A stretch of DNA of 64,000 nt, from assembly GCF_012720115.1 (NCBI RefSeq), contig NZ_VNWN01000006.1:310001-374000 (forward strand), given 5' to 3'. A program made the position numbers and the translations under genes. Positions within the stretch are counted from its first letter, which is position 1. Each line of letters opens with the position of its first letter. The notes under the pieces were generated by a model. It was given only the letters and a program-made list of their open reading frames with translations, was not told the origin of the DNA and searched no databases. The stretch comes from Sneathiella chinensis (GTDB taxonomy: Bacteria; Pseudomonadota; Alphaproteobacteria; Sneathiellales; Sneathiellaceae). This document shows, piece by piece, positions 1 through 64,000 of the stretch.

Positions 1-1
1 A

Positions 2-247
2 CTGGTGATTGTGGGCCTGTTCGGCGGCGGGTTCTCCATGCCGCTGGCCATGTTCCCGATCAAGGCCATCGGGATCGAGGGCTCCTACGTGGGCAGCCTT
101 GAAGAAATGCATGACCTGATGGAACTGGCCAAGCAGGGTAAACTTGGCAAGCTGACATTGGACAAACGCCCGATGGATCAGGCCTATGCGGCCCTGACGG
201 ACCTTCAAAAAGGGAATGTGGTCGGACGTGTGGTCTTGAAAAACTGA
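2..247 (+). CDS. Zinc-type alcohol dehydrogenase (MDR family), C-terminal fragment
   Basis: The reading frame is open at the left edge, so only about the last 81 residues are present. They look like the end of the Rossmann domain and the closing catalytic-domain strand of medium-chain alcohol dehydrogenases. A glycine-rich hydrophobic strand leads into IGIEGSYVGSLEEMHDLMELAKQGK, and the protein ends KGNVVGRVVLKN, the usual MDR C-terminus. The cofactor-binding GxGxxG and the zinc ligands lie outside the window, so substrate and zinc content cannot be judged. A strong terminator follows 24 bases after the stop. Confidence 0.8.
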   Translation: MVIVGLFGGGFSMPLAMFPIKAIGIEGSYVGSLEEMHDLMELAKQGKLGKLTLDKRPMDQAYAALTDLQKGNVVGRVVLKN

Positions 248-270
248 CCCTTGGCATCCTTCTCAAAAAG

Positions 271-303
271 AAAAAAGCCTCTGGAAGACCGGAGGCTTTT
301 TTT
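271..303 (+). terminator. Rho-independent terminator of the alcohol dehydrogenase gene
   Basis: An A-run, a hairpin with arms AAGCCTC and GAGGCTT, then seven T residues. It lies just after the stop codon at 247. The A-run on the other side would also let it act on the reverse strand, where the next gene ends at 368. Confidence 0.85.
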
Positions 304-367
304 ATGGCTGAAGGGCTGCTCTACCCCTGTTCTGGGCGAGGCTTTTGGCGTCCGGCTCACCGGGGCC

Positions 368-589
368 TTAATGGATGGGGCCCTTGTCCTCCATCTCGAC
401 CAGTTCCTCAACCACGCGAAGCAGGTGCAGGCAGGCATTCAGTTCTTCCCGGGCGCCCCGGTTGCGAAGATTTTCCGCTTCCTCGTTCAACAACTGGATG
501 GCATTTTCCCCCTGATGCAGGATCATCAGATGGGCGGTGCTGTAAAGATCGACGGCTGAATCAGGTTCAAACTGGATGACATCTACCAT
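368..589 (-). CDS. Small hypothetical protein, 73 aa
   Basis: I do not recognise the family. The protein is acidic and apparently mostly helical. It starts MVDVIQFEPDSAVDL, and its centre (NAIQLLNEEAENLRNR) and end (LHLLRVVEELVEME) look like amphipathic helices. No signal peptide, membrane segment, cysteine cluster or enzyme motif is visible. It stands alone between the terminator at 271-303 and the DUF2461 gene and runs on the reverse strand. Codon use matches the neighbourhood and the competing frames give no better protein, so it is probably real. Confidence 0.55.
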   Translation of the reverse strand: MVDVIQFEPDSAVDLYSTAHLMILHQGENAIQLLNEEAENLRNRGAREELNACLHLLRVVEELVEMEDKGPIH

Positions 590-686
590 GGCACAACTCC
601 TTGCTCTGACCTTCTGGTCCGAATGCCTTATTCTTACGCGAAACTTCTTAAGAACAGGTTATTGCGGCGGTAAATTTAAAGGATGA

Positions 687-1382
687 TCAGTAGGGAAGCT
701 CAACCGCGTTGGTCAGAAACCGCATGAAGGGGGAGGTCGCCTCAAAGGCCGCTTCAACATCGTCCATAAAGCCAGGGTCGAGGATGCGTTCAACCGGGGC
801 CGGCTGCATCAGGAAAAAGGTTTTCCGTTTCAGATCTTCAATCAGGGGGTGGTCGGGATCATACCCCTTCGGGGCCCGTTTGAGGCCGTCCCCATGAATG
901 CCGCCAAAATGCGCCAGAAGGTCCGGGTCGGTGGTAAGGGCTGTCCATTCTTCCTGTTTCTGGTCGATAGCCTCGCGGATCAGGGCCAGTTTCGGTGATG
1001 GTGGCAGCCAGACACCCCCGCCATACCGGATACCGTCAAGGGCAATATGGACGTAAAAGCCGGGGGCATGGGCGTCTTTTCCGGCCTGATGGCGAAACTG
1101 GCAGGCGGCATGTTCCTTATAGGGTTTCTTGTCTTTCGAGAAACGCACATCCCGGTGGATACGGAACATGGACCCGCCGTTGGGTCGGGGGTCCGCCGCA
1201 TAACAGGGGGCAATGGCCTCAAGGCGCGGGGCCATGGCGGCGATAAAATCAGACATGGGATATTGCACAACGTCGCGGTACCGGTCCCGGTTGGCGTGGA
1301 ACCAGTCCCGGTTGTTGTTTTCTTTCAGGTCCTGATAGAAGGTGATCAGGTCCTTGGAAAAACCGGGGAAGCCGTCTGTCAT
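687..1382 (-). CDS. DUF2461 domain-containing protein (TIGR02453 family)
   Basis: The 231-aa protein matches the DUF2461/TIGR02453 family along its length. The hallmarks are FSKDLITFYQDLKENNNRDWFHANRDRY at the N-terminus, MFRIHRDVRFSKDKKPYKEHAACQF in the middle, and the GFYVHIALDGIRYGGGVWLPP strand. The family is widespread and has no established biochemical role, so I assign none. Length is normal (about 210-240 aa). There is no signal peptide. It is a single-gene unit on the reverse strand, downstream of the paa genes by about 80 bases but not obviously linked to them. Confidence 0.85.
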   Translation of the reverse strand: MTDGFPGFSKDLITFYQDLKENNNRDWFHANRDRYRDVVQYPMSDFIAAMAPRLEAIAPCYAADPRPNGGSMFRIHRDVRFSKDKKPYKEHAACQFRHQAGKDAHAPGFYVHIALDGIRYGGGVWLPPSPKLALIREAIDQKQEEWTALTTDPDLLAHFGGIHGDGLKRAPKGYDPDHPLIEDLKRKTFFLMQPAPVERILDPGFMDDVEAAFEATSPFMRFLTNAVELPY

Positions 1383-1464
1383 GGGTGTCTCCCGTTATGC
1401 CTTCATTCTGAATGGAAAGAAAAAAGGGCTGGAATGTGACTTCCAGCCCCCTTGAAACAGGTTA

Positions 1465-2667
1465 TCAGACCCGTTCGATGATCATGGCGATACCCTGACC
1501 AACACCGATGCACATGGTGCAAAGGGCGTAGCGACCGCCGGTCCGCTGCAACTGGTAGGTTGCGGTGGTGGCGAGACGGGCACCGGACATGCCAAGCGGG
1601 TGGCCCAGCGCAATGGCGCCGCCCTGCGGGTTGACGCGCGGGTCATCGTCGGCAATGCCAAGCTGGCGGGTAACAGCCAGACCCTGTGCGGCAAAGGCTT
1701 CGTTCAGTTCAATGATGTCCATATCGTCGATTTTCAGGCCGGCAATGGACAGAACCTTTTGTGTGGCCGGAGCCGGGCCAATGCCCATGATGCGCGGTGC
1801 AACACCGGCAACGGCGGTTGCGATGACGCGGGCTTTCGGGGTCAGGTTGTATTCCTTGGCGGCTTCCTCGGAGGCCAGCAGGATGGCGCAGGCGCCGTCG
1901 TTGACACCGGAAGCGTTACCAGCAGTAACCGTTCCGTCCGGGCGCACGATCGGGCGCAGGGCAGACAGTTTCTCGATGCTGGTGCCACGCGGATGCTCAT
2001 CCTTGTCGACCACGATGGCATCGCCCTTGCGCTGCGGGATGATGACGGAGGTGATTTCCTCGGCCAGGTTGCCGTTGGCCTGTGCCGCGGCGGCCTTTTC
2101 CTGACTGCGAAGGGCAAACAGGTCCTGATCCGCACGGTTCACACCATAGTCGTCAGCCACATTTTCAGCGGTTTCCGGCATGCTGTCGGTCCCATACTGC
2201 TCCTTCATCAGCTTGTTGACGAAGCGCCAGCCAATGGTGGTGTCGAAAATTTCGGCATTGCGGGAGAAAGCGGTTGTGGCCTTGCCCATGACGAAGGGTG
2301 CACGGCTCATGCTTTCCACGCCACCGGACAGGGTCAGGTTGGCTTCGCCGGTCATGATCTGGCGAGCGGCCGCAGCGGTCGCATCAAGGCCAGAGCCGCA
2401 CAGGCGGTTGACGGTTGAACCCGGTGTTGTGTCCGGCAGGCCAGCGAGCAGGGCGCTCATGCGGGCCACGTTCCGGTTGTCTTCGCCAGCCTGGTTGGCG
2501 TTACCATAGATAACATCATCAACACGGCTCCAGTCTACGCCGGTGTTGCGCTCCATCAGGGCCTTGAGGGGGATGGCGCCGAGGTCATCTGTGCGGACAG
2601 CGGAGAGGGAGCCGCCATACCGGCCAATGGGAGTTCTGATAGCGTCACAGATAAATGCGGTTTTCAT
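1465..2667 (-). CDS. paaJ: 3-oxoadipyl-CoA thiolase
   Basis: A 400-aa thiolase of the degradative type. It cleaves 3-oxoadipyl-CoA (or 3-oxo-5,6-dehydrosuberyl-CoA in the phenylacetate route) with CoA to succinyl-CoA and acetyl-CoA. The nucleophile is Cys90 in NRLCGSGLDA. His356 sits in GGAIALGHPLGMSG and the proton-shuttle Cys386 in CTMCIGVGQG, all intact. The start MKTAFICDAIRTPIGRYGGSL is the standard thiolase opening. It lies 12 bases downstream of paaI and is transcribed with it, which favours paaJ over a generic acetyl-CoA acetyltransferase. pcaF of the beta-ketoadipate pathway is nearly indistinguishable by sequence. Confidence 0.88.
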   Translation of the reverse strand: MKTAFICDAIRTPIGRYGGSLSAVRTDDLGAIPLKALMERNTGVDWSRVDDVIYGNANQAGEDNRNVARMSALLAGLPDTTPGSTVNRLCGSGLDATAAAARQIMTGEANLTLSGGVESMSRAPFVMGKATTAFSRNAEIFDTTIGWRFVNKLMKEQYGTDSMPETAENVADDYGVNRADQDLFALRSQEKAAAAQANGNLAEEITSVIIPQRKGDAIVVDKDEHPRGTSIEKLSALRPIVRPDGTVTAGNASGVNDGACAILLASEEAAKEYNLTPKARVIATAVAGVAPRIMGIGPAPATQKVLSIAGLKIDDMDIIELNEAFAAQGLAVTRQLGIADDDPRVNPQGGAIALGHPLGMSGARLATTATYQLQRTGGRYALCTMCIGVGQGIAMIIERV

Positions 2668-2679
2668 TTTCTTTCTTCT

Positions 2680-3138
2680 TTATTTAGAGTTCGGATCAGG
2701 GACCATTTGCCCCTTGATCGTGTGCGAATTACCACGGAACAGGGCCACGGTAGTCCCGGTCTGGTCGGTGACCGTGATATCATATACCCCAGTCCGGCCC
2801 GTTCGTGAAACCTCAATTGCCGTTGCGGACAGCAAACTTTTTGGGGCCACCGGGCGAATATAGGTAATCTGGGCGCCCTGAGCGACCGTGTTCTGGTTGT
2901 AACTGTTGCAGGCATAGGCGAAAACCGTGTCCGCAAAGGTAAAGATATACCCGCCGTGACAGGTGTTATGGCCGTTCAGCATATGGTCCGCCACGGGCAT
3001 GGTCATGGTGGCGCGGCCGGGGGTCACATGGGTCAGGACCATCCCCAGATGGCGGGCGGTGTTGTCCCGTTCATACATGGCGGCCGCCACGGTTTCCGCA
3101 AGGGCTTGCGGATCGGTTGTCGGGTGATCGTGCGGCAT
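2680..3138 (-). CDS. paaI: Hydroxyphenylacetyl-CoA thioesterase PaaI
   Basis: The 152-aa protein is a single hotdog domain of the PaaI type. The motif NTCHGGYIFTFADTVFAYACN contains the HGGxxFxxAD signature with the catalytic Asp. The second half (QITYIRPVAPKSLLSATA) is the usual central strand pair. PaaI hydrolyses hydroxylated phenylacetyl-CoA esters and frees trapped CoA when the phenylacetate pathway stalls. The start overlaps the paaG stop by one base and paaJ begins 12 bases on, so the three form one transcript paaG-paaI-paaJ. The ring-epoxidase genes paaABCDE and the ligase paaK are not in this window. Confidence 0.88.
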   Translation of the reverse strand: MPHDHPTTDPQALAETVAAAMYERDNTARHLGMVLTHVTPGRATMTMPVADHMLNGHNTCHGGYIFTFADTVFAYACNSYNQNTVAQGAQITYIRPVAPKSLLSATAIEVSRTGRTGVYDITVTDQTGTTVALFRGNSHTIKGQMVPDPNSK

Positions 3139-3926
3139 CAGGACCCCTTGAATTGCGGCGGGCGCTTGCTGTGGAAAGCCATGACCCCCTCGGCAAAATC
3201 ATGGGTTTCGCCTGCGGCCTTTTGCAGGTTCCGCTCAAGGGTAAGCTGTTCGGCAAGGCTGTTCTCAGGGCTGGCATTCAGGGCCTGCTTGATATAGCCA
3301 AGGCCCTTGGTGGGGCCGGCGGCCAGCCGGGTGGCAAGGGCGCGGGCCTCGTCCATCAGGGCCTCGTCGTCACAGACTTTCCAGATCAGTCCCATGCGTT
3401 CCGCCTCTTCCGCCGGGATTTTGTCCCCCAGCATGGCAAGACCCATGGCCTTTCCCGATCCCACAAGGCGGGGCAGGAAATAGGTGCTACCCGCATCCGG
3501 GATCAGGCCAATATGACAGAACGCCTGCAGGAAATAGGCGGACCGGGCGGCAAGGCAGATATCTGCGGCAAGGGCAAGGCTCATGCTGGCCCCGGCGGCC
3601 AATCCGTTGACGGCGGAAATCACCGGTTTGTCCAGCCCCCGCAGGAACAGGATCAGCGGGTTATACTGGGTCTCCAGTGTGGCGCCAAGGTCCGGCTTAT
3701 CGCCGCTATCGGTGCTGGCGGTCTCTCCGAGGTCCGCCCCGGCGCCAAAGGCCCGGCCAGCGCCCGTTATCAGGACGGCCCGAACCTCATCCCCCTCCAG
3801 CACAGGGAACAGGCTTTGCAATTCCATGTGCATTTTCCCGGTAAAGGTATTCAGCTTGTCCGGTCGGTTCAGGGTGATTGTGGCAACGCCAGCCTCAAGG
3901 CTGAACTGGATGGTTTCATATGTCAT
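3138..3926 (-). CDS. paaG: 2-(1,2-epoxy-1,2-dihydrophenyl)acetyl-CoA isomerase PaaG
   Basis: A 262-aa crotonase-fold protein. The first strand pair is ETIQFSLEAGVATITLNRPDKLNTFT, the oxyanion-hole region is GAGRAFGAGADLGE, and HIGLIPDAGSTYFLPRLVG carries the PaaG-type catalytic Asp. PaaG isomerises the ring-epoxide of phenylacetyl-CoA to the oxepin before ring opening. It is the first gene of a three-gene reverse-strand operon with paaI and paaJ, which supports the specific name. The untranslated region upstream holds a 19-bp palindrome (3967-3985) that could be its operator. Confidence 0.87.
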   Translation of the reverse strand: MTYETIQFSLEAGVATITLNRPDKLNTFTGKMHMELQSLFPVLEGDEVRAVLITGAGRAFGAGADLGETASTDSGDKPDLGATLETQYNPLILFLRGLDKPVISAVNGLAAGASMSLALAADICLAARSAYFLQAFCHIGLIPDAGSTYFLPRLVGSGKAMGLAMLGDKIPAEEAERMGLIWKVCDDEALMDEARALATRLAAGPTKGLGYIKQALNASPENSLAEQLTLERNLQKAAGETHDFAEGVMAFHSKRPPQFKGS

Positions 3927-3966
3927 AAACCCGCTTCCTTCTTCTCCGCTGTCTTTATGTTGTTTT

Positions 3967-3985
3967 GTTATTTTATAAATAACAC
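3967..3985. promoter_or_regulatory. Palindrome upstream of paaG, candidate operator
   Basis: TGTTATTT-TAT-AAATAACA has perfect 8-bp arms around a 3-bp centre, 41 bases upstream of the paaG start. It overlaps a TATAAA-like element on both strands. Its place in the only promoter region of paaG-paaI-paaJ suggests a repressor site. The window contains no paaX or paaR gene next to it. Confidence 0.4.
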
Positions 3986-4064
3986 ATAAAAAGGGCAGAA
4001 GAAGTCAATTTTGTATCACATGGAAGCGGGTGGCTCTGCCGGGCGTGGAAGGCGCGGCTTGCTG

Positions 4065-5108
4065 TCAGCAGGCTTTGGCCATCTTCTTTTTGTCGGCAAT
4101 CACCTTGTTGCGGCCGGTTTTCTTGGCCATATAGAGGGCCTTGTCAGCCCGTCCAACCAGATCGGACAAATCCTCGGTGTAATTGAATTCGGCAACGCCG
4201 AAGGACATGGTGATGCGACCCACATCGTCGCCGGTATTGCGCTTCACCAGTTTCTTGGAGGAGACAGAGGCACGAAGCGCATCGGCCACGCTTTCGGCGG
4301 TGGCGATGTCCGTGTCCGGCAGGATAATGCTGAATTCCTCGCCGCCATAGCGGGCGGGCAGGGCGTTTGCGGACAAGCCCGACTTGATGGTGCTGGCCAC
4401 CAGTTTCAGGACCTGATCCCCAAAGACATGGCCGTGGGTGTCGTTGAAGGTCTTGAAGTGGTCAATATCGGACATGACCAGACACAGTTTTTTGCGAGAG
4501 GCCTTGGCCCGGTTCGCGGCCTCGGACAGGGTGCGGTCGAACAATTTCCGGTTGGCAAGGCCGGTCAGGGTATCGGTCAGGGCTTCCTTCTCGACGGCTT
4601 CCAGTCGCTTTTTCAATGTCTCGATTTCCGTTGAGGCATGCAACAGTTGCTGGTTAAGCGAGGCGGAGCGGGAGGAGACCTGCCGGGTTTCGTTGATGAC
4701 CTTCTGGATCGAATGGGTGAATTCCTCTGCGCTCAGCTCCCCGGCGTTTTCGGCGAAACTGTTCAGGGTTTCCCCATATTGCGATAGGTCATTGCTGGAC
4801 GCCTCGATCCCCTGCAGGACGGTTTGCATGGATTGCTGGGCCAACTGGTTGGTTTCCCGGATGGCGCGACCCTCTTTTTCATGGGAGAAGAACTCGTCAT
4901 AAATTTCGCGGGCGATCTGGTCGGTGAAGCGGCCATTGACCTTCATCAGCCTGTTAACGGCCAGTTTCAGATCCGGGTTTTCATCGGCAAAATATTCGTA
5001 CCAGATGGTGTAGTTCTGGGGCAGTTTGCTGATCTTGCGCTCTTCCAGCAATGCCATTGTCATGCTGGCGAATGATGCCACCTCATCAAACGATTTCTTG
5101 ACCGCCAT
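4065..5108 (-). CDS. Diguanylate cyclase (GGDEF domain protein)
   Basis: A 347-aa soluble protein that would make cyclic di-GMP from two GTP. The C-terminal GGDEF domain starts at about residue 176 (DTLTGLANRKLFDR). It has the metal-binding stretch SDIDHFKTFNDTHGHVFGDQVL and the active-site GGEEF at residues 255-259. The allosteric inhibitory RxxD site that normally lies five residues before it is replaced by SANA, so product inhibition is probably absent. Residues 1-150 contain no transmembrane helix or known sensor fold that I can name. Residues 150-175 look like a short coiled coil leading into the catalytic domain. No EAL domain is present. Confidence 0.88.
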   Translation of the reverse strand: MAVKKSFDEVASFASMTMALLEERKISKLPQNYTIWYEYFADENPDLKLAVNRLMKVNGRFTDQIAREIYDEFFSHEKEGRAIRETNQLAQQSMQTVLQGIEASSNDLSQYGETLNSFAENAGELSAEEFTHSIQKVINETRQVSSRSASLNQQLLHASTEIETLKKRLEAVEKEALTDTLTGLANRKLFDRTLSEAANRAKASRKKLCLVMSDIDHFKTFNDTHGHVFGDQVLKLVASTIKSGLSANALPARYGGEEFSIILPDTDIATAESVADALRASVSSKKLVKRNTGDDVGRITMSFGVAEFNYTEDLSDLVGRADKALYMAKKTGRNKVIADKKKMAKAC

Positions 5109-5471
5109 TGCCTCCGCCTCCTCGCAAACTACAGACTTCCTGCTTCAATCCTGACTCGCTTACTCTCAGGAAAAAAGCCTGAAAAAGTTTACGATCTCGT
5201 TAATCAGGCGAACTTAATCTACAGAAAAGTTACAAAATAAACCTGCGGAACAGATGCCATGCTTTGACAGCAAAGTAAACAGAAGAAGTCCTTATTTTCC
5301 AAATTTGAACGGGTGTTGGGCTGTCGGAAACTTGAGGCAAATTTTAACAAATATCTTTGTAACGCAGAATTTCTGTGGGTTTATTTTGTAACTTTTCTGT
5401 AACATTGTGGGGCGGAGGGAGGGGGCGCAGTAAAGGCCCCCTTTGGTGCCCGGCGGCAGGGGGAGGGGGTG
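5109..5471. other. AT-rich intergenic region with a long-range 23-bp inverted repeat
   Basis: No gene is visible in these 363 bases between the diguanylate cyclase start and the dioxygenase stop. The region contains a perfect 23-bp inverted repeat (5221-5243 and 5378-5400) separated by 134 bases, annotated separately. The part near the cyclase gene is AT-rich and presumably holds its promoter. The last 60 bases before the dioxygenase stop are G-rich without a clear terminator hairpin. Confidence 0.6.
5221..5400. repeat. Inverted repeat pair, 23-bp perfect arms 134 bp apart
   Basis: The left arm (5221-5243) begins ACAGAAAAGTTACAAAATAA. The right arm (5378-5400) ends TTATTTTGTAACTTTTCTGT and is its exact reverse complement; 24 of 24 would match but for one base. 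The arms flank 134 bases without an open frame. They could be two copies of a transcription-factor site controlling the diguanylate cyclase gene, whose start lies 112 bases away, or the ends of a tiny non-coding element. No target-site duplication is evident outside the arms. Confidence 0.75.
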
Positions 5472-6317
5472 CTAGCGTTTCGCGGGATTGTAGGCTTCAG
5501 GGACGATGCCACCCACGACCATACGGTTCATGACCCGCCGATAGCTGTAGTCGCCAAGCGCATAATGCTGGGTCGCCAGATTGTCCCAAATGGCAATGGA
5601 ATTCACCTCCCATTTGAAACGGACCTGATATTCGGGGCTTTTGACATGATCCATCAGTAGTTGAAGCAGCATGTCACTTTCATTCTTGCTGAGACCGGCG
5701 AACCCGGATGTCCAGATGGAATTGACAAACAACAGCGGCGCACCCGTGACCGGGTGGGCAATGACCGCCGGGTGGCGCCGTGGGGGATTTTCGCGGGCGT
5801 TCTTTTCCACCACATCAGGGTCCAGATATCCGGTCATGCCCATGCGCATGTCATGGATGGCCTCCAGCTTCAAAACCAGTTCCTGCAATGGTTCTGACAG
5901 GCCGCGGAAGGCGGCATTGCTGCACAGCCACATGGTGTCCCCGCCGATGGGCGGGATGTCCCGGGCCCGCAGGATGCTGGCCGCGGAAGGGTTGGGGCGG
6001 AAAGTAACATCCGCATGCCATCTGTCCACGCCCGTATTGCCGCCTTCTGCCGTGATGACCTGAATTTCGGGGACGCCGTCCAGACTTGGGAAGAATTCGT
6101 GGTTTTCAAGTTCGCCAAAATGCTGGCCCAGTTTCAGGTATTTATCCGTCGACAGGTCCTGATTCCGAAAAAAGATAACCTTGTACCGGTGCAGGGCCGC
6201 CTTCAATTCGGCATAGACATCGTCGGAAAGATCCGCGTTCAGATCAATTCCCGAAATATGGCCGCCGATGGTTGGATTGGCGGGGGTAACCTGAAAATGG
6301 GTGAAGTCTGATGGCAT
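5472..6317 (-). CDS. TauD/TfdA-family Fe(II)/2-oxoglutarate-dependent dioxygenase
   Basis: The protein is 281 aa from the start at 6317, which has an AGGAGAAA ribosome site 6 bases ahead. An ATG six codons earlier lies inside a palindromic operator and is unlikely. The family couples 2-oxoglutarate decarboxylation to substrate hydroxylation. The metal triad is His101 and Asp103 in WHADVTF plus His251 in ATQHYALGDYSYRRVMNRM, which also carries the 2-oxoglutarate-binding Arg. The N-terminus IGGHISGIDLNADLSDD is typical of taurine and 2,4-D dioxygenases. Substrate is unknown. The TetR gene and TRAP transporter next to it suggest uptake and oxidative cleavage of one organic acid, sulfonate or aryloxy compound. 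Confidence 0.85.
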   Translation of the reverse strand: MPSDFTHFQVTPANPTIGGHISGIDLNADLSDDVYAELKAALHRYKVIFFRNQDLSTDKYLKLGQHFGELENHEFFPSLDGVPEIQVITAEGGNTGVDRWHADVTFRPNPSAASILRARDIPPIGGDTMWLCSNAAFRGLSEPLQELVLKLEAIHDMRMGMTGYLDPDVVEKNARENPPRRHPAVIAHPVTGAPLLFVNSIWTSGFAGLSKNESDMLLQLLMDHVKSPEYQVRFKWEVNSIAIWDNLATQHYALGDYSYRRVMNRMVVGGIVPEAYNPAKR

Positions 6318-6329
6318 TGTTTTTCTCCT

Positions 6330-6347
6330 AATCATAATTATGATTAT
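6330..6347. promoter_or_regulatory. Perfect 18-bp palindrome, probable TetR operator
   Basis: TAATCATAATTATGATTA is its own reverse complement. It sits immediately upstream of the dioxygenase ribosome-binding site. A related copy (15 of 18 bases equal) lies at 7125-7142 in front of the TetR gene. A shared site in both promoters next to a TetR gene is the usual pattern for autoregulation plus control of the target gene. Confidence 0.65.
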
Positions 6348-6387
6348 ATTTTAGGGGCCAAAAGCGGCGACCGGTACGTCTCGGGAC

Positions 6388-7062
6388 TCAGGTGGTATGG
6401 GGGGAAGGCTCCAGTTTGGTGTAAAGGGTCAGCATTCGGGTTAGGTTTTTCCGCATACGCGGATCTTCCAGCTTGATCGGGCCGGGATCGTTCAGGATCG
6501 CCTGGATCAGGGTGCCAAAGAACATTTGCATGCCGAACAGGATGGAATCCCGGCTTTCCCTGGGATTGTCTTTCAGGAACCGGTCCTGCAGCAGATCGGA
6601 GACGATGTCACCCATGCGGCGTCCGCAGTCGCGGATCGGGTACCACAGCTCCTTGTCCGTGCGGGAGGCCACAAGCGATTCCTTGACCACACCGCTCAGT
6701 TCGCTGTTGAGCATTTCAATGGTGTAATCGACAAGCCGTTCAAACACCTTCCGGGGCGGGGCCTTTTTCCAGTGTTCGCCCTGAAAGCCTTCCTCGATCA
6801 GGTGCAGCATACGGTCTACGGCCGTTGTCTGTACGGCGCGGAAAAAGCTCTCCTTGTCCTCAAAGCGGCTATAGAAGGTGCCAACGGAATATCCGCAAGC
6901 GGCGGTCAGCTCGATGATCGAGATGTCGGCGATATTTTTCTCGCAAAGCAGGCGCATTCCTGCGTCGATCAGGTCGTTTCGCCTTTGCCGACTGCGTTCC
7001 TGGAGGGCGGGTTTAACCCCGTCGCTTTTATGTGTCACGGATAGCTTCATAGGCTCTTTCAT
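6388..7062 (-). CDS. TetR/AcrR-family transcriptional regulator
   Basis: A 224-aa one-component regulator. The N-terminal helix-turn-helix is QERSRQRRNDLIDAGMRLLCEKNIADISIIELTAACGYSVGTFYSRFEDKESFF, the usual TetR signature, at about residues 22-75. The C-terminal helical ligand domain is not assignable to a known effector. It is on the same strand as the dioxygenase gene 70 bases further on and diverges from the TRAP operon. Palindromes at 6330-6347 and 7125-7142 are its likely binding sites, so it probably represses both the dioxygenase and the transporter until a substrate binds. Confidence 0.87.
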   Translation of the reverse strand: MKEPMKLSVTHKSDGVKPALQERSRQRRNDLIDAGMRLLCEKNIADISIIELTAACGYSVGTFYSRFEDKESFFRAVQTTAVDRMLHLIEEGFQGEHWKKAPPRKVFERLVDYTIEMLNSELSGVVKESLVASRTDKELWYPIRDCGRRMGDIVSDLLQDRFLKDNPRESRDSILFGMQMFFGTLIQAILNDPGPIKLEDPRMRKNLTRMLTLYTKLEPSPHTT

Positions 7063-7124
7063 ACCCGATCCGGTATTTTGTTGGCAATGGAAATTCCATT
7101 AACAAAAAATACTTGAACAAAATC

Positions 7125-7142
7125 TAATCATGACTATGGTTA
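7125..7142. promoter_or_regulatory. Imperfect palindrome between tetR and TRAP genes, probable TetR operator
   Basis: TAATCATGACTATGGTTA differs at 3 of 18 positions from the perfect palindrome at 6330-6347 and keeps the outer arms. It lies 63 bases upstream of the TetR gene start, within the divergent intergenic region that must contain the promoters of both the regulator and the TRAP operon. Confidence 0.55.
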
Positions 7143-7346
7143 TGCTTTAAGCAATCTTAGCGTGTCAATAGAATTAATATCAAACACCTGTATTAAATAT
7201 GATTTTATTTGGATTGCTTGCATTCGTTCTGTTTTTTTAACAATAATAAATATAACTTTTGGTTGTGATTTTGGCGGTGGCGGATCAGTGATCTTCATGG
7301 CTTGACCCTGCCGCTCTCCATCATTGACCGAAGGGGAGGGAAAATC

Positions 7347-8351
7347 ATGAATTGGAAAGCAGTGCTTTGCGGCGCCGCAGTTGCCGTTGCGTTGGGGTCA
7401 GGGACATCGGCGGCGGTTGCCGAAACCAAGTTGAAATATGCCACCTCAGCGCCTGTCAAGACACCGTGGGTGGCCCATGCGAACCAGGTCGCCGCCGCCG
7501 TGCAGGAAGCGACGGGCGGATCGGTCAAAATCGATGTCTTTCCGGGAAGCCAGCTTGGCAACGAACAGGATGTCATTCGGCAGGTGGCCCGTGGCCGTGT
7601 CCAGATGGGGGCCTTTTCAAACACGGCGGCCAGTTTGATCGTTCCGGAAATCTCGTTGCTGGCGGCACCCTATATCTGGGACAACGTGGCGCAGGCGGAC
7701 TGCGCACTGGACAATCATATGGACGCGGTGTTTCAGGATCGGTTCAAGGAAATGGATCTGGTCTTCCTTGGTTGGACGGAAGTGGGGCAGATGGGGTACG
7801 CCTCGGCAAAACCGATCGAGAGCCTGACCGAACTGTCCGGCAAGAAAGTCCGGGTGGCGCCCAGCAAGACATCCTCGCTGACCGCAGAAAGCGTGGGGGC
7901 AAACTCTGTCATGTTGCCGATCACCGAAGTTGCCTCGGCCCTTCAGACCGGGCTGGTGGATAGTGCGGACCTGCCGGGATTGGCGTTTACCTCCCTTGGG
8001 ATTGGAAAGATTGCGCCGCACTGGATTGCCACCAATCATTCCCATCAGGTGGGCGTTGTGTTGATGAGCCGCAAGGTCTGGAGCAAGCTGACACCGGAAG
8101 AGCAAACGCAGATGCAGGCCGCCCGGGTCGACCCGACCATCCTTCGCAAGCAGGTGCGCGGGGCGGAAAAAATGATGTTCGGCAAGTTTGAGGAAGCGGG
8201 CGGGCGCATTGTCCATCCGGAGGGAGAAGAGCTTGACCGTTGGAAGCAGGCAGGAGAGCAGGCGCGACTTGCCCTCGTAAAGGAACTTGGGGACAAGGGC
8301 GCCGCGGTCTATGAGCAAATCCAGCAAGCCAAGCGCGCTTGTTCCTCTTGA
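7347..8351 (+). CDS. TRAP transporter solute-binding protein (DctP type)
   Basis: A 334-aa periplasmic binding protein. The start at 7347 follows GGGGAGGG and gives a proper signal peptide, MNWKAVLCGAAVAVALGSG, with cleavage after AAVA. The mature part opens ETKLKYATSAPVKTPWVAHANQVAAAVQEATGG and contains IDVFPGSQLGNEQDVIRQVARGRVQMG, the DctP-family pattern. A substrate-anchoring Arg is likely in GKKVRVAPSKTS. It delivers a small carboxylate- or sulfonate-type solute to the DctQ and DctM membrane parts encoded directly downstream. Co-location with a TauD dioxygenase suggests their substrates are related. Confidence 0.9.
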   Translation: MNWKAVLCGAAVAVALGSGTSAAVAETKLKYATSAPVKTPWVAHANQVAAAVQEATGGSVKIDVFPGSQLGNEQDVIRQVARGRVQMGAFSNTAASLIVPEISLLAAPYIWDNVAQADCALDNHMDAVFQDRFKEMDLVFLGWTEVGQMGYASAKPIESLTELSGKKVRVAPSKTSSLTAESVGANSVMLPITEVASALQTGLVDSADLPGLAFTSLGIGKIAPHWIATNHSHQVGVVLMSRKVWSKLTPEEQTQMQAARVDPTILRKQVRGAEKMMFGKFEEAGGRIVHPEGEELDRWKQAGEQARLALVKELGDKGAAVYEQIQQAKRACSS

Positions 8352-8369
8352 GGGTTCGTGTGATTTTTC

Positions 8370-8876
8370 ATGGGGTTAGCCAGGGCACTTAAAGCAAGAA
8401 ACAGACTGGAGGCCGGGGTGACGGTGATTGCCTATGCGGTGACCGCCCTCAGCCTGCTTGCGGACATTCTCGGGCGGGAGTTGTTCAGTCAGGGCATTGA
8501 CGGGGCACCCCGTTTCGCGGTCTACGCGGCCATCATTGCGGGGTTTCTCGGGATGTCGCTGGCGGCGGAGGATGACAGCCATATCCGGCCCCAGGTGTTT
8601 GATTATCTGGTTCCCCCCCTGTTTGAAAAGATGTTCAGTCGTCTGGCCGATGCGGTGTCGGCGCTGATATATGGGGGGCTGGGATATCTGGCGGTGGGGT
8701 TTGTCCGGGTGACCTATGAAAACGGGGATATTGCCCCGGTTCTGGACTGGCCGATCTGGCCGGTGCAACTGGTTCTGCCCTATACGTTTTTTTCCATTTC
8801 GCTGCGATATCTGGTGATTACGGTGGCCCCGTCCCTGAAGCGGCCTGACACGTCTTTGGGAAGGGAAATCCGGTGA
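8370..8876 (+). CDS. TRAP transporter small permease subunit (DctQ type)
   Basis: A 168-aa membrane protein with four predicted hydrophobic segments (about residues 15-35, 47-67, 90-115 and 125-150), as expected for the DctQ/small permease of tripartite ATP-independent transporters. It begins 18 bases after the binding protein and its stop codon overlaps the GTG start of the large permease by four bases (GTGA). Sequence conservation in DctQ is low, so position and topology carry most of the identification. Confidence 0.85.
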   Translation: MGLARALKARNRLEAGVTVIAYAVTALSLLADILGRELFSQGIDGAPRFAVYAAIIAGFLGMSLAAEDDSHIRPQVFDYLVPPLFEKMFSRLADAVSALIYGGLGYLAVGFVRVTYENGDIAPVLDWPIWPVQLVLPYTFFSISLRYLVITVAPSLKRPDTSLGREIR

Positions 8877-10132
8877 CAATTCTTGGGCTGATCCTGCTTC
8901 CCGTTCTGCTTCTGATCCTGCGTCAGAACCTTGTCCTGATCCTGTTTTCCGTCGCGGCCTATATCCATCTGTTTTTTGGCGATGGTGTCCTTGAATATAT
9001 CATCGAGGATATGTGGATCGGGCTGGACAAGGAAATCCTGTTGTCGATCCCGTTGTTCATCCTGTGCGGCAATGTGATGACGCGGGGCCGGATTGCGGAA
9101 CGGCTGATCCGGGTGGTGGCCATTGTCTCGTCGCCCTTGCCGGGGGGGCTGGCGGTGGCCACCATTTTGTCCTGTGCGGTGTTCTCGGCCATTTCAGGGT
9201 CCTCGGCGGTGACGCTGCTGTCGGTCGGGGCGGTGATGTATCCGGCCCTGGTCAAGGCTGGTTATGACAAGAAATTTGCCCTTGGGGCGTTGGCATCGGG
9301 CGGTACGCTCGGGGTGGTCATCCCACCCTCTATCCCGTTGATCCTGTTTGGGATTGTCACGGAAACCTCGATCACGGACCTGTTCAAGGCGGGGGTGGTT
9401 CCGGGGCTGATCCTGACCGGGATCATGGCGGTGTATGCGCTGTATCGGAACCGCTCCATTCCCCGCCAGAGGATCGACTTTCGCGAATTGGCCGCGTGTC
9501 TGCGGGATGGGATCTGGTCGCTTCTGATGCCGGTTCTGTTGCTGGGCGGGATTTATTCCGGCTATTTCTCCCCGACCGAGGCGGCGGCTGTTGCCCTTGG
9601 GTATGCCCTGATCGTCGAGATTTTCATTCACCGGGACATGCAGGCGCAGGATTTCTATGGCATTGCCATTTCAACGGCCAAGCTGCTGGGGGCGCTGTAT
9701 CCGCTTCTGGCTGTCGCCATGAGCCTCAACCTGTTGTTGACGGCGGAGCAGGTGCCGCAAGACTTGACCAACTGGGTTGCCTCGCAGGTGGAAAGCCCGC
9801 TGACCTTCCTGCTGGCCATCAATCTTTTGCTGCTGATTGTGGGCTGTTTTCTGGATATCAATGCGGGCATTCTCATTCTGGCGCCGATCCTGCTGCCGCT
9901 GGCCCTCAATTTCGGGATTGATCCGGTTCATCTTGGCATCATCATGGTGGTCAATCTGGAGGTGGGGTTCCTGACCCCGCCGATCGGGATCAACCTGATG
10001 ATTTCCATGACGGCCTTTAATGAGCGGTTCAAGCTGATTTGTCAGTCCGTGATACCGTTTATTGCCATCATTCTGGTGGTGGTGGCGCTTGTGACCTATT
10101 TCCCAAGGTTGAGCCTGTTCCTGACCACGTGA
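8873..10132 (+). CDS. TRAP transporter large permease subunit (DctM type)
   Basis: A 419-aa protein starting with GTG and made of about a dozen hydrophobic segments. Family motifs are IPLFILCGNVMTRGRIAERLI near residue 60, AISGSSAVTLLSVGAVMYPALVKAGYDKKFALGALASGGTLGVVIPPSIPLILFG, and LGIIMVVNLEVGFLTPPIGINLM at about 365. It is the sodium-coupled transport subunit that works with DctQ and the periplasmic binding protein in the same operon. Its 3' end faces the SDR gene, which is on the other strand. Confidence 0.92.
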   Translation: MTILGLILLPVLLLILRQNLVLILFSVAAYIHLFFGDGVLEYIIEDMWIGLDKEILLSIPLFILCGNVMTRGRIAERLIRVVAIVSSPLPGGLAVATILSCAVFSAISGSSAVTLLSVGAVMYPALVKAGYDKKFALGALASGGTLGVVIPPSIPLILFGIVTETSITDLFKAGVVPGLILTGIMAVYALYRNRSIPRQRIDFRELAACLRDGIWSLLMPVLLLGGIYSGYFSPTEAAAVALGYALIVEIFIHRDMQAQDFYGIAISTAKLLGALYPLLAVAMSLNLLLTAEQVPQDLTNWVASQVESPLTFLLAINLLLLIVGCFLDINAGILILAPILLPLALNFGIDPVHLGIIMVVNLEVGFLTPPIGINLMISMTAFNERFKLICQSVIPFIAIILVVVALVTYFPRLSLFLTT

Positions 10133-10155
10133 TGGGTGCGGGAGCGCGGGGTGGC

Positions 10156-11019
10156 CTAACCGTCTGCTGTATCGCCCGGAAGGTAAATCACGCGTTCCTG
10201 CTGATGCCCAAGAAGGATATCCAGCACCACCCGGCTGATTTCCTGCGGGGCGAGCAATCGGGCCTGACCGTTGGCGGTGGCCACATGGGCGATCACATCG
10301 GCAACCGGCATGGATTGCGCGGCGGCAATGTCGTCCAGGGCCTTTTCTGTTTCTGCCGTCAGGATAATACCGGGGCAGAGGGTGAAAAAACGGATATTGT
10401 CGTCCGCCAATTCCTTGTCCAGTGACTTGCCAAGGGACAAGAGGCCAGCCTTGGCCGCTGCATAGGCAGCCTGACCCGGTGCCCCGTCAAGGACGGAGGC
10501 CGGGGCGAAATTGATGACGCATCCGTGGCCCTTCTCACGAAAATGGGGCAGGGCGGCCTCGATCAGGTTACGCGCACCAGTGAGGTTGGTATCAAGAATG
10601 GTGTTCCAGTCGTCGATCCCCGTGGCGTCAAACGGGGCGGTACAGGGCAGCCCCGTGGCATTGATCAGGGCTGTGGGCGGTCCATACAGGTTGCAGGCCC
10701 ATTCAAGGGCGGTCTCAATCTCGGCGGGGTTCCTGACATCAAGCAGGCCGTCATGGACCTGCCCGCCAAATCGGGCCAGAAGTTGTTCCCGCTTTTCATG
10801 CAGGGTACCAAGGTCCCGTGCCATCAGGGACAGGGCGGCGCCTTGTGCGGCAAGGGTTTCGGCAATATGAAACCCGAGGCCCCGGTTGCCGCCGGCAATC
10901 AGGATATGCTGCCCGGAAAGGGGGCCGTTTGCTTCTGGCGGTTTTTCCTGCCTTGCCTGTTCGACCATGCGGCCGATGCTGGTCCAAGGATCACTTTCAA
11001 GGTCTGAACGTGTCACCAT
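10156..11019 (-). CDS. SDR-family oxidoreductase
   Basis: A 287-aa short-chain dehydrogenase. The cofactor motif is ILIAGGNRGLGFHIAETLAAQGA, and MARD at the end of strand 2 favours NADP. The catalytic pair is in YAAAKAGLLSLGKSLDKEL (YxxxK), with a Ser just before (NFAPASVLDG). The NAG-like motif is replaced by LINATGLP. About 35 residues of polar sequence precede the Rossmann fold, longer than usual for the family. The substrate cannot be predicted. It converges with the TRAP operon and shares no promoter with it. Confidence 0.85.
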   Translation of the reverse strand: MVTRSDLESDPWTSIGRMVEQARQEKPPEANGPLSGQHILIAGGNRGLGFHIAETLAAQGAALSLMARDLGTLHEKREQLLARFGGQVHDGLLDVRNPAEIETALEWACNLYGPPTALINATGLPCTAPFDATGIDDWNTILDTNLTGARNLIEAALPHFREKGHGCVINFAPASVLDGAPGQAAYAAAKAGLLSLGKSLDKELADDNIRFFTLCPGIILTAETEKALDDIAAAQSMPVADVIAHVATANGQARLLAPQEISRVVLDILLGHQQERVIYLPGDTADG

Positions 11020-11050
11020 TGGCTCCCTGTCTGTGTCATTTGCCTGAAGG

Positions 11051-11293
11051 TCAGGAAAATGCCTTGAAGGTGATCATGGTGAAGGTGTCCTTGATGTGGG
11101 GCAGGGTCTGAATCTGCTCGTTCACGAAATGCCCTGTATCCTGATCGTCATCCAGATAGCATTTCATCATCAGGTCGTATTTTCCGGAAATCGAGTAGAC
11201 TTCCGAGACATTTTCCACGGACACAACAGCTTCGTTGGCAACCACATAGGCCTTGCCGAGTTCACATTTGACCATGATGAAGATTGTTTTCAC
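11051..11293 (-). CDS. Stand-alone Lrp/AsnC ligand-binding (RAM) domain protein
   Basis: An 80-aa protein that consists of only the effector domain of Lrp/AsnC regulators. It starts MKTIFIMVKCELGKAYVVANEAVVSVENVSEVYSISGKYDLMMKCYLDD and ends with QIQTLPHIKDTFTMITFKAFS, the alpha-beta sandwich with the VxxVYSxSGxYDL pattern. There is no DNA-binding domain. Such proteins oligomerise and bind amino acids, and some modulate full-length Lrp relatives. It lies 31 bases upstream of the SDR gene on the same strand and could be co-transcribed with it. Confidence 0.85.
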   Translation of the reverse strand: MKTIFIMVKCELGKAYVVANEAVVSVENVSEVYSISGKYDLMMKCYLDDDQDTGHFVNEQIQTLPHIKDTFTMITFKAFS

Positions 11294-11385
11294 AAGCGCA
11301 CCCTCCCGCTAACAGAATATTTTCCCGTTCATAGCATGTTTTCCGCAAGGGTGGGAAAAAACCGGATAGGGGGCGGATTGGCCAT

Positions 11386-11418
11386 AAAAAAGGGCCTCAA
11401 TCGAGACCCTTGTTTTTT
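11386..11418 (-). terminator. Terminator of the DEAD-box helicase gene
   Basis: On the reverse strand: an A-run, a hairpin AGGGTCTC-GATT-GAGGCCCT with one mismatch, then a T-run. It overlaps the last codons of the helicase gene's 3' region and has A/T runs on both sides, so it may also work on the forward strand. Confidence 0.7.
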
Positions 11419-12871
11419 ATTCGCTTACGGATTTCCGCATGGGAATATTGAAGAATGCCGGGACGTGATCGCCGAGACCCAGAACCGGTGTGTCATCGTC
11501 ATCGTCATGATACCGGGACCGACGGGAACGGGATTGTTTCTTGGGTTTCCAGTCATCCCGATCCGCTGAGGAGCGGTTTTCCGGGCGGCTGCGTTCAGAG
11601 GAAGACGCAGACGAGGAAGAAGATGAGGATGAGGACGACGAAGAGGATGAGGAAGAAGAGGACGAGGAGCGGCCCCGTGATCCCTCGGAGCGGGATTTCC
11701 GCGGCTTCCGGCCGCGAGACTCGATTTCCTTGCCTTCATCGGCAATCTCGTCCATTCCCTCAAGGGTGATGGTCGGGATTTCTTTGCCGATGACCTTGTA
11801 GATGGCATCCAGATATTTTTCGTCCCCCTTGGCGGCCAGGGTATAGGCGTGGCCTTCCTGTCCGGCCCGGCCGGTCCGACCGATACGGTGGACATAATCT
11901 TCGGCGTGGGTGGGAACGTCAAAGTTGAAGACGTGGCTGACGCTGGAAATATCGATACCGCGGGCGGCCACATCGGAACAAACCAGATGGGCGATTTCAC
12001 CAGACTTGAACTTTTCCAGTGTTTCCATGCGGTGGCTTTGTGTCATGTCGCCGTGTAGGGCGCCAGCATTGAAGCCGTGTTTTGTCAGTGACCCCAGCAG
12101 GATATCCACATCCTTCTTGCGATTGCAGAAGATGAAGGAGGTCTTGACCGATTCATCCTGAAGAAGTTTGCGAAGGGCAGGGCGTTTTTCCCGTTTCAGG
12201 ACGGTCAGCAGGCCCTGTGTCACGGTGGTCGCCGCAGAGGAGCGAGCCGCCACTTCCACTTCCTTGGGGTTCATCAGGAATTTGTCGGCCAGTTTGCGCA
12301 TGTCCTTGGACATGGTGGCAGAGAAGAACAGGGTCTGGCGCAGCGGCGGCATCAGGGAGACGATTTTTTCCACATCGGGAATAAAGCCCATATCCATCAT
12401 GCGGTCGGCTTCGTCGATCACCAGTGTCTTGACGCCATTGAGCAGGACCTTGCCCCGCTCGAAATGATCCAGCAGGCGGCCGGGGGTGGCAATCAGAACG
12501 TCAACACCCTTGTCCAGCTTGGCTTCCTGATCAGAGAAGGAAACCCCGCCAATCAGCAGCGCCATGGACAGCTTTGTGTAACGGCCATAATTTTCGAAGT
12601 TGTCTGCAACCTGGGCAGCAAGTTCCCGTGTCGGCTCCAGAATGAGGGAGCGCGGCATACGGGATTTCGTCTGTCCTGAGGACAGAATGTCAATCATGGG
12701 AAGAGTAAAACTCGCGGTTTTACCCGTTCCTGTCTGCGCCGTGCCCAAGACGTCCCGTCCCATCAAGACATAAGGAATGGCTTTTTCCTGAATGGGAGTA
12801 GGGGTCGTATATCCAGAGTCTTCGACGGCGCGAAGAACCTCTGTGCTGAGGCCGAGATCTGCAAAGGTCAT
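11417..12871 (-). CDS. DEAD-box ATP-dependent RNA helicase
   Basis: A 484-aa helicase of the RhlE/DeaD-like group. The Q motif is TPTPIQEKAIP and motif I is AQTGTGKT (residues 45-52). The DEAD box is in LVIDEADRMMDMGF, motif III is SAT in LFFSATMSKDM, and motif VI is HRIGRTGRAGQ. The core ends near residue 380. The last 100 residues are low complexity: a basic RGRKPRKSR segment, 20 consecutive serines written only with TCN codons (11609-11668), an acidic DDDDD stretch and a hydrophobic end. Probable roles are ribosome assembly or mRNA turnover. The exact subfamily is uncertain. Confidence 0.9.
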   Translation of the reverse strand: MTFADLGLSTEVLRAVEDSGYTTPTPIQEKAIPYVLMGRDVLGTAQTGTGKTASFTLPMIDILSSGQTKSRMPRSLILEPTRELAAQVADNFENYGRYTKLSMALLIGGVSFSDQEAKLDKGVDVLIATPGRLLDHFERGKVLLNGVKTLVIDEADRMMDMGFIPDVEKIVSLMPPLRQTLFFSATMSKDMRKLADKFLMNPKEVEVAARSSAATTVTQGLLTVLKREKRPALRKLLQDESVKTSFIFCNRKKDVDILLGSLTKHGFNAGALHGDMTQSHRMETLEKFKSGEIAHLVCSDVAARGIDISSVSHVFNFDVPTHAEDYVHRIGRTGRAGQEGHAYTLAAKGDEKYLDAIYKVIGKEIPTITLEGMDEIADEGKEIESRGRKPRKSRSEGSRGRSSSSSSSSSSSSSSSSSSSSASSSERSRPENRSSADRDDWKPKKQSRSRRSRYHDDDDDTPVLGLGDHVPAFFNIPMRKSVSE

Positions 12872-13103
12872 ACGTTAGACAACTACCACAATATTATCAA
12901 AATACTATAAATCACTGCGCAATTTAGTGAATAAACCCGTGCTGTCAAACACTTCCTGTGATTTGACACACGAAACACCGGGTGCGACCCAAAAATCACA
13001 CATTAATGCTTCTGTTTTATGTCTGATCTATGCTTTTATGACCCGAGTAGCTTTGAGGTGTCCGAAAAACCCGGATGCACCCGTTCATGTAAAGACAGGA
13101 AAA

Positions 13104-13808
13104 ATGTCTGAAAAGAATCCCCTTATCCTTGTGCCCGGTCTTCTGTGTACCGAAGATTTGTGGCGGGACCAGATACAGGCCCTTTCCGATCTGGCCGATA
13201 TAACCGTTGCCGATCATTCCCTTGACGATACCATTTCGGCCATTGCGGACCGGGTGCTGGAAACCGCGCCGCCGGTGTTTGATCTGGCGGGCCTGTCCAT
13301 GGGCGGTTATGTGGCCCTTGAAATCCTGTTTCGTGCCCCGGAACGGGTGTCCCGTCTGGCGCTGATGGATACACGGGCCGATGCGGATTCCCCGGCTGAC
13401 AAGAAAAAACGGCAGGATTTCATCAATCTGGTACAGCGGGGCAAGGCCTTCAAGGGGGTGACGGAAAGCCTGCTGCCGATCCTGATCCATCCGTCCCGGT
13501 TCGAGGATAAAGCCCTCGTCAATCGCATTTATGATATGGCGCAGGACATTGGTCGCGACGCCTTCATCCGGCAGGAAATGGCCATCATGACCCGGACCGA
13601 TTACTGGGACCGGCTGCCGGAAATCCAGTGCCCGACCCTTGTTGTATCCGGCGCGGAAGATGCGCTGATCCCGGCGGCCCACCAGAAGAAAATGGCCGAT
13701 GCCATCCCGGATGCGGAATTCCATTCCATTGCGGATTGCGGTCATCTTCCGACCATGGAAAAACCGTTTGAAACCAACCGCCTGATGCGAGAGTGGCTAG
13801 ACTGGTAG
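13104..13808 (+). CDS. Alpha/beta-fold hydrolase
   Basis: The protein is 234 aa from the start at 13104, which has ACAGGAAA ahead. The frame is open to 12927, but the added residues do not look like protein of this family. It starts NPLILVPGLLCTEDLWRDQ, the oxyanion-hole strand. The nucleophile elbow is DLAGLSMGGYVALE (Ser in GLSMGG), the acid is in LVVSGAEDALIP, and the His is in IADCGHLPTMEKP. The triad is complete. The substrate is unknown; esterase or lactonase activity is possible. It stands alone between two reverse-strand genes. Confidence 0.82.
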   Translation: MSEKNPLILVPGLLCTEDLWRDQIQALSDLADITVADHSLDDTISAIADRVLETAPPVFDLAGLSMGGYVALEILFRAPERVSRLALMDTRADADSPADKKKRQDFINLVQRGKAFKGVTESLLPILIHPSRFEDKALVNRIYDMAQDIGRDAFIRQEMAIMTRTDYWDRLPEIQCPTLVVSGAEDALIPAAHQKKMADAIPDAEFHSIADCGHLPTMEKPFETNRLMREWLDW

Positions 13809-13814
13809 AAAAGC

Positions 13815-13847
13815 AAACGGGGGCGCCAGATGGCACCCCCGTTTTTT
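13815..13847 (+). terminator. Terminator of the alpha/beta hydrolase gene
   Basis: Hairpin AACGGGGGCGCC-AGAT-GGCACCCCCGTT (one mismatch) followed by six T residues, directly after the stop codon. Because parE ends at 13897 on the other strand, it may serve both genes. Confidence 0.85.
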
Positions 13848-13896
13848 ATTGTCGTCGCCTGTCCCGAAGGGCAGGTCGGTATGGATATTCAGCAGG

Positions 13897-15858
13897 CTAG
13901 ATATCCAGATTATCCGCAAAGCGGGCATTTTCCTGAATGAAGGTAAACCGGTGCTCCGGCTTCTTACCCATCAGGTGATCGACCCGATCGGCCGTTTCGC
14001 CATATTCCTCCAGGGGAACCTGAACCCGCAGCAAGGTGCGTTTTGCCGGGTTCATGGTGGTTTCCTTCAGCTGGGCAGGCGGCATTTCACCAAGACCCTT
14101 AAAGCGGCTGATCTCAATTTTGCCGCGGCCCTTGAATTCCTTTTCCATCAGTTCGTCCTTGTGCGCATCATCCATGGCATAGATGGTCTTGCCGCCTTGC
14201 GAGATGCGGTAAAGCGGCGGCTGCGCCAGATACAGGTGGCCGTCCGTGATCAGTTGCCGCATTTCCTGATAGAAGAAGGTCATCAGCAGCGAGGCGATAT
14301 GCGCGCCGTCCACGTCCGCATCGGTCATGATGATGACCTTGTCATACCGCAGATCCTCGCGCCGGTACTTGTCGCGGGTGCCGCAGCCAAGGGCCTGCAT
14401 GAGGTCGGTCAGTTCCTGATTGGCCTTGATTTTGGCAGAACCTGCGGACGCCACGTTCAGGATTTTTCCGCGAAGCGGCAGGATGGCCTGTGTTTTCCGG
14501 TCGCGTCCCTGTTTGGCGGACCCGCCCGCACTGTCCCCTTCCACGATGAAGATTTCCGTATCGTGGGTGCCGTGCTGGCTGCAATCGGCCAGCTTGCCAG
14601 GAAGGCGCAACCGGTTGGTTGCGGTCTTGCGGCTGGTGTCCTTTTCGGCCCGGCGGCGCAGGCGTTCTTCTGACTTGGCGATGATCCAGTTCAGCAGGTT
14701 ATTGGCCTGATCCGGCGCCGAGGCCAGCCAGTTGTCAAAATGGTCCTTAATGGCAAGGTCAACGATGCGGGCTGCTTCGGCCGTCGCCAGCTTTTCCTTG
14801 GTTTGACCCTGAAACTGCGGTTCCGGGATGAAGACAGACAGAACCGCGCAGGCCCCGCCCAGAATGTCATCGGCAGTGATCTGGGCTGCCTTCTTGTTGC
14901 TGATCAGCTCGCCATATCCCTTGAGACCCCGGAGGAGGGCGGTTCGGAAACCGCTTTCATGGGTGCCGCCTTCAGGGGTCGGGACGGTGTTACAATAGGA
15001 GTTCAAAAAGGACAGGCTGTCGGTTGGCCACGCAATGGCCCATTCAACGCGGCCCTTGTCGCCCTCCACCTCGATCCGGCCGGAAAAGGCTTCCTGTGTG
15101 ACGGTTTGCCGTCCTTCCACGGTGGCGTCCAGAAAGTCGGACAGGCCGCCCGGAAAATGCAGGGTGTCTTCTGCCGGGGTATCGTCCTTGATCAGTTCCG
15201 GTGCCGCCTTCCAGCGAATTTCCACACCCCGGTACAGATAGGCCTTGGAGCGGACCATGCGGTAAAGCCGCCCTGGACGGAGGGCTGTGCCCGGCTCGAA
15301 AATCTCGTCATCGGGATGGAAATGGATCATGGTGCCGCGCCGGTTCGGGGCCGCACCCACCTTTTCAAGCGGGGTCAGCGGGGCGCCGCGGGAATATTCC
15401 TGGCGCCACAGAACCTTGTCGCGGGCAACCTCGACCACCATTTTTGACGACAGGGCGTTCACCACGGACACACCCACACCATGCAGGCCGCCTGCGGTGT
15501 GATAGACCTTGTTCGAGAACTTGCCGCCGGAATGCAGCGTGGTCAGGATCACTTCAAGCGCTGACTTGTCCTTGAATTTAGGGTGGGGGTCGATGGGGAT
15601 GCCGCGTCCGTTATCGCGGATGGACAGGGAACCATCGGCGTGAAGCTCAACATCGATGCGGGAGGCAAATCCGGCAACGGCCTCGTCCATGGAGTTGTCC
15701 AGAACCTCGGCGCCCAGATGATGGCGCGCCCGTTCATCGGTACCGCCGATATACATGCCGGGCCGTTTTCTGACCGGTTCCAGCCCTTCAAGGACTTCAA
15801 TATCCTTGGCGGAATAGTCGGACGTCTCGGTTTTCGGTTGTTCAAAAAGGTCGGACAT
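13897..15858 (-). CDS. parE: DNA topoisomerase IV subunit B
   Basis: A 653-aa type IIA topoisomerase ATPase subunit. The GHKL ATP site shows EVLDNSMDEAVAGFA, the glycine-rich IRDNGRGIPID and TAGGLHGVGVSVVNALS. The transducer domain and the TOPRIM domain follow: EIFIVEGDSAGGSAKQGRDR, and further on KVIIMTDADVDGAHIASLL with the metal-binding DxD. ParE lacks the 170-residue insert of proteobacterial GyrB, and the length fits ParE (about 630-690) better than GyrB (about 800). With ParC, not in the window, it decatenates daughter chromosomes. Confidence 0.9.
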   Translation of the reverse strand: MSDLFEQPKTETSDYSAKDIEVLEGLEPVRKRPGMYIGGTDERARHHLGAEVLDNSMDEAVAGFASRIDVELHADGSLSIRDNGRGIPIDPHPKFKDKSALEVILTTLHSGGKFSNKVYHTAGGLHGVGVSVVNALSSKMVVEVARDKVLWRQEYSRGAPLTPLEKVGAAPNRRGTMIHFHPDDEIFEPGTALRPGRLYRMVRSKAYLYRGVEIRWKAAPELIKDDTPAEDTLHFPGGLSDFLDATVEGRQTVTQEAFSGRIEVEGDKGRVEWAIAWPTDSLSFLNSYCNTVPTPEGGTHESGFRTALLRGLKGYGELISNKKAAQITADDILGGACAVLSVFIPEPQFQGQTKEKLATAEAARIVDLAIKDHFDNWLASAPDQANNLLNWIIAKSEERLRRRAEKDTSRKTATNRLRLPGKLADCSQHGTHDTEIFIVEGDSAGGSAKQGRDRKTQAILPLRGKILNVASAGSAKIKANQELTDLMQALGCGTRDKYRREDLRYDKVIIMTDADVDGAHIASLLMTFFYQEMRQLITDGHLYLAQPPLYRISQGGKTIYAMDDAHKDELMEKEFKGRGKIEISRFKGLGEMPPAQLKETTMNPAKRTLLRVQVPLEEYGETADRVDHLMGKKPEHRFTFIQENARFADNLDI

Positions 15859-15978
15859 AATGTGTTTTCAAACTGAAATGGTTACCTGTTGTAGACGGGA
15901 TAGAATACTGTTCTCTCAGCCGATTGAAAGTGTATAATTTACGCAATTTTATGTTTGGTCCTCAGGGTATTATAAAAA

Positions 15979-16356
15979 ATGACTTCAGAAACACGTGATC
16001 CGATTATCAGAACCGCCCCGCAACCGCGGGATTGCAACAATAATGGCGATATTTTTGGCGGTTGGGTTTTGTCCCAGATGGATATTGCCGGGGGCGTTCT
16101 GGCCGCCCGCCGGGCGCGGGGCCGTGTTGTCACCGTCGCCGTTGAGGCCATGACCTTCCACCAGCCGATCAAGGTCGGCGATGTGGTCAGTATTTACGGC
16201 GACATCGTCAAGGTGGGGCGCACCTCCATGCATATCAAGCTGACCACCATCGTGGCGCGCAAACTGGACCCGGAAGAAATCACCGTGACCGAGGGAACCT
16301 ACATCTTCGTCGCCATCGACGACAACGGCCGCCCCCGCGAAATCCCGACTGCCTGA
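15979..16356 (+). CDS. Acyl-CoA thioesterase, YciA-like hotdog protein
   Basis: A 125-aa single hotdog domain. The motif NNNGDIFGGWVLSQMDIAGGVLAA is the conserved helix and active site of the YciA/BFIT group, where the Asp of the NxxGDIFGGW stretch is catalytic. It is followed by VEAMTFHQPIKVGDVVSIYG and ITVTEGTYIFVAID. Such enzymes release free fatty acids from acyl-CoAs with broad specificity. It is divergent from parE, with 120 bases between. The CRISPR locus begins downstream, and no typical terminator separates them. Confidence 0.87.
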   Translation: MTSETRDPIIRTAPQPRDCNNNGDIFGGWVLSQMDIAGGVLAARRARGRVVTVAVEAMTFHQPIKVGDVVSIYGDIVKVGRTSMHIKLTTIVARKLDPEEITVTEGTYIFVAIDDNGRPREIPTA

Positions 16357-16411
16357 TCCTGTTGCCGCTGTTCGTTTGGGATAGCGGCGCCTTCTTGAAG
16401 CTCAAGATTTC

Positions 16412-16470
16412 TGATCCACCGGAACAGCCTTGCAAGGGCACCGCTGGATCAATGCTGGCATGATCCAGCG
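16412..16470. other. Mutually exclusive hairpins downstream of the thioesterase gene
   Basis: CGCTGGATCA (16442-16451) can pair perfectly with TGATCCAGCG (16461-16470) across 9 bases. Part of the same arm can instead pair with TGATCCA at 16412-16418. No T-run follows, so it is a poor terminator. It lies between the thioesterase stop and the tracrRNA terminator and could be an attenuator-like structure or the decayed end of an older element. Confidence 0.4.
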
Positions 16471-16512
16471 AATAGGTTTTCCAGATTTTTCCAGAAAAAT
16501 TCATTCAGGCAC

Positions 16513-16542
16513 AAAAAAAAGACGCACCGGAGTGCGCCTTTT
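16513..16542 (-). terminator. Terminator of the tracrRNA
   Basis: On the reverse strand: AAAA, the hairpin GGCGCAC-TCCG-GTGCGTC (one G-U pair), then eight T residues. It gives the tracrRNA a sharp 3' end, as seen for other type II systems. Confidence 0.85.
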
Positions 16543-16598
16543 CATTTTGTGAACATTGAATCTTGTTAACGACAAGACGCCAATTTCTAGAATGCTGT
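16513..16598 (-). ncRNA. tracrRNA of the type II-C CRISPR system
   Basis: Read on the reverse strand, a CAACAGC-type start leads into an anti-repeat (about 16596-16566). This matches the CRISPR repeat perfectly over GCATTCTAGAAAT, then with G-U pairs, a two-base internal mismatch and one bulged base up to the AAC end. A short linker with weak TTCA/TGAA pairing and a strong terminator hairpin follow. The RNA would be about 85 nt, short for a tracrRNA. The predicted duplex with the crRNA repeat is what RNase III cuts and what Cas9 binds. The 5' end is estimated from the promoter, not seen. Confidence 0.87.
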
Positions 16599-16603
16599 TG
16601 AGA

Positions 16604-16633
16604 TAAATACCCGAAAAGTTATTGTAAGGTCAA
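16604..16633 (-). promoter_or_regulatory. Candidate tracrRNA promoter
   Basis: On the reverse strand, TTGACC (16633-16628), an 18-bp spacer and TATTTA (16609-16604). A start 6-8 bases later would place the 5' end at the beginning of the anti-repeat. The element lies in the 5' untranslated region of cas9, so tracrRNA and cas9 are divergent and share this interval. Confidence 0.5.
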
Positions 16634-16668
16634 GAATAAATATACAATAGCGAGCAGGGAGCTACGAC

Positions 16669-19600
16669 ATGAACTATAAGCTGGCGCTTGATTTGGGATC
16701 CACATCGATTGGCTGGGTGGCACTGGAGCTGGACAGAAGGGAGCCTGTATCCCTTCTTGATATGGGGGTGCGTATCTTTGATGACGGGCGGGACGACAAA
16801 TCAAAGGAACCTTTGGCTGTTGGCAGGCGTCTGGCGCGAGGGATGCGCCGTAATCGGGACCGCAAAAAAGACCGGGTGTTGAAATTGCGGGATGCCCTGA
16901 CCCGGCATGGTTTGTTCCCGGAAGATAGTCTTACGCAAAAAGCGTTGGCGGGGCTGGATCCCTATGCCTTGCGGGTCAAGGGGCTGGATTCCGAACTGGC
17001 TCCGGTTGAGCTGGGACGCGCTTTGCTGCATATCGCCCAGCGACGAGGGTTCAAGAGTAACCGAAAATCCGATCGGGGGGATAATGAAGCCGGGCCGGTC
17101 AAGCTGGCCGCAGCCTATCTGGAACAGGAGATGATGACGGCGGGTGCCCGGACACTGGGCGAGTATCTTGATAAACAGGACGTGAAGCGGGTCCGCAAGA
17201 CCGGGAAGGAATACAACCTTTATCCCCTTCGAAAGATGCTGGAACAGGAGGTGGAGTTGCTGTTGGCGGAACAGCAAAAATATCATGGCGCCCTGCTAAC
17301 CGATGAGGTGGCAGAGGAGTTGAAGCATATCATCTTTTTCCAAAGAGAGCTTCACAAACCCAAGGTGGGCCTGTGCGCATTTGAGTATGAGGCTGGAGAG
17401 GAAAGGGCGCCCCATGCCTTTCCGTCCGTGCAACGGTTTCGCATCTGGCAGGAAGTCAACAATCTGGATTTTGAGCGGTATAATCCAGATGATCCCCATA
17501 TGACACAGGACCAGAAAAACAGGATTGCGGAAAATCTTCTGTCTGGAAAAAACCAGACCTTCAAACAAATCCGCAAAGCGTTGGATTTGGAGGACAGTCA
17601 ACGGTTCAATCTGGAAAGCGATGCCAGAAGTGAACTGAAGGGGGATCAGACGGCCAAAATCCTGTCCAACAAAAAATGCTTTGGTCCGGGGTGGTTGAAA
17701 CTATCCGGGGACGAACAGGATGAAATTGTCGCCTTCCTGCTGGAAGAAGAGGATGAAGGGGCGGTTCTTGAATTTTTGATGGATCGGTATGGCCTGTCTG
17801 CTGAAGGGGCGGATAATGTTTCCCATGCACGGTTGCCGGATGGGATCGGGCGTTTGTCCTTGAAGGCGATTGGTAAAATTCTACCTCATTTGCGGCAAGG
17901 GCTAACCTATGACAAGGCCTGCGCGGAAGCAGGGTATCACCATTCCGACCGGCGCACGGGGGAGGTGCCGGACCGGCTGCCCTACTACGGGGAAATGCTG
18001 CCCCACCGTGTCATTCCCGGAGACCGCACCACGGCGAATGAGGGTAAGCCGGAATTGTTTTACGGCAAGGTCAACAACCCGACGGTTCATATTGTCCTCA
18101 ATCAGGTGCAAAAACTGGTTAATGCCTGTATCGAGCGATGGGGGCATCCCGAACAGATAGCCGTGGAACTGGCGCGGGATTTGAAAATGCCAGCCGAAGA
18201 GCATCGCAAGATTAATGCCCGGAACCGGAAAGAGAACGAGCGGATTGCCAAGGAACTGGCCAAACTGGATGTACGGAACACCTATGTCAACCGGATGAGA
18301 TTCAAGATCTGGGAGGACTTGTCATCGGATCCGATTGAACGATGCTGCCCGTTTACAGGCGTGGTGATTTCCGAGACGGATATTTTCTCATCGCGTTTCG
18401 AGATCGAGCATCTGATCCCGTTCTCCCAATGTTACGATGACGGGCGGGCCAATAAGGTGCTGGCCCTGCAATCTGCGAACCGGGACAAGGGAAACAGAAC
18501 GCCTTTTCAGGCCTTTGGTAGCAGTCCGACCATCAATGGTCATTCCTATGACTGGAACCGTATTCAGGCGCGGGCCGATCGGTTTCACAAATCCCGTCGG
18601 TGGCGGTTCCGCCCGGATGCCCTTGAGCAACTTGAGGAAAAGGGCGGGATTATTGCCCGGCAACTAAACGATACCCGATATCTCAGCCGTCTGGCGTCAG
18701 AGTATCTTCAGTTCGCTTGCCTGTCCGCCCGTGTGGATACCATACCGGGGCAGCTTACGGCCCTCATGCGGCGGAAATGGGGGCTGGAATCCGAAATCTG
18801 GGATGGCGAGATCAAGAACAGGGAGGATCATCGTCACCATGCCATCGATGCCTTCGTCGTGGGGTGTACCACGCGGGGCATGTTGCAGCGGATTGCCGGC
18901 GCCGCCCGGAACCTTGAAAACAATGCCGCCCTGCAGGAGAAACGTCACAAGCTGGTAGATGACATGCCGGATCCGTTCCCCGGGTTTCTGGATCAGGTCA
19001 AGGATCGTTTCGAGAGCATGGTGATTTCCCATAAGCCGGACCACGGAAACGCACAGAAGGCCATACAATCCAAAAATCCCTATACGATCGCGCGGCTGCA
19101 TGAGGATACGGCCTATGGGTATGTGGGGCCGTCCGAGGCAAAGGGAAAAAGCTACTATGTGGTGCGCAAGGGCGTTGAAGGACTGACAAAGCGCAAGGAT
19201 ATTGAAGGTATTCGGGATGATGTTATCCGGGGCCGGTTCCTTGATGCGATCGAAGGCTTCAAGGACGGATCCGCAGAATTTTCCGAAGCCCTTCAGGCGG
19301 AAGCAAGAGCGCGCGAGCCTGTGATTCACAAGGTTCGTGTATTGGTGGAAAAAAGTGATGCCGTCATGATCGGTATCACCAACGGTCAGGAGGCCGCCTT
19401 TAAATTTTATCAGGGGGGCAGCAACGCCTTTACGGAAATTTACAGCCCGACCCATGGCAAGGATGCTGGCAAGTGGTTCGCCGAGACCATTCGGCAGTTT
19501 GATGCGCACCAGCCCGATTTCAGCCGTCAGTGGCGACGGAATGACCCCACGGCCCGCCTGATCATGCGCCTCCACAACAATGATATGGTGGCCTATGAGC

Positions 19601-19800
19601 AGGATGGGGTGCGGATTATCGCTCGCGTCAAGAAAATGACGGGGGGACGTGTCTATTTGAGGTCCCATCAGATTGCACAGGAATTGGGAGATAAATTGAG
19701 TTGGGCAGCCTCAGCAAACGAGTTGGCAAAGAGGCAAGCGCGAAAGATTTCCGTTGATATTATGGGGAGGGTTCGTGATCCCGGACCAAAAACCTCATGA
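16669..19800 (+). CDS. cas9: CRISPR-associated endonuclease Cas9, type II-C
   Basis: A 1043-aa RNA-guided nuclease, compact like the type II-C Cas9 of Neisseria or Campylobacter (about 980-1080 aa). RuvC-I is YKLALDLGSTSIGWVAL with Asp8. The arginine-rich bridge helix spans about residues 50-78 (RRLARGMRRNRDRKKDRVLK). RuvC-II has Glu500 in IAVELARDLK. HNH has CPFTG, then FEIEHLIPFSQ with His581, and ends in NRDKGNRTPFQAF. RuvC-III is HRHHAIDAF with His724 and Asp727. The wedge and PAM-reading part is about 820-1043. All catalytic residues are present, so it should be active. The stop overlaps the cas1 start (ATGA). The PAM cannot be read from sequence. Confidence 0.96.
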   Translation: MNYKLALDLGSTSIGWVALELDRREPVSLLDMGVRIFDDGRDDKSKEPLAVGRRLARGMRRNRDRKKDRVLKLRDALTRHGLFPEDSLTQKALAGLDPYALRVKGLDSELAPVELGRALLHIAQRRGFKSNRKSDRGDNEAGPVKLAAAYLEQEMMTAGARTLGEYLDKQDVKRVRKTGKEYNLYPLRKMLEQEVELLLAEQQKYHGALLTDEVAEELKHIIFFQRELHKPKVGLCAFEYEAGEERAPHAFPSVQRFRIWQEVNNLDFERYNPDDPHMTQDQKNRIAENLLSGKNQTFKQIRKALDLEDSQRFNLESDARSELKGDQTAKILSNKKCFGPGWLKLSGDEQDEIVAFLLEEEDEGAVLEFLMDRYGLSAEGADNVSHARLPDGIGRLSLKAIGKILPHLRQGLTYDKACAEAGYHHSDRRTGEVPDRLPYYGEMLPHRVIPGDRTTANEGKPELFYGKVNNPTVHIVLNQVQKLVNACIERWGHPEQIAVELARDLKMPAEEHRKINARNRKENERIAKELAKLDVRNTYVNRMRFKIWEDLSSDPIERCCPFTGVVISETDIFSSRFEIEHLIPFSQCYDDGRANKVLALQSANRDKGNRTPFQAFGSSPTINGHSYDWNRIQARADRFHKSRRWRFRPDALEQLEEKGGIIARQLNDTRYLSRLASEYLQFACLSARVDTIPGQLTALMRRKWGLESEIWDGEIKNREDHRHHAIDAFVVGCTTRGMLQRIAGAARNLENNAALQEKRHKLVDDMPDPFPGFLDQVKDRFESMVISHKPDHGNAQKAIQSKNPYTIARLHEDTAYGYVGPSEAKGKSYYVVRKGVEGLTKRKDIEGIRDDVIRGRFLDAIEGFKDGSAEFSEALQAEARAREPVIHKVRVLVEKSDAVMIGITNGQEAAFKFYQGGSNAFTEIYSPTHGKDAGKWFAETIRQFDAHQPDFSRQWRRNDPTARLIMRLHNNDMVAYEQDGVRIIARVKKMTGGRVYLRSHQIAQELGDKLSWAASANELAKRQARKISVDIMGRVRDPGPKTS

Positions 19801-20705
19801 CGGCCGGGCGTATTCTGGATATCGCCGAAGATGATATTCATCTTTCCGCAGAGCGGGGGTTTCTGATCGTGACGAAAGGGGGGAGGGAGGCTGCCCGCCT
19901 TCCCCTTGATCAACTGGATGCGGTGATTGTCCATGCTCATGGGGCCTCTTACAGTAACTCGCTGCTTGTCCGGCTTGCAGAGCGGGGCTGCCCCGTTGTG
20001 TTCTGCGGCAACAATCACGCGCCGGCGGGTGTGATGTGGTCGGTGGAAAGCCATCATCAGCAATCAGGCCGGTTCGATTTGCAACTGGCGGCGACAGTCC
20101 CGCTTCAGAAACGACTGTGGCAGGAGATTGTCCGCGCAAAAATCCGGGGGCAGGCGGAAATGTTGCGGCGAAACGAAAAGCCGCATCATGATGCCCTGTT
20201 GTCCATTGCCGGATATGTGAAATCGGGGGATCCTGAAAATCACGAGGCCCAGGCCGCCCGGCGATACTGGAAAGCATTTTTCGGGCCGGATTTCGTGCGG
20301 GATCAGTCCTTGCCCGGCCTCAATGGCATGTTGAACTATGGTTATACGGTGCTGCGGGCCCTTGTGGCACGGCAAGTGATGGCCAGCGGTTTGTTTCCCG
20401 GGATGGGGCTTTATCACCGCAACAAGAATAACGCCCTTCGTCTTGTGGACGACCTGATGGAGCCGTTCCGCCCCCTTGTGGATCACGAGGTTTACCGTCT
20501 TTCGCTTGCCGGGCACCAGTCGGTGGAACGGGATGTCAAGCTGGCGCTAGCCTCCATCGGGAACTATCCGGTGTCCCTGCCTATGGGGGAAACGGATCTT
20601 TCCGTTGCGGTCGAAATGTTCGTCCGCTCCCTTGTCTCCTCGTTGGAGGCGGGGCAGGTCTCTCTGGTCGTCCCCGAATTCGGGTTCCGGCTGGAGGCAA
20701 CATGA
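19797..20705 (+). CDS. cas1: CRISPR-associated integrase Cas1
   Basis: A 302-aa type II Cas1, the catalytic subunit of the Cas1-Cas2 complex that inserts new spacers. The N-terminal beta domain opens GRILDIAEDDIHLSAERGFLIVT. The metal-binding residues are visible as Glu in GDPENHEAQAARRYW, His in GLYHRNKNNAL and Asp in LRLVDDLMEPFRP. Both ends overlap neighbours by ATGA junctions (cas9 upstream, cas2 downstream), so the three genes are translationally coupled. No cas4 or csn2 is present, which fits subtype II-C rather than II-A or II-B. Confidence 0.95.
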   Translation: MTAGRILDIAEDDIHLSAERGFLIVTKGGREAARLPLDQLDAVIVHAHGASYSNSLLVRLAERGCPVVFCGNNHAPAGVMWSVESHHQQSGRFDLQLAATVPLQKRLWQEIVRAKIRGQAEMLRRNEKPHHDALLSIAGYVKSGDPENHEAQAARRYWKAFFGPDFVRDQSLPGLNGMLNYGYTVLRALVARQVMASGLFPGMGLYHRNKNNALRLVDDLMEPFRPLVDHEVYRLSLAGHQSVERDVKLALASIGNYPVSLPMGETDLSVAVEMFVRSLVSSLEAGQVSLVVPEFGFRLEAT

Positions 20706-21037
20706 TCAAGCGACTTTCGGGATACAGGTTCATGTGGATGATGGTTTTGTTCGATCTTCCGACCGGCACGAAAAAAGAGCGGAAGAGAGCCCATGGTTTC
20801 AGAATGTTTCTCTTGGATCAGGGATTTGAAATGTCCCAGTTTTCAGTCTATGTGCGGTTTGTCGGGGATCGGAGCAACACCAAGCCCTTCGCCCGGAAGA
20901 TAGAGGCAGCCGCGCCAGCCAATGGCAAGGTTTCCATCCTCATGTTCACAGACAAGCAGTTTTCTGATATTATCAATATTCGAAACAGGGAGAAAAGCAA
21001 ACCGGCATCAGAGCCGGAACAAATCCTGCTTTTCTGA
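20702..21037 (+). CDS. cas2: CRISPR-associated protein Cas2
   Basis: The protein is 111 aa. It has the ferredoxin-like Cas2 fold: strand 1 YRFMWMMVLFDLPTGTKKERKRAHGFRMFLLDQGFEMSQFSVYVRF with the conserved Asp in VLFDLP, then NGKVSILMFTDKQF. It dimerises and bridges two Cas1 dimers during spacer acquisition. It is the last gene of the cas operon. The array begins 85 bases beyond its stop. Confidence 0.95.
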   Translation: MIKRLSGYRFMWMMVLFDLPTGTKKERKRAHGFRMFLLDQGFEMSQFSVYVRFVGDRSNTKPFARKIEAAAPANGKVSILMFTDKQFSDIINIRNREKSKPASEPEQILLF

Positions 21038-21122
21038 TGGGAACAAGATGCGAACACAGCCTCGATTTGATGTGAAGAAGACCGGATTATCCACGATATT
21101 TCAAATGGATAACCCGGTTTCT
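21038..21122. promoter_or_regulatory. Leader-like interval between cas2 and the array
   Basis: These 85 bases separate the cas2 stop from the first repeat. All repeats near this side are intact, while the far end of the array carries the degenerate repeat. New spacers are therefore probably added here, next to cas1-cas2. Most of the interval is taken up by the hairpin at 21081-21118. Confidence 0.5.
21081..21118. terminator. Hairpin between convergent cas operon and CRISPR array
   Basis: ACCGGATTATCCA (21081-21093) and TGGATAACCCGGT (21106-21118) form a 13-bp stem with one mismatch and a 12-base loop. A short T-rich run (TTTCTATT) follows on the forward strand and a weaker one (CTTCTTC) on the reverse. 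It sits where cas2 transcripts and array transcripts would meet, so it may terminate both. Confidence 0.55.
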
Positions 21123-24050
21123 ATTATAGCATTCTAGAAATCGGCGCCAAGCCGCAACTACGTTAAGCATCGGGACCTGAATAATCGTATTATAGCATTC
21201 TAGAAATCGGCGCCAAGCCGCAACCTGGGTGGAGGCCACTCTGGATATGAAGTGATTATAGCATTCTAGAAATCGGCGCCAAGCCGCAACATATATGACG
21301 ACCATTTCAGGGCGTCCAGAATTATAGCATTCTAGAAATCGGCGCCAAGCCGCAACATTTGCGCTGCGCATATCAACAATAGCAACATTATAGCATTCTA
21401 GAAATCGGCGCCAAGCCGCAACCTTCGGCTTCTTTGGCCTCCCAGTGCTTCGATTATAGCATTCTAGAAATCGGCGCCAAGCCGCAACTTAAAGAGCAAG
21501 CTAATAATGTTCGGGCAAATTATAGCATTCTAGAAATCGGCGCCAAGCCGCAACGATATATTCATGAAATTGCAAGCACCTTTGATTATAGCATTCTAGA
21601 AATCGGCGCCAAGCCGCAACGCGCCGCATCACCTGATAAAACGCTTTTTATTATAGCATTCTAGAAATCGGCGCCAAGCCGCAACTCCACATTGTAATCA
21701 GCCATTATTCACCGTATTATAGCATTCTAGAAATCGGCGCCAAGCCGCAACGGAAACGACTGAGTATATGCCAAGGGAGACATTATAGCATTCTAGAAAT
21801 CGGCGCCAAGCCGCAACAACACCACGGTCGGGAATGTGGATAGCGGCATTATAGCATTCTAGAAATCGGCGCCAAGCCGCAACATGCCAGCGATTGTTCC
21901 ACCCATTCATCCGATTATAGCATTCTAGAAATCGGCGCCAAGCCGCAACGGGGATGCTGGTTCTTGGCCTGCCGCCGGGATTATAGCATTCTAGAAATCG
22001 GCGCCAAGCCGCAACGAAGGGGATTTCTGTGTTTCGTCCTCCCCGATTATAGCATTCTAGAAATCGGCGCCAAGCCGCAACTGGTCCCGCTTGGCATGGC
22101 GGAACATGACGATTATAGCATTCTAGAAATCGGCGCCAAGCCGCAACGTGATTGGCAAGCAACAGAAACCCACACCGATTATAGCATTCTAGAAATCGGC
22201 GCCAAGCCGCAACTGGTCTCGGCCCCTTTTTCCGCCTGATCGCATTATAGCATTCTAGAAATCGGCGCCAAGCCGCAACTGGCCAGCGATACCGTCACCA
22301 ATAACGACCATTATAGCATTCTAGAAATCGGCGCCAAGCCGCAACACCAGAGGAATGGTTCAGCACCTTCTCGATATTATAGCATTCTAGAAATCGGCGC
22401 CAAGCCGCAACGTACCCGGTGTTTTTTTGTTTTTTTTGCCGATTATAGCATTCTAGAAATCGGCGCCAAGCCGCAACTTGCCGCCGCCACCGCCCTGGGG
22501 GACCACGATTATAGCATTCTAGAAATCGGCGCCAAGCCGCAACCCCTGAGCCGACCGGCGCCAAGGCTCGGCAATTATAGCATTCTAGAAATCGGCGCCA
22601 AGCCGCAACTCTTTTATGTCGGCGTGGGCGAAAACGAGGATTATAGCATTCTAGAAATCGGCGCCAAGCCGCAACTAATCGCCGCCCAGAAAGGTCTGGG
22701 TCGCCATTATAGCATTCTAGAAATCGGCGCCAAGCCGCAACATCCATTGACGGAGAAAAAAATGGCTTTCGATTATAGCATTCTAGAAATCGGCGCCAAG
22801 CCGCAACCCACAAAGCACACGGCCCCGAGATTACGAAATTATAGCATTCTAGAAATCGGCGCCAAGCCGCAACAAGCGGAAATCGACGGTTTGCCTTTGG
22901 CAAATTATAGCATTCTAGAAATCGGCGCCAAGCCGCAACGCATTGGCCCCGCTGGTAAAGGTCAACAGGATTATAGCATTCTAGAAATCGGCGCCAAGCC
23001 GCAACAAACAGCTATATTGCCAAAAAAATGTAAAATTATAGCATTCTAGAAATCGGCGCCAAGCCGCAACTGTGGATCAGGAGCGCAAAATGGAAGCTTC
23101 ATTATAGCATTCTAGAAATCGGCGCCAAGCCGCAACCCATATTTTATTTTTAGTGATTGACGACACATTATAGCATTCTAGAAATCGGCGCCAAGCCGCA
23201 ACGCACTTCGCGTCCCGGACTGTCTGTCCGTAATTATAGCATTCTAGAAATCGGCGCCAAGCCGCAACTTCAAAACCTCTTTTTCACTCAAAACAGCCAT
23301 TATAGCATTCTAGAAATCGGCGCCAAGCCGCAACGCTCGACACCTTGCCCATTATCGCCGTTAAATTATAGCATTCTAGAAATCGGCGCCAAGCCGCAAC
23401 GACGACTACCGTCATTTTAGACCTTCTCCATTATAGCATTCTAGAAATCGGCGCCAAGCCGCAACTGATGGAGGTCAGGGATCCACGAATAGTCGATTAT
23501 AGCATTCTAGAAATCGGCGCCAAGCCGCAACGCCGTCGCCGTATTCATATTACCCGGCCCGATTATAGCATTCTAGAAATCGGCGCCAAGCCGCAACTTA
23601 CGCATTCGGTGCTTACTAGCGCTTGGCATTATAGCATTCTAGAAATCGGCGCCAAGCCGCAACTATATAAGGTCCAACTTGAGATAGATATCAATTATAG
23701 CATTCTAGAAATCGGCGCCAAGCCGCAACTCCGTCTCCTGTTCAATGGTCAGCTTTCGCATTATAGCATTCTAGAAATCGGCGCCAAGCCGCAACAGAAA
23801 TACAGGGCGGCCCCTTCCGGGTATCATTATAGCATTCTAGAAATCGGCGCCAAGCCGCAACCGGCGGTGTCAAAACACACAAAAAGACCCATTATAGCAT
23901 TCTAGAAATCGGCGCCAAGCCGCAACACGGGGAATGTACTTGTGCTGCTCCAGAGAATTATAGCATTCTAGAAATCGGCGCCAAGCCGCAACCCGACAGC
24001 GATGAATTCAGACACTGACATATTATAGCATTCTAGAAATCGGCGCCAAG
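21123..24050 (-). CRISPR. Type II-C CRISPR array, 45 repeats and 44 spacers
   Basis: The repeat is 36 bp. On the transcribed (reverse) strand it begins GTTGCGGCTTGGCGCC and ends CTAGAATGCTATAAT, close in layout to the Neisseria repeat. Repeats start at 21123 and recur every 66 bp; 44 are full length and appear identical. The 45th (24022-24050) lacks the first 7 bases on the transcribed strand. Thirty-nine spacers are 30 bp. Five are 29 bp: those before the repeats at 21650, 23035, 23430, 23891 and 24022. No two spacers are alike. Each repeat contains a -35-like TTGGCG, 16 bp, then extended -10 TGCTATAAT, so each spacer can be transcribed from its own repeat. The 66-bp period is a multiple of three, which makes meaningless open frames run through the array. 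Confidence 0.98.
24022..24049 (-). promoter_or_regulatory. Promoter retained in the truncated outermost repeat
   Basis: This repeat copy lacks repeat bases 1-7 but keeps CTTGGCG through TGCTATAAT: -35-like TTGGCG (24049-24044), 16-bp spacing and a perfect TATAAT (24027-24022) preceded by TGC. It would start the crRNA of the oldest spacer (23993-24021) about 6-8 bases inside the spacer. Confidence 0.6.
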
Positions 24051-24253
24051 GGTCTAGTGGGGGGGGGCTTTTATCAGTTTATTTTAATGGAAGGGTGTGT
24101 CAGGGTAGCGGCTGTGGTGCGGAGACTACGGTGAAATTCGACCCGCCGAAGCACGAAGGCATTTAGCTGACGGAGCGAATGGGTTTTATAGGTCGGCCCC
24201 GCCGTACCACACTCTGGCAGTTGTGGTCCTTACTTGGGGGACCGGAAAAATCA
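24051..24253. other. Unassigned GC-rich spacer between CRISPR array and glnA
   Basis: No protein gene is convincing here. A run of nine G (24059-24067) follows the truncated repeat. Further on, TGTGGTGCGG (24113-24122) can pair with CCGTACCACA (24202-24211), enclosing 79 bases with smaller possible stems such as CGACC/GGTCG. This could be a structured RNA or the remains of a mobile element. Nothing in it matches an RNA family I recognise. Confidence 0.4.
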
Positions 24254-24286
24254 CAAAAAAAGGGCCGCTTTTCAGGGCGGCCCTTT
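24254..24286 (-). terminator. Terminator of glnA
   Basis: On the reverse strand: AAAAGGGCCGC, a loop, GCGGCCCTTTT and a T-run. It begins 20 bases after the glnA stop codon. Confidence 0.9.
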
Positions 24287-24305
24287 TCAGTTTTGGATGC
24301 GAGCC

Positions 24306-25709
24306 TTAGAGGCTGAAATACATATCGAACTCGACCGGGTGCGGGGCGTGTTCGAAGCGGTAAACCTCTTCCCACTTCATTTCAATATAGGCGTCGATCA
24401 TGTCTTCGGTGAAGACGCCGCCCTTGGTCAGGAAGTCCCGATCTGCATTGAGGGATTCCAGAGCTTCGCGGAGAGAGCCGGCGACGGTCGGGATGTCGCG
24501 CAGTTCTTCTGCCGGCAGGTCGTACAGATCCTTGTCCATGGCATCGCCCGGATGGATCTTGTTCTGGATGCCGTCCAGACCGGCCATCATCATGGCCGCG
24601 AAGGCCAGATACGGGTTGGCGGTGCAATCCGGGAAGCGGATTTCAACGCGCTTGCCTTTCGGGCTCGGGGAGTACGGAATACGGCAGGACGCAGAGCGGT
24701 TGCGGGCGGAATAGGCCAGCAGAACCGGTGCCTCAAACCCCGGGATCAGACGCTTGTAGGAGTTGGTGGACGCGTTGGTAAAGGCGTTCAGGGCCTTTGC
24801 GTGCTTGATGATACCACCGATATAATACAAGGCTGTTTCTGACAGGGCCGCATAACCGGAACCGGCAAAGGTCGGGTTGCCTTCCTTCCAGATGGACTGG
24901 TGCACATGCATACCGGAGCCGTTGTCACCGGAAACCGGTTTCGGCATGAAGGTCGCGGTCTTGCCATAGGCGTGGGCCACGTTGTGGATGACATATTTCT
25001 GCCGCTGGATGTTGTCGGCCGCATCAAGAAGCGTGTTGAAGCGGAAGCCGAGCTCATGCTGGGACGGCGCCACTTCGTGGTGGTGCTTTTCGACGAGCAG
25101 ACCCATTTCGCGGGCAACATTCACCATTTCAGAGCGGATATCCGCACCCTGGTCAACCGGCTGAACCGGGAAGTAGCCGCCCTTGACACCCGGACGGTGG
25201 CCGGTGTTGCCGCCATCGATTTCCTTGGCGGACTGGTGCGGGGCTTCCACATCATCAAGCTGATAGAAGGAGTGGTGGCTGCCGGTCTGGAAGCGCACGT
25301 CATCGAACATGAAGAATTCTGTTTCCGGCCCGAAATAGGCCGTGTCGCCAATGCCGGTGCTGGCCAGATAGGCTTCGGCCTTCTTGGCGATGGAGCGCGG
25401 ATCGCGTTCGTAATTCTCGCCGCTGGTCGGGTCGAGAATGTCGCACATGACAATCAGGGTCGGGTGGGCCGCAAACGGATCGATGGTCACCGTGCTGGGG
25501 TCCGGCTTCAGGGTCATGTCTGATTCGTTGATGGCTTTCCACCCCTTGATGGAGGAGCCGTCAAACATGATGCCGTCCTCGAACATGTCGTCGTCAACGG
25601 CGTCCACATGCATGGCCAGATGCTGCCATTTGCCCTTCGGGTCCGTGAAGCGAAGGTCAACATACTGGATGTCTTTCTCTTTGATGAGATCCAAAATCTG
25701 CGAGCTCAT
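24306..25709 (-). CDS. glnA: Glutamine synthetase, type I
   Basis: A 467-aa dodecameric GS-I that joins ammonia and glutamate with ATP. The frame is open upstream to 25814, but the family start [30 protein letters not shown] is at 25709. Signatures are FDGSSIKGW near the N-terminus, [16 protein letters not shown] (the ATP-site stretch), NRSASCRIP, and the adenylylation region with Tyr in [11 protein letters not shown], so it should be controlled by GlnE. It follows glnB by 79 bases on the same strand. That order and the sigma-54 promoter ahead of glnB are known for alphaproteobacterial glnBA operons. Confidence 0.96.
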
Positions 25710-25788
25710 GGTAATATCACTTTCTCTAGATGTTTGAGTATAGGGCACCCGTCCGCACGCGGAGGGGCATGTTTTTCGGAGCGCGGGC

Positions 25789-26130
<342 letters not shown>

Positions 26131-26194
26131 TCACTTCTTCATTAGACGTTACGGGGCCAGAGCGACTGTGCCTGACGTTCATGTCCAACAATAT

Positions 26195-26210
26195 TGCACA
26201 ACCCGTGCCA
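26195..26210 (-). promoter_or_regulatory. Sigma-54 promoter of glnB-glnA
   Basis: On the reverse strand, TGGCACGGGTTGTGCA matches the -24/-12 consensus (TGGCACG, four bases, TTGCA) with one difference. The GG and GC doublets have correct spacing. The start point would fall about 57 bases upstream of the glnB start codon. Confidence 0.75.
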
Positions 26211-26281
26211 GTTTTGTGAAGAAGGAGAAAAATGCAGGGGCGGCGGGAAACCGCCATTGGGGAAGGGGGCGTTTCACCGCC

Positions 26282-26298
26282 TGCACACTATTCGGTCA
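26282..26298. promoter_or_regulatory. Possible NtrC binding site
   Basis: TGCACACTATTCGGTCA resembles the NtrC dyad (TGCAC, seven bases, GGTGCA) with one base lost in the right half. It lies about 85 bases upstream of the sigma-54 element, the usual enhancer distance. Confidence 0.4.
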
Positions 26299-26400
26299 GA
26301 AATTTTGCCTAAATAATGGGCAGGTGGTGAAAAAATATTCAAAAGGCGCCGTTCAGGGGCCGGATACAGACCGGCTTCCGGTCTGCGGGGAGGGGGCTGG

Positions 26401-26715
26401 TTATTTTCTGGGCAAGCGCAGCTTGTACAGGCCCTTGAAGTCGTTGGGGTCGGCAACCTCGCCCTTGCGGACGATTTCCAACCGGCCTTTGCGGGCCAGA
26501 TGAATGGCTTGCTGACGAACGGCAGTCATATATTTGCGCCAGGCGTCTTTCGGGGTGTTTGCCTTGGCCCGGTCGGCGGCAATGGCCTGTGCCACGGCGT
26601 TGGGAGAAATTTCCCCGCCCTCGGCGACGGCGTTCAGGATATAGGTCACCACCGGATCATCGGGAAGTTCCTTTTCCTCGGCGGCGATGTCTGACGGAGT
26701 TTTGTCGGCGTCCAT
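26401..26715 (-). CDS. DUF3253 domain-containing protein
   Basis: A 104-aa protein. The region from about residue 23 (VVTYILNAVAEGGEISPNAVAQAIAAD) to the end matches DUF3253, a small winged-helix-like domain. The conserved second half is WRKYMTAVRQQAIHLARKGRLEIVRKGEVADPNDFKGLYKLRLP. The family is of unknown function. The first 22 residues are acidic and variable. No partner gene is obvious: it stands alone between glnB and slyX on the reverse strand. Confidence 0.75.
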   Translation of the reverse strand: MDADKTPSDIAAEEKELPDDPVVTYILNAVAEGGEISPNAVAQAIAADRAKANTPKDAWRKYMTAVRQQAIHLARKGRLEIVRKGEVADPNDFKGLYKLRLPRK

Positions 26716-26830
26716 AATGTTTCCTTAAATGCCCTGAACGGGCCTGTATAATCTGGAAGATGGGCTTTTAGAATTTCCCGTCAATAAAAGCAAGAAAAGC
26801 CGGTCTTTGAAAGCGGGAATTGATCAGCGA

Positions 26831-27043
26831 TCAGTAATGAGGCGGTTTCTGGTCCGCCGCCGGGACCGGAAGGTTCTCTTCAAGCGAGACAACCCGCTGT
26901 TGGGTGGTGGTCAGCTTGGCCTGCAGCCGTTCGATTTCCGACCACTGTCGGGTGACCATGTCACTGAGGTCCGTCAGGGCCTGTTCCTGATGCATGACCG
27001 TCAATTCCAGTGTGGTCAGTCGTTTTTCCAGATCGTCAGTCAT
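26831..27043 (-). CDS. slyX: SlyX family protein
   Basis: A 70-aa coiled-coil protein. It starts DDLEKRLTTLELTVMHQEQALTDLSDMVTRQWSEIERLQAKL and ends with the conserved PPHY tail of SlyX. The protein is nearly all heptad repeat. Its role is not known; in Escherichia coli it lies beside slyD, which is not the case here. It diverges from the aminotransferase gene, with 91 bases between. Confidence 0.85.
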   Translation of the reverse strand: MTDDLEKRLTTLELTVMHQEQALTDLSDMVTRQWSEIERLQAKLTTTQQRVVSLEENLPVPAADQKPPHY

Positions 27044-27134
27044 GCCGGGCCTTTCCCATAATCCGCTTGCGCGTCAGTTCATGTGAAGATATGCCTTTTG
27101 GGCGCATGAACTGCAAGGAAAGATTGGTTCGAGA

Positions 27135-28340
27135 ATGGTCAAGGAAGCAAACACGATATTGTCCGGCTTCGGCACAACAATTTTCACGGTGATGTCCGCG
27201 CTGGCAACCCGGCATGGGGCCATCAATCTGGGGCAGGGCTTCCCGGATCAGGACGGGCCAGAGGATATTCGCGATGTGGCGGCCCGCGTCCTGATGGACG
27301 GGCCGAACCAGTATCCGCCCATGATGGGGATGCTCGAGTTGCGGCAGGCTGTTGCCGATCATAATCACCGTTTCTATGGAATAGCGGTCAACCCGGAGAC
27401 GGATATCCTTGTGACATCCGGGGCGACCGAGGCTTTGGCGGACTGTCTGCTGGGCCTGATCAATCCGGGGGACGAGGTCGTCCTGTTCGAGCCGCTTTAT
27501 GATTGTTACCTGCCGCTGGTTCTGCGGGCCGGGGGCGTGCCGAAATTTGTCCGTCTGGACCCGCCCAACTGGGAAATCCGCGAAGATCGCCTGCGCGAAG
27601 CCTTTTCGGAGCGGACCAAGCTGGTGCTTCTGAACACGCCCATGAACCCGACCGGCAAGGTCTTCACCGTGGAAGAGTTGCAGCGCATTGCGCATTATGT
27701 GCAGGAAAGCAATGCCTATGCGGTTTGTGATGAGGTTTATGAACATCTGGTGTTCGGGGAGGCGCGGCATGTGCCGCTGGCGACCCTGCCCGGAATGGGG
27801 AACCGGACCGTGCGGATCGGGTCGGCAGGGAAAACCTTTTCCCTGACCGGCTGGAAGGTCGGCTATATCACCGGCTGTACGGATCTGATCGGGCAAATTG
27901 CCAAGGCGCACCAGTTCGTGACCTTCACGACCTCGCCAGCGTTGCAGCTTGGCGTGGCTTATGGCCTGAACAAGGGCGATGAGTTCTACACCGATTTGCG
28001 GCAGTCGTTGGAGGGCAAGCGGGATCGCTTGAAAACGGGGCTTGAGGCCATCGGCTTCAAGACAGCGGATTGTGACGGCACCTATTTTATCAATGCGGAT
28101 ATCCGTTCCATCGGTTTTGAGGGTACGGACGAGGAATTCTGTCGCTTGATCACGACCGAGGCCGGGGTTGCCGCCGTACCGGTCAGCGCCTTTTATGTGG
28201 GCGAGGGCGAGGAAAAACACTTTGTCCGCTTCTGTTTCTGCAAGCAGGATGCGGTTCTGGATCAGGCCGTTCAGCGCCTGTCAGAATTTTTTTCAAAAAA
28301 AGGGGAAACTCCCCTTGACCGTTCCGAAGATGGGGTCTAA
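27135..28340 (+). CDS. PLP-dependent aminotransferase, class I/II
   Basis: A 401-aa fold-type I aminotransferase. The N-terminus is INLGQGFPDQDGPEDI. The cofactor-binding parts are TSGATEALADCLLGL, NTPMNPTGKVFT with the conserved Asn, VCDEVYEHLVF with the Asp and Tyr, and IGSAGKTFSLTGWKVGY with the Schiff-base Lys. The best family match is the kynurenine/methionine aminotransferase group (YbdL/MalY-like subclass). The amino donor cannot be fixed from sequence. tRNA-His follows 18 bases after the stop. Confidence 0.87.
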   Translation: MVKEANTILSGFGTTIFTVMSALATRHGAINLGQGFPDQDGPEDIRDVAARVLMDGPNQYPPMMGMLELRQAVADHNHRFYGIAVNPETDILVTSGATEALADCLLGLINPGDEVVLFEPLYDCYLPLVLRAGGVPKFVRLDPPNWEIREDRLREAFSERTKLVLLNTPMNPTGKVFTVEELQRIAHYVQESNAYAVCDEVYEHLVFGEARHVPLATLPGMGNRTVRIGSAGKTFSLTGWKVGYITGCTDLIGQIAKAHQFVTFTTSPALQLGVAYGLNKGDEFYTDLRQSLEGKRDRLKTGLEAIGFKTADCDGTYFINADIRSIGFEGTDEEFCRLITTEAGVAAVPVSAFYVGEGEEKHFVRFCFCKQDAVLDQAVQRLSEFFSKKGETPLDRSEDGV

Positions 28341-28358
28341 ATAGAGCGCCTCATCTGT

Positions 28359-28436
28359 GGCGAGTGTAGCTCAGTTGGTTAGAGCGCCTGACTGTGACTC
28401 AGGAGGTCGCCGGTTCGATCCCGGTCACTCGCCCCA
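28359..28436 (+). tRNA. tRNA-His (GTG)
   Basis: A full cloverleaf. The acceptor GCGAGTG pairs with CACTCGC, the extra 5' G (-1) faces C73, the mark of tRNA-His, and CCA is encoded. The anticodon loop is ACTGTGACT within the CCTGA/TCAGG stem, giving anticodon GTG. The T loop is GGTTCGATCC. Confidence 0.97.
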
Positions 28437-28440
28437 AAAA

Positions 28441-28467
28441 GAAACCCCGCTTTTGCGGGGTTTTTTT
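28441..28467 (+). terminator. Terminator after tRNA-His
   Basis: Hairpin ACCCCGC-TTT-TGCGGGGT followed by seven T residues, directly downstream of the tRNA 3' end. Confidence 0.9.
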
Positions 28468-28495
28468 GTGCCTGAATTCAGCAAACTCTCATCCT

Positions 28496-29380
28496 TTATT
28501 CACGGCTCAGGGCTTCTTTGTGGAAGCCTCGCTGGGTGGAAACAAGGTCGGTGGGCACCCATCCCATATAGGAATTGACGAAATCCTCATCCTCGCGGAT
28601 TTCGGTGGCGGCTTTGGCAAGGTCTTTCATGAAGTCCTTGTTCCAGTCGCCCTTGGCGCATCCCACATGGATGGTGTCATAGGGGGTTTCCGCAGAGACA
28701 GGGATAAAGCTGATCAGGTCGCCTTTCCCCTGTTCGCGGGCAAAGGCAAGGGTTTCGATCAGGCGGCCCAGAACAGCGTCAACACGGCCGAATTCCAACT
28801 GTTTCAGGTCTTGCGCCCGGTCAATATTGCCCTGTTGTTGCAAAAGGGAGTCGCTTTTCTGGTCCTTGAAGCGTTTGAGGACACTGTCGATCTCGGCTGT
28901 ATAGCTTTTGCCATCGTGATACTTGAAGGTGAATTGGCCCGACGCGACCAGTTCCCCAAAATCTGCGGTGCCGTCCTCTTTCAGGTAGGGCGCATATTTG
29001 TCCCGGTTTGCGGCGTTGATGATCAACCCGTTGCTCAGGTTGACGAACAGAAACGGGGAGAAGTCGATAAAGGCTTCGCGTGCCGGGTTCTTCTGCAGGG
29101 ACGGAAAGCAAATCTGTTCTCCCTTCTGCATCATTTCCAGAAGCCGCATCACCGACATGGGGACTTTCTTGTGTTCGTATTGCGGCAGCTTTTCAATGAT
29201 CAGGTCCAACTGACGGTCCATGAAACCGGTCCCGGCGTCCTTGCCTGTGACGATGGAGGAGGGCGGGAAATGGACCTGCCCCCACATGACGGAAAGTTTT
29301 TCTGCGTGAACGGTTTTGAGGGGGAGAAACGCAGTCGTGGCCATGAGCGCAGCGGCGGCGGTTGCAAGGAAACGCGGCAT
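28496..29380 (-). CDS. Periplasmic substrate-binding protein, TIGR02285-like
   Basis: A 294-aa exported protein from the start at 29380. The signal peptide is MPRFLATAAAALMATTAFLP with cleavage after VHA. Upstream residues of the open frame, starting MTFFILYIK, are not part of it. The mature part begins EKLSVMWGQVHFPPSSIVTGKDAGTGFMDRQLDLIIEKLP and resembles the bacterial extracellular solute-binding family 3 fold (TIGR02285 type). No ABC permease or ATPase gene lies nearby. The ligand is unknown and a signalling role is as likely as transport. Confidence 0.72.
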   Translation of the reverse strand: MPRFLATAAAALMATTAFLPLKTVHAEKLSVMWGQVHFPPSSIVTGKDAGTGFMDRQLDLIIEKLPQYEHKKVPMSVMRLLEMMQKGEQICFPSLQKNPAREAFIDFSPFLFVNLSNGLIINAANRDKYAPYLKEDGTADFGELVASGQFTFKYHDGKSYTAEIDSVLKRFKDQKSDSLLQQQGNIDRAQDLKQLEFGRVDAVLGRLIETLAFAREQGKGDLISFIPVSAETPYDTIHVGCAKGDWNKDFMKDLAKAATEIREDEDFVNSYMGWVPTDLVSTQRGFHKEALSRE

Positions 29381-29470
29381 TGTACAGGATACTCCATATG
29401 AACTAATCTTGATGTAAAGTATAAAGAACGTCATTCATCAAGCAATAGAAAGTTGAACGGTCTTATTCGA

Positions 29471-29713
29471 TCAGTCGTCCTGTTTGCCGTTTTTCTGTTT
29501 TTTCCGTCCCCACCAGACTTCTGCCCGGCGGCGCAGGCGGCGGGCAAAGGGCAGGTCGATGGACAGGACCACAATCCCAAGCGGCAGCATCCAGAACCCG
29601 ACCACGGGAAGAAAACCGACAAGGCCCCCCACAATAAGCGCCCATCCCAGCAGCAACCGGTTTCGGCGATTATCCGGAATTTTTATTTTTTTGTTGAGGG
29701 TCTTTTTGTTCAT
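29471..29713 (-). CDS. Small inner-membrane protein (PGPGW-like)
   Basis: An 80-aa protein from the probable start MNKKTLNKKIKIPDNRR; a longer frame to 29800 is possible. Two hydrophobic stretches, LLLGWALIVGGLVGFLPVV and GFWMLPLGIVVLSID, form a helical hairpin. A basic C-terminus, FARRLRRRAEVWWGRKKQ, would face the cytoplasm. This layout resembles the putative transmembrane PGPGW family. Function unknown. It faces away from the amidase gene. Confidence 0.55.
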   Translation of the reverse strand: MNKKTLNKKIKIPDNRRNRLLLGWALIVGGLVGFLPVVGFWMLPLGIVVLSIDLPFARRLRRRAEVWWGRKKQKNGKQDD

Positions 29714-29900
29714 GATCCCATCGTTGAAAAAGGCGCCCGGAAGGGACCGGGCCAAGGCTGGTTCTTCTATCACATAGGGGGGGATGTGGGGCGGTCTCAA
29801 GGAAAAATTGCGAAAATAGGGGGGCAGGGGATTGTTGCGTGATCCTCTGTTCCCTTTTACCCTGTTTGGAAATGTGAACAGGATGCAGGGAGGGCGTCGA

Positions 29901-31319
29901 ATGTCGAAAGAATTGGTTTACTGGTCGGCCACGGAACTGGTGGCGGGGTATCGGACAGGGGCGGTTTCGCCGGTGGAGGCGACCAGAGCCGTGTTGGACC
30001 AGATCAGGACCTATGACAGTGCGCTCAACGCCTTTGTTCTTGTCCGCGAAGAGGAAGCGCTGGCCGAGGCCGCCCGGTCTGAGGTCCGCTGGCGGGAAGG
30101 AAAACCGGAAGGGCTGGTGGATGGGGTGCCGACCACGATCAAGGACATCATGCTGACAGAGGGAATGCCCACCCTGAAAGGATCGCGGCTGATTGATCCG
30201 GCCGGGCCTTGGCTGGACGATAGCCCGGCGGTTGCCCGCCTGAAAGAGCAGGGCGCGGTGATCGTTGGCAAGACAACAACCCCTGAATTTGGCTGGAAGG
30301 GGGTAACCGATAGCCCGTTAAGCGGGATTACCCGAAACCCGTGGAACCCGTCCCAAACACCGGGCGGGTCCAGCGGCGGGGCCGCCGCGGCCTGTGCGGC
30401 GGGGATGGGGGCCTTGCATACGGGCACGGACGGGGGCGGGTCGGTCCGCATTCCGGCGGCCTTTTCCGGTATTTTTGGCCTGAAACCCAGTTTTGGCCGT
30501 GTGCCTGCGTGGCCCGCGTCTGTATACGGTACGGTATCCCATATCGGGCCGATGACCCGAACTGTGGCGGATGCGGCCCTGATGCTTCAGGTCATGGCCG
30601 GGTATGATGCCCGTGACTGGTATGCCCTGCCGCCTTCGGAGGTGGATTTCAGTGTGATTCCCGAAAACGGCTTCAAGGAGCGGAAGGTGGCCTATAGCCG
30701 GACCCTTGGATATGCCACGGTGGACCCGGAAGTTCTGCGTCATGTGGATCATGCGGTGGAACTGGTAAAATCCCTTGGCGCCGAGGTCGAGGAAGTCGAT
30801 CCCGGGTTTGGGCCGCCGGACGAGATTTTCAAGGTGCTTTGGTATTCCGGGGCCAGCTACGCGGCGAAAGACTTTTCCCAATCCGATCTGGACAAAATGG
30901 ACCCGGGCCTTCGGCAGGTGGTCGAGATGGGCCGCGAATACACCCTTACTGATTTTTATGATGCCACGGCGGCCCGCGCCGAACTGGGAGCCCGGATGCG
31001 GGCCTTTCATGAAACATATGACCTGTTGCTGACACCTTCCCTGAGTGTGACCGCTTTTGAGGCCGGATTGCTGGGACCGCAGCAGGAAGATGGGGTCTGG
31101 ATGAACTGGACCCCGTTCAGTTTCCCGTTCAACCTGACCCAGCAGCCGGCCTGTTCCGTTCCTTGCGGCCTGTCGGCGGATGGCTTGCCGATCGGGATGC
31201 AGATCGTTGGCCCCATGCATGCGGACGGGACGGTTCTGGCCGCAGCGGCGGCATTTGAAAAAATATCCCCTGTGGCTGGTGCGCGGCCGGACCTTGCAAA
31301 ATTGGAGACAGGAAAATGA
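29901..31319 (+). CDS. Amidase (amidase signature family)
   Basis: A 472-aa hydrolase. The start at 29901 follows AGGGAGGG and gives the usual N-terminus (ELVYWSATELVAGYRTGAVSPVEATRAVLD). The Ser-cisSer-Lys triad is present: Lys81 in TTIKDIML, Ser157 in SQTPGGSSGG, and the nucleophile Ser181 in TDGGGSVRIPA. Amide substrate unknown. GatA is excluded because no gatB or gatC lies beside it. The stop overlaps the start of nnr by four bases (ATGA), so the two are co-transcribed. Confidence 0.9.
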   Translation: MSKELVYWSATELVAGYRTGAVSPVEATRAVLDQIRTYDSALNAFVLVREEEALAEAARSEVRWREGKPEGLVDGVPTTIKDIMLTEGMPTLKGSRLIDPAGPWLDDSPAVARLKEQGAVIVGKTTTPEFGWKGVTDSPLSGITRNPWNPSQTPGGSSGGAAAACAAGMGALHTGTDGGGSVRIPAAFSGIFGLKPSFGRVPAWPASVYGTVSHIGPMTRTVADAALMLQVMAGYDARDWYALPPSEVDFSVIPENGFKERKVAYSRTLGYATVDPEVLRHVDHAVELVKSLGAEVEEVDPGFGPPDEIFKVLWYSGASYAAKDFSQSDLDKMDPGLRQVVEMGREYTLTDFYDATAARAELGARMRAFHETYDLLLTPSLSVTAFEAGLLGPQQEDGVWMNWTPFSFPFNLTQQPACSVPCGLSADGLPIGMQIVGPMHADGTVLAAAAAFEKISPVAGARPDLAKLETGK

Positions 31320-32785
31320 CCCTGACGCGTGAAATGCTGACGGTTCCCGAAATGTATGAGGCGGACCGGCTCGCGATAGAGGGGGGCGTGCCGGGCCTAG
31401 AGTTGATGGAGGCTGCGGGGCAGGGTATCACCGCCCATATGGAGCAGGCATGGGACCCGTGTCCGGTTCTGGTGCTGTGTGGTCCCGGCAATAATGGCGG
31501 GGACGGGTATGTGGTGGCGCGTATCTTGAAACAGGAAGGCTGGCCGGTTACCGTGGCCGCCTGGGGCGATCCATCCGAGTTGACGGGTGATGCTGCGGAT
31601 ATGTTTGGCCAGTGGGACGGCGATACAAAAGCGTTTGACGCGGTATCACTGGACGGTATTTCGCTGGTGGTGGATGCGCTATTCGGAGCCGGGTTCCGCG
31701 GCGATCTGCCGGAGGATGTAAAGGGTCTGTTCCATGAAATTGCGGCCCGGGGACTGTCCGTTGTGGCGGTGGATGTCCCAAGCGGGATGAACGGCACCAC
31801 CGGCTGGGTGGCAGAGGGAACCCAGCGGGCGGAGATGACGGTCAGCTTCTTTCGCCCCAAGGTCGGGCATATGCTGCTTCCCGGTCGGGAATATCTTGGC
31901 AAGCTGGAGATCGTGGATATCGGCATACCGCCATCGGTTCTGGATCAGATTAAGCCGCAAACCTGGATGAACGGCCGCGAATTATGGACTGATGCCCTGC
32001 CATTCCCGGAAATGTCCGGGCATAAATACAGCCGGGGCCATGCGGCGGTTGTCGGCGGCGGGGTGACCGCAACGGGCGCGGCACGGATTGCGGCGCGGGC
32101 CTGTCTGAGATCGGGTGCAGGCGCGGTCACGGTGGCGGCGCCGCCTGCGGCCGTCATGACCTATAGTATAACCCTTGAGGCGGTTATGCTGGCCTCATTG
32201 GCGGGGGCAGAGGATTTCGCTAATTGGCTGGACGTAAAAAGGATCAATGCGGTGCTGATCGGCCCCGGCAATGGGGTCACGGACCGGACGCGGGATTTCG
32301 TGGTGGCGGCCCTTGCCAGCGATGCGGCGGTCACGCTGGATGCGGATGCCCTGACCGTGTTTCGGGATACGCCGGATCATTTGTTCAGCCTGATCAAGAA
32401 CCGGCAGGCGCCGGTGATCCTGACGCCCCATGGGTCCGAGTTTGAGCGCCTGTTCGATGTGGCGGGATCAGCGGTTGAGCGGGCCCGCGCTGCTGCCCTG
32501 CAATCGGGGGCGGTTGTGTTACTGAAGGGGGCGTCAACGGTTGTTGCTGCGCCGGATGGCAGGGCGCGGGTCAATGTGAATGCGCCGCCATGGCTGGCAA
32601 CGGCCGGGTCGGGGGATACGCTGGCCGGGATTATTACGGGGCTTGTGGCTGGCGGGATGCCGGCATTTGATGCGGCCTCTGCCGGTGCGTGGATTCACGG
32701 AGAGGCCGGGGCGCTGTTGGGGCCGGGCATGATCGCGGAGGATCTTGAAGCGCAGATTCCAGCCGTTCTGGCAGAGTTGCAATAA
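31316..32785 (+). CDS. nnr: Bifunctional NAD(P)H-hydrate epimerase/ADP-dependent dehydratase
   Basis: A 489-aa fusion of the two NAD(P)HX repair enzymes. The N-terminal YjeF_N epimerase (about 1-215) has CGPGNNGGDGYVVAR and VDALFGAG, then AVDVPSGMNGTTG. The C-terminal ribokinase-like dehydratase has KYSRGHAAVVGGG, ILTPHGSEFERL and ATAGSGDTLAGIITGLVAGG with the catalytic Asp. It restores hydrated NADH and NADPH. It is the second gene of an operon with the amidase. Confidence 0.94.
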   Translation: MTLTREMLTVPEMYEADRLAIEGGVPGLELMEAAGQGITAHMEQAWDPCPVLVLCGPGNNGGDGYVVARILKQEGWPVTVAAWGDPSELTGDAADMFGQWDGDTKAFDAVSLDGISLVVDALFGAGFRGDLPEDVKGLFHEIAARGLSVVAVDVPSGMNGTTGWVAEGTQRAEMTVSFFRPKVGHMLLPGREYLGKLEIVDIGIPPSVLDQIKPQTWMNGRELWTDALPFPEMSGHKYSRGHAAVVGGGVTATGAARIAARACLRSGAGAVTVAAPPAAVMTYSITLEAVMLASLAGAEDFANWLDVKRINAVLIGPGNGVTDRTRDFVVAALASDAAVTLDADALTVFRDTPDHLFSLIKNRQAPVILTPHGSEFERLFDVAGSAVERARAAALQSGAVVLLKGASTVVAAPDGRARVNVNAPPWLATAGSGDTLAGIITGLVAGGMPAFDAASAGAWIHGEAGALLGPGMIAEDLEAQIPAVLAELQ

Positions 32786-32868
32786 TTCTTGCCTTGATAA
32801 GACTTTATTTAGAATTTTCCTTTAGATTGGAACAGGATAGTCGGAATATCTAAGGTGTTGGGTGCGAC

Positions 32869-33105
32869 ATGTTGTTTAAAAGGAAACAAGTCATCAGCAA
32901 TGTGGATTGCGGCGATGTGTTCTATCGGCGGATGCAGCTTTCTGGTCGGGAAGAGGCGCGGGTCCTGTATGTCAGTGACGATGGTCAGGGCATTCCCCAT
33001 GTCCATTATGAAGGAACCCTGCTGAGCTGCGGCAAGAAAGACCCGCAAGGACACCGCGTTTTGGCACTGGATGTGTTCCGGCGCAATTTTCAGGTGGCGC
33101 ACTAA
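32869..33105 (+). CDS. Small hypothetical protein, 78 aa
   Basis: I do not recognise it. It starts MLFKRKQVISNVDCGDVFYRR and continues through REEARVLYVSDDGQGIPHVHYEGTLLSCGKKDPQGHRVLALDVFRRNFQ. The pattern of alternating hydrophobic residues suggests a small beta-barrel-like domain with two cysteines. No signal peptide or membrane segment. It is a single gene between nnr and a non-coding stretch. Its start is preceded by a weak ribosome site and codon usage is normal, so I think it is expressed. Confidence 0.55.
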   Translation: MLFKRKQVISNVDCGDVFYRRMQLSGREEARVLYVSDDGQGIPHVHYEGTLLSCGKKDPQGHRVLALDVFRRNFQVAH

Positions 33106-33438
33106 AGCCTACCTTTTCAAATCAGGCTGGTTTCCCCGTTTTGCCCCCTGCAGCAGCAGGGGAGTATCCCCCTTTCATGAGGGGCGGGCGCAAGGGGCAA
33201 CGCCGATCCTCGATACAGGGCCCCCAAGGCGGGGCCTTTTTGCCGCAAGGTCGGTTCACCGTTCTTTTTCCGGGCTTTTTCACAAAACCGCTTCCATTCA
33301 GGGTTTTCGGGCACTTTCTTTGAGCCAAGGGCATAATTCCCCTAGGCATACCGAGAATTCATGTGCTATAGACCACCGCTGCATGTGGATTTGACGATAA
33401 ATCTTTTCGATTTTCGGCATCGGCATGTGGAAGAAGAT
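33106..33438. other. Non-coding interval before tRNA-Leu
   Basis: This stretch holds a CCCCTGC/GCAGGGG hairpin (about 33144-33162), a rho-independent terminator (33219-33241) and the promoter region of tRNA-Leu. Short open frames in both directions cross it, but none resembles a protein. Confidence 0.6.
33219..33241 (+). terminator. Terminator downstream of the 78-aa gene
   Basis: Hairpin GGCCCC-CAAGGC-GGGGCC followed by five T residues, about 115 bases after the stop codon at 33105. Confidence 0.7.
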
Positions 33439-33523
33439 GCGGGTATGGCGGAACTGGTAGACGCGCCAGATTTAGGTTCTGGTGCCGAGAGGCGTGGGGG
33501 TTCGACTCCCTCTACCCGCACCA
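33439..33523 (+). tRNA. tRNA-Leu (TAG)
   Basis: A class II tRNA with a long variable arm (TGCCGAGAGGCG). The acceptor GCGGGTA pairs with TACCCGC, the discriminator is A and CCA is encoded. The anticodon loop TTTAGGT in the CCAGA/TCTGG stem gives anticodon TAG. Confidence 0.96.
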
Positions 33524-33600
33524 TATTTTCACGGTCGACCTCCGGGACGGTCGCCTGAAATGAAGACTAATCTTTTAACGGAAATGACGGGCATTCGTTC

Positions 33601-35061
33601 ATGCAAGTTACACAAACAAGCTCTGAAGGGCTGAAACGGGATTTTACAGTTGTCGTTGAAGCAGCTGAAATCGAAAGCAAAGTTACAGAAAAGCTGACCA
33701 CCGTTGGCACTCAGGTTCGGTTGCCGGGCTTCCGTCCTGGTAAAGTCCCAATGAGTGTTCTTCGCCAGCGTTTTGGCAAGTCTGTCATGGGCGAAGTGCT
33801 TGAGGAAGCTGTTAACGAGTCCAGCCAGAAAGCGCTCAACGACAATGACCTGCGGCCTGCGCAGCAGCCGAAGATCGAAATCACAAAATTCGATGAGGGT
33901 TCAGACCTTGAATTCACCATCGAAGTCGAAATCATGCCGGACTTTGAGCCGATGGATTTCTCCAAGCTGAAGCTTGAGAAACTGGTCGCCGAAGTCGAGG
34001 AAGAAAAAGTCGACGAAGCGGTGCAGCAGATTGCCGCCCACCAGAAAAACTTCCAGAAAGTTGCCCGTAACCGCAAGTCCAAGGAGGGCGACGCCCTGCT
34101 GATCGACTTTGTCGGTAAGGTCGATGGCGTTGCCTTCGAAGGCGGCTCTGCGGAAGGTCACCTGCTTGAGCTTGGCTCCGGTCAGTTCATTCCGGGCTTT
34201 GAAGACCAGCTTGTTGGTCAGAAAGGCGGCGAGGAAGTCGACGTTACCGTGACTTTCCCGGAAAACTATGGTGCCGAGCACCTGGCTGGCAAGGAAGCCG
34301 TTTTCGAAGTCAAGGTTCACGAAGTGCAGGAAGCTGCCGACGTTGAAATTGACGACGATTTCGCCAAGAAACTGGGTCTGGACGATCTGGCAGCCCTCAA
34401 GGATGCCGTTCGTGGCCGTATTCAGGACGAGTACAACCAGCTTGGTCGTCAGACCTTGAAGCGCAACATGCTTGACGCACTGGCTGATGCTCATGACTTC
34501 GAAGTTCCTCCGGGAATGAAGGCAGCCGAATTCGACAACATCTGGTCACAGTTCCAGCAGGAACTGGAACGGTCCGGCGAGAAGCTGGAAGATCAGGATC
34601 AGTCCGAAGAGGAACTGCGCGAGGAATACAGCAAGATTGCCGAGCGTCGCGTTCGTCTTGGTCTGCTGTTGGCAGAAGTCGGTCGTCTGAACAATATCGA
34701 TGTTTCCAACGAGGAAGTTCAGCAGGCCATGTTCGCACAGGCCCGGAATTTCCCGGGGCAGGAGCAGCAGATTTTCCAGATGTTCCAGCAGAATCCGGAA
34801 ATGCAGAACTCCCTGCGGGCACCGATCTTTGAAGACAAGGTTGTCGATTTCATCGCCGAGCTGGCAAAAGTCGAGGAAAAAACTGTTTCCTATGACGATC
34901 TGATTGCCGATCCGGACGAGGAAAAAGAAGACAAGCCGGCTGCCAAAAAGAAGGCTGCACCTAAGAAAAAGGCCGCTGCTGAAAAGTCTGACGACGAGAA
35001 GCCTGCTGAAAAGAAGAAGGCAGCTCCGAAGAAGGCCGCAGCGAAAAAATCTGAAAAATAA
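33601..35061 (+). CDS. tig: Trigger factor
   Basis: A 486-aa ribosome-associated chaperone and peptidyl-prolyl isomerase. The N-terminal ribosome-binding domain has LPGFRPGKVPMSVLRQRFG. The FKBP domain spans about residues 160-245 (GDALLIDFVGKVDGVAFEGG, FIPGFEDQLVGQKGGEEVDV). The C-terminal helical arms run to about residue 440. The last 45 residues are an unusual Lys/Ala/Glu-rich tail (DKPAAKKKAAPKKKAAAEK and a second copy) like histone H1 tails. This makes it about 40-50 residues longer than most. It heads the tig-clpP-clpX-lon gene order. Confidence 0.95.
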   Translation: MQVTQTSSEGLKRDFTVVVEAAEIESKVTEKLTTVGTQVRLPGFRPGKVPMSVLRQRFGKSVMGEVLEEAVNESSQKALNDNDLRPAQQPKIEITKFDEGSDLEFTIEVEIMPDFEPMDFSKLKLEKLVAEVEEEKVDEAVQQIAAHQKNFQKVARNRKSKEGDALLIDFVGKVDGVAFEGGSAEGHLLELGSGQFIPGFEDQLVGQKGGEEVDVTVTFPENYGAEHLAGKEAVFEVKVHEVQEAADVEIDDDFAKKLGLDDLAALKDAVRGRIQDEYNQLGRQTLKRNMLDALADAHDFEVPPGMKAAEFDNIWSQFQQELERSGEKLEDQDQSEEELREEYSKIAERRVRLGLLLAEVGRLNNIDVSNEEVQQAMFAQARNFPGQEQQIFQMFQQNPEMQNSLRAPIFEDKVVDFIAELAKVEEKTVSYDDLIADPDEEKEDKPAAKKKAAPKKKAAAEKSDDEKPAEKKKAAPKKAAAKKSEK

Positions 35062-35138
35062 TTTTTCAGATTTAAAGTGGAAATTTCTATGACTATATTC
35101 AGTCTGAAATAACCACTGATGATTAAGGAAGAAGCGTA

Positions 35139-35783
35139 ATGGTCGATGTGATTGATACCTATATGAACACTCTGGTGCCCATGGTTGTGGAACAGACAGC
35201 CCGGGGTGAGCGTGCATATGATATTTATTCACGGCTACTGAAAGAGCGAATTATCTTCGTGACTGGCCAGGTCCATGATGGCATGGCCAGTCTGATCACT
35301 GCGCAACTTCTGTTCCTGGAAGCGGAAAACCCGAACAAGCCGATCTCCATGTATATCAACTCCCCTGGTGGCGTTGTGACATCCGGATTGGCCATGTATG
35401 ACACCATGCAGTATATCAAACCGGATATTGCTACCGTGTGTATCGGGCAGGCCGCTTCCATGGGCTCCTTCCTGCTGACCGCAGGAACCAAGGGACAGCG
35501 TTTCGCGCTTCCCAACGCCCGTGTCATGATCCACCAACCGTCCGGTGGGGCACAAGGTCAGGCCACAGATATTGAAATCCAGGCCCGTGAAATCCTGAAA
35601 GTGCGTGCCCGTCTCAACGACCTGTATGTCAAGCATACCGGCCAGCCCCTCGATGTGATTGAATCCTCGATGGAACGGGACAAGTTTTTGTCTGCTGATG
35701 AAGCCAAGGAATTCGGACTGATCGACGAGGTTGTTACCAGCCGTCCGGCAGAACTTTCCGTTGGCGAAGACAAAAAGGCATAA
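35139..35783 (+). CDS. clpP: ATP-dependent Clp protease proteolytic subunit
   Basis: A 214-aa serine protease subunit that forms the double heptameric chamber. The catalytic triad is intact: Ser107 in [11 protein letters not shown], His132 in MIHQPSGG and Asp181 in [12 protein letters not shown]. It works with ClpX, encoded next, and with ClpA. The short N-terminal propeptide [16 protein letters not shown] matches alphaproteobacterial ClpP. A 215-base interval containing a structured leader separates it from clpX. Confidence 0.96.
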
Positions 35784-35925
35784 ATACACTTTTTACGCGT
35801 AGTGTACTTGTACCCCCTGTTTTCAGATCATATGTTTCTATTAACGATCTGTTGAGGCTGCTTTGATATAGATAGGCTCAGCCTGTGGATTAGCCTGTTT
35901 TTTTCATTTCAGCTTCGGGTGACGA

Positions 35926-35974
35926 TTTCCATATTAAGTGTTGTCCCTCACCGGGACGGCGGCTAATATGGAAA
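35926..35974 (+). promoter_or_regulatory. Hairpin in the clpX leader
   Basis: TTTCCATATTA (35926-35936) pairs perfectly with TAATATGGAAA (35964-35974). Inside, GTCCC (35943-35947) pairs with GGGAC (35953-35957). The two helices are separated by a 6x6 internal loop. The structure ends 24 bases before the clpX start and is not followed by a T-run, so it is not a terminator. It may control clpX translation, stability or processing. Confidence 0.6.
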
Positions 35975-35998
35975 GTCCAACGAAAAATTGGAGTGTTT

Positions 35999-37261
35999 AT
36001 GACCAAACTGAGTGGCGGAGATTCAAAGAATACCCTGTATTGCTCCTTCTGCGGCAAGAGCCAGCACGAGGTACGGAAGCTGATTGCAGGGCCGACAGTA
36101 TTCATCTGTGATGAATGCGTCGAACTATGCATGGACATCATCCGCGAAGAACATAAAAGCACACTGGTCAAAACCAGTGACGGGGTCCCGACACCGCAGG
36201 AAATCAGCAAGGTGCTGGATGACTATGTGATCGGACAATCCCACGCGAAGAAAGTTCTCTCCGTGGCGGTTCATAACCATTACAAGCGCCTGCATCACGG
36301 CACCAAGTCCGATGATGTGGAACTGTCCAAGTCCAACATTCTGCTTGTTGGTCCGACCGGTTGCGGCAAGACGCTTCTTGCCCAGACCCTGGCGCGAATT
36401 CTGGATGTTCCGTTCACAATGGCCGATGCCACCACACTGACCGAGGCCGGTTACGTGGGTGAGGATGTGGAAAACATCATCCTCAAACTGCTGCAGGCCG
36501 CGGATTACAATGTGGAGCGGGCACAGCGCGGTATTGTCTATATTGACGAGGTCGACAAGATCAGCCGCAAGTCTGACAACCCGTCCATCACCCGTGACGT
36601 ATCGGGTGAAGGGGTTCAGCAGGCCTTGCTGAAGATCATGGAAGGGACTGTTGCGTCCGTACCGCCGCAAGGTGGGCGCAAGCATCCGCAGCAGGAATTC
36701 CTGCAGGTGGACACGACCAATATCCTGTTCATTTGCGGTGGCGCCTTTGCGGGTCTGGACAAGATCATCAACTCCCGCGGCAAGGACACCTCTATCGGTT
36801 TCGGGGCGGATGTTCGTGCCGAGGATGACCGCAATGTGGGTGAGGTTCTGAAGGATGTGGAACCGGACGATTTGCAGAAATTCGGGATGATCCCTGAATT
36901 CATCGGTCGTCTTCCGGTCATTGCCACCCTTGAGGACCTGGACGAGCCGGCCCTGATCGAGATCCTGACCAACCCGAAAAACGCACTGGTCAAGCAGTAT
37001 CAGCGACTGTTCAACATGGAAGATGTGAAGCTGTCCTTCACGGATGATGCCCTGTCTGCCATTGCCAACAAGGCGATCCAGCGGAAAACAGGGGCTCGGG
37101 GCCTGCGCTCCATCCTTGAAGGTATCCTTCTTGAGCCTATGTATGAACTTCCCACGCTGGAAGGTGTCGAGGAAATTGTCATCAACAATGAAGTTGTTGA
37201 AGCCAAGGCCCAGCCACTCTACATCTACGGTGACAGAAAAGACGCCTCTACCGGCGCTTAA
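35999..37261 (+). CDS. clpX: ATP-dependent Clp protease ATP-binding subunit ClpX
   Basis: The protein is 420 aa from ATG 35999, preceded by TTGGAG; a GTG two codons earlier is possible. The N-terminal zinc-binding domain is [32 protein letters not shown] with its four cysteines. The AAA+ core has Walker [13 protein letters not shown], Walker [12 protein letters not shown], the pore loop GYVGEDVE and the sensor/arginine-finger region [14 protein letters not shown]. It unfolds tagged proteins and feeds them to ClpP. Confidence 0.96.
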
Positions 37262-37368
37262 CAATTCATGATCGCAGGGCCGGACGCCCTGCGGTCAGTT
37301 TTCCATTCCGGGTCGGTTGTGCTTTTCATTGCTCTGTTTGGAAAGACAGACTGACCTGATAAGGCTTC

Positions 37369-39783
37369 ATGATGATCGACACACCACAAACACAAATTTT
37401 CCCCGTCTTGCCGCTTCGGGACATCGTTGTGTTCCCGCATATGATTGTTCCGCTGTTTGTCGGCCGGGATAAATCAGTTCGCGCGCTTGAGGATGTCATG
37501 AAGGATGACAAGCAAATCCTTCTCGTGGCGCAGAAAAATGCCAATCAGGATGATCCGGGTGAAGACGATATTCACCGCGTTGGTACCATTGCCTCCGTCC
37601 TGCAGCTTCTGAAACTGCCGGATGGAACCGTCAAGGTTCTGGTGGAAGGCGGCGAGCGCGCCCGCATCAGCAAGTTCATGGAGAACGAGGATTTCTTCCA
37701 GGCCTATGCTGAAATCGTTGAGGAAAAGGACGAGGACTCTCCTGAACTGGAAGCTCTGGCCCGCTCCGTTATTTCCCAGTTTGAACAGTATGTGAAGCTG
37801 AACCGGAAGGTTCCGCCAGAAGTGCTGGTCTCTCTCAACCAGATTGAGGAGCCGTCCAAACTTGCTGATACAATGGCGTCCCACATGGCGCTGAAGATTG
37901 CGGAAAAGCAGGAACTTCTGGAAATCGAAGGGGTCGCTGAACGTCTGGAACGGGTGTATAGCCTGATCGAGGATGAGATCGGCGTTCTGCAGGTCGAGAA
38001 GAAAATCCGCAGCCGCGTCAAGCGTCAGATGGAAAAGACCCAGCGGGAATATTACCTGAACGAACAGATGAAGGCCATCCAAAAGGAACTGGGTGAGGGC
38101 GAGGACGGACGGGATGAGCTGTCCGAACTGGAAGAAAAACTCGCCGAAACCAAGTTGACCAAGGAAGCCAAGGAAAAATGCCAGCAGGAAATGAAAAAAC
38201 TGCGGAGCATGAGCCCCATGTCTGCCGAGGCAACGGTTGTCCGCAACTATCTTGACTGGATTCTGACGATCCCGTGGGGCAAGCGCACCCGGGTCAAGAA
38301 AGACCTGAAACTGGCCGAGAAAATCCTGAATGACGATCACTATGGTCTTGAAAAGGTCAAGGAACGCATTCTGGAATATCTCGCGGTTCAGCAGCGGGTT
38401 CGGAAAAATCAGGGCTCCATCCTGTGTCTGGTGGGCCCTCCGGGTGTTGGTAAGACATCGCTGGGGCAGTCTGTTGCCAAGGCCACCGGCCGTAACTTTG
38501 TTCGCGTCGCCCTTGGTGGTGTTCGGGACGAAGCGGAAATCCGTGGTCATCGGCGGACCTATATCGGGTCCATGCCGGGCAAGGTGATCCAGTCCATGAA
38601 GAAGGCGAAGTCCATCAACCCGCTGTTCCTGTTTGACGAGATCGACAAGCTGGGCAACGACTTCCGGGGCGATCCGTCTTCTGCATTGCTGGAAGTGCTG
38701 GACCCGGAACAGAACACCCATTTCGCTGATCACTATCTGGAAGTGGAATATGATCTGTCCGAGGTGATGTTCATTTGTACAGCCAACTCGCTGAACATGC
38801 CGGGGCCGCTTCGCGACCGTATGGAGATCATTCAGCTTTCCGGGTATACCGAGGAAGAGAAGATCGAGATTGCCAAGCGTCACCTGTTGCAAAAGCAGAT
38901 GAAGAACCACGGGCTGAAGAGCGGTGAATGGACGGTAACGGACGAGGCTGTTCGGGACCTGATCCGGTATTACTGCCGCGAAGCCGGTGTGCGTAATCTG
39001 GAACGGGAAATTGCCAAGCTGGCCCGTAAGGCCGTGAAGGAAATCATCACGGAAGGGGTCAAGTCCATCACGGTAACGCCGGAAAATCTTGAGAAATACG
39101 CGGGCGTTCGTCGCCACCGTTATGGTGAGATCGAGGAAGAGGACCGCGTTGGTCTGGTAACCGGTCTGGCCTGGACCGAGGTTGGCGGTGAGCTTCTGAC
39201 CATTGAGGCTGTTAAGCTTTATGGTAAGGGCCGCATGCAGATCACCGGTAAACTGGGTGATGTGATGCAGGAATCTGTACAGGCTGCGAAAAGCTATGTT
39301 CAGTCCCGCTGTCTGGAAATGGGTGTGAAGCCGACCGATTTCGATCGGCATGACATTCACGTTCACGTTCCCGAAGGTGCGACACCGAAAGACGGTCCGT
39401 CTGCCGGTACGGCCATGGTGACCTCCATCATTTCCGTGCTGACCAACATTCCGGTTCGTAAAGATGTTGCCATGACCGGCGAGGTGACCCTGCGGGGCCG
39501 CGTTCTGCCGATTGGCGGCCTCAAGGAAAAACTTCTGGCGGCCCTTCGCGGCGGTATCAAAACGGTTCTGATCCCTCATGATAACGAGAAGGATCTGGCC
39601 GAAATTCCGGATAACGTGAAGGAAGGCCTTGAAATCATTCCGGTTTCACGGGTGGAAGAGGTGCTGAAAGTGGCCCTGACCAAACCGCTGGAGCCCTTGA
39701 ACTGGAGCGAGGAACGTCTTGCGGAAGAACTGGCGAGTGCCGCTGCGGCACAGAAAACGCCGGGGGGTGTAACCACGCACTGA
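37369..39783 (+). CDS. lon: ATP-dependent protease Lon
   Basis: An 804-aa LonA protease. The N-terminal substrate domain begins [26 protein letters not shown]. Walker A is [12 protein letters not shown], Walker B is [10 protein letters not shown], and the sensor region is [19 protein letters not shown]. The protease domain has the Ser of [12 protein letters not shown] and the Lys of [15 protein letters not shown] hairpin CGCAGGGC-CGGAC-GCCCTGCG (about 37274-37294) after clpX separates the two transcripts only weakly. It degrades misfolded and regulatory proteins. Confidence 0.96.
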
Positions 39784-39808
39784 TCTTCCGATCATAGCCG
39801 TAATATTT

Positions 39809-39881
39809 AATTGCGCGGCGCCGGTAATGTCTTTTTCGCAGTTTCATGCGGTTTGTGACATTTTCCGGTCGCCGCGCAATT
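39809..39881. repeat. Long palindromic element between lon and hup
   Basis: AATTGCGCGGCG (39809-39820) pairs perfectly with CGCCGCGCAATT (39870-39881). After a one-base bulge CCGG pairs with CCGG, and after a small internal loop AATGTC pairs with GACATT. The 25-base loop contains a further CGCA/TGCG stem. In total 22 base pairs span 73 bases, 28 bases after the lon stop. The 3' side reads ATTTATTTG, not a terminator T-run. It may protect the lon mRNA end, or be a dispersed palindromic element. Confidence 0.7.
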
Positions 39882-39982
39882 TATTTGGGGCCAATTGAAA
39901 CCCAACCGTCAAATCGTCCCCAAAATTTTAGAAAAACTGTCTCAAACGCGCAGAAAAGCTGGGGATATCTTTAATTTTCCCT

Positions 39983-40011
39983 TTGACCGACGGAAAAGTG
40001 GTCTCTAGTAT
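39983..40011 (+). promoter_or_regulatory. Promoter of the HU gene
   Basis: TTGACC, a 17-bp spacer and TAGTAT, 63 bases upstream of the hup start codon. The match to a housekeeping sigma promoter is good for a highly expressed gene. Confidence 0.6.
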
Positions 40012-40074
40012 TCAAACGTCTTTATACGATACGTATGATGAAAGATGTGCTTTTACAATTAAAGGGGGCTTATA

Positions 40075-40350
40075 GTGAATAAGAACGATCTCGTTGCCGC
40101 AGTGGCTGAAATTTCTGGTCTTGCTAAATCAGATGCAGCAAAAGGTGTCGACGCTGTTCTCGAAGCGATTACGAACGCTCTGACTAGCGGTGATGATGTT
40201 CGCCTGGTTGGCTTTGGTACTTTCAGCGTTGCTGAACGTAAAGCCTCTGAGGGCCGTAATCCACGGACTGGTGAAACCATCCAGATCGCTGCGTCCAAGC
40301 AGCCAAAATTCAAAGCTGGTAAAGCTCTGAAAGACTCTGTAAACGGCTAA
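40075..40350 (+). CDS. hupB: DNA-binding protein HU
   Basis: A 91-aa nucleoid protein starting with GTG after the strong site AAAGGGGG. The pattern MNKNDLVAAVAEISGLAKSDAAKGVDAVLEAI is the dimerising helical half. VRLVGFGTFSVAERKASEGRNPRTGETIQIAASKQPKFKAGKALKD is the beta arm and C-terminal helix, with the DNA-intercalating Pro in GRNPRTG. It bends and compacts DNA. The gene order lon-hup is conserved in proteobacteria. Confidence 0.95.
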   Translation: MNKNDLVAAVAEISGLAKSDAAKGVDAVLEAITNALTSGDDVRLVGFGTFSVAERKASEGRNPRTGETIQIAASKQPKFKAGKALKDSVNG

Positions 40351-40377
40351 AAACTCACGTTTTTCTGTAAAGCAGAA

Positions 40378-40414
40378 GGCCAGACCAAAAAAAATTGGTC
40401 TGGCCTCTTTTTTT
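40378..40414 (+). terminator. Terminator of hup
   Basis: GGCCAGACCAA and TTGGTCTGGCC form an 11-bp perfect stem with a short A loop, followed by TCTTTTTTT. Confidence 0.95.
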
Positions 40415-40465
40415 GTCTTCCCTTTCCTGATTTGGCCTGTTATACACTGCCTCGCACCGCACGAT

Positions 40466-40542
40466 GGGTGATTAGCTCAGCTGGTTAGAGCACCTCGTTT
40501 ACACCGAGGGGGTCGGGAGTTCGAATCTCTCATCACCCACCA
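40466..40542 (+). tRNA. tRNA-Val (TAC)
   Basis: The acceptor GGGTGAT pairs with ATCACCC, the discriminator is A and CCA is encoded. The anticodon loop TTTACAC in the CCTCG/CGAGG stem gives anticodon TAC. A TATACA element at 40441 may be its -10. Confidence 0.97.
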
Positions 40543-40549
40543 TCATCAG

Positions 40550-40586
40550 AAAAAAAAGCCTGCCCCTCCCGGCAGGCTTTTTTCTT
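40550..40586 (+). terminator. Terminator after tRNA-Val
   Basis: AAGCCTGCC-CCTCC-GGCAGGCTT with a long A-run before and TTTTCTTTT after. It could act on both strands. Confidence 0.9.
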
Positions 40587-41522
40587 TTCTGACCCCAGCG
40601 TCAACAAGGCTGGCCCCGCAAGGCCCTTGGGTTCCTTGCCCCCGCATTCACCCGGTTCAATTTCTATTCCCCTGTTGATTGTTACAGGTGGCGTCGCTGT
40701 TTTCCAATTTGACGTGGGGGCGTCCCTGTTCGGTTTGCCGAGCGGAGGGGCTATCCCGATTCATTTTGGGGGGAATGCTGATTCTATTTTCAAAAAAAAT
40801 ATTCTTTTTTTGGAGAAAGAGAGAAGGGGACGGATTTTTTGTCGGGATGTGCACCTTTGGAGTTCACGGGCCGGGCAGACACCCCGGATGGATGAAGAGA
40901 CAAAGGGGGCAGGGAGGGGATGCGACAGATCATCATGCGGGTGTCCCTTGAAAGATCGCGGTAGGCTCACGGGGATACTCCAGGCAGGCATTCCGGGCAT
41001 GGTGCTCCGGTCAGGGCAGGGCGGTGCTGTGGCTGGTCTTATCTAGGCCACAGCTAGGCGAGATGTGAAAAAGGGTGCTGAGGGGCTTTTATGGCGGGAA
41101 GGGCGGCTAGTCTTCTTTAACGGTGGGGCGCGGGTGTGTTGCCGCTTTATGAAAGACGGCGGCAGCAGAGAGGGCGTGAAATCGGGCTCATTTTTGTCAT
41201 GGCTGCGTTTAAAGGGAATGGTTTTGAAAAAATTCCAGTTAATCCCTGTTTTTATTGAATAAATCTTTTGTGACAAAAGGGGGGGGCAGTCTGCTTCAAG
41301 AAAAAATTTGTTAAAAAAACCGACATATTTTGCCCGCGCACTTGAATCATGATTCAGGAAAAAGGGAAGGGGACGGGAAAAGGGGCGCGTCATTTTTTAG
41401 AATAGTTTTCGAGACCTCTCTCAAATCAGCTTTGCCTTTAGTTTAAAACCCCATGAAAACCGTCATTTTGAGGGCCCATTTTGACGCTGTAAAAAAATCT
41501 TCAAAAAATCTGCTTATGTTGC
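40587..41522. other. About 0.9 kb with no recognisable gene between tRNA genes
   Basis: No open frame in this stretch looks like protein. Composition is uneven, with long A, G and T runs (for example seven or more G at about 41279). Two symmetric sites are visible: a hairpin GCTGTGGC/GCCACAGC (41026-41033 and 41047-41054) and a perfect 14-bp palindrome TGAATCATGATTCA (41343-41356). It looks like decayed sequence or an old insertion between tRNA genes. Confidence 0.5.
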
Positions 41523-41551
41523 TTGACAGTAGGGCGGTCCTTCACTAGAAA
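41523..41551 (+). promoter_or_regulatory. Promoter of the first tRNA-Asp
   Basis: TTGACA, a 17-bp spacer, TAGAAA. The -35 is a perfect consensus. The tRNA starts 13 bases after the -10. Confidence 0.7.
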
Positions 41552-41564
41552 ACGGCCTCACAGC

Positions 41565-41641
<77 letters not shown>

Positions 41642-41679
41642 CTTTCTTCCCCGGAAGAAGAGGTTCCGCTGTAAGTCGC

Positions 41680-41708
41680 TTGACAGTCAAGCGGACCTTG
41701 ATTAAGAA
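41680..41708 (+). promoter_or_regulatory. Promoter of the second tRNA-Asp
   Basis: TTGACA, a 17-bp spacer, TAAGAA. The sequence around it resembles the promoter of the first copy, which suggests that promoter and gene were duplicated together. Confidence 0.65.
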
Positions 41709-41725
41709 AAATGGCCTCATATTTT

Positions 41726-41802
<77 letters not shown>

Positions 41803-41835
41803 CTTCTTTCCAGGAAGAAGTTCCAATGGTTGAAA

Positions 41836-41870
41836 GCCTCGTCAGGTCACCCGACTTGCGAGGTTTTTTT
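41836..41870 (+). terminator. Terminator after the second tRNA-Asp
   Basis: A hairpin with CCTCG and CGAGG closing arms plus inner pairing, followed by seven T residues. It separates the tRNA genes from the nuo operon. Confidence 0.75.
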
Positions 41871-42022
41871 GATTCTGGCCCAAAAAAAAATATGGCGAAA
41901 TTAGGTTGCTAATTGCCTATTTTTCCTTATAACCCACCACTATAATGCACGCAATTTGAGCTAGAGGGAGCGTCGCTGACCTGACCTGTTGATGTGAGGG
42001 GTAAGCGGCTGTTGTCGATAAG

Positions 42023-42388
42023 ATGGAAGCATTACTTGTAGAATACCTACCCATCCTGATTTTTCTGGGACTCGCGGTTGGTCTGTCAGCCGTAATCGTG
42101 ATCGCCTCAATGGTGGTCGCGGCCCAACATCCTGACAGCGAAAAGCTGTCTCCATATGAATGTGGGTTCGAACCGTTCGATGATGCACGGAACCAGTTTG
42201 ATGTTCGCTTCTATCTTGTTGCGATCCTGTTCATTATCTTCGACCTTGAAGTGGCTTTCCTGTTCCCGTGGGCGGTGTCCCTCGGTGATGTCGGGATTTT
42301 CGGTTTCTGGTCCATGATGGTGTTCCTGGGCATCCTTACAATCGGATTTATCTATGAATGGAAGAAGGGAGCTCTGGAATGGGAGTAA
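42023..42388 (+). CDS. nuoA: NADH-quinone oxidoreductase subunit A
   Basis: A 121-aa membrane subunit of complex I and the first gene of the 14-gene operon. Three membrane helices are visible: [46 protein letters not shown] and [16 protein letters not shown]. The family hallmarks are the loop motif [26 protein letters not shown], with the conserved Cys, and the FDLE motif. Confidence 0.95.
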
Positions 42389-42930
42389 ATTCCTCACCAG
42401 CAGTCGTTCCGGGTGCATCCGCCGTTGGTGGTGACCAGGACGAGTTTTTCCGTGACCTCAGTCAGGAACTGGACGACAAGGGGTTTGTCGTCACGCAGGT
42501 TGACAAGCTGGTCAACTGGGCGCGTACAGGGTCTCTGTGGCCGATGACATTCGGTCTGGCCTGCTGCGCCGTCGAAATGATGCATGCCTGGCAGCCCCGG
42601 TATGACATGGAACGTCTGGGCGTTGTCCCGCGGGGATCACCACGTCAATCCGACGTGATGATCGTGGCTGGTACCCTGACCAACAAGATGGCCCCGGCAC
42701 TTCGCAAGGTTTATGACCAGATGGCAGAACCTCGCTATGTGATTTCCATGGGCTCCTGTGCAAACGGCGGTGGGTATTACCACTATTCATACTCCGTGGT
42801 TCGTGGCTGTGACCGTATCGTGCCGGTCGACATCTATGTTCCCGGCTGTCCGCCGACTGCCGAGGCTCTGGTTTACGGCGTCTTCCAGTTGCAGAAGAAG
42901 ATCCGTCGCACCGGAACTTTTGTCAGATAA
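42379..42930 (+). CDS. nuoB: NADH-quinone oxidoreductase subunit B
   Basis: The protein is 183 aa from ATG 42379, which follows AAGGGAG and overlaps the nuoA stop by 10 bases. An ATG at 42358 is possible but has no better site. It carries cluster N2, the last iron-sulphur cluster before quinone. The ligands are in [14 protein letters not shown] (the tandem cysteines), [13 protein letters not shown], and [15 protein letters not shown]. It lies in the peripheral arm next to NuoD. Confidence 0.95.
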
Positions 42931-42949
42931 TCGAGTGAGTGGACGAGAA

Positions 42950-43558
42950 ATGGATCAAGCACTAAACGAACTCGGCGCCCATATCGCCGGGGAGCTGTCC
43001 TCGGAAGTGACCTCAACCAAGGTCGCGTTTGGCGAACTGACAGTCTATGCCCGGGCCGAGGTGGTGGACAAGGTACTGGCCTTCCTGCGTGATGATGCGT
43101 CATGCAAGTTCCAGATCCTTGTGGATGTCTGCGGTGTGGACTTTCCGGAACGCTCCAAGCGTTTCGATGTGGTCTACAACCTGCTGAGCCTGAAACATAA
43201 CCAGCGTGTCCGTGTTATCGCCGAAACCGATGCCCGGACCCCGGTTCCCAGTGTCGTTTCCCTGTTCCCGGCCGCAAACTGGTTCGAGCGGGAAGCGTGG
43301 GACATGTATGGAATCATGTTCTCCGGTCACCCGGACCTGCGGCGCATCCTGACCGACTACGGTTTCGAGGGGCATCCCCTTCGCAAGGATTTCCCGCTGA
43401 CCGGTCATGTGGAGCTTCGCTATAGCGAGGACGAGAAGCGGGTGGTTTACGAGCCTGTTTCCCTGACACAGGAATTCCGCAAATTTGACTTCCAGAGCCC
43501 TTGGGAAGGCACGGATTATGTGCTGCCGGGTGATGAAAAGGCGAAGGAACAGGAATAA
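42950..43558 (+). CDS. nuoC: NADH-quinone oxidoreductase subunit C
   Basis: A 202-aa peripheral-arm subunit. The frame is open to 42758, but the family start [16 protein letters not shown] has its own site (GGACGAGA). Typical motifs are [72 protein letters not shown]. It is not fused to NuoD, as in other alphaproteobacteria. The stop overlaps the nuoD start by one base. Confidence 0.95.
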
Positions 43559-44736
43559 TGGCTGAAGTACAGATCAAAAACTATACCCTGAACTTTGGTC
43601 CGCAGCACCCTGCGGCGCACGGCGTGCTCCGTATGGTCATGGAGCTGGACGGTGAGGTGGTCGAACGGATCGATCCTCATATCGGGCTGCTGCACCGGGG
43701 AACGGAAAAGCTGATCGAGAACAAGACCTACATGCAGTCCATGCCGTATTTCGATCGGCTGGACTATTCTGCGCCCATGGCGCAGGAGCATGCCTTCGTT
43801 CTGGCAGCCGAAAAACTGCTCGGTTGTGAGGTTCCGGAGCGGGCGCAGTATATCCGTGTCCTGTATGCGGAAATCTCCCGCCTGATGAACCACCTGATGA
43901 ACGTCTGTGCACAGGCCATGGACGTGGGTGCAACCACACCGATGCTGTGGGGCTTTGTGGAACGGGAAACCCTCATGGAATTCTATGAGCGTGTTTCCGG
44001 TGCCCGGATGCATGCAGCCTATTTCCGCGTTGGCGGTGTCCATCAGGACCTGCCGGCTGGTCTGGCCGAGGACATCCGTCGCTTCATCAAGGATTTCCCG
44101 CAGGTTCTCGATGATATCGAAACCCTGCTGACGGAAAACCGGATCTTCAAGCAACGGAACGTGAATATCGGTGTTGTCACCGAGGAAGAGGCAATGGCCT
44201 GGGGCTTCTCCGGTGTCATGCTGCGCTCTACCGGTCTGGCATGGGACCTTCGCAAGGCACAGCCTTACGACGCCTATGACAAGGTGGACTTCGACATTCC
44301 GGTTGGACTGAACGGTGACTGTTACGACCGTTATCTGATGCGCGTTGAGGAAATGCGTCAGTCCCTCAGGATCATGGAACAGTGTCTGGATCAGATGCCG
44401 GAAGGCCCGATCCTGAGCACGGACCCGAAAGTGGCTCCGCCGCGCCGGTCAGACATGAAAACCTCCATGGAAGCGCTGATCAACCACTTCAAGCACTACA
44501 CGGAAGGTGTGAAGATCCCGGCCGGGGAAACCTATTTCGCCATTGAGGCACCGAAGGGTGAGTTTGCGGTCTATCTGGTTTCAGACGGATCCAGCAAGCC
44601 ATACCGCTGTAAGATTCGGGCGCCGGGATATGCCCATCTGCAAGGCATGGATTTCCTGACAAAGGGACATATGCTGGCCGACGCGTCGGCAATTTTGGGT
44701 AGTTTGGATATTGTATTCGGTGAGGTGGACCGATGA
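43558..44736 (+). CDS. nuoD: NADH-quinone oxidoreductase subunit D
   Basis: A 392-aa subunit that forms the quinone-binding pocket with NuoB. It begins [30 protein letters not shown], with the quinone-contacting His in GPQHPAAHG. Further on are [29 protein letters not shown] and the end DIVFGEVDR. It is related to the large subunit of NiFe hydrogenases but lacks the nickel ligands. It overlaps nuoE by four bases. Confidence 0.96.
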
Positions 44737-45335
44737 GTCAGGTAATAGCAACAGGCAAGGCCTTCGAATTCACGCCTGAAAATGTGGAAAAGGCGAAGGT
44801 ATTCATTGCCAAGTATCCTGAAGGACGCCAGCAAAGCGCCGTTATGCCGCTTCTGGATCTGGCACAGCGCCAGAACGGCAACTGGTTGTCCCGGGAAGCA
44901 CTGGAATATGTCGGTAACTTTCTGAACGTTCCGTATATGCGGGTTCTGGAAGTGGCCAGCTTCTACACGATGTACAGCCTGAAGCCGGTCGGGAAATATT
45001 ACCTGCAACTGTGCCGGACAACCCCGTGCTGGCTGCGCGGCTGTGACAATCTGGTAAAGGTTTGTGAAGACAAACTTGGTATTCACAACGGTGAATCAAC
45101 CGAAGACGGTAAATTCACGCTGCTGGAGGTGGAATGCCTCGGTGCCTGCGTGAACGCGCCTGTTGTTCAGGTCAATGACGATTACTACGAAGACCTGACA
45201 CCGGAAAGTTTCGAGGCCCTGCTGGACAAGCTGGCAAAGGATGAAGTTCCGGCCCATGGTCCGCAGGTCGACCGACTGAATTCCGCACCGGAAGACGGTC
45301 AAACAACCTTGTTAGAAAAAGCGGGGGATGCCTGA
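44733..45335 (+). CDS. nuoE: NADH-quinone oxidoreductase subunit E
   Basis: A 200-aa thioredoxin-like subunit with the 2Fe-2S cluster N1a. Ligands are in [15 protein letters not shown] and [17 protein letters not shown]. The C-terminal 30 residues ([14 protein letters not shown]) are longer than in E. coli and variable. It forms the NADH module with NuoF and NuoG and overlaps nuoF by one base. Confidence 0.95.
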
Positions 45336-46615
45336 TGCTGAAAGACCAGGATCGTATCTTTACCAACCTTTACGGGCAGCATGACTGGCGTCTTGCTGGC
45401 GCCAAGGCACGTGGCATCTGGGACAACACCAAGAAGCTGCTGGAAATTGGTCAGGACGAAATCATTGAACAGGTGAAGGCCAGTGGCCTTCGCGGTCGCG
45501 GCGGCGCCGGGTTCCCGACGGGCCTGAAATGGTCCTTCATGCCGAAGGAATCAGACGGTCGTCCGAACTACCTGATCGTCAACGCCGACGAATCCGAGCC
45601 GGGAACCTGTAAGGACCGCGAAATCATGCGGTTCGATCCCCATCGTCTGCTGGAAGGCTGTCTGGTGGCCGGTTTCGCCATGCGCGCCGTTGCCGCCTAT
45701 ATCTATATCCGCGGCGAGTTCGTGAACGAGGCCATCCACCTCAACGAAGCCATTCAGGAAGCCTATGCGGACGGCCTGATCGGCAAGAACGCCTGTGGCT
45801 CCGGCTACGATTTTGACATTTATGTCCACCGGGGTGCCGGTGCGTATATCTGCGGCGAGGAAACCGCGCTGATCGAAAGCCTGGAAGGCAACAAGGGGCA
45901 ACCGCGCCTGAAGCCGCCATTCCCGGCCAACGTTGGTGCATGGGGCTGCCCGTCCACGGTAAACAACGTGGAAAGTATTGCGGTGGGCCCGGAAATCCTG
46001 CGTCGCGGCGCCGACTGGTTCGCCGGTATTGGACGTCCGAACAACACAGGCACCAAACTTTTCTGTATTTCAGGGCATGTGAACAACCCCTGTAACGTGG
46101 AAGAGGAAATGGGCATTCCCCTTCGGGAACTGATCGAAAAGCATGCCGGCGGTGTGCGCGGTGGGTGGGACAACCTGCTGGCCATCATTCCGGGCGGCTC
46201 TTCCGTTCCGCTTCTGCCGAAGGAAATCTGCGATACGGTCCTGATGGACTTTGACAGTCTTCGCGAAGTCCAGAGCGGACTTGGTACGGCGGCAGTTATT
46301 GTCATGGACAAGTCAACGGACGTGATCGCGGCCATTGAGCGCCTGTCCCACTTCTACAAGCATGAAAGCTGCGGCCAGTGCACACCGTGCCGGGAAGGAA
46401 CCGGCTGGATGTGGCGGGTGATGCAGCGCCTTGTATCGGGTGATGCCGATCTGGAAGAAATCGATATGCTGATCAATGTGTCCAAGCGGATTGAAGGGCA
46501 TACCATCTGTGCTCTGGGTGATGCGGCTGCGTGGCCGGTCCAGGGTCTGGTGCGTCATTTCCGCCCGGTCATTGAAGAGCGGATCAAAAACAAGAAAGCC
46601 GTGAAAGCGGCCTGA
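45335..46615 (+). CDS. nuoF: NADH-quinone oxidoreductase subunit F
   Basis: A 426-aa NADH- and FMN-binding subunit. The nucleotide and FMN site is [20 protein letters not shown] with [17 protein letters not shown], then [17 protein letters not shown]. The 4Fe-4S cluster N3 is bound by [17 protein letters not shown] and a Cys in [14 protein letters not shown]. Electrons enter complex I here. It lies between nuoE and nuoG. Confidence 0.96.
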
Positions 46616-46641
46616 TTGGCACGCTACTTGAGGAGCCAAGA

Positions 46642-48705
46642 ATGCCGACACTTACAGTAGACGGTGTAGAAGTCACAGTTGAAAACGGAGCGACCATCCT
46701 GCAGGCCTGTGAAGAGGCCGGCGCGGAAATCCCTCGCTTCTGTTACCACGAGCGGCTCTCCATTGCGGGGAACTGCCGTATGTGTCTTGTCGAGATGGAA
46801 AAAGCCCCCAAGCTGGTCGCATCCTGTGCGATGCCGGCTGGCGATGGCATGGTGATCCACACCAACACCCAGAAGGTCAAGGAAGGTCGGGAAGGGGCGA
46901 TGGAGTTCCTTCTGATCAACCACCCGCTTGATTGCCCGATTTGCGATCAGGGCGGTGAATGTGACCTTCAGGACCAGTCCATGGCCTACGGTTCAGGTAC
47001 CAGCCGGTATCTTGAGCACAAACGTGCGGTCAAGGAAAAGAACATGGGCCCGTTGATCAAGACGACCATGACCCGGTGCATCCATTGTACGCGCTGCGTA
47101 CGGTTTGCCACCGAGGTTGCCGGTGTCGAGGATCTGGGGGCTCTTAATCGCGGTGAAAACACCGAGATTGTAACCTATCTGGAGCAGGCCCTGAATTCCG
47201 AGGTCTCAGGCAACATCATTGACCTGTGCCCGGTTGGCGCTCTGACCTCCAAGCCCTATGCCTTCACGGCCCGCCCGTGGGAGCTTCGCAAGACGGAAAG
47301 CATCGACGTGCTGGACGCGGTCGGTGCCAACATCCGTATCGATTCCAAGGGGCAGGAAGTCATGCGCATCCTGCCGCGGCTGAACGAGGACGTGAACGAG
47401 GAATGGTTGTCCGACCGCTCCCGTTTCTCCTATGACGGTCTGAAGGCACAGCGTCTTGATACACCTTATGTCCGCAAGGATGGCCGTTTGCAGGCTGTCG
47501 GTTGGGCCGAGGCTCTTGACGTTGTCGGTGCGAAACTGGCCGTAACCGACGCAGCGCGCATTGGCGCGATTGCCGGTGATCTGGTCTGTTCTGAAAGCAT
47601 GAAGGCCCTGAAGGACCTGATGGACGCCCTTGGCGTTGCCAATATCGATTGCCGTCAGGATGGCGCCAAGCTGTCCACCGCGACCCGCAGTGCGTATCTC
47701 TTCAATACGACCATTGCCGGGATCGAGGATGCAGACGCGCTGCTGATCGTCGGATCAAACCCGCGTTTGGAAGCAGCCCTGATCAACACTCGCATTCGCA
47801 AGCGTTGGAAGAAGGGTGCCTTCCCGATTGGCGTTATCGGCGAGCAGATCGACCTGAACTACGGTCATGAATATCTGGGTGCCGGTGCGGCAACCCTGCA
47901 GGAAGTAGCCGAAGGCAAGCATTCCTTCGCCGAGGTTCTGAAGAAGGCCGAACGTCCCATGATCATCGTGGGGCAGGGTGCCTTGACACGGAATGATGGC
48001 GATGCGGTTCTTGCCCTGGCCCGTCAGGTGGCTGAAACCACCGGCATGGTCACTGGTGACTGGAATGGCTTCAACATTCTGCACACTGCAGCGGCCCGCG
48101 TTGCCGGTCTGGACCTTGGTCTGGTTCCGGGTGAAGGCGGAAAATCCGTTCCGGAAATGCTGGATGCGGCCGCCGCTGGCGATCTTGACGTTGTCTACCT
48201 ACTGGGTGCGGACGAGATCGATACGGCGAAACTTGAAAAAGCCTTTGTTATCTATCAGGGCAGCCACGGCGATGCCGGGGCCCATGCCGCTGATGTGATC
48301 CTGCCGGGTGCGGCCTATACCGAAAAAGACGCCATCTGGGTCAATACGGAAGGCCGGGCACAGCTGGGTTTGCGGGCCATCTTCCCTCCGGGAGAGGCAC
48401 GGGAAGACTGGGCGATCCTGCGGGCGCTGTCTGACAAGGTCGAAAAGACATTGCCTTACAACACGATAGATCAGCTTCGTGCCAAAATGGTTGAAGTTGC
48501 ACCGCACTTCGCGGACATCGATGTTGTCACCGCAGCACCGTGGGGCGAGTTTGGAACAGCCGGCGCCGTTGACGCTGCACCGTTCACAAACCCGATTACC
48601 GATAACTACCTGTCCAACGCCATTTCACGGGCGAGCGGCATCATGGCGGAATGCAGCGCTGCATTCTCCGGTAAAGTAGAAGAGGGGACCGGCACCAATG
48701 GTTGA
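46642..48705 (+). CDS. nuoG: NADH-quinone oxidoreductase subunit G
   Basis: A 687-aa subunit carrying several iron-sulphur clusters. The N-terminal 2Fe-2S ferredoxin domain has [22 protein letters not shown]. Next come the HxxxCxxC cluster region [17 protein letters not shown] and the 4Fe-4S motif [17 protein letters not shown]. The rest is a molybdopterin-type fold without molybdenum function. Its length is typical of the shorter alphaproteobacterial and mitochondrial form (about 690), not the 900-residue enteric form with the extra cluster N7. Confidence 0.95.
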
Positions 48706-49723
48706 GTTCTGGGACGTATATGCGCTGCCGACCATTATTATTCTGGCGAAAATCCTGGCCATCGTCCTGCCGCTTTTGATCGCGGTGGCGTATCTGACCC
48801 TGTATGAACGCAAGGTCATGGCCCTGATGCAGCTTCGTAAGGGGCCGAACGTTGTCGGTTTCTACGGATTGCTGCAGCCATTGGCGGACGGCGCCAAGCT
48901 GTTTTTCAAGGAAACGGTTGTACCGACCGGGGCGAACAAGGCCCTGTTCCTGATTGCACCGATGTTGACTTTCATCCTGTCCCTGATTGCATGGGCGGTC
49001 ATTCCCTTTGACGAGGGCATGGTTCTGGCGGATATCAACGTGGGTGTTCTGTACCTGTTTGCGATTTCCTCGCTTGGGGTTTACGGGATCGTGGTGGCCG
49101 GTTGGGCCTCCAACTCCCGCTATCCGTTCCTGGGGGCGCTTCGCTCTGCGGCGCAGATGGTTTCCTATGAGGTTTCCATCGGTTTCGTGATGATCACGGT
49201 TCTGCTGTGTGTCGGATCGTTGAACCTGACCGACATCGTCATGTCACAGAAGGGCGGACTGGGGCTGTTCAACTGGTACTTCGTGCCGTTGTTCCCGATG
49301 TTCATCATCTTCTTCGTGTCGATCCTTGCGGAAACCAACCGTCACCCGTTCGACCTTCCGGAAGCGGAAGCGGAACTGGTTGCCGGTTACCAGACCGAAT
49401 ACTCCTCCATGGCGTTCGCACTGTTCTTCCTTGGGGAATATGCAAACATGATCCTGATGAGCGGGATCTGTACCGTGTTGTTCCTGGGTGGCTGGTTGCC
49501 GCCGGTTGACATTGCACCGCTCAACTGGATTCCGGGGATCATCTGGTTTGGTATCAAGGTCGCGGCCCTGCTGTTTGTGTTCATCTGGGTTCGGGCAACC
49601 TTGCCACGCTACCGGTATGACCAGCTGATGCGTCTGGGTTGGAAAGTGTTCCTGCCGTTCTCGCTGATCTGGGTCGTGTTGACGGCCGGGTTCCTGGTCG
49701 CCTTCGATATGGTACCGGCGTAA
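48698..49723 (+). CDS. nuoH: NADH-quinone oxidoreductase subunit H
   Basis: A 341-aa membrane subunit with about eight helices at the junction of the two arms. It contains [36 protein letters not shown], the strongly conserved quinone-entry helix, and the loop [33 protein letters not shown]. The start overlaps the nuoG stop by eight bases. Confidence 0.96.
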
Positions 49724-49798
49724 ACGGTTTAAAGTCTGAATTGAGTACCCGGTCCCTCTTGGACCGGGGATATGGGATTTAAAGGTAAGAGGCTAATC

Positions 49799-50287
49799 AT
49801 GGGCTTCATAGATAAACAGGCACGCAGTCTGCTGTTGAGCGAAATCGTCTCGGGTCTGTCGTTGACGTTCCGCTATATGTTCAAGAACAAGGCGACGATC
49901 AACTACCCGTATGAGAAGGGACCTCTCAGCCCGCGTTTCCGTGGCGAGCACGCGCTGCGCCGGTATGCCAATGGGGAAGAACGCTGCATTGCCTGCAAGC
50001 TGTGTGAAGCAGCGTGTCCGGCTCTGGCCATTACGATCGACGCAGAACCGCGTGAGGACGGCAGCCGCCGGACCACCCGCTATGACATCGACATGACCAA
50101 GTGCATTTACTGTGGTTTCTGTCAGGAAGCCTGTCCGGTGGATGCGATTGTTGAAGGTCCGAATTTCGAATTTGCAACTGAAACCCGCGAGGAACTGTTC
50201 TACGACAAGGACAAGCTGCTCGCTAACGGAGATCGGTGGGAGCAGGAAATTGCTCAGAACCTCAACGCCGACACACCGTACAGATAA
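49799..50287 (+). CDS. nuoI: NADH-quinone oxidoreductase subunit I
   Basis: A 162-aa subunit from ATG 49799, which is preceded by AAGAGG; nine in-frame codons upstream lack a site. It binds clusters N6a and N6b through two ferredoxin motifs, [12 protein letters not shown] and [12 protein letters not shown]. The amphipathic N-terminus docks on NuoH. The length matches the alphaproteobacterial protein exactly. Confidence 0.95.
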
Positions 50288-50352
50288 GTTAGGACGATAG
50301 CTGTGTTACCAGTGATCAAGATAAAGTCACCAACAAAGGGGGGAGGAAAGTA

Positions 50353-50967
50353 ATGATCGTTGCTACTCTTGCTTTCTACCTGTTTGCCGCAATCACCGTC
50401 GCGTCCGCCTTCATGGTCATCGCGTCCAAGAACCCGGTTCATTCCGTTCTGTTCCTGATTTTGGCATTCTTCAACTCTGCTGCGCTGTTTGTCCTGCTGG
50501 GGGCCGAGTTCCTGGCGATGATCCTTGTGGTTGTCTATGTGGGCGCGGTTGCGGTCCTGTTCCTGTTCGTGGTCATGATGCTCGACATCAACTTCACGGC
50601 GCTGCGTCAGGGCTTTTTGCAATATCTGCCGATCGGTGGCCTGATCGGAATTATCCTGCTGATCGAGCTGCTGCTTGTTGTCGGCGGATGGACGCTGGCA
50701 CCGGAAGCGGTTACCGCCGGGTTTGAGCCTGTCAAGGGCGTGGCCGGGGCAACCAACACCGAGCAAATCGGCAGCATCCTGTACACAAATTATGTTTATC
50801 TTTTCCAGGCAGCGGGCATGATCCTGCTGGTGGCCATGATCGGCGCCATCGTCCTGACGCATCGTCAGCGTCCGGGTGTGCGCAAGCAGGTCATCGCTGA
50901 TCAGGTTTATCGCCGTCCGGAAGACTCCATGGCAGTTCGCAAAGTCGAACCCGGCCAGGGCATTTAA
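50353..50967 (+). CDS. nuoJ: NADH-quinone oxidoreductase subunit J
   Basis: A 204-aa membrane subunit with five helices. The first half is well conserved: [54 protein letters not shown]. The pi-bulge helix region ([12 protein letters not shown]) belongs to the proton path near NuoK and NuoA. Its ribosome site GGGGGGAGG is strong. Confidence 0.94.
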
Positions 50968-50978
50968 GGGGGAGCGTT

Positions 50979-51287
50979 ATGGAAATCGGATTAGCCCATT
51001 ACCTGACCGTGTCTGCCATCCTTCTGACATTGGGTATCTTCGGTATCTTCCTGAACCGGAAGAACGTGATCGTGATCCTGATGTCAGTGGAGCTGATGCT
51101 GCTGGCCGTGAACATCAACCTTGTGGCTTTCTCCAGCTTTATGGGGGATCTGGCCGGGCAGGTGTTCGCACTCTTCATCCTGACTGTTGCTGCCGGTGAG
51201 GCGGCAATCGGTCTTGCCATCCTTGTTGTTTATTTCCGAAACCGTGGATCGATTGCGGTTGAGGACATCCATCACATGAAAGGCTAA
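50979..51287 (+). CDS. nuoK: NADH-quinone oxidoreductase subunit K
   Basis: A 102-aa, three-helix subunit. It has [34 protein letters not shown] with the conserved proton-carrying Glu of MSVELMLL and a second one in [16 protein letters not shown]. It lies 11 bases after nuoJ. Confidence 0.95.
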
Positions 51288-51298
51288 GGCTAAGAAAC

Positions 51299-53233
51299 AT
51301 GATGTACGTCCTCATTGTTTTCCTTCCGCTTCTCGCTGCCTTGCTGGCAGGCCTTGGTGGTCGCCAGCTTGGTGACCGGGGAAGCCAGATTGTAACCTGC
51401 GGTGCTGTCGGCACCAGTGCCATCCTGTCCTGGGTGGCCCTGTTGCAGGTGGCGTTCGGAAATGCGCCGGTATCGGTTGAACTGTTTACATGGATCGCGT
51501 CCGGTGACTTCAATGTGTCCTGGTCGCTCCGCATTGACAGCCTGACTGCAGTTATGCTGGTGGTTGTGAACACGGTTTCCGCCCTCGTTCACATCTATTC
51601 CGTTGGCTATATGTCCCATGATCCGCACAAGCCGCGCTTCATGGCCTATCTGTCCCTGTTTACCTTTGCCATGCTGATGCTGGTGACCTCTGACAACCTG
51701 CTCCAAATGTATTTCGGCTGGGAAGGCGTGGGTCTGGCCAGTTACCTGCTGATCGGTTTCTGGTACAAGAAGCCGACCGCAAACGCAGCCGCGATCAAGG
51801 CCTTTGTGGTCAACCGTGTGGGTGACTTTGGTTTCGCGCTTGGCATCATGGGCATTTTCTATGTCTTTGGTTCCATCAGCTTCGACACCATCTTTGCCGC
51901 GGCACCGGATCAGGTTGGCAATACGTTCAACTTCCTCGGTCTCGAGGTGGACATTCTGACGACCCTGTGTCTGCTGCTGTTCCTGGGTGCCATGGGTAAA
52001 TCCGCCCAGCTTGGTCTGCACACCTGGTTGCCGGACGCCATGGAAGGCCCGACACCTGTGTCCGCGCTTATCCATGCGGCAACAATGGTGACCGCGGGTG
52101 TCTTCATGGTGGCACGTCTGTCACCGGTCTTTGAATATTCCCCGGATGCCCTTGCCGTGGTGACTGTGGTTGGTGCCTCTACGGCGCTGTTCGCGGCAAC
52201 CGTCGGTCTGGTCCAGAACGACATCAAGCGCGTGATCGCCTATTCAACCTGTTCCCAGCTGGGGTACATGTTCTTCGCGATTGGCGTTGGTGCGTATCCG
52301 GTGGCCATTTTCCACCTGTTCACACACGCCTTCTTCAAGGCCCTGTTGTTCCTTGGCTCCGGCTCTGTCATTCATGCGGTCTCTGATGAGCAGGACATGC
52401 GCAAGATGGGCGGCCTGTTCCGTCACATCAAGATCACCTATGTCATGATGTTCATCGGTACATTGGCCCTGACAGGTGTTCCGTTCTTCGCCGGCTACTA
52501 CTCCAAGGATGCCGTGATCGAAGCGGCCTTCGCAGCCGGTTCCGGTGTTGGCCAGTACGCTTTCTGGTGTGGTGTGGGCGCGGCTGTCCTGACAGCTTTC
52601 TATTCATGGCGCCTGATGTTCATGACCTTCCACGGAACGCCGCGTGCGGACAAGGAAGTCATGTCCCATGTTCATGAAAGCCCGTTTGTCATGCTGTTCC
52701 CGCTCTATGTTCTGGCAGTGGGTGCGGTGTTTGCAGGTTGGTTCTTCTATCCGTATATGGTGGGTGAACATCATGTGGCCTTCTGGGGTGACGCGATTGT
52801 CATGCTGGAAAGCAACCAGATCATGGAACAGTTCCACCATGTCCCGGGTTGGGTTATCGCGGCGCCTCTGGTTGCCGGTGTGGTTGGTCTGCTGGTGTCC
52901 TGGAACATGTATATCCGTCGTCCGGATATTCCGGTCCAGCTCGCCAAGACCCATTCCGCCCTGTACCAGTTCCTGCTGAACAAATGGTATTTCGACGAAC
53001 TGTACGACTTCCTGTTCGTACGTCCGTCACGTTGGCTGGGAACCCAGTTCTGGAACATCGGTGATACCCGTATCATCGACGGTCTGGGCCCGAACGGGAT
53101 TGCGGCACGGGTTGTCGATCTCGCCAAGCGGGCGGCACTGCTCCAGAGCGGGTATGTCTATCACTATGCGTTTGCAATGCTGATCGGGGTTGCCTTGTTT
53201 GTTTCTTACTTCTTCTTCGCAGGTGGGCACTAA
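51299..53233 (+). CDS. nuoL: NADH-quinone oxidoreductase subunit L
   Basis: A 644-aa antiporter-like proton-pumping subunit with about 16 helices. Conserved parts are [20 protein letters not shown] with the functional Glu, [42 protein letters not shown] with the Lys and His, and [20 protein letters not shown]. The C-terminus includes the lateral helix that runs along the membrane arm. Confidence 0.96.
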
Positions 53234-53236
53234 GTC

Positions 53237-54748
53237 ATGGCTGATTGGAATATTCTCTCAATTGTGACGTTCCTGCCTCTTGTAGGTGCGTTGCTCATCC
53301 TGCTGACGGGTGGAAAGGAAGAGGTCGCGGCGCGGAATGCCCGTCAGGTGGCCCTCTGGACCACGCTGATCACCTTTGGTCTGTCCCTGACAATCTGGGC
53401 CGGGTTTGACAACAGCAATCCGGGCTTCCAGTTCGTTGAAAAAGCCGAATGGCTGGGCGGCGGCATTAACTACCATATGGGTGTGGACGGCATTTCCATG
53501 CTGTTCATCATCCTGACAACGTTCCTGATGCCGCTCTGTGTGCTGGCTAGCTGGAATGCGATCACTACCCGGGTTCGGGAATACATGATCGCCTTCCTGA
53601 TCATGGAAACGCTGATGGTGGGTGTGTTCTGTGCGCTTGACATGGTTCTGTTCTACCTGTTCTTCGAAGCGGGCCTGATCCCCATGTTCCTGATCATCGG
53701 GATCTGGGGCGGTGCAAACCGGGTTTACGCCAGCTTCAAGTTCTTCCTGTACACCCTGCTCGGGTCCGTCCTGATGCTGGTGGCCATGATCACCATGTAT
53801 TTCATCGTCGGCACCACGGACATTCCGACCCTGATGGCCTACAACTTCGACGTGGACCTTCAGTACTGGCTGTGGCTGGCCTTCTTCGCCTCTTTCGCAG
53901 TGAAGGTTCCCATGTGGCCGGTTCACACCTGGTTGCCGGACGCCCACGTTCAGGCCCCGACAGCCGGTTCCGTTATTCTGGCGGGTGTTCTGTTGAAGAT
54001 GGGTGGATACGGTTTCCTCCGGTTCTCCATTCCCATGTTCCCGGTCGGGTCTGAATTCTTCACGCCGTTCGTTTTTGCCCTCAGCGTGGTGGCCATCATC
54101 TACACATCCCTTGTTGCCCTTGTGCAGAAGGACATGAAAAAGCTGATTGCCTACTCCTCTGTGGCGCATATGGGCTTTATCACCATCGGTATCTTCACCT
54201 TCACCCAGCAGGGTCTTGAAGGCGGGATCCTGCAGATGCTCAGCCACGGGATTGTTTCCGGTGCGCTGTTCCTTTGTGTCGGTGTGATCTATGACCGGAT
54301 GCATACCCGTGAAATCGCCCGCTATGGCGGTCTGGTTCACCGGATGCCGAAATACGCCCTGATCTTTATGGTGTTCACCATGGCGACCATCGGTCTGCCG
54401 GGCACCAGCGGGTTCGTTGGCGAATTCCTGATCCTGATCGGGACCTATCAGGTCAGCACCTGGACGGCCTTCCTGGCAACAACCGGTGTGATCCTTGGTG
54501 CGGCTTACAGTCTGTGGCTGTATCGTCGGGTGGTGTTTGGTGAAATGGTCAACGAAGACCTCAAGGACATCCTTGATGTGAACAAGCGCGAGCTTGCCAT
54601 CTTCGTACCGTTGATTGTCGTTGCCATGTGGATGGGCATCTATCCGGATCCGTTCCTGGATGTGATGCACGCCGCTGTCGGTAACCTGATGGAACAACAC
54701 CAGCTGGCCATCGAAGCAAGCCAGTCATCTTTGCACGCAGCTAAATAG
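53237..54748 (+). CDS. nuoM: NADH-quinone oxidoreductase subunit M
   Basis: A 503-aa antiporter-like subunit. Key stretches are [21 protein letters not shown] with the Glu of the proton channel, [43 protein letters not shown] with the conserved Lys, and [16 protein letters not shown]. It starts three bases after the nuoL stop. Confidence 0.96.
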
Positions 54749-54762
54749 GTAGGTTTTGGAAA

Positions 54763-56202
54763 ATGGTTTTGCCTGAATTCTCATACGCACTTCCGGAGAT
54801 TTTCCTGGCTGTTGCGGCTATGGCGCTGCTGATGCTGGGGGTCTTCAAGGGGAAGGAAAGTTCCCGGACAGTGTCCTGGGCTGCGGTGGCGTCCATTCTG
54901 GTCGCTGCCGGACTGGTCCTGACCGGTGATCTGGAATCCCGGATCACCTTCAACGGTCTGTACCAGACTGATGCCTTCACGGCCTTCATGAAGGTGCTGG
55001 CGCTGTGTGCCTCTGCCATCGCCATCATCATGAGCATGGATTATAACAGCCGTGAAAAGCTGGACCGGTTCGAGTTCCCGATCCTGATGGTCATTGCCAC
55101 CCTTGGCATGATGGTCATGATTTCCGCCAACGACCTGATGTCCCTGTATATGGGCATCGAACTGATGAGCCTGTCGCTCTATGTCACGGCGGCGTTCCGT
55201 CGGGACAGCGTTCGCTCCACCGAGGCGGGTCTGAAATATTTCGTACTGGGCGCACTGTCCTCCGGGATGCTGCTGTATGGTTGCTCGCTGATCTACGGAT
55301 ATACAGGAACCACCAACTTCACCAACTTCCAGCAGATTTTCGCTGCGGAAGGGTTTGAAGCCGGTATTGGCCTGATTGTGGGTATTGTCTTCCTGATCGC
55401 CGGTCTGGCCTTCAAGGTATCTGCGGTTCCGTTCCACATGTGGACACCGGACGTTTATGAAGGGGTACCCACACCGGTAACGGCTTTCTTTGCTGCGGCA
55501 CCGAAAGTTGCGGGTATGGCCCTGTTCATCAAGACCTTCATGATCCCGTTCGGCGACCTGATCGCCCAGTGGCAGCAGGTCATTGTGTTCATTTCCGTAG
55601 CGTCCATGATTTTGGGTGCGTTCGCGGCGATCAACCAGAAGAACATCAAGCGTCTGATGGCTTATTCCTCCATCGGTCACATGGGCTACGCACTGGTGGG
55701 TCTTGCCGCCGGTACGCCGGAAGGGGTGCGGGGCGTTCTCGTATACCTGACCATCTATGTGATCATGAATATCGGAACCTTTGCCATCATCCTGTCCATG
55801 CGTCAGCGCAACGGCATGGTTGAAGAAATCGGTCATCTGGCCGGTCTTGGCAAATCCCGTCCGATGATGGCCCTGATGCTGATGATCTTCATGTTCAGCC
55901 TTGCTGGCATCCCGCCGCTGGCCGGTTTCTTTGGCAAATTCTATGTCTTTGTTTCTGCGGTCAATGCGGGTCTGTATGCCCTTGCCATCATTGGTCTTCT
56001 GACATCCGTCGTAGGCGCGTTCTACTATATCCGGATCGTCAAGATCATGTATTTCGATGAAGAGGCAGAAGGCTTTGAGCCCGTGAACCGGACCCTTGCT
56101 GTCCTGATGGGCGCATCCGGCCTGTTCACAGCCCTGTTCTTTGTCTATCCGGCGCCGCTTCTTTCCGGTGCGGCCGCCGCAGCAGAAGTCCTGTTCCGGT
56201 GA
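54763..56202 (+). CDS. nuoN: NADH-quinone oxidoreductase subunit N
   Basis: A 479-aa antiporter-like subunit, the last complex I gene. It has [56 protein letters not shown] and [20 protein letters not shown]. Its stop codon overlaps the GTG start of birA, so the operon continues into birA and coaX. Confidence 0.96.
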
Positions 56203-56978
56203 CGGAAAAACATGGCGGCGGGCTTAGCCTGCCGCCATTTTATACCCTGTCTGCCTTTGAGACCATTGGCAGCACCAACGACGAGGCGAAGCGCCTCGCA
56301 GATTCAGGCACCCCCGAGGGACAGTTGATCTGGTCCCGGATCCAGACCAGCGGGGTGGGTCGCCGCGGCCGGAACTGGGCAAGCCCCTCCGGCAATCTTT
56401 ACTGCTCAATTCTCCTACGCCCTGAATGCAATGCCACGGAAGGGGCCAAGCTGTCCTTTGCGGTGGCCGTTGCGCTGTATCAGGCTTTCACAGACCTGTT
56501 GCCAAACCCGGACACCATTGCCCTGAAATGGCCCAATGACGTGTTGATCCGGGGACAGAAATCCGCCGGTATCCTGCTGGAAAGCAAAAGCGGCCCAGAT
56601 GGTATGCTGGAATGGCTGGTAATCGGGACAGGGGTCAATGTGACATCCTTCCCGGAAAAGACCGATGGCCTGCCAGCAACGTCATTGGCGCGGGAAGGGG
56701 CCAACACCACGGCGGAAGCGGTGCTGGAGAATTACGCCGCCTGTCTCCTTGCCTTATATAAGCAATGGAAAAGCACCGGATTTGATGCTATTCGAAAAGA
56801 ATGGATGCGTCATGCGACAGGGATCGGGAACCCGATTACCGTTCGTCTGGCAGACCGGGAATTACCCGGCATATTCGAGGGACTGGATGAAACCGGTGCC
56901 TTGATCCTTGCAGAAGAAAACGGAACAAAGAAACTGATTACGGCAGGGGAAGTCTTCTTCAACACTCCCGTTCCGTAA
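56199..56978 (+). CDS. birA: Biotin-[acetyl-CoA-carboxylase] ligase
   Basis: A 259-aa enzyme that attaches biotin to the carrier protein of acetyl-CoA carboxylase. It starts with GTG overlapping the nuoN stop. The catalytic core has [14 protein letters not shown], the biotinyl-AMP loop [20 protein letters not shown] and [21 protein letters not shown] with the Lys. The DNA-binding domain of E. coli BirA is absent, so it is an enzyme only and not the bio repressor. Confidence 0.93.
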
Positions 56979-56998
56979 AAAATAAAAAAGGGTTGTAC

Positions 56999-57772
56999 AT
57001 GCTGCTCGCCATCGACGTTGGGAATACAAATATCACCTTTGCGGCCTTTTCCGGGACCGGTCTGGTCAATGAATGGCGGATTGCCACTTCAGGCAGCCGA
57101 ACAGCCGAAGAATACGGGGTGTGGCTCAATCAGGCGATGGCGCTCGATAATCTGCGTCCGGCCGATATCAAGGACGTGATCATTGCGACCGTGGTGCCGG
57201 ATGCGTTGTTTAACCTGAAAGGCTTCTGCAAGCGGTATTTCAAGGTGGAACCCATGGTCATTGGCGCACCGGGCGTAGACCTTGGCATGACACCGAAGAT
57301 CGATAACCCGAAAGAGGCGGGCGCCGACCGGTTGGTGGATGCGGTTGCGGCCCATTCCAAATATGGCGGACCGTTGATTGTCATCGATTTCGGCACGGGG
57401 ACAACGCTGGATGTGGTCGATGCGGACGGCAATTACGCAGGCGGAATTATCGCGCCGGGCGTCAATCTCAGTCTGGATGCGTTGCATCAGGCAGCGGCCA
57501 AACTGCCCCGGATCGCGGTTGAAAAACCGGACCGGGTCATTGGGAAAAACACCCTTGAATGTATGCAGTCCGGTATTTTCTGGGGTTATATCTGTATGGT
57601 TGAGGGGCTGATTGCCAAAATCCGTGCTGAATTTGGCGAAGACCTGAAGACGGTTGCCACCGGCGGCCTTGCCACCCTGTTTGCCACGGGAACGGAAGCC
57701 ATTGATCATATCGATCCCGACCTGACCCTGACCGGGCTGGTCGAGATTTACCGCAAGAACCGCCCCGACTAA
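56999..57772 (+). CDS. coaX: Type III pantothenate kinase
   Basis: A 257-aa ASKHA-fold kinase for the first step of CoA synthesis. The start is probably ATG 56999 (AAGGG ahead); TTG 56993 is the alternative. Phosphate-1 motif: LLAIDVGNTNITFAAF with Asp6. The middle has EAGADRLVDAVAAH (the GADR pantothenate site), PLIVIDFGTGTTLDVVDADG and GGIIAPGVNLSLDALHQAAAKLP. The end is KTVATGGLATLFA. It follows birA by 20 bases, the normal alphaproteobacterial order. The gene after it should be RNase J, but that is 4.5 kb away. Confidence 0.94.
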   Translation: MLLAIDVGNTNITFAAFSGTGLVNEWRIATSGSRTAEEYGVWLNQAMALDNLRPADIKDVIIATVVPDALFNLKGFCKRYFKVEPMVIGAPGVDLGMTPKIDNPKEAGADRLVDAVAAHSKYGGPLIVIDFGTGTTLDVVDADGNYAGGIIAPGVNLSLDALHQAAAKLPRIAVEKPDRVIGKNTLECMQSGIFWGYICMVEGLIAKIRAEFGEDLKTVATGGLATLFATGTEAIDHIDPDLTLTGLVEIYRKNRPD

Positions 57773-57875
57773 ATTTTCATAAAAAGAACCCCCAGACGTC
57801 TTTAAGGGGCCCGCGCAACGGGGGAAATTCCCCTCGCGTTCAGGCTGGTCCTAATTACGTTTTCAAGGGGTTCCC

Positions 57876-58694
57876 ATGGCTGATGTTATTCTTTGCGCAG
57901 ATCTGACTGCGTCTTCCCATACCTATTACCTGATCGATGAAGACAGTAAAACTGTTATGAGCAGCAGGTTGAGTCTGTCAGTGGAATATCAGAAAAATAA
58001 TCCTGTGGATGCCATGAAAATACTGGCTGGCTTCGTTGATGAGACTCAGGTGACGGCAGTCGTATATTTTGCTGAAAGTAACCTTGTCGCAGAAGAAAAT
58101 CTTTTCCTCATCTTCCTGGATGGGTTCACATCAATCCCGGTTACCAGACTGTTTGCCTATGATGTTCTGGAGGACATACAAGGGGTTACGATCGCTGATT
58201 TGCGCCGTGGGTTGACCTGTATGGGGGGCCTTGCATTGAGCAATAACTCCAAGCCAACGATTGTCCTGTCTTTTGGGGAGACAACGAACATTGATTGCAT
58301 TCAAACAGATTACGTGCGGGTTGAGAAGGTTACCTTGCCTCCGTTTGGGCCGCATTTGCAAAATGCTCTTCTGGAATATCCCTCCCATATGAATTGGGAT
58401 CTTGGCGCCGCCGTGGATGGCGATTGTGTTACTGTGGATCGCTATTTTCGTATCATGCGAGATACCATAGTTCGGGGGGTTCAGAAATTTAATTTGAATG
58501 CGGGCCAGGAATATGTGCTGGTGATAACAGGGGACGCTCTGCCTTTGGACCAGAACGACTTGTTTGCCGCTCTTGGGGTCCCGATGCCCTTCTGCCAGAT
58601 CATCGGCTATTACAGTAATTTGATGGTGGAGGGAATGTACCGATTTCAGAGCAGTACCAACAATCCGAAAATTACCGACGCTGTCGAACTGTAG
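57876..58694 (+). CDS. Unknown protein, possible diverged CoaX-fold (ASKHA) paralogue
   Basis: I do not recognise a named family for this 272-aa protein. By eye it follows the CoaX next door in order. VILCADLTASSHTYYLID sits where CoaX has LLAIDVGNTNITF, IADLRRG where CoaX has GADRLVD, and PTIVLSFGETTNIDCI where CoaX has LIVIDFGTGTTLDVV. EYVLVITGDALPL stands where CoaX has KTVATGGLATLF. The GNTN and GADR residues needed for kinase activity are mostly lost, so if related it is probably not a pantothenate kinase. No signal peptide or membrane helix. It starts 103 bases after coaX with AAGGGGTT ahead, and a two-way terminator follows. Codons are more AT-rich than in its neighbours. Confidence 0.6.
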   Translation: MADVILCADLTASSHTYYLIDEDSKTVMSSRLSLSVEYQKNNPVDAMKILAGFVDETQVTAVVYFAESNLVAEENLFLIFLDGFTSIPVTRLFAYDVLEDIQGVTIADLRRGLTCMGGLALSNNSKPTIVLSFGETTNIDCIQTDYVRVEKVTLPPFGPHLQNALLEYPSHMNWDLGAAVDGDCVTVDRYFRIMRDTIVRGVQKFNLNAGQEYVLVITGDALPLDQNDLFAALGVPMPFCQIIGYYSNLMVEGMYRFQSSTNNPKITDAVEL

Positions 58695-58721
58695 CCCGCT
58701 GGATTGCAATCGATGGGAGTT

Positions 58722-58750
58722 GGAAAGGACAGGCGGGGCCTGTCCTTTCC
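58722..58750. terminator. Bidirectional terminator between convergent genes
   Basis: GGAAAGGACAGGC and GCCTGTCCTTTCC form a perfect 13-bp stem with a GGG loop. It lies between the unknown gene (ends 58694) and the TRAP permease (ends 58761 on the other strand). Confidence 0.75.
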
Positions 58751-58760
58751 GGTCATCAGC

Positions 58761-60764
58761 CTATTGCAAGGCGCGCTTTCGGGCACCGAGGAATGTCAGG
58801 CCGGTCCCAACGGCGGCCAGCAGGAAACCGACAATCCCGAGTTGCAGATGGGAGAGCGGGAGCATCCCGCCGCCCGGAACCGCAAAGGCAAGTCCCCCCA
58901 GCAGGATCAGGACGCGACTGACCCAGCTGAACGAATTGTTGGTCAGGGAGCCGAACCCGATCAGGTATCCCTGCAAGGCAGAGGCAACCAGCGTAATTCC
59001 GATCAGGGCGGTCACACAGACAACGACAATCTCGCCCATGGGGGCATTGCCAAGAAGGGCCGGGTTGAACACGAAGAAGAAGGGAACGAAGTAGATGATC
59101 GCCCCGATCTTCATGGCCTCAACCCCGGTTTCCATCGGTTCCGATTTTGCCACGGACGACGCGGCAAAGGCGGCAAGGGCCACCGGCGGGGTGATAAAGC
59201 TGAGCATCCCCCAATAGAGCAGGAACATATGCACGCTCATGGGATCAAGACCCGTATTCACCAGCGCCGGTGCCAGAATGATGGCAAGGAAGATATAGGC
59301 GGCGGTGACCGTCATGCCGATCCCGAGAACGAAACTGGTTAGCGCCCCCATCAGGAGCAGGGCCAGCGGATGCCCGCCTGCCAGATACACCAGATCGTTG
59401 GTCAGGGTGCCGGTCATGCCGGTGACCTGCAAGGCCCCGACAATCAGTCCGACCGCCGCCAGAAGCCCCGCCAGTTCCGCCAGCAGGCCGCCAACAGCGA
59501 AAGTCATGTCCCGCAGCTTCTGCCATGTCAGGCGATGTTTCGGATTGAACTGGTTGATCACCAGCAGCAACACCGTGGCATAGAAGGGCGCATGGGCTTC
59601 CCGTTTCAGGAAAAGCAGCATCCAGACCAGAAAGACAAAGACGGCAATATAGTACCAGCCTTCCTTGAACACGGTTTTCAGGCTGACCAGTTGTTCCTTG
59701 GGAAGACCGGACAGCTTGTGTTCCGCCGCATGGGCATCGATCTGCATGAACAGGCCAAAATAATAGAGGACCGACGGAATAATCGCCGCCAGCGCCACGT
59801 CCACATACCGCACGTTCAGAAAGTCCGCCATGATAAAGGCCGTGGCCCCCATGATGGGCGGCATCATGACCCCGCCGGTTGAGGCACAGGCCTCGATCGC
59901 GCCGGCGGTTTTCGCCCGCACCCCGATGCTGCGCATGGCCGGGATGGTCAGGGAGCCGGTGGTCAGAACGTTTGTGACAGGGCCACCGCTCATGGAGCCA
60001 AAAAGGCCGCTTGAGAAAATGGCGACCTTTGCCGGTCCGCCGCGAACATGCCCCATCAGGGCAAAGGCGAAGTTGATAAAGAACTGGCCCGCGCCTGTAT
60101 AGATCAGGGCCACCCCGAACAGCAGGAACCCGAAAACGATACCCGTAAAGGCCTTCATGGGAATACCCAGCAGACTTTCTTCAGAGAAGGTATGGAACGC
60201 GGCTGTATTCAGGAACGGCTGTCCCACCCCGGAAATTACATCCGGCATCATATCCGCATAGATGGGATAGAGTGAGATCACCAGCACGATCAGGAAAACA
60301 GCCATCCCGCCAGCCCGTCGTCCGGTTTCAAGGATCAGGGCCCAGAACAGCACACTGACATATTTGCCATGCTCTGTCGGGTTGAATTCCCATGCCTCGT
60401 CCAGAATGTCTTCGGCAAAATAGACATAATAGGCGGTCAGCCCCAGCGTTGTCAGGAACAACAGGGCATCATACCACGGTACTTGTGTGCGGGACGCTTT
60501 CTTGTGCGCAGGCATCAGCAGGTAAATCATGGACAACATGACCCCGCACAAAAGATACATGTAGCGGTTGGTGACCAGAACCTTGCCAAGGACCAGCTTG
60601 AAAAATCCCAGATGGAACAACTGGTTGGCCGCAAGGGCGATCGAAATGACCGTCAATGCGAGAACAAGGCCCATCCAGAAGGGAGAGAGACGGCGGTAGC
60701 GCGCACTCTCCAGATCCTCGATCTCGTCGGATTGATAGTTGGTGGGGGTATCGGAAGAACGCAT
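58761..60764 (-). CDS. TRAP transporter fused permease (4TM/12TM, TAXI type)
   Basis: A 667-aa membrane protein in which the small (DctQ-like) and large (DctM-like) permeases are joined. The first 200 residues hold the N-terminal helices (RRLSPFWMGLVLALTVISIALA). The DctM part has FSSGLFGSMSGGPVTNVLTTGSLTIPAMRSIGVRAKTAGAIEACASTGGVMMPPIMGA and GMTVTAAYIFLAIILAPALV, then LLYWGMLSFITPPVALAAFAASSVA. Such fused permeases work with TAXI binding proteins, and one is encoded just upstream. The solute is unknown. Confidence 0.92.
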   Translation of the reverse strand: MRSSDTPTNYQSDEIEDLESARYRRLSPFWMGLVLALTVISIALAANQLFHLGFFKLVLGKVLVTNRYMYLLCGVMLSMIYLLMPAHKKASRTQVPWYDALLFLTTLGLTAYYVYFAEDILDEAWEFNPTEHGKYVSVLFWALILETGRRAGGMAVFLIVLVISLYPIYADMMPDVISGVGQPFLNTAAFHTFSEESLLGIPMKAFTGIVFGFLLFGVALIYTGAGQFFINFAFALMGHVRGGPAKVAIFSSGLFGSMSGGPVTNVLTTGSLTIPAMRSIGVRAKTAGAIEACASTGGVMMPPIMGATAFIMADFLNVRYVDVALAAIIPSVLYYFGLFMQIDAHAAEHKLSGLPKEQLVSLKTVFKEGWYYIAVFVFLVWMLLFLKREAHAPFYATVLLLVINQFNPKHRLTWQKLRDMTFAVGGLLAELAGLLAAVGLIVGALQVTGMTGTLTNDLVYLAGGHPLALLLMGALTSFVLGIGMTVTAAYIFLAIILAPALVNTGLDPMSVHMFLLYWGMLSFITPPVALAAFAASSVAKSEPMETGVEAMKIGAIIYFVPFFFVFNPALLGNAPMGEIVVVCVTALIGITLVASALQGYLIGFGSLTNNSFSWVSRVLILLGGLAFAVPGGGMLPLSHLQLGIVGFLLAAVGTGLTFLGARKRALQ

Positions 60765-60885
60765 TTTCAGTTTCCTGTTGGGCAGGCAGCACAGACGTCA
60801 GCGGCCACCCGCGAATGAAGGGGAGTAGGAAAATGTGGAAACCGGCCCGTTTTGGGGGCCGATTTCCCATGCAGGACAGAGGGTA

Positions 60886-62049
60886 TTACCAGCTATGGAA
60901 TACCGGGTTGAGGCCAGCGGCTGTCAGGGCTTCGCTGCGGGCCTTGGCCCATGCGTCCTTGAAGGCCGTCTCATCGTCCGGGGCGTTCTTCCGGAATTCC
61001 TTCCATGTATCCAGAAGGACCTGCTGACGTTTCAGGTTCTTCTGCTGGTTGGCTTCGGCCTCATCGGTCCATTTGCCGGTTTCCTTGTAATACTGGACAG
61101 CCCCTTCATGGAACGGAACAAAGGCCGCGGCCAGATCCTGACGTTCCCACGCCCAGCCATTGGCACCGGGTGCATTGTCCTTGTATTCGTCATGGTGGAC
61201 ATACATGGACTTGGTCACGCCATAGACCATACCGGTATCGATATTATCCATGGTGACAAGAACCGGGTAGGGGGTGGCGATACCCTCATATCCGCCTTCC
61301 GGCACACCGGCGCCTTGCGTACATCTGTGGCGGAGATACCAGGGAACCACGCTGTGGACCCGTTCCCAACCTTCCTTGTCCTCATGCGGGAAGGACGGAT
61401 GGAATAGACCCCGCGGCGAGGCATCAACCTTCAGCATCTGGCTGGAATGGGATGCGGCAATCAGGGCATCCAGATCATTGTTGATCAGCGCCTCAACCGA
61501 GGAGGCATAGCCACCAACCTCGACCTTTTCAACATCGTCCCATGTCAGGTTGGCAAAATGCAACATGGACTGGATGGCCTGATTAAGGGCCGGGGCGCCG
61601 CGCACCCATGCGACACGCTTGCCTTTCAGGTCGGCCGGGGTCTTGATGTTTGCATCCTTGGCGGTTGCCAGTGACACGGCACAGCCGTCGGGCAGGTTGA
61701 TCAGGGCCAACCGAATGGGTTGCGGCCCCCATTCCTTGTTGCCGAAGGTGTAAACTCCTTCCTGCGCATAGATACTGTCCGATCCTGTGGCCGAAAACTG
61801 GGCCATGCCACTTTTCAGCGGGGACAGACGGGACACGTCGTTTTTCCCGGGAATGACCCGAAGGTTGGTTCCATAGGTATTCTTCAGCACACTGCCGACT
61901 GCAACCGCCTGGTTATACCCGGCAGACCCCGTGTTATAGGCGGTCCAGACCATGGTTTTTGGCAGGTCGATTTCTGCGGCAAAGGCTGAAATTGGCAAAG
62001 AGATAGCGATCGAGGCAGCGAGCGTGGCTGCCTTCCGGATGTTTTTCAT
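60886..62049 (-). CDS. TAXI-family TRAP transporter solute-binding protein
   Basis: A 387-aa exported protein. The signal peptide is MKNIRKAATLAASIAISLPI with cleavage after AFA. The mature part begins EIDLPKTMVWTAYNTGSAGYNQAVAVGSVLKNTYGTNLRVIPG, the TAXI-family pattern (TIGR02122 type). GKRVAWVRGAPALNQAIQSMLHFANLTWDDVEKVEVGGY is the hinge and ligand region. It is the first gene of a two-gene reverse-strand operon with the fused permease. TAXI proteins of known ligand bind glutamate and other acids; here the ligand cannot be inferred. Confidence 0.9.
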   Translation of the reverse strand: MKNIRKAATLAASIAISLPISAFAAEIDLPKTMVWTAYNTGSAGYNQAVAVGSVLKNTYGTNLRVIPGKNDVSRLSPLKSGMAQFSATGSDSIYAQEGVYTFGNKEWGPQPIRLALINLPDGCAVSLATAKDANIKTPADLKGKRVAWVRGAPALNQAIQSMLHFANLTWDDVEKVEVGGYASSVEALINNDLDALIAASHSSQMLKVDASPRGLFHPSFPHEDKEGWERVHSVVPWYLRHRCTQGAGVPEGGYEGIATPYPVLVTMDNIDTGMVYGVTKSMYVHHDEYKDNAPGANGWAWERQDLAAAFVPFHEGAVQYYKETGKWTDEAEANQQKNLKRQQVLLDTWKEFRKNAPDDETAFKDAWAKARSEALTAAGLNPVFHSW

Positions 62050-62319
62050 TGATTATTCCTCCCGTGCTGTTCGTGCCCGGTTATCCTTGAGTGTTTTTTG
62101 GCGGGCACCAACGTTGCAAAACGGAGCGTTCCATATTTGATGGGGATACGCAACCTCTTTTATCCAGCAAAATTGTATACAATAGCATCTTAATATTGTC
62201 GGCCCTCACACCTGCGTAACTTTGACCTTTCCGTTTCCTTTCAATCCTGATAGATCAAGGCCAAGCATTTCGCGGTCCTCCTGTCCGCGAGCATTAAAAA
62301 TTCACAATATTCTCAGGGC

Positions 62320-63999
62320 ATGATCTCCATGAATTATGATAACGGACTGATCTTCCTTCCCCTTGGCGGCAGCGGGGAAATCGGCATGAACCTCAATCTG
62401 TATTGCTGTGACGGCAAATGGTTGATGGTCGATTGCGGTATTTCCTTTGCCGATGAAAGGGCGCCGGGAATTGATCTGATCGTTCCCGATGCCCGGTGGA
62501 TCGCCGAACGGCGCGAGGATCTGCTGGCCATTGTGGTGACCCACGCCCATGAGGACCATGTGGGCGCGGTGGCACGGCTGTGGGACCAGTTCCGCTGTCC
62601 GGTTTATGCCAGTCCGTTCACGGCGGAAATCCTGTCGCTGAAACTGGCGGAGGAGGGGATCGAGGACGCGGTCGAGGTGAATATCGTTTCGCCGGGAAGT
62701 TCCGTGCAGATTGATGCCTTCCATCTGGATTTTGTTGACCTGACCCACTCCATCCCGGAAATGCAGGCCCTGATGATCACCACGCCCTATGGCCGGGTGA
62801 TGCATAGCGGGGACTGGAAACTGGACCCGGCGCCCGTGGTTGGGCCGGAAAGCAACCTTGAGAAGATGCAGGATATCTCGACAGGGGATGTTCTGGCCAT
62901 GGTTTGCGATTCCACCAACGTGTTCAAGCAGGGGGTTTCCGGCTCGGAAGGGGATGTTCAGGAAAGTCTGGACAGCCTGCTGGCCAGAATACCGACCGGG
63001 CGCGTGGCGGTGACCACCTTTGCCTCGAATGTGGCGCGGGTCAGCACCATCGCCCAGATTGCCGAGCGGCATGGCCGGCACGTGGTGCTGGTCGGGCGCA
63101 GCCTGTATCGAATGACGGAAGCAGCCCGGAAATCCGGCTATCTTGAGGACCTGCCAGCCTTCGTGAAAGAGGATCAGGCCGCCTATCTGCCAAAAGACAA
63201 GGTTCTCTACCTTTGTACCGGCAGTCAGGGCGAGCCACGCGGCGCCATGGCCCGGATTGCCCGTGATGATCATCCCCATGTCAGCCTTGAAGGCGGGGAT
63301 ACGGTTATTTTCTCTTCCAAGGTGATCCCCGGCAACGAGAAGACCCTGTTTGCCCTGCATAACCAACTGACCGACCTTGGCGTCAATGTCATCACCGAGG
63401 CGGAAGAGTTTGTTCATGTGTCCGGCCATCCGGCACGGGATGAACTGGCGCGCATGTACGAAATCGTAAAGCCGCAGATTTCTGTGCCTGTGCATGGCGA
63501 GGCCCGGCACCTGAAAGAACATTGTGCCCTGGCCCTGTCGCTGGGTGTGCCCGAGGCGATCGAGATCAGAAACGGCGATATGCTGAAACTGGCCCCCGGC
63601 AAGGCCGAGATTATCGACAAGGTTCATTCCGGCCGTTTGGCCGTGGATGCGGGCGGGGCCACACCGCTGGATGGTGAATTTCTGGCGACACGGCGCAGGA
63701 TGATATATAACGGGGCGGCGAATGCCCTTGTGATTGTCAACGAAAAGGGACAAATTACCGAGGATCCGATTGTCCGGCTGCGCGGTGTGGTGGACGAAGA
63801 CCTGTTCCCGGACCTGCATGAGGACTTGAAACAGGCCATCGTGAAACGGCATTCCGAGCTGTCGAAGCGCGATCAGACGCGGGATTCCGACGTTGAGGAA
63901 GCCGCCCGGCAAGCCATCCGCCGGACCATCCGCCGGTTGGCAGGGCGACGCCCGGTCACGGACGTTCATGTGGTCCGGATCGAGGATGAAGACGAATAA
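62320..63999 (+). CDS. rnj: Ribonuclease J
   Basis: A 559-aa metallo-beta-lactamase nuclease with endonuclease and 5'-3' exonuclease activity. The opening FLPLGGSGEIGMNLNLY is family-specific. The metal site is VVTHAHEDHVGAVARL with SIPEMQALMITTPYGRVMHSGDWKLD. Further motifs are LAMVCDSTNVFKQGVSGSE, YLCTGSQGEPRGAMARIA and VHVSGHPARDELARMYEIVKPQISVPVHGEARHLKEH. It matures and decays RNA in alphaproteobacteria. It usually follows coaX directly, and here a TRAP locus lies between. The gene ends one base before the window ends. Confidence 0.95.
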   Translation: MISMNYDNGLIFLPLGGSGEIGMNLNLYCCDGKWLMVDCGISFADERAPGIDLIVPDARWIAERREDLLAIVVTHAHEDHVGAVARLWDQFRCPVYASPFTAEILSLKLAEEGIEDAVEVNIVSPGSSVQIDAFHLDFVDLTHSIPEMQALMITTPYGRVMHSGDWKLDPAPVVGPESNLEKMQDISTGDVLAMVCDSTNVFKQGVSGSEGDVQESLDSLLARIPTGRVAVTTFASNVARVSTIAQIAERHGRHVVLVGRSLYRMTEAARKSGYLEDLPAFVKEDQAAYLPKDKVLYLCTGSQGEPRGAMARIARDDHPHVSLEGGDTVIFSSKVIPGNEKTLFALHNQLTDLGVNVITEAEEFVHVSGHPARDELARMYEIVKPQISVPVHGEARHLKEHCALALSLGVPEAIEIRNGDMLKLAPGKAEIIDKVHSGRLAVDAGGATPLDGEFLATRRRMIYNGAANALVIVNEKGQITEDPIVRLRGVVDEDLFPDLHEDLKQAIVKRHSELSKRDQTRDSDVEEAARQAIRRTIRRLAGRRPVTDVHVVRIEDEDE

Positions 64000-64000
64000 C

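Follow-up and report, generated by a model that had tools for sequence, protein, structure and literature searches.

Does every repeat of this CRISPR array carry its own promoter, and are the crRNAs made from these promoters? The array lies in a 64-kb window (the whole stretch of DNA that was analysed, to which all positions refer) of a 3.55-Mb genome. Three genes, cas9, cas1 and cas2, form an operon on the plus strand (16669–21037) and are followed by an 85-bp leader and then by the array. A thioesterase gene precedes cas9, and glnA, which points toward the array, lies beyond it.

Organization of the locus

16513–16600, minus strand: predicted tracrRNA, ~88 nt; the anti-repeat is followed by a terminator stem and T8; both ends are predicted
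16604–16633, minus strand: possible tracrRNA promoter, TTGACC-N18-TATTTA, picked out by eye
16669–19800, plus strand: cas9, 1043 aa (TIGR01865, 1.2e-181; HNH_4, RuvC_III and Cas9_a domains)
19797–20705, plus strand: cas1 (TIGR03639 cas1_NMENI, 6.4e-72)
20702–21037, plus strand: cas2 (TIGR01573, 2.4e-16)
21038–21122, no strand assigned: leader between cas2 and the array
21123–24057, minus strand (crRNA sense): CRISPR array of 44 perfect 36-bp repeats, one degenerate repeat and 44 spacers; strand taken from the tracrRNA anti-repeat

Type II-C Cas9 proteins measure ~1000–1100 aa. With a small Cas9 containing RuvC and HNH domains, cas1 and cas2, and a predicted tracrRNA with anti-repeat and terminator, the locus is, by its gene content, a complete type II-C CRISPR-Cas9 system; neither csn2 nor cas4 was found among the immediate neighbours of cas9–cas1–cas2 and the array. 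Most spacers (39 of 44) are 30 nt long and the remaining five are 29 nt. The array had been thought to end at 24050, and the degenerate copy extends it to 24057.

Two genomes of the same genus (G005 and G013; loci L056, L057 and L096) harbour different II-C systems, with Cas9 proteins 42–43% identical, and the Cas9 of this locus has no match at E ≤ 0.001 in 21 of 25 genomes of the family. Judging by such divergent or absent systems in relatives, the turnover of II-C loci in this genus may be quick. In a further genome of the genus (G011; loci L012/L093), the match to the Cas9 N-terminus covers 73 residues only and the surrounding 18 kb contain no array, and this is possibly a decayed II-C locus.

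The strand of the crRNAs

The predicted tracrRNA gene lies directly upstream of cas9. Its anti-repeat forms a duplex of −46.1 kcal/mol with the minus strand of the array, the best in the window outside the array (the next unrelated site reaches −38.2), compared with −30.3 kcal/mol for the other strand. Since the anti-repeat fits the minus strand far better, the crRNAs should come from that strand, opposite cas9, in agreement with the earlier note. The possible promoter TTGACC-N18-TATTTA would place the tracrRNA start near the anti-repeat; our promoter scan, which allows spacers of 16–18 bp, missed it because a T is required at the last position.

Among relatives, duplex energy is lowest for the strand opposite cas9 in 32 of 37 loci; L045, L048, L089 and L090 favour the other strand and L076 is tied. 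L072 is uninformative in this respect, since its second array was what matched. For 80 further loci, referred to here as the named loci, an anti-repeat was sought for L102 only and the sense was taken as the strand whose repeat starts with G(T/C)T, which is the minus strand in 58 of 58 (the other strand of L152 starts in the same way).

A protospacer search was intended as an independent test of the strand from the PAM. The array had no match in 50,697 phage records, and the plasmids gave only weak places in five records (E 0.8). Against 24 genomes of the genus, the own genome included, matches at E ≤ 0.05 occur in four: the array itself, the L096 array in G013, and weak places in G003, in G012 and elsewhere in the genome of this locus (E 0.009–0.03). 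The search yielded no PAM.

A promoter-like element in every repeat

The minus-strand sequence of the repeat is GTTGCGGCTTGGCGCCGATTTCTAGAATGCTATAAT, and its 3′ end is TGCTATAAT in 45 of 45 copies. The promoter scan recovers TTGGCG-N16-TATAAT, with TG before the −10 hexamer, in every copy, the degenerate repeat included, just as the earlier note had described it for the reverse strand.

21123–21128, minus strand: −10 hexamer TATAAT of the leader-side repeat, at the equivalent place in all 45 copies
21145–21150, minus strand: −35-like hexamer TTGGCG, separated by 16 bp from the −10 hexamer downstream and identical in all 45 copies

The −35-like hexamer matches TTGACA at four of six positions. 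That note had counted 44 promoters; the element is indeed present in each repeat, but there are 45 copies, 44 of which precede a spacer while the copy at 21123–21158 faces the leader and the cas2 end. As the copies of one repeat are not independent, the 45 of 45 and the comparisons with shuffled sequences (46 occurrences of TGNTATAAT in the window, 45 of them inside the array, compared with 0.55 on average over 100 dinucleotide shuffles of the window; 54 promoter-like sites in 16400–24400 against 6.4, sd 2.7, in 50 shuffles) show little beyond the fact that the repeat contains the element, and conservation in relatives is therefore the informative test. The composition of the spacers at the predicted start shows no signal, with a purine at spacer position 6, 7 or 8 in 36 of 44, which is about the random expectation.

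Conservation of the repeat end

We collected arrays from two sets of relatives. A class search gave 54 loci (L041–L094), of which 17 lack an array and three (L046, L067 and L073) have a consensus that is not 36 long, leaving 34; of the 80 named loci, 22 lack an array with repeats of 30–42 nt, leaving 58. Together with L096 this makes 93 loci, some of which are a single record fetched twice, and merging loci with the same repeat yields 87 distinct repeats. Five consensuses of 37–38 nt were trimmed to 36 by hand.

In the 34 loci, which include our own, position 31 is T in 34, position 32 is A in 34 and position 36 is T in 33, with positions 33–35 varying. T, A and the final T are the most important bases of a bacterial −10 element. 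Over the whole set, 80 of 87 distinct repeats end in TANNNT, compared with at most five at any other offset in the sense strand and eight in the antisense strand. This ending is found in 23 of 26 clusters (<70% identity), where base composition predicts 0.0198 per repeat, although shuffles and clustering remove relatedness only in part. The key −10 positions are thus conserved in relatives. G is present at position 29 in 79 of the 87 repeats and TG in 42, and among all offsets the best mean match to TTGACA (3.16/6) falls on positions 9–14, the same place as the −35-like hexamer here. On a combined score this repeat is 8th among the 87, and 11 score as high or higher. Seven repeats lack the TANNNT ending, including that of L056 in the same genus (TATAAC) and that of L158, which is possibly out of register by one base, and poor −10 elements such as TAGGCT are common among relatives.

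The end of the repeat might be kept for a different purpose, namely for Cas1–Cas2 (or for Cas9 in adaptation), with the crRNAs cut by RNase III from one long pre-crRNA that starts at a promoter beyond 24057. We consider this improbable. The 3′ end of the repeat does sit at the leader junction, as such a role would have it, but the bases conserved there are T, A and the final T, with variable ones between them.

Pairing with the tracrRNA

The tracrRNA pairs with repeat positions 1–8 and 11–31 in this locus. Position 31, the first base of the −10 hexamer, is thus paired; positions 32–36 are unpaired, so pairing leaves most of the −10 element unexplained. The closest relative, L102, has a Cas9 that is 62% identical and a repeat that differs at positions 4, 14, 17, 25 and 27. 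Its anti-repeat co-changes at positions 14 and 25, G-U becomes A-U at positions 4 and 17, and the pair at position 27 is broken.

That TATAAT is a by-product of the sequence required for tracrRNA pairing would be in keeping with the paired position 31, with the extension of pairing to position 33 in L102 and with several relatives (e.g., L059, L088 and L072) in which pairing reaches the repeat end. Nevertheless, besides the unpaired positions 32–36 of this locus, two further observations make this explanation very improbable. The repeats of this locus, L102 and G013 all end in TATAAT, yet the tracrRNA stretch facing this hexamer differs among the three. Moreover, the paired fraction over the 34 loci falls from position 31 to 36 (0.82, 0.71, 0.53, 0.50, 0.44, 0.24; these values take the assumed sense alone, after manual reversal of L090, and include a wrong site for L068), so that position 36 is paired in 24% of the loci yet is T in 33 of them.

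We favour, with considerable confidence, the reading that each repeat carries a real embedded promoter; RNA-based start data come from organisms other than this one and its close relatives. The sequence evidence points to selection of the repeat end as a promoter, and not just for the tracrRNA or the integrase.

The terminal repeat and the flanks of the array

24022–24057, minus strand: terminal ("extra") degenerate repeat; five mismatches, all within the first seven positions; −35-like and −10 hexamers intact
21081–21093 and 21106–21118: arms of a 13-nt inverted repeat in the leader
24257–24288, minus strand (the array's strand): terminator-like hairpin after glnA, ~200 nt upstream of the array

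The degenerate repeat stands at the 5′ end of the array, as seen in a single strain. It has no spacer on its 5′ side, and driving spacer 1 would thus be its only evident job. A first test of terminal repeats in relatives (31 arrays) required an intact 3′ half for detection and was repeated with either half allowed, on 86 arrays with at least three chained repeats; 18 lie at contig edges and were excluded, leaving 68 scored. The terminal repeat is changed in 39 of these, and the 197 changes are distributed as 120, 40, 27, 5 and 5 over positions 1–8, 9–14, 15–27, 28–30 and 31–36, respectively. The 12 apparent changes of L126 are probably one single-base deletion, without which the totals are 120, 40, 23, 2 and 0. 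Across the 86 arrays, a degenerate unit is found at the 5′ end in 27 and a partial unit at the other end in three. We set this pattern aside as proof of promoter selection, since erosion of the array end from outside would look similar. In PMC12080349, terminal-repeat changes likewise cluster in the first 15 nt, and it is stated both that positive selection cannot be claimed and that the extra repeat must stay a promoter.

The inverted repeat of the leader (21081–21118) lies next to the array, at the point where it and the cas operon run toward each other. Over 27 leaders (our own counted twice), the mean inverted-repeat score is 10.96, against 6.2 in shuffled leaders. It may serve to terminate transcription in both directions or as a signal for integration; a leader palindrome is also described for Riemerella in part of PMC5006608.

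At the other end of the array, one long pre-crRNA could start at a weak promoter-like sequence on the same strand (CTGACA-N16-TAAACT, 24103–24076), but the terminator-like hairpin between glnA and the array speaks against such a transcript. The hairpin could shield the array from glnA transcription, although terminator-like sites in 16400–24400 are at chance overall (10 found against 9.9 in shuffles). The ~200 nt between the hairpin and the array (24058–24256) contain a run of nine G (24059–24067) and a 10-nt inverted repeat (24113–24122/24202–24211); no Rfam family reaches the cut-off in this stretch (best E 0.02).

Repeats of a phylum taken to be Bacteroidota

If Cas1–Cas2 required TA...T at the leader-side end of the repeat, II-C systems in general should keep it. 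We sampled the phylum of G405 (Rhodothermales, locus L168), in which 61 of 395 genomes have a Cas9 (E ≤ 1e-60). All 60 besides G405 were fetched (loci L188–L247); 52 contain an array, giving 47 distinct repeats after one 33-nt repeat of L222 was dropped. In 16 arrays the two repeat ends resemble each other, and for these we used the strand opposite the longest ORF. GTDB presumably places Rhodothermales in the Bacteroidota; NCBI lists a separate phylum. On the strength of the GTDB placement, and because the complement of the published Riemerella anti-repeat (excerpt of PMC5006608) is present in nine of the 24 long-repeat arrays, we take the sampled phylum to be Bacteroidota.

None of the 24 long repeats (44–47 nt) and seven of the 23 repeats of 36 nt end in TANNNT. 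All 24 long repeats end in CAAC, CAGC, CAGG or CAAG, and type II machinery as a family thus needs no TA...T, which again argues against a repeat end kept for the integrase.

The primary sigma factor of Bacteroidota has the consensus TAnnTTTG at −7 and TTTG near −33, as given in PMC7366714, whose organism, Bacteroides thetaiotaomicron, lacks a CRISPR array. Among the long repeats, 11 of 13 clusters (<75% identity) have at least five of the six TAnnTTTG bases 17–23 nt after the TTG at positions 2–4. Shuffles that keep the first 17 bases predict 1.3 such clusters, and none of 2000 gave as many; this probability and those that follow are rough, since the spacing of 17–23 and the threshold of five in six were chosen after the repeats had been seen and the clusters are still related. 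The element is less frequent in the 36-nt repeats, with five of 11 clusters against 1.39 expected (P = 0.0065 by count, 0.03 by mean score). Over all 24 clusters, TAnnTTTG comes out on top when compared with the other orders of its letters, 30 in all.

The cross-scores are mixed. The Bacteroidota repeats also exceed their shuffles in a sigma-70-type pair score (7.89 against 7.26, z 4.7), and so do the 87 repeats in the score for TTG plus TAnnTTTG (1.59 against 0.38, z 12), to which their fixed GTTG start contributes. Taken by itself, TAnnTTTG is raised in the Bacteroidota set (z 3.1) and not among the 87 repeats (z −1.9). The repeat of L168, which belongs to the 87, ends in TAACTT and fits both patterns. 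In the Bacteroidota sample the anti-repeat pairs in part with the TAnnTTTG stretch (0.54–0.88), and pairing could also be the cause of this stretch.

We suggest, with slightly more doubt than belief, that the II-C repeat promoter has been rewritten to suit the host polymerase. Where the usual sigma factor is at work, repeats would end in TANNNT, in many cases preceded by TG and by a TTGAC- or TGGAC-like −35 element at 16 bp; the long Bacteroidota repeats would combine CAAC-type ends with an internal TTG-N17–23-TAnnTTTG. We grade this down because the sampled phylum is one that we inferred and because the cross-scores disagree as described. If the suggestion holds, the crRNA start in Bacteroidota would move back into the repeat, and II-C arrays would be portable, leaderless transcription units whose promoter is matched anew when they move between phyla. 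It would also explain why no promoter is reported for the 47-nt repeats of Riemerella in the relevant part of PMC5006608, and it predicts that transfer of a II-C array across phyla silences the array. A literature search restricted to open-licence papers, in which absence proves little, returned no title announcing a link between TAnnTTTG and CRISPR; according to an excerpt of PMC10309648, TAnnTTTG belongs to cas9 and the repeat has TTG. This host-matched pattern is the most novel part of our analysis and worth following.

Proposed production of the crRNAs

RNA polymerase would bind TTGGCG/TGC-TATAAT within each repeat. Judging by the spacing, transcription would start ~7 nt into the following spacer, and the 5′ end of the crRNA would be set by initiation, not by cleavage, with a guide of ~24 nt. 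The downstream repeat would then pair with the tracrRNA made beside cas9, and RNase III, the gene for which is encoded in the genome, probably trims the 3′ side of the crRNA and may be dispensable. The earlier note had gone further and predicted activity independent of RNase III. With the enzyme encoded here, and with Campylobacter jejuni having repeat promoters yet using RNase III to make its 3′ ends (PMC3656092, in part), that prediction is unwarranted.

New spacers would enter at the cas2-side (3′) end, where the last repeat already supplies a promoter. At the opposite end of the array, the oldest repeat would have lost its tracrRNA-pairing 5′ end and been kept as the promoter of spacer 1.

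Compatible with these promoters being real is a variant, which we rate as possible but rather unlikely, whereby read-through and RNase III make much of the crRNA and favour the newer (downstream) spacers. Read-through is to be expected, as a scan of 16400–24400 found no minus-strand terminator-like site inside the array, and C. jejuni lacking RNase III accumulates longer transcripts (excerpt of PMC3656092). Against this, a perfect extended −10 element in each repeat would predict strong local initiation. Overall, the interpretation of the repeats as promoters is, on the sequence evidence, very likely.

Comparison with known II-C systems

The repeat of Neisseria meningitidis, whose array was reportedly described by Zhang et al. 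in 2013, ends in TGCTACAAT, one base off the consensus. As here, this species has one promoter per repeat, with the extended −10 element at the 3′ end (parts of PMC5006608 and PMC7038990). Dispensability of RNase III, reported second-hand in the excerpt of PMC5006608, was tested in Neisseria.

C. jejuni likewise has only cas9–cas1–cas2, a tracrRNA and a repeat that ends in an extended −10 element (GGTAAAAT). Its starts were mapped inside each spacer as primary 5′ ends, at spacer position 5, and maturation of the 3′ end requires RNase III (PMC3656092; Dugar et al. 2013).

In the II-C system of Clostridium cellulolyticum, as in ours, the repeat closes with nine nucleotides similar to an extended −10 element and the array runs opposite the cas genes; its crRNAs contain 23–26 nt of spacer, comparable to the ~24-nt guide predicted here. 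Unlike here, its small RNAs were measured (in E. coli), and internal initiation is one of two explanations offered (excerpt of PMC7038990). The metagenomic EH CRISPR-Cas9 system also has cas9–cas1–cas2, a tracrRNA upstream of cas9 and an array expected to run in the direction of the tracrRNA; it is known from two repeats only, and repeat promoters are mentioned as a possibility (excerpt of PMC10281378). For Flavobacterium columnare and Flavobacterium psychrophilum, array expression from within toward the variable end and a repeat-encoded promoter have been proposed; unlike here, this involves a TTG motif only, and the F. columnare repeat is said to lack TAAAT (parts of PMC8092290 and PMC10309648). 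A Bordetella II-C locus has the same layout as ours; its tracrRNA is divergent and its terminal repeat carries three changes (PMC4624362, in part).

Repeat promoters are stated as general for II-C systems in PMC12080349 and PMC12638026, and the design is thus not exceptional among them. A search of open-licence papers, where absence proves little, gave no title announcing a repeat promoter demonstrated in an alphaproteobacterium. The design is known type II-C biology, to which this array adds an alphaproteobacterial example and not a new mechanism. Compared with C. jejuni, the predicted −10 element here is perfect and is accompanied by a −35-like hexamer at 16 bp, and the array would thus represent a II-C system of an alphaproteobacterium in which the promoter of every repeat is unusually complete.
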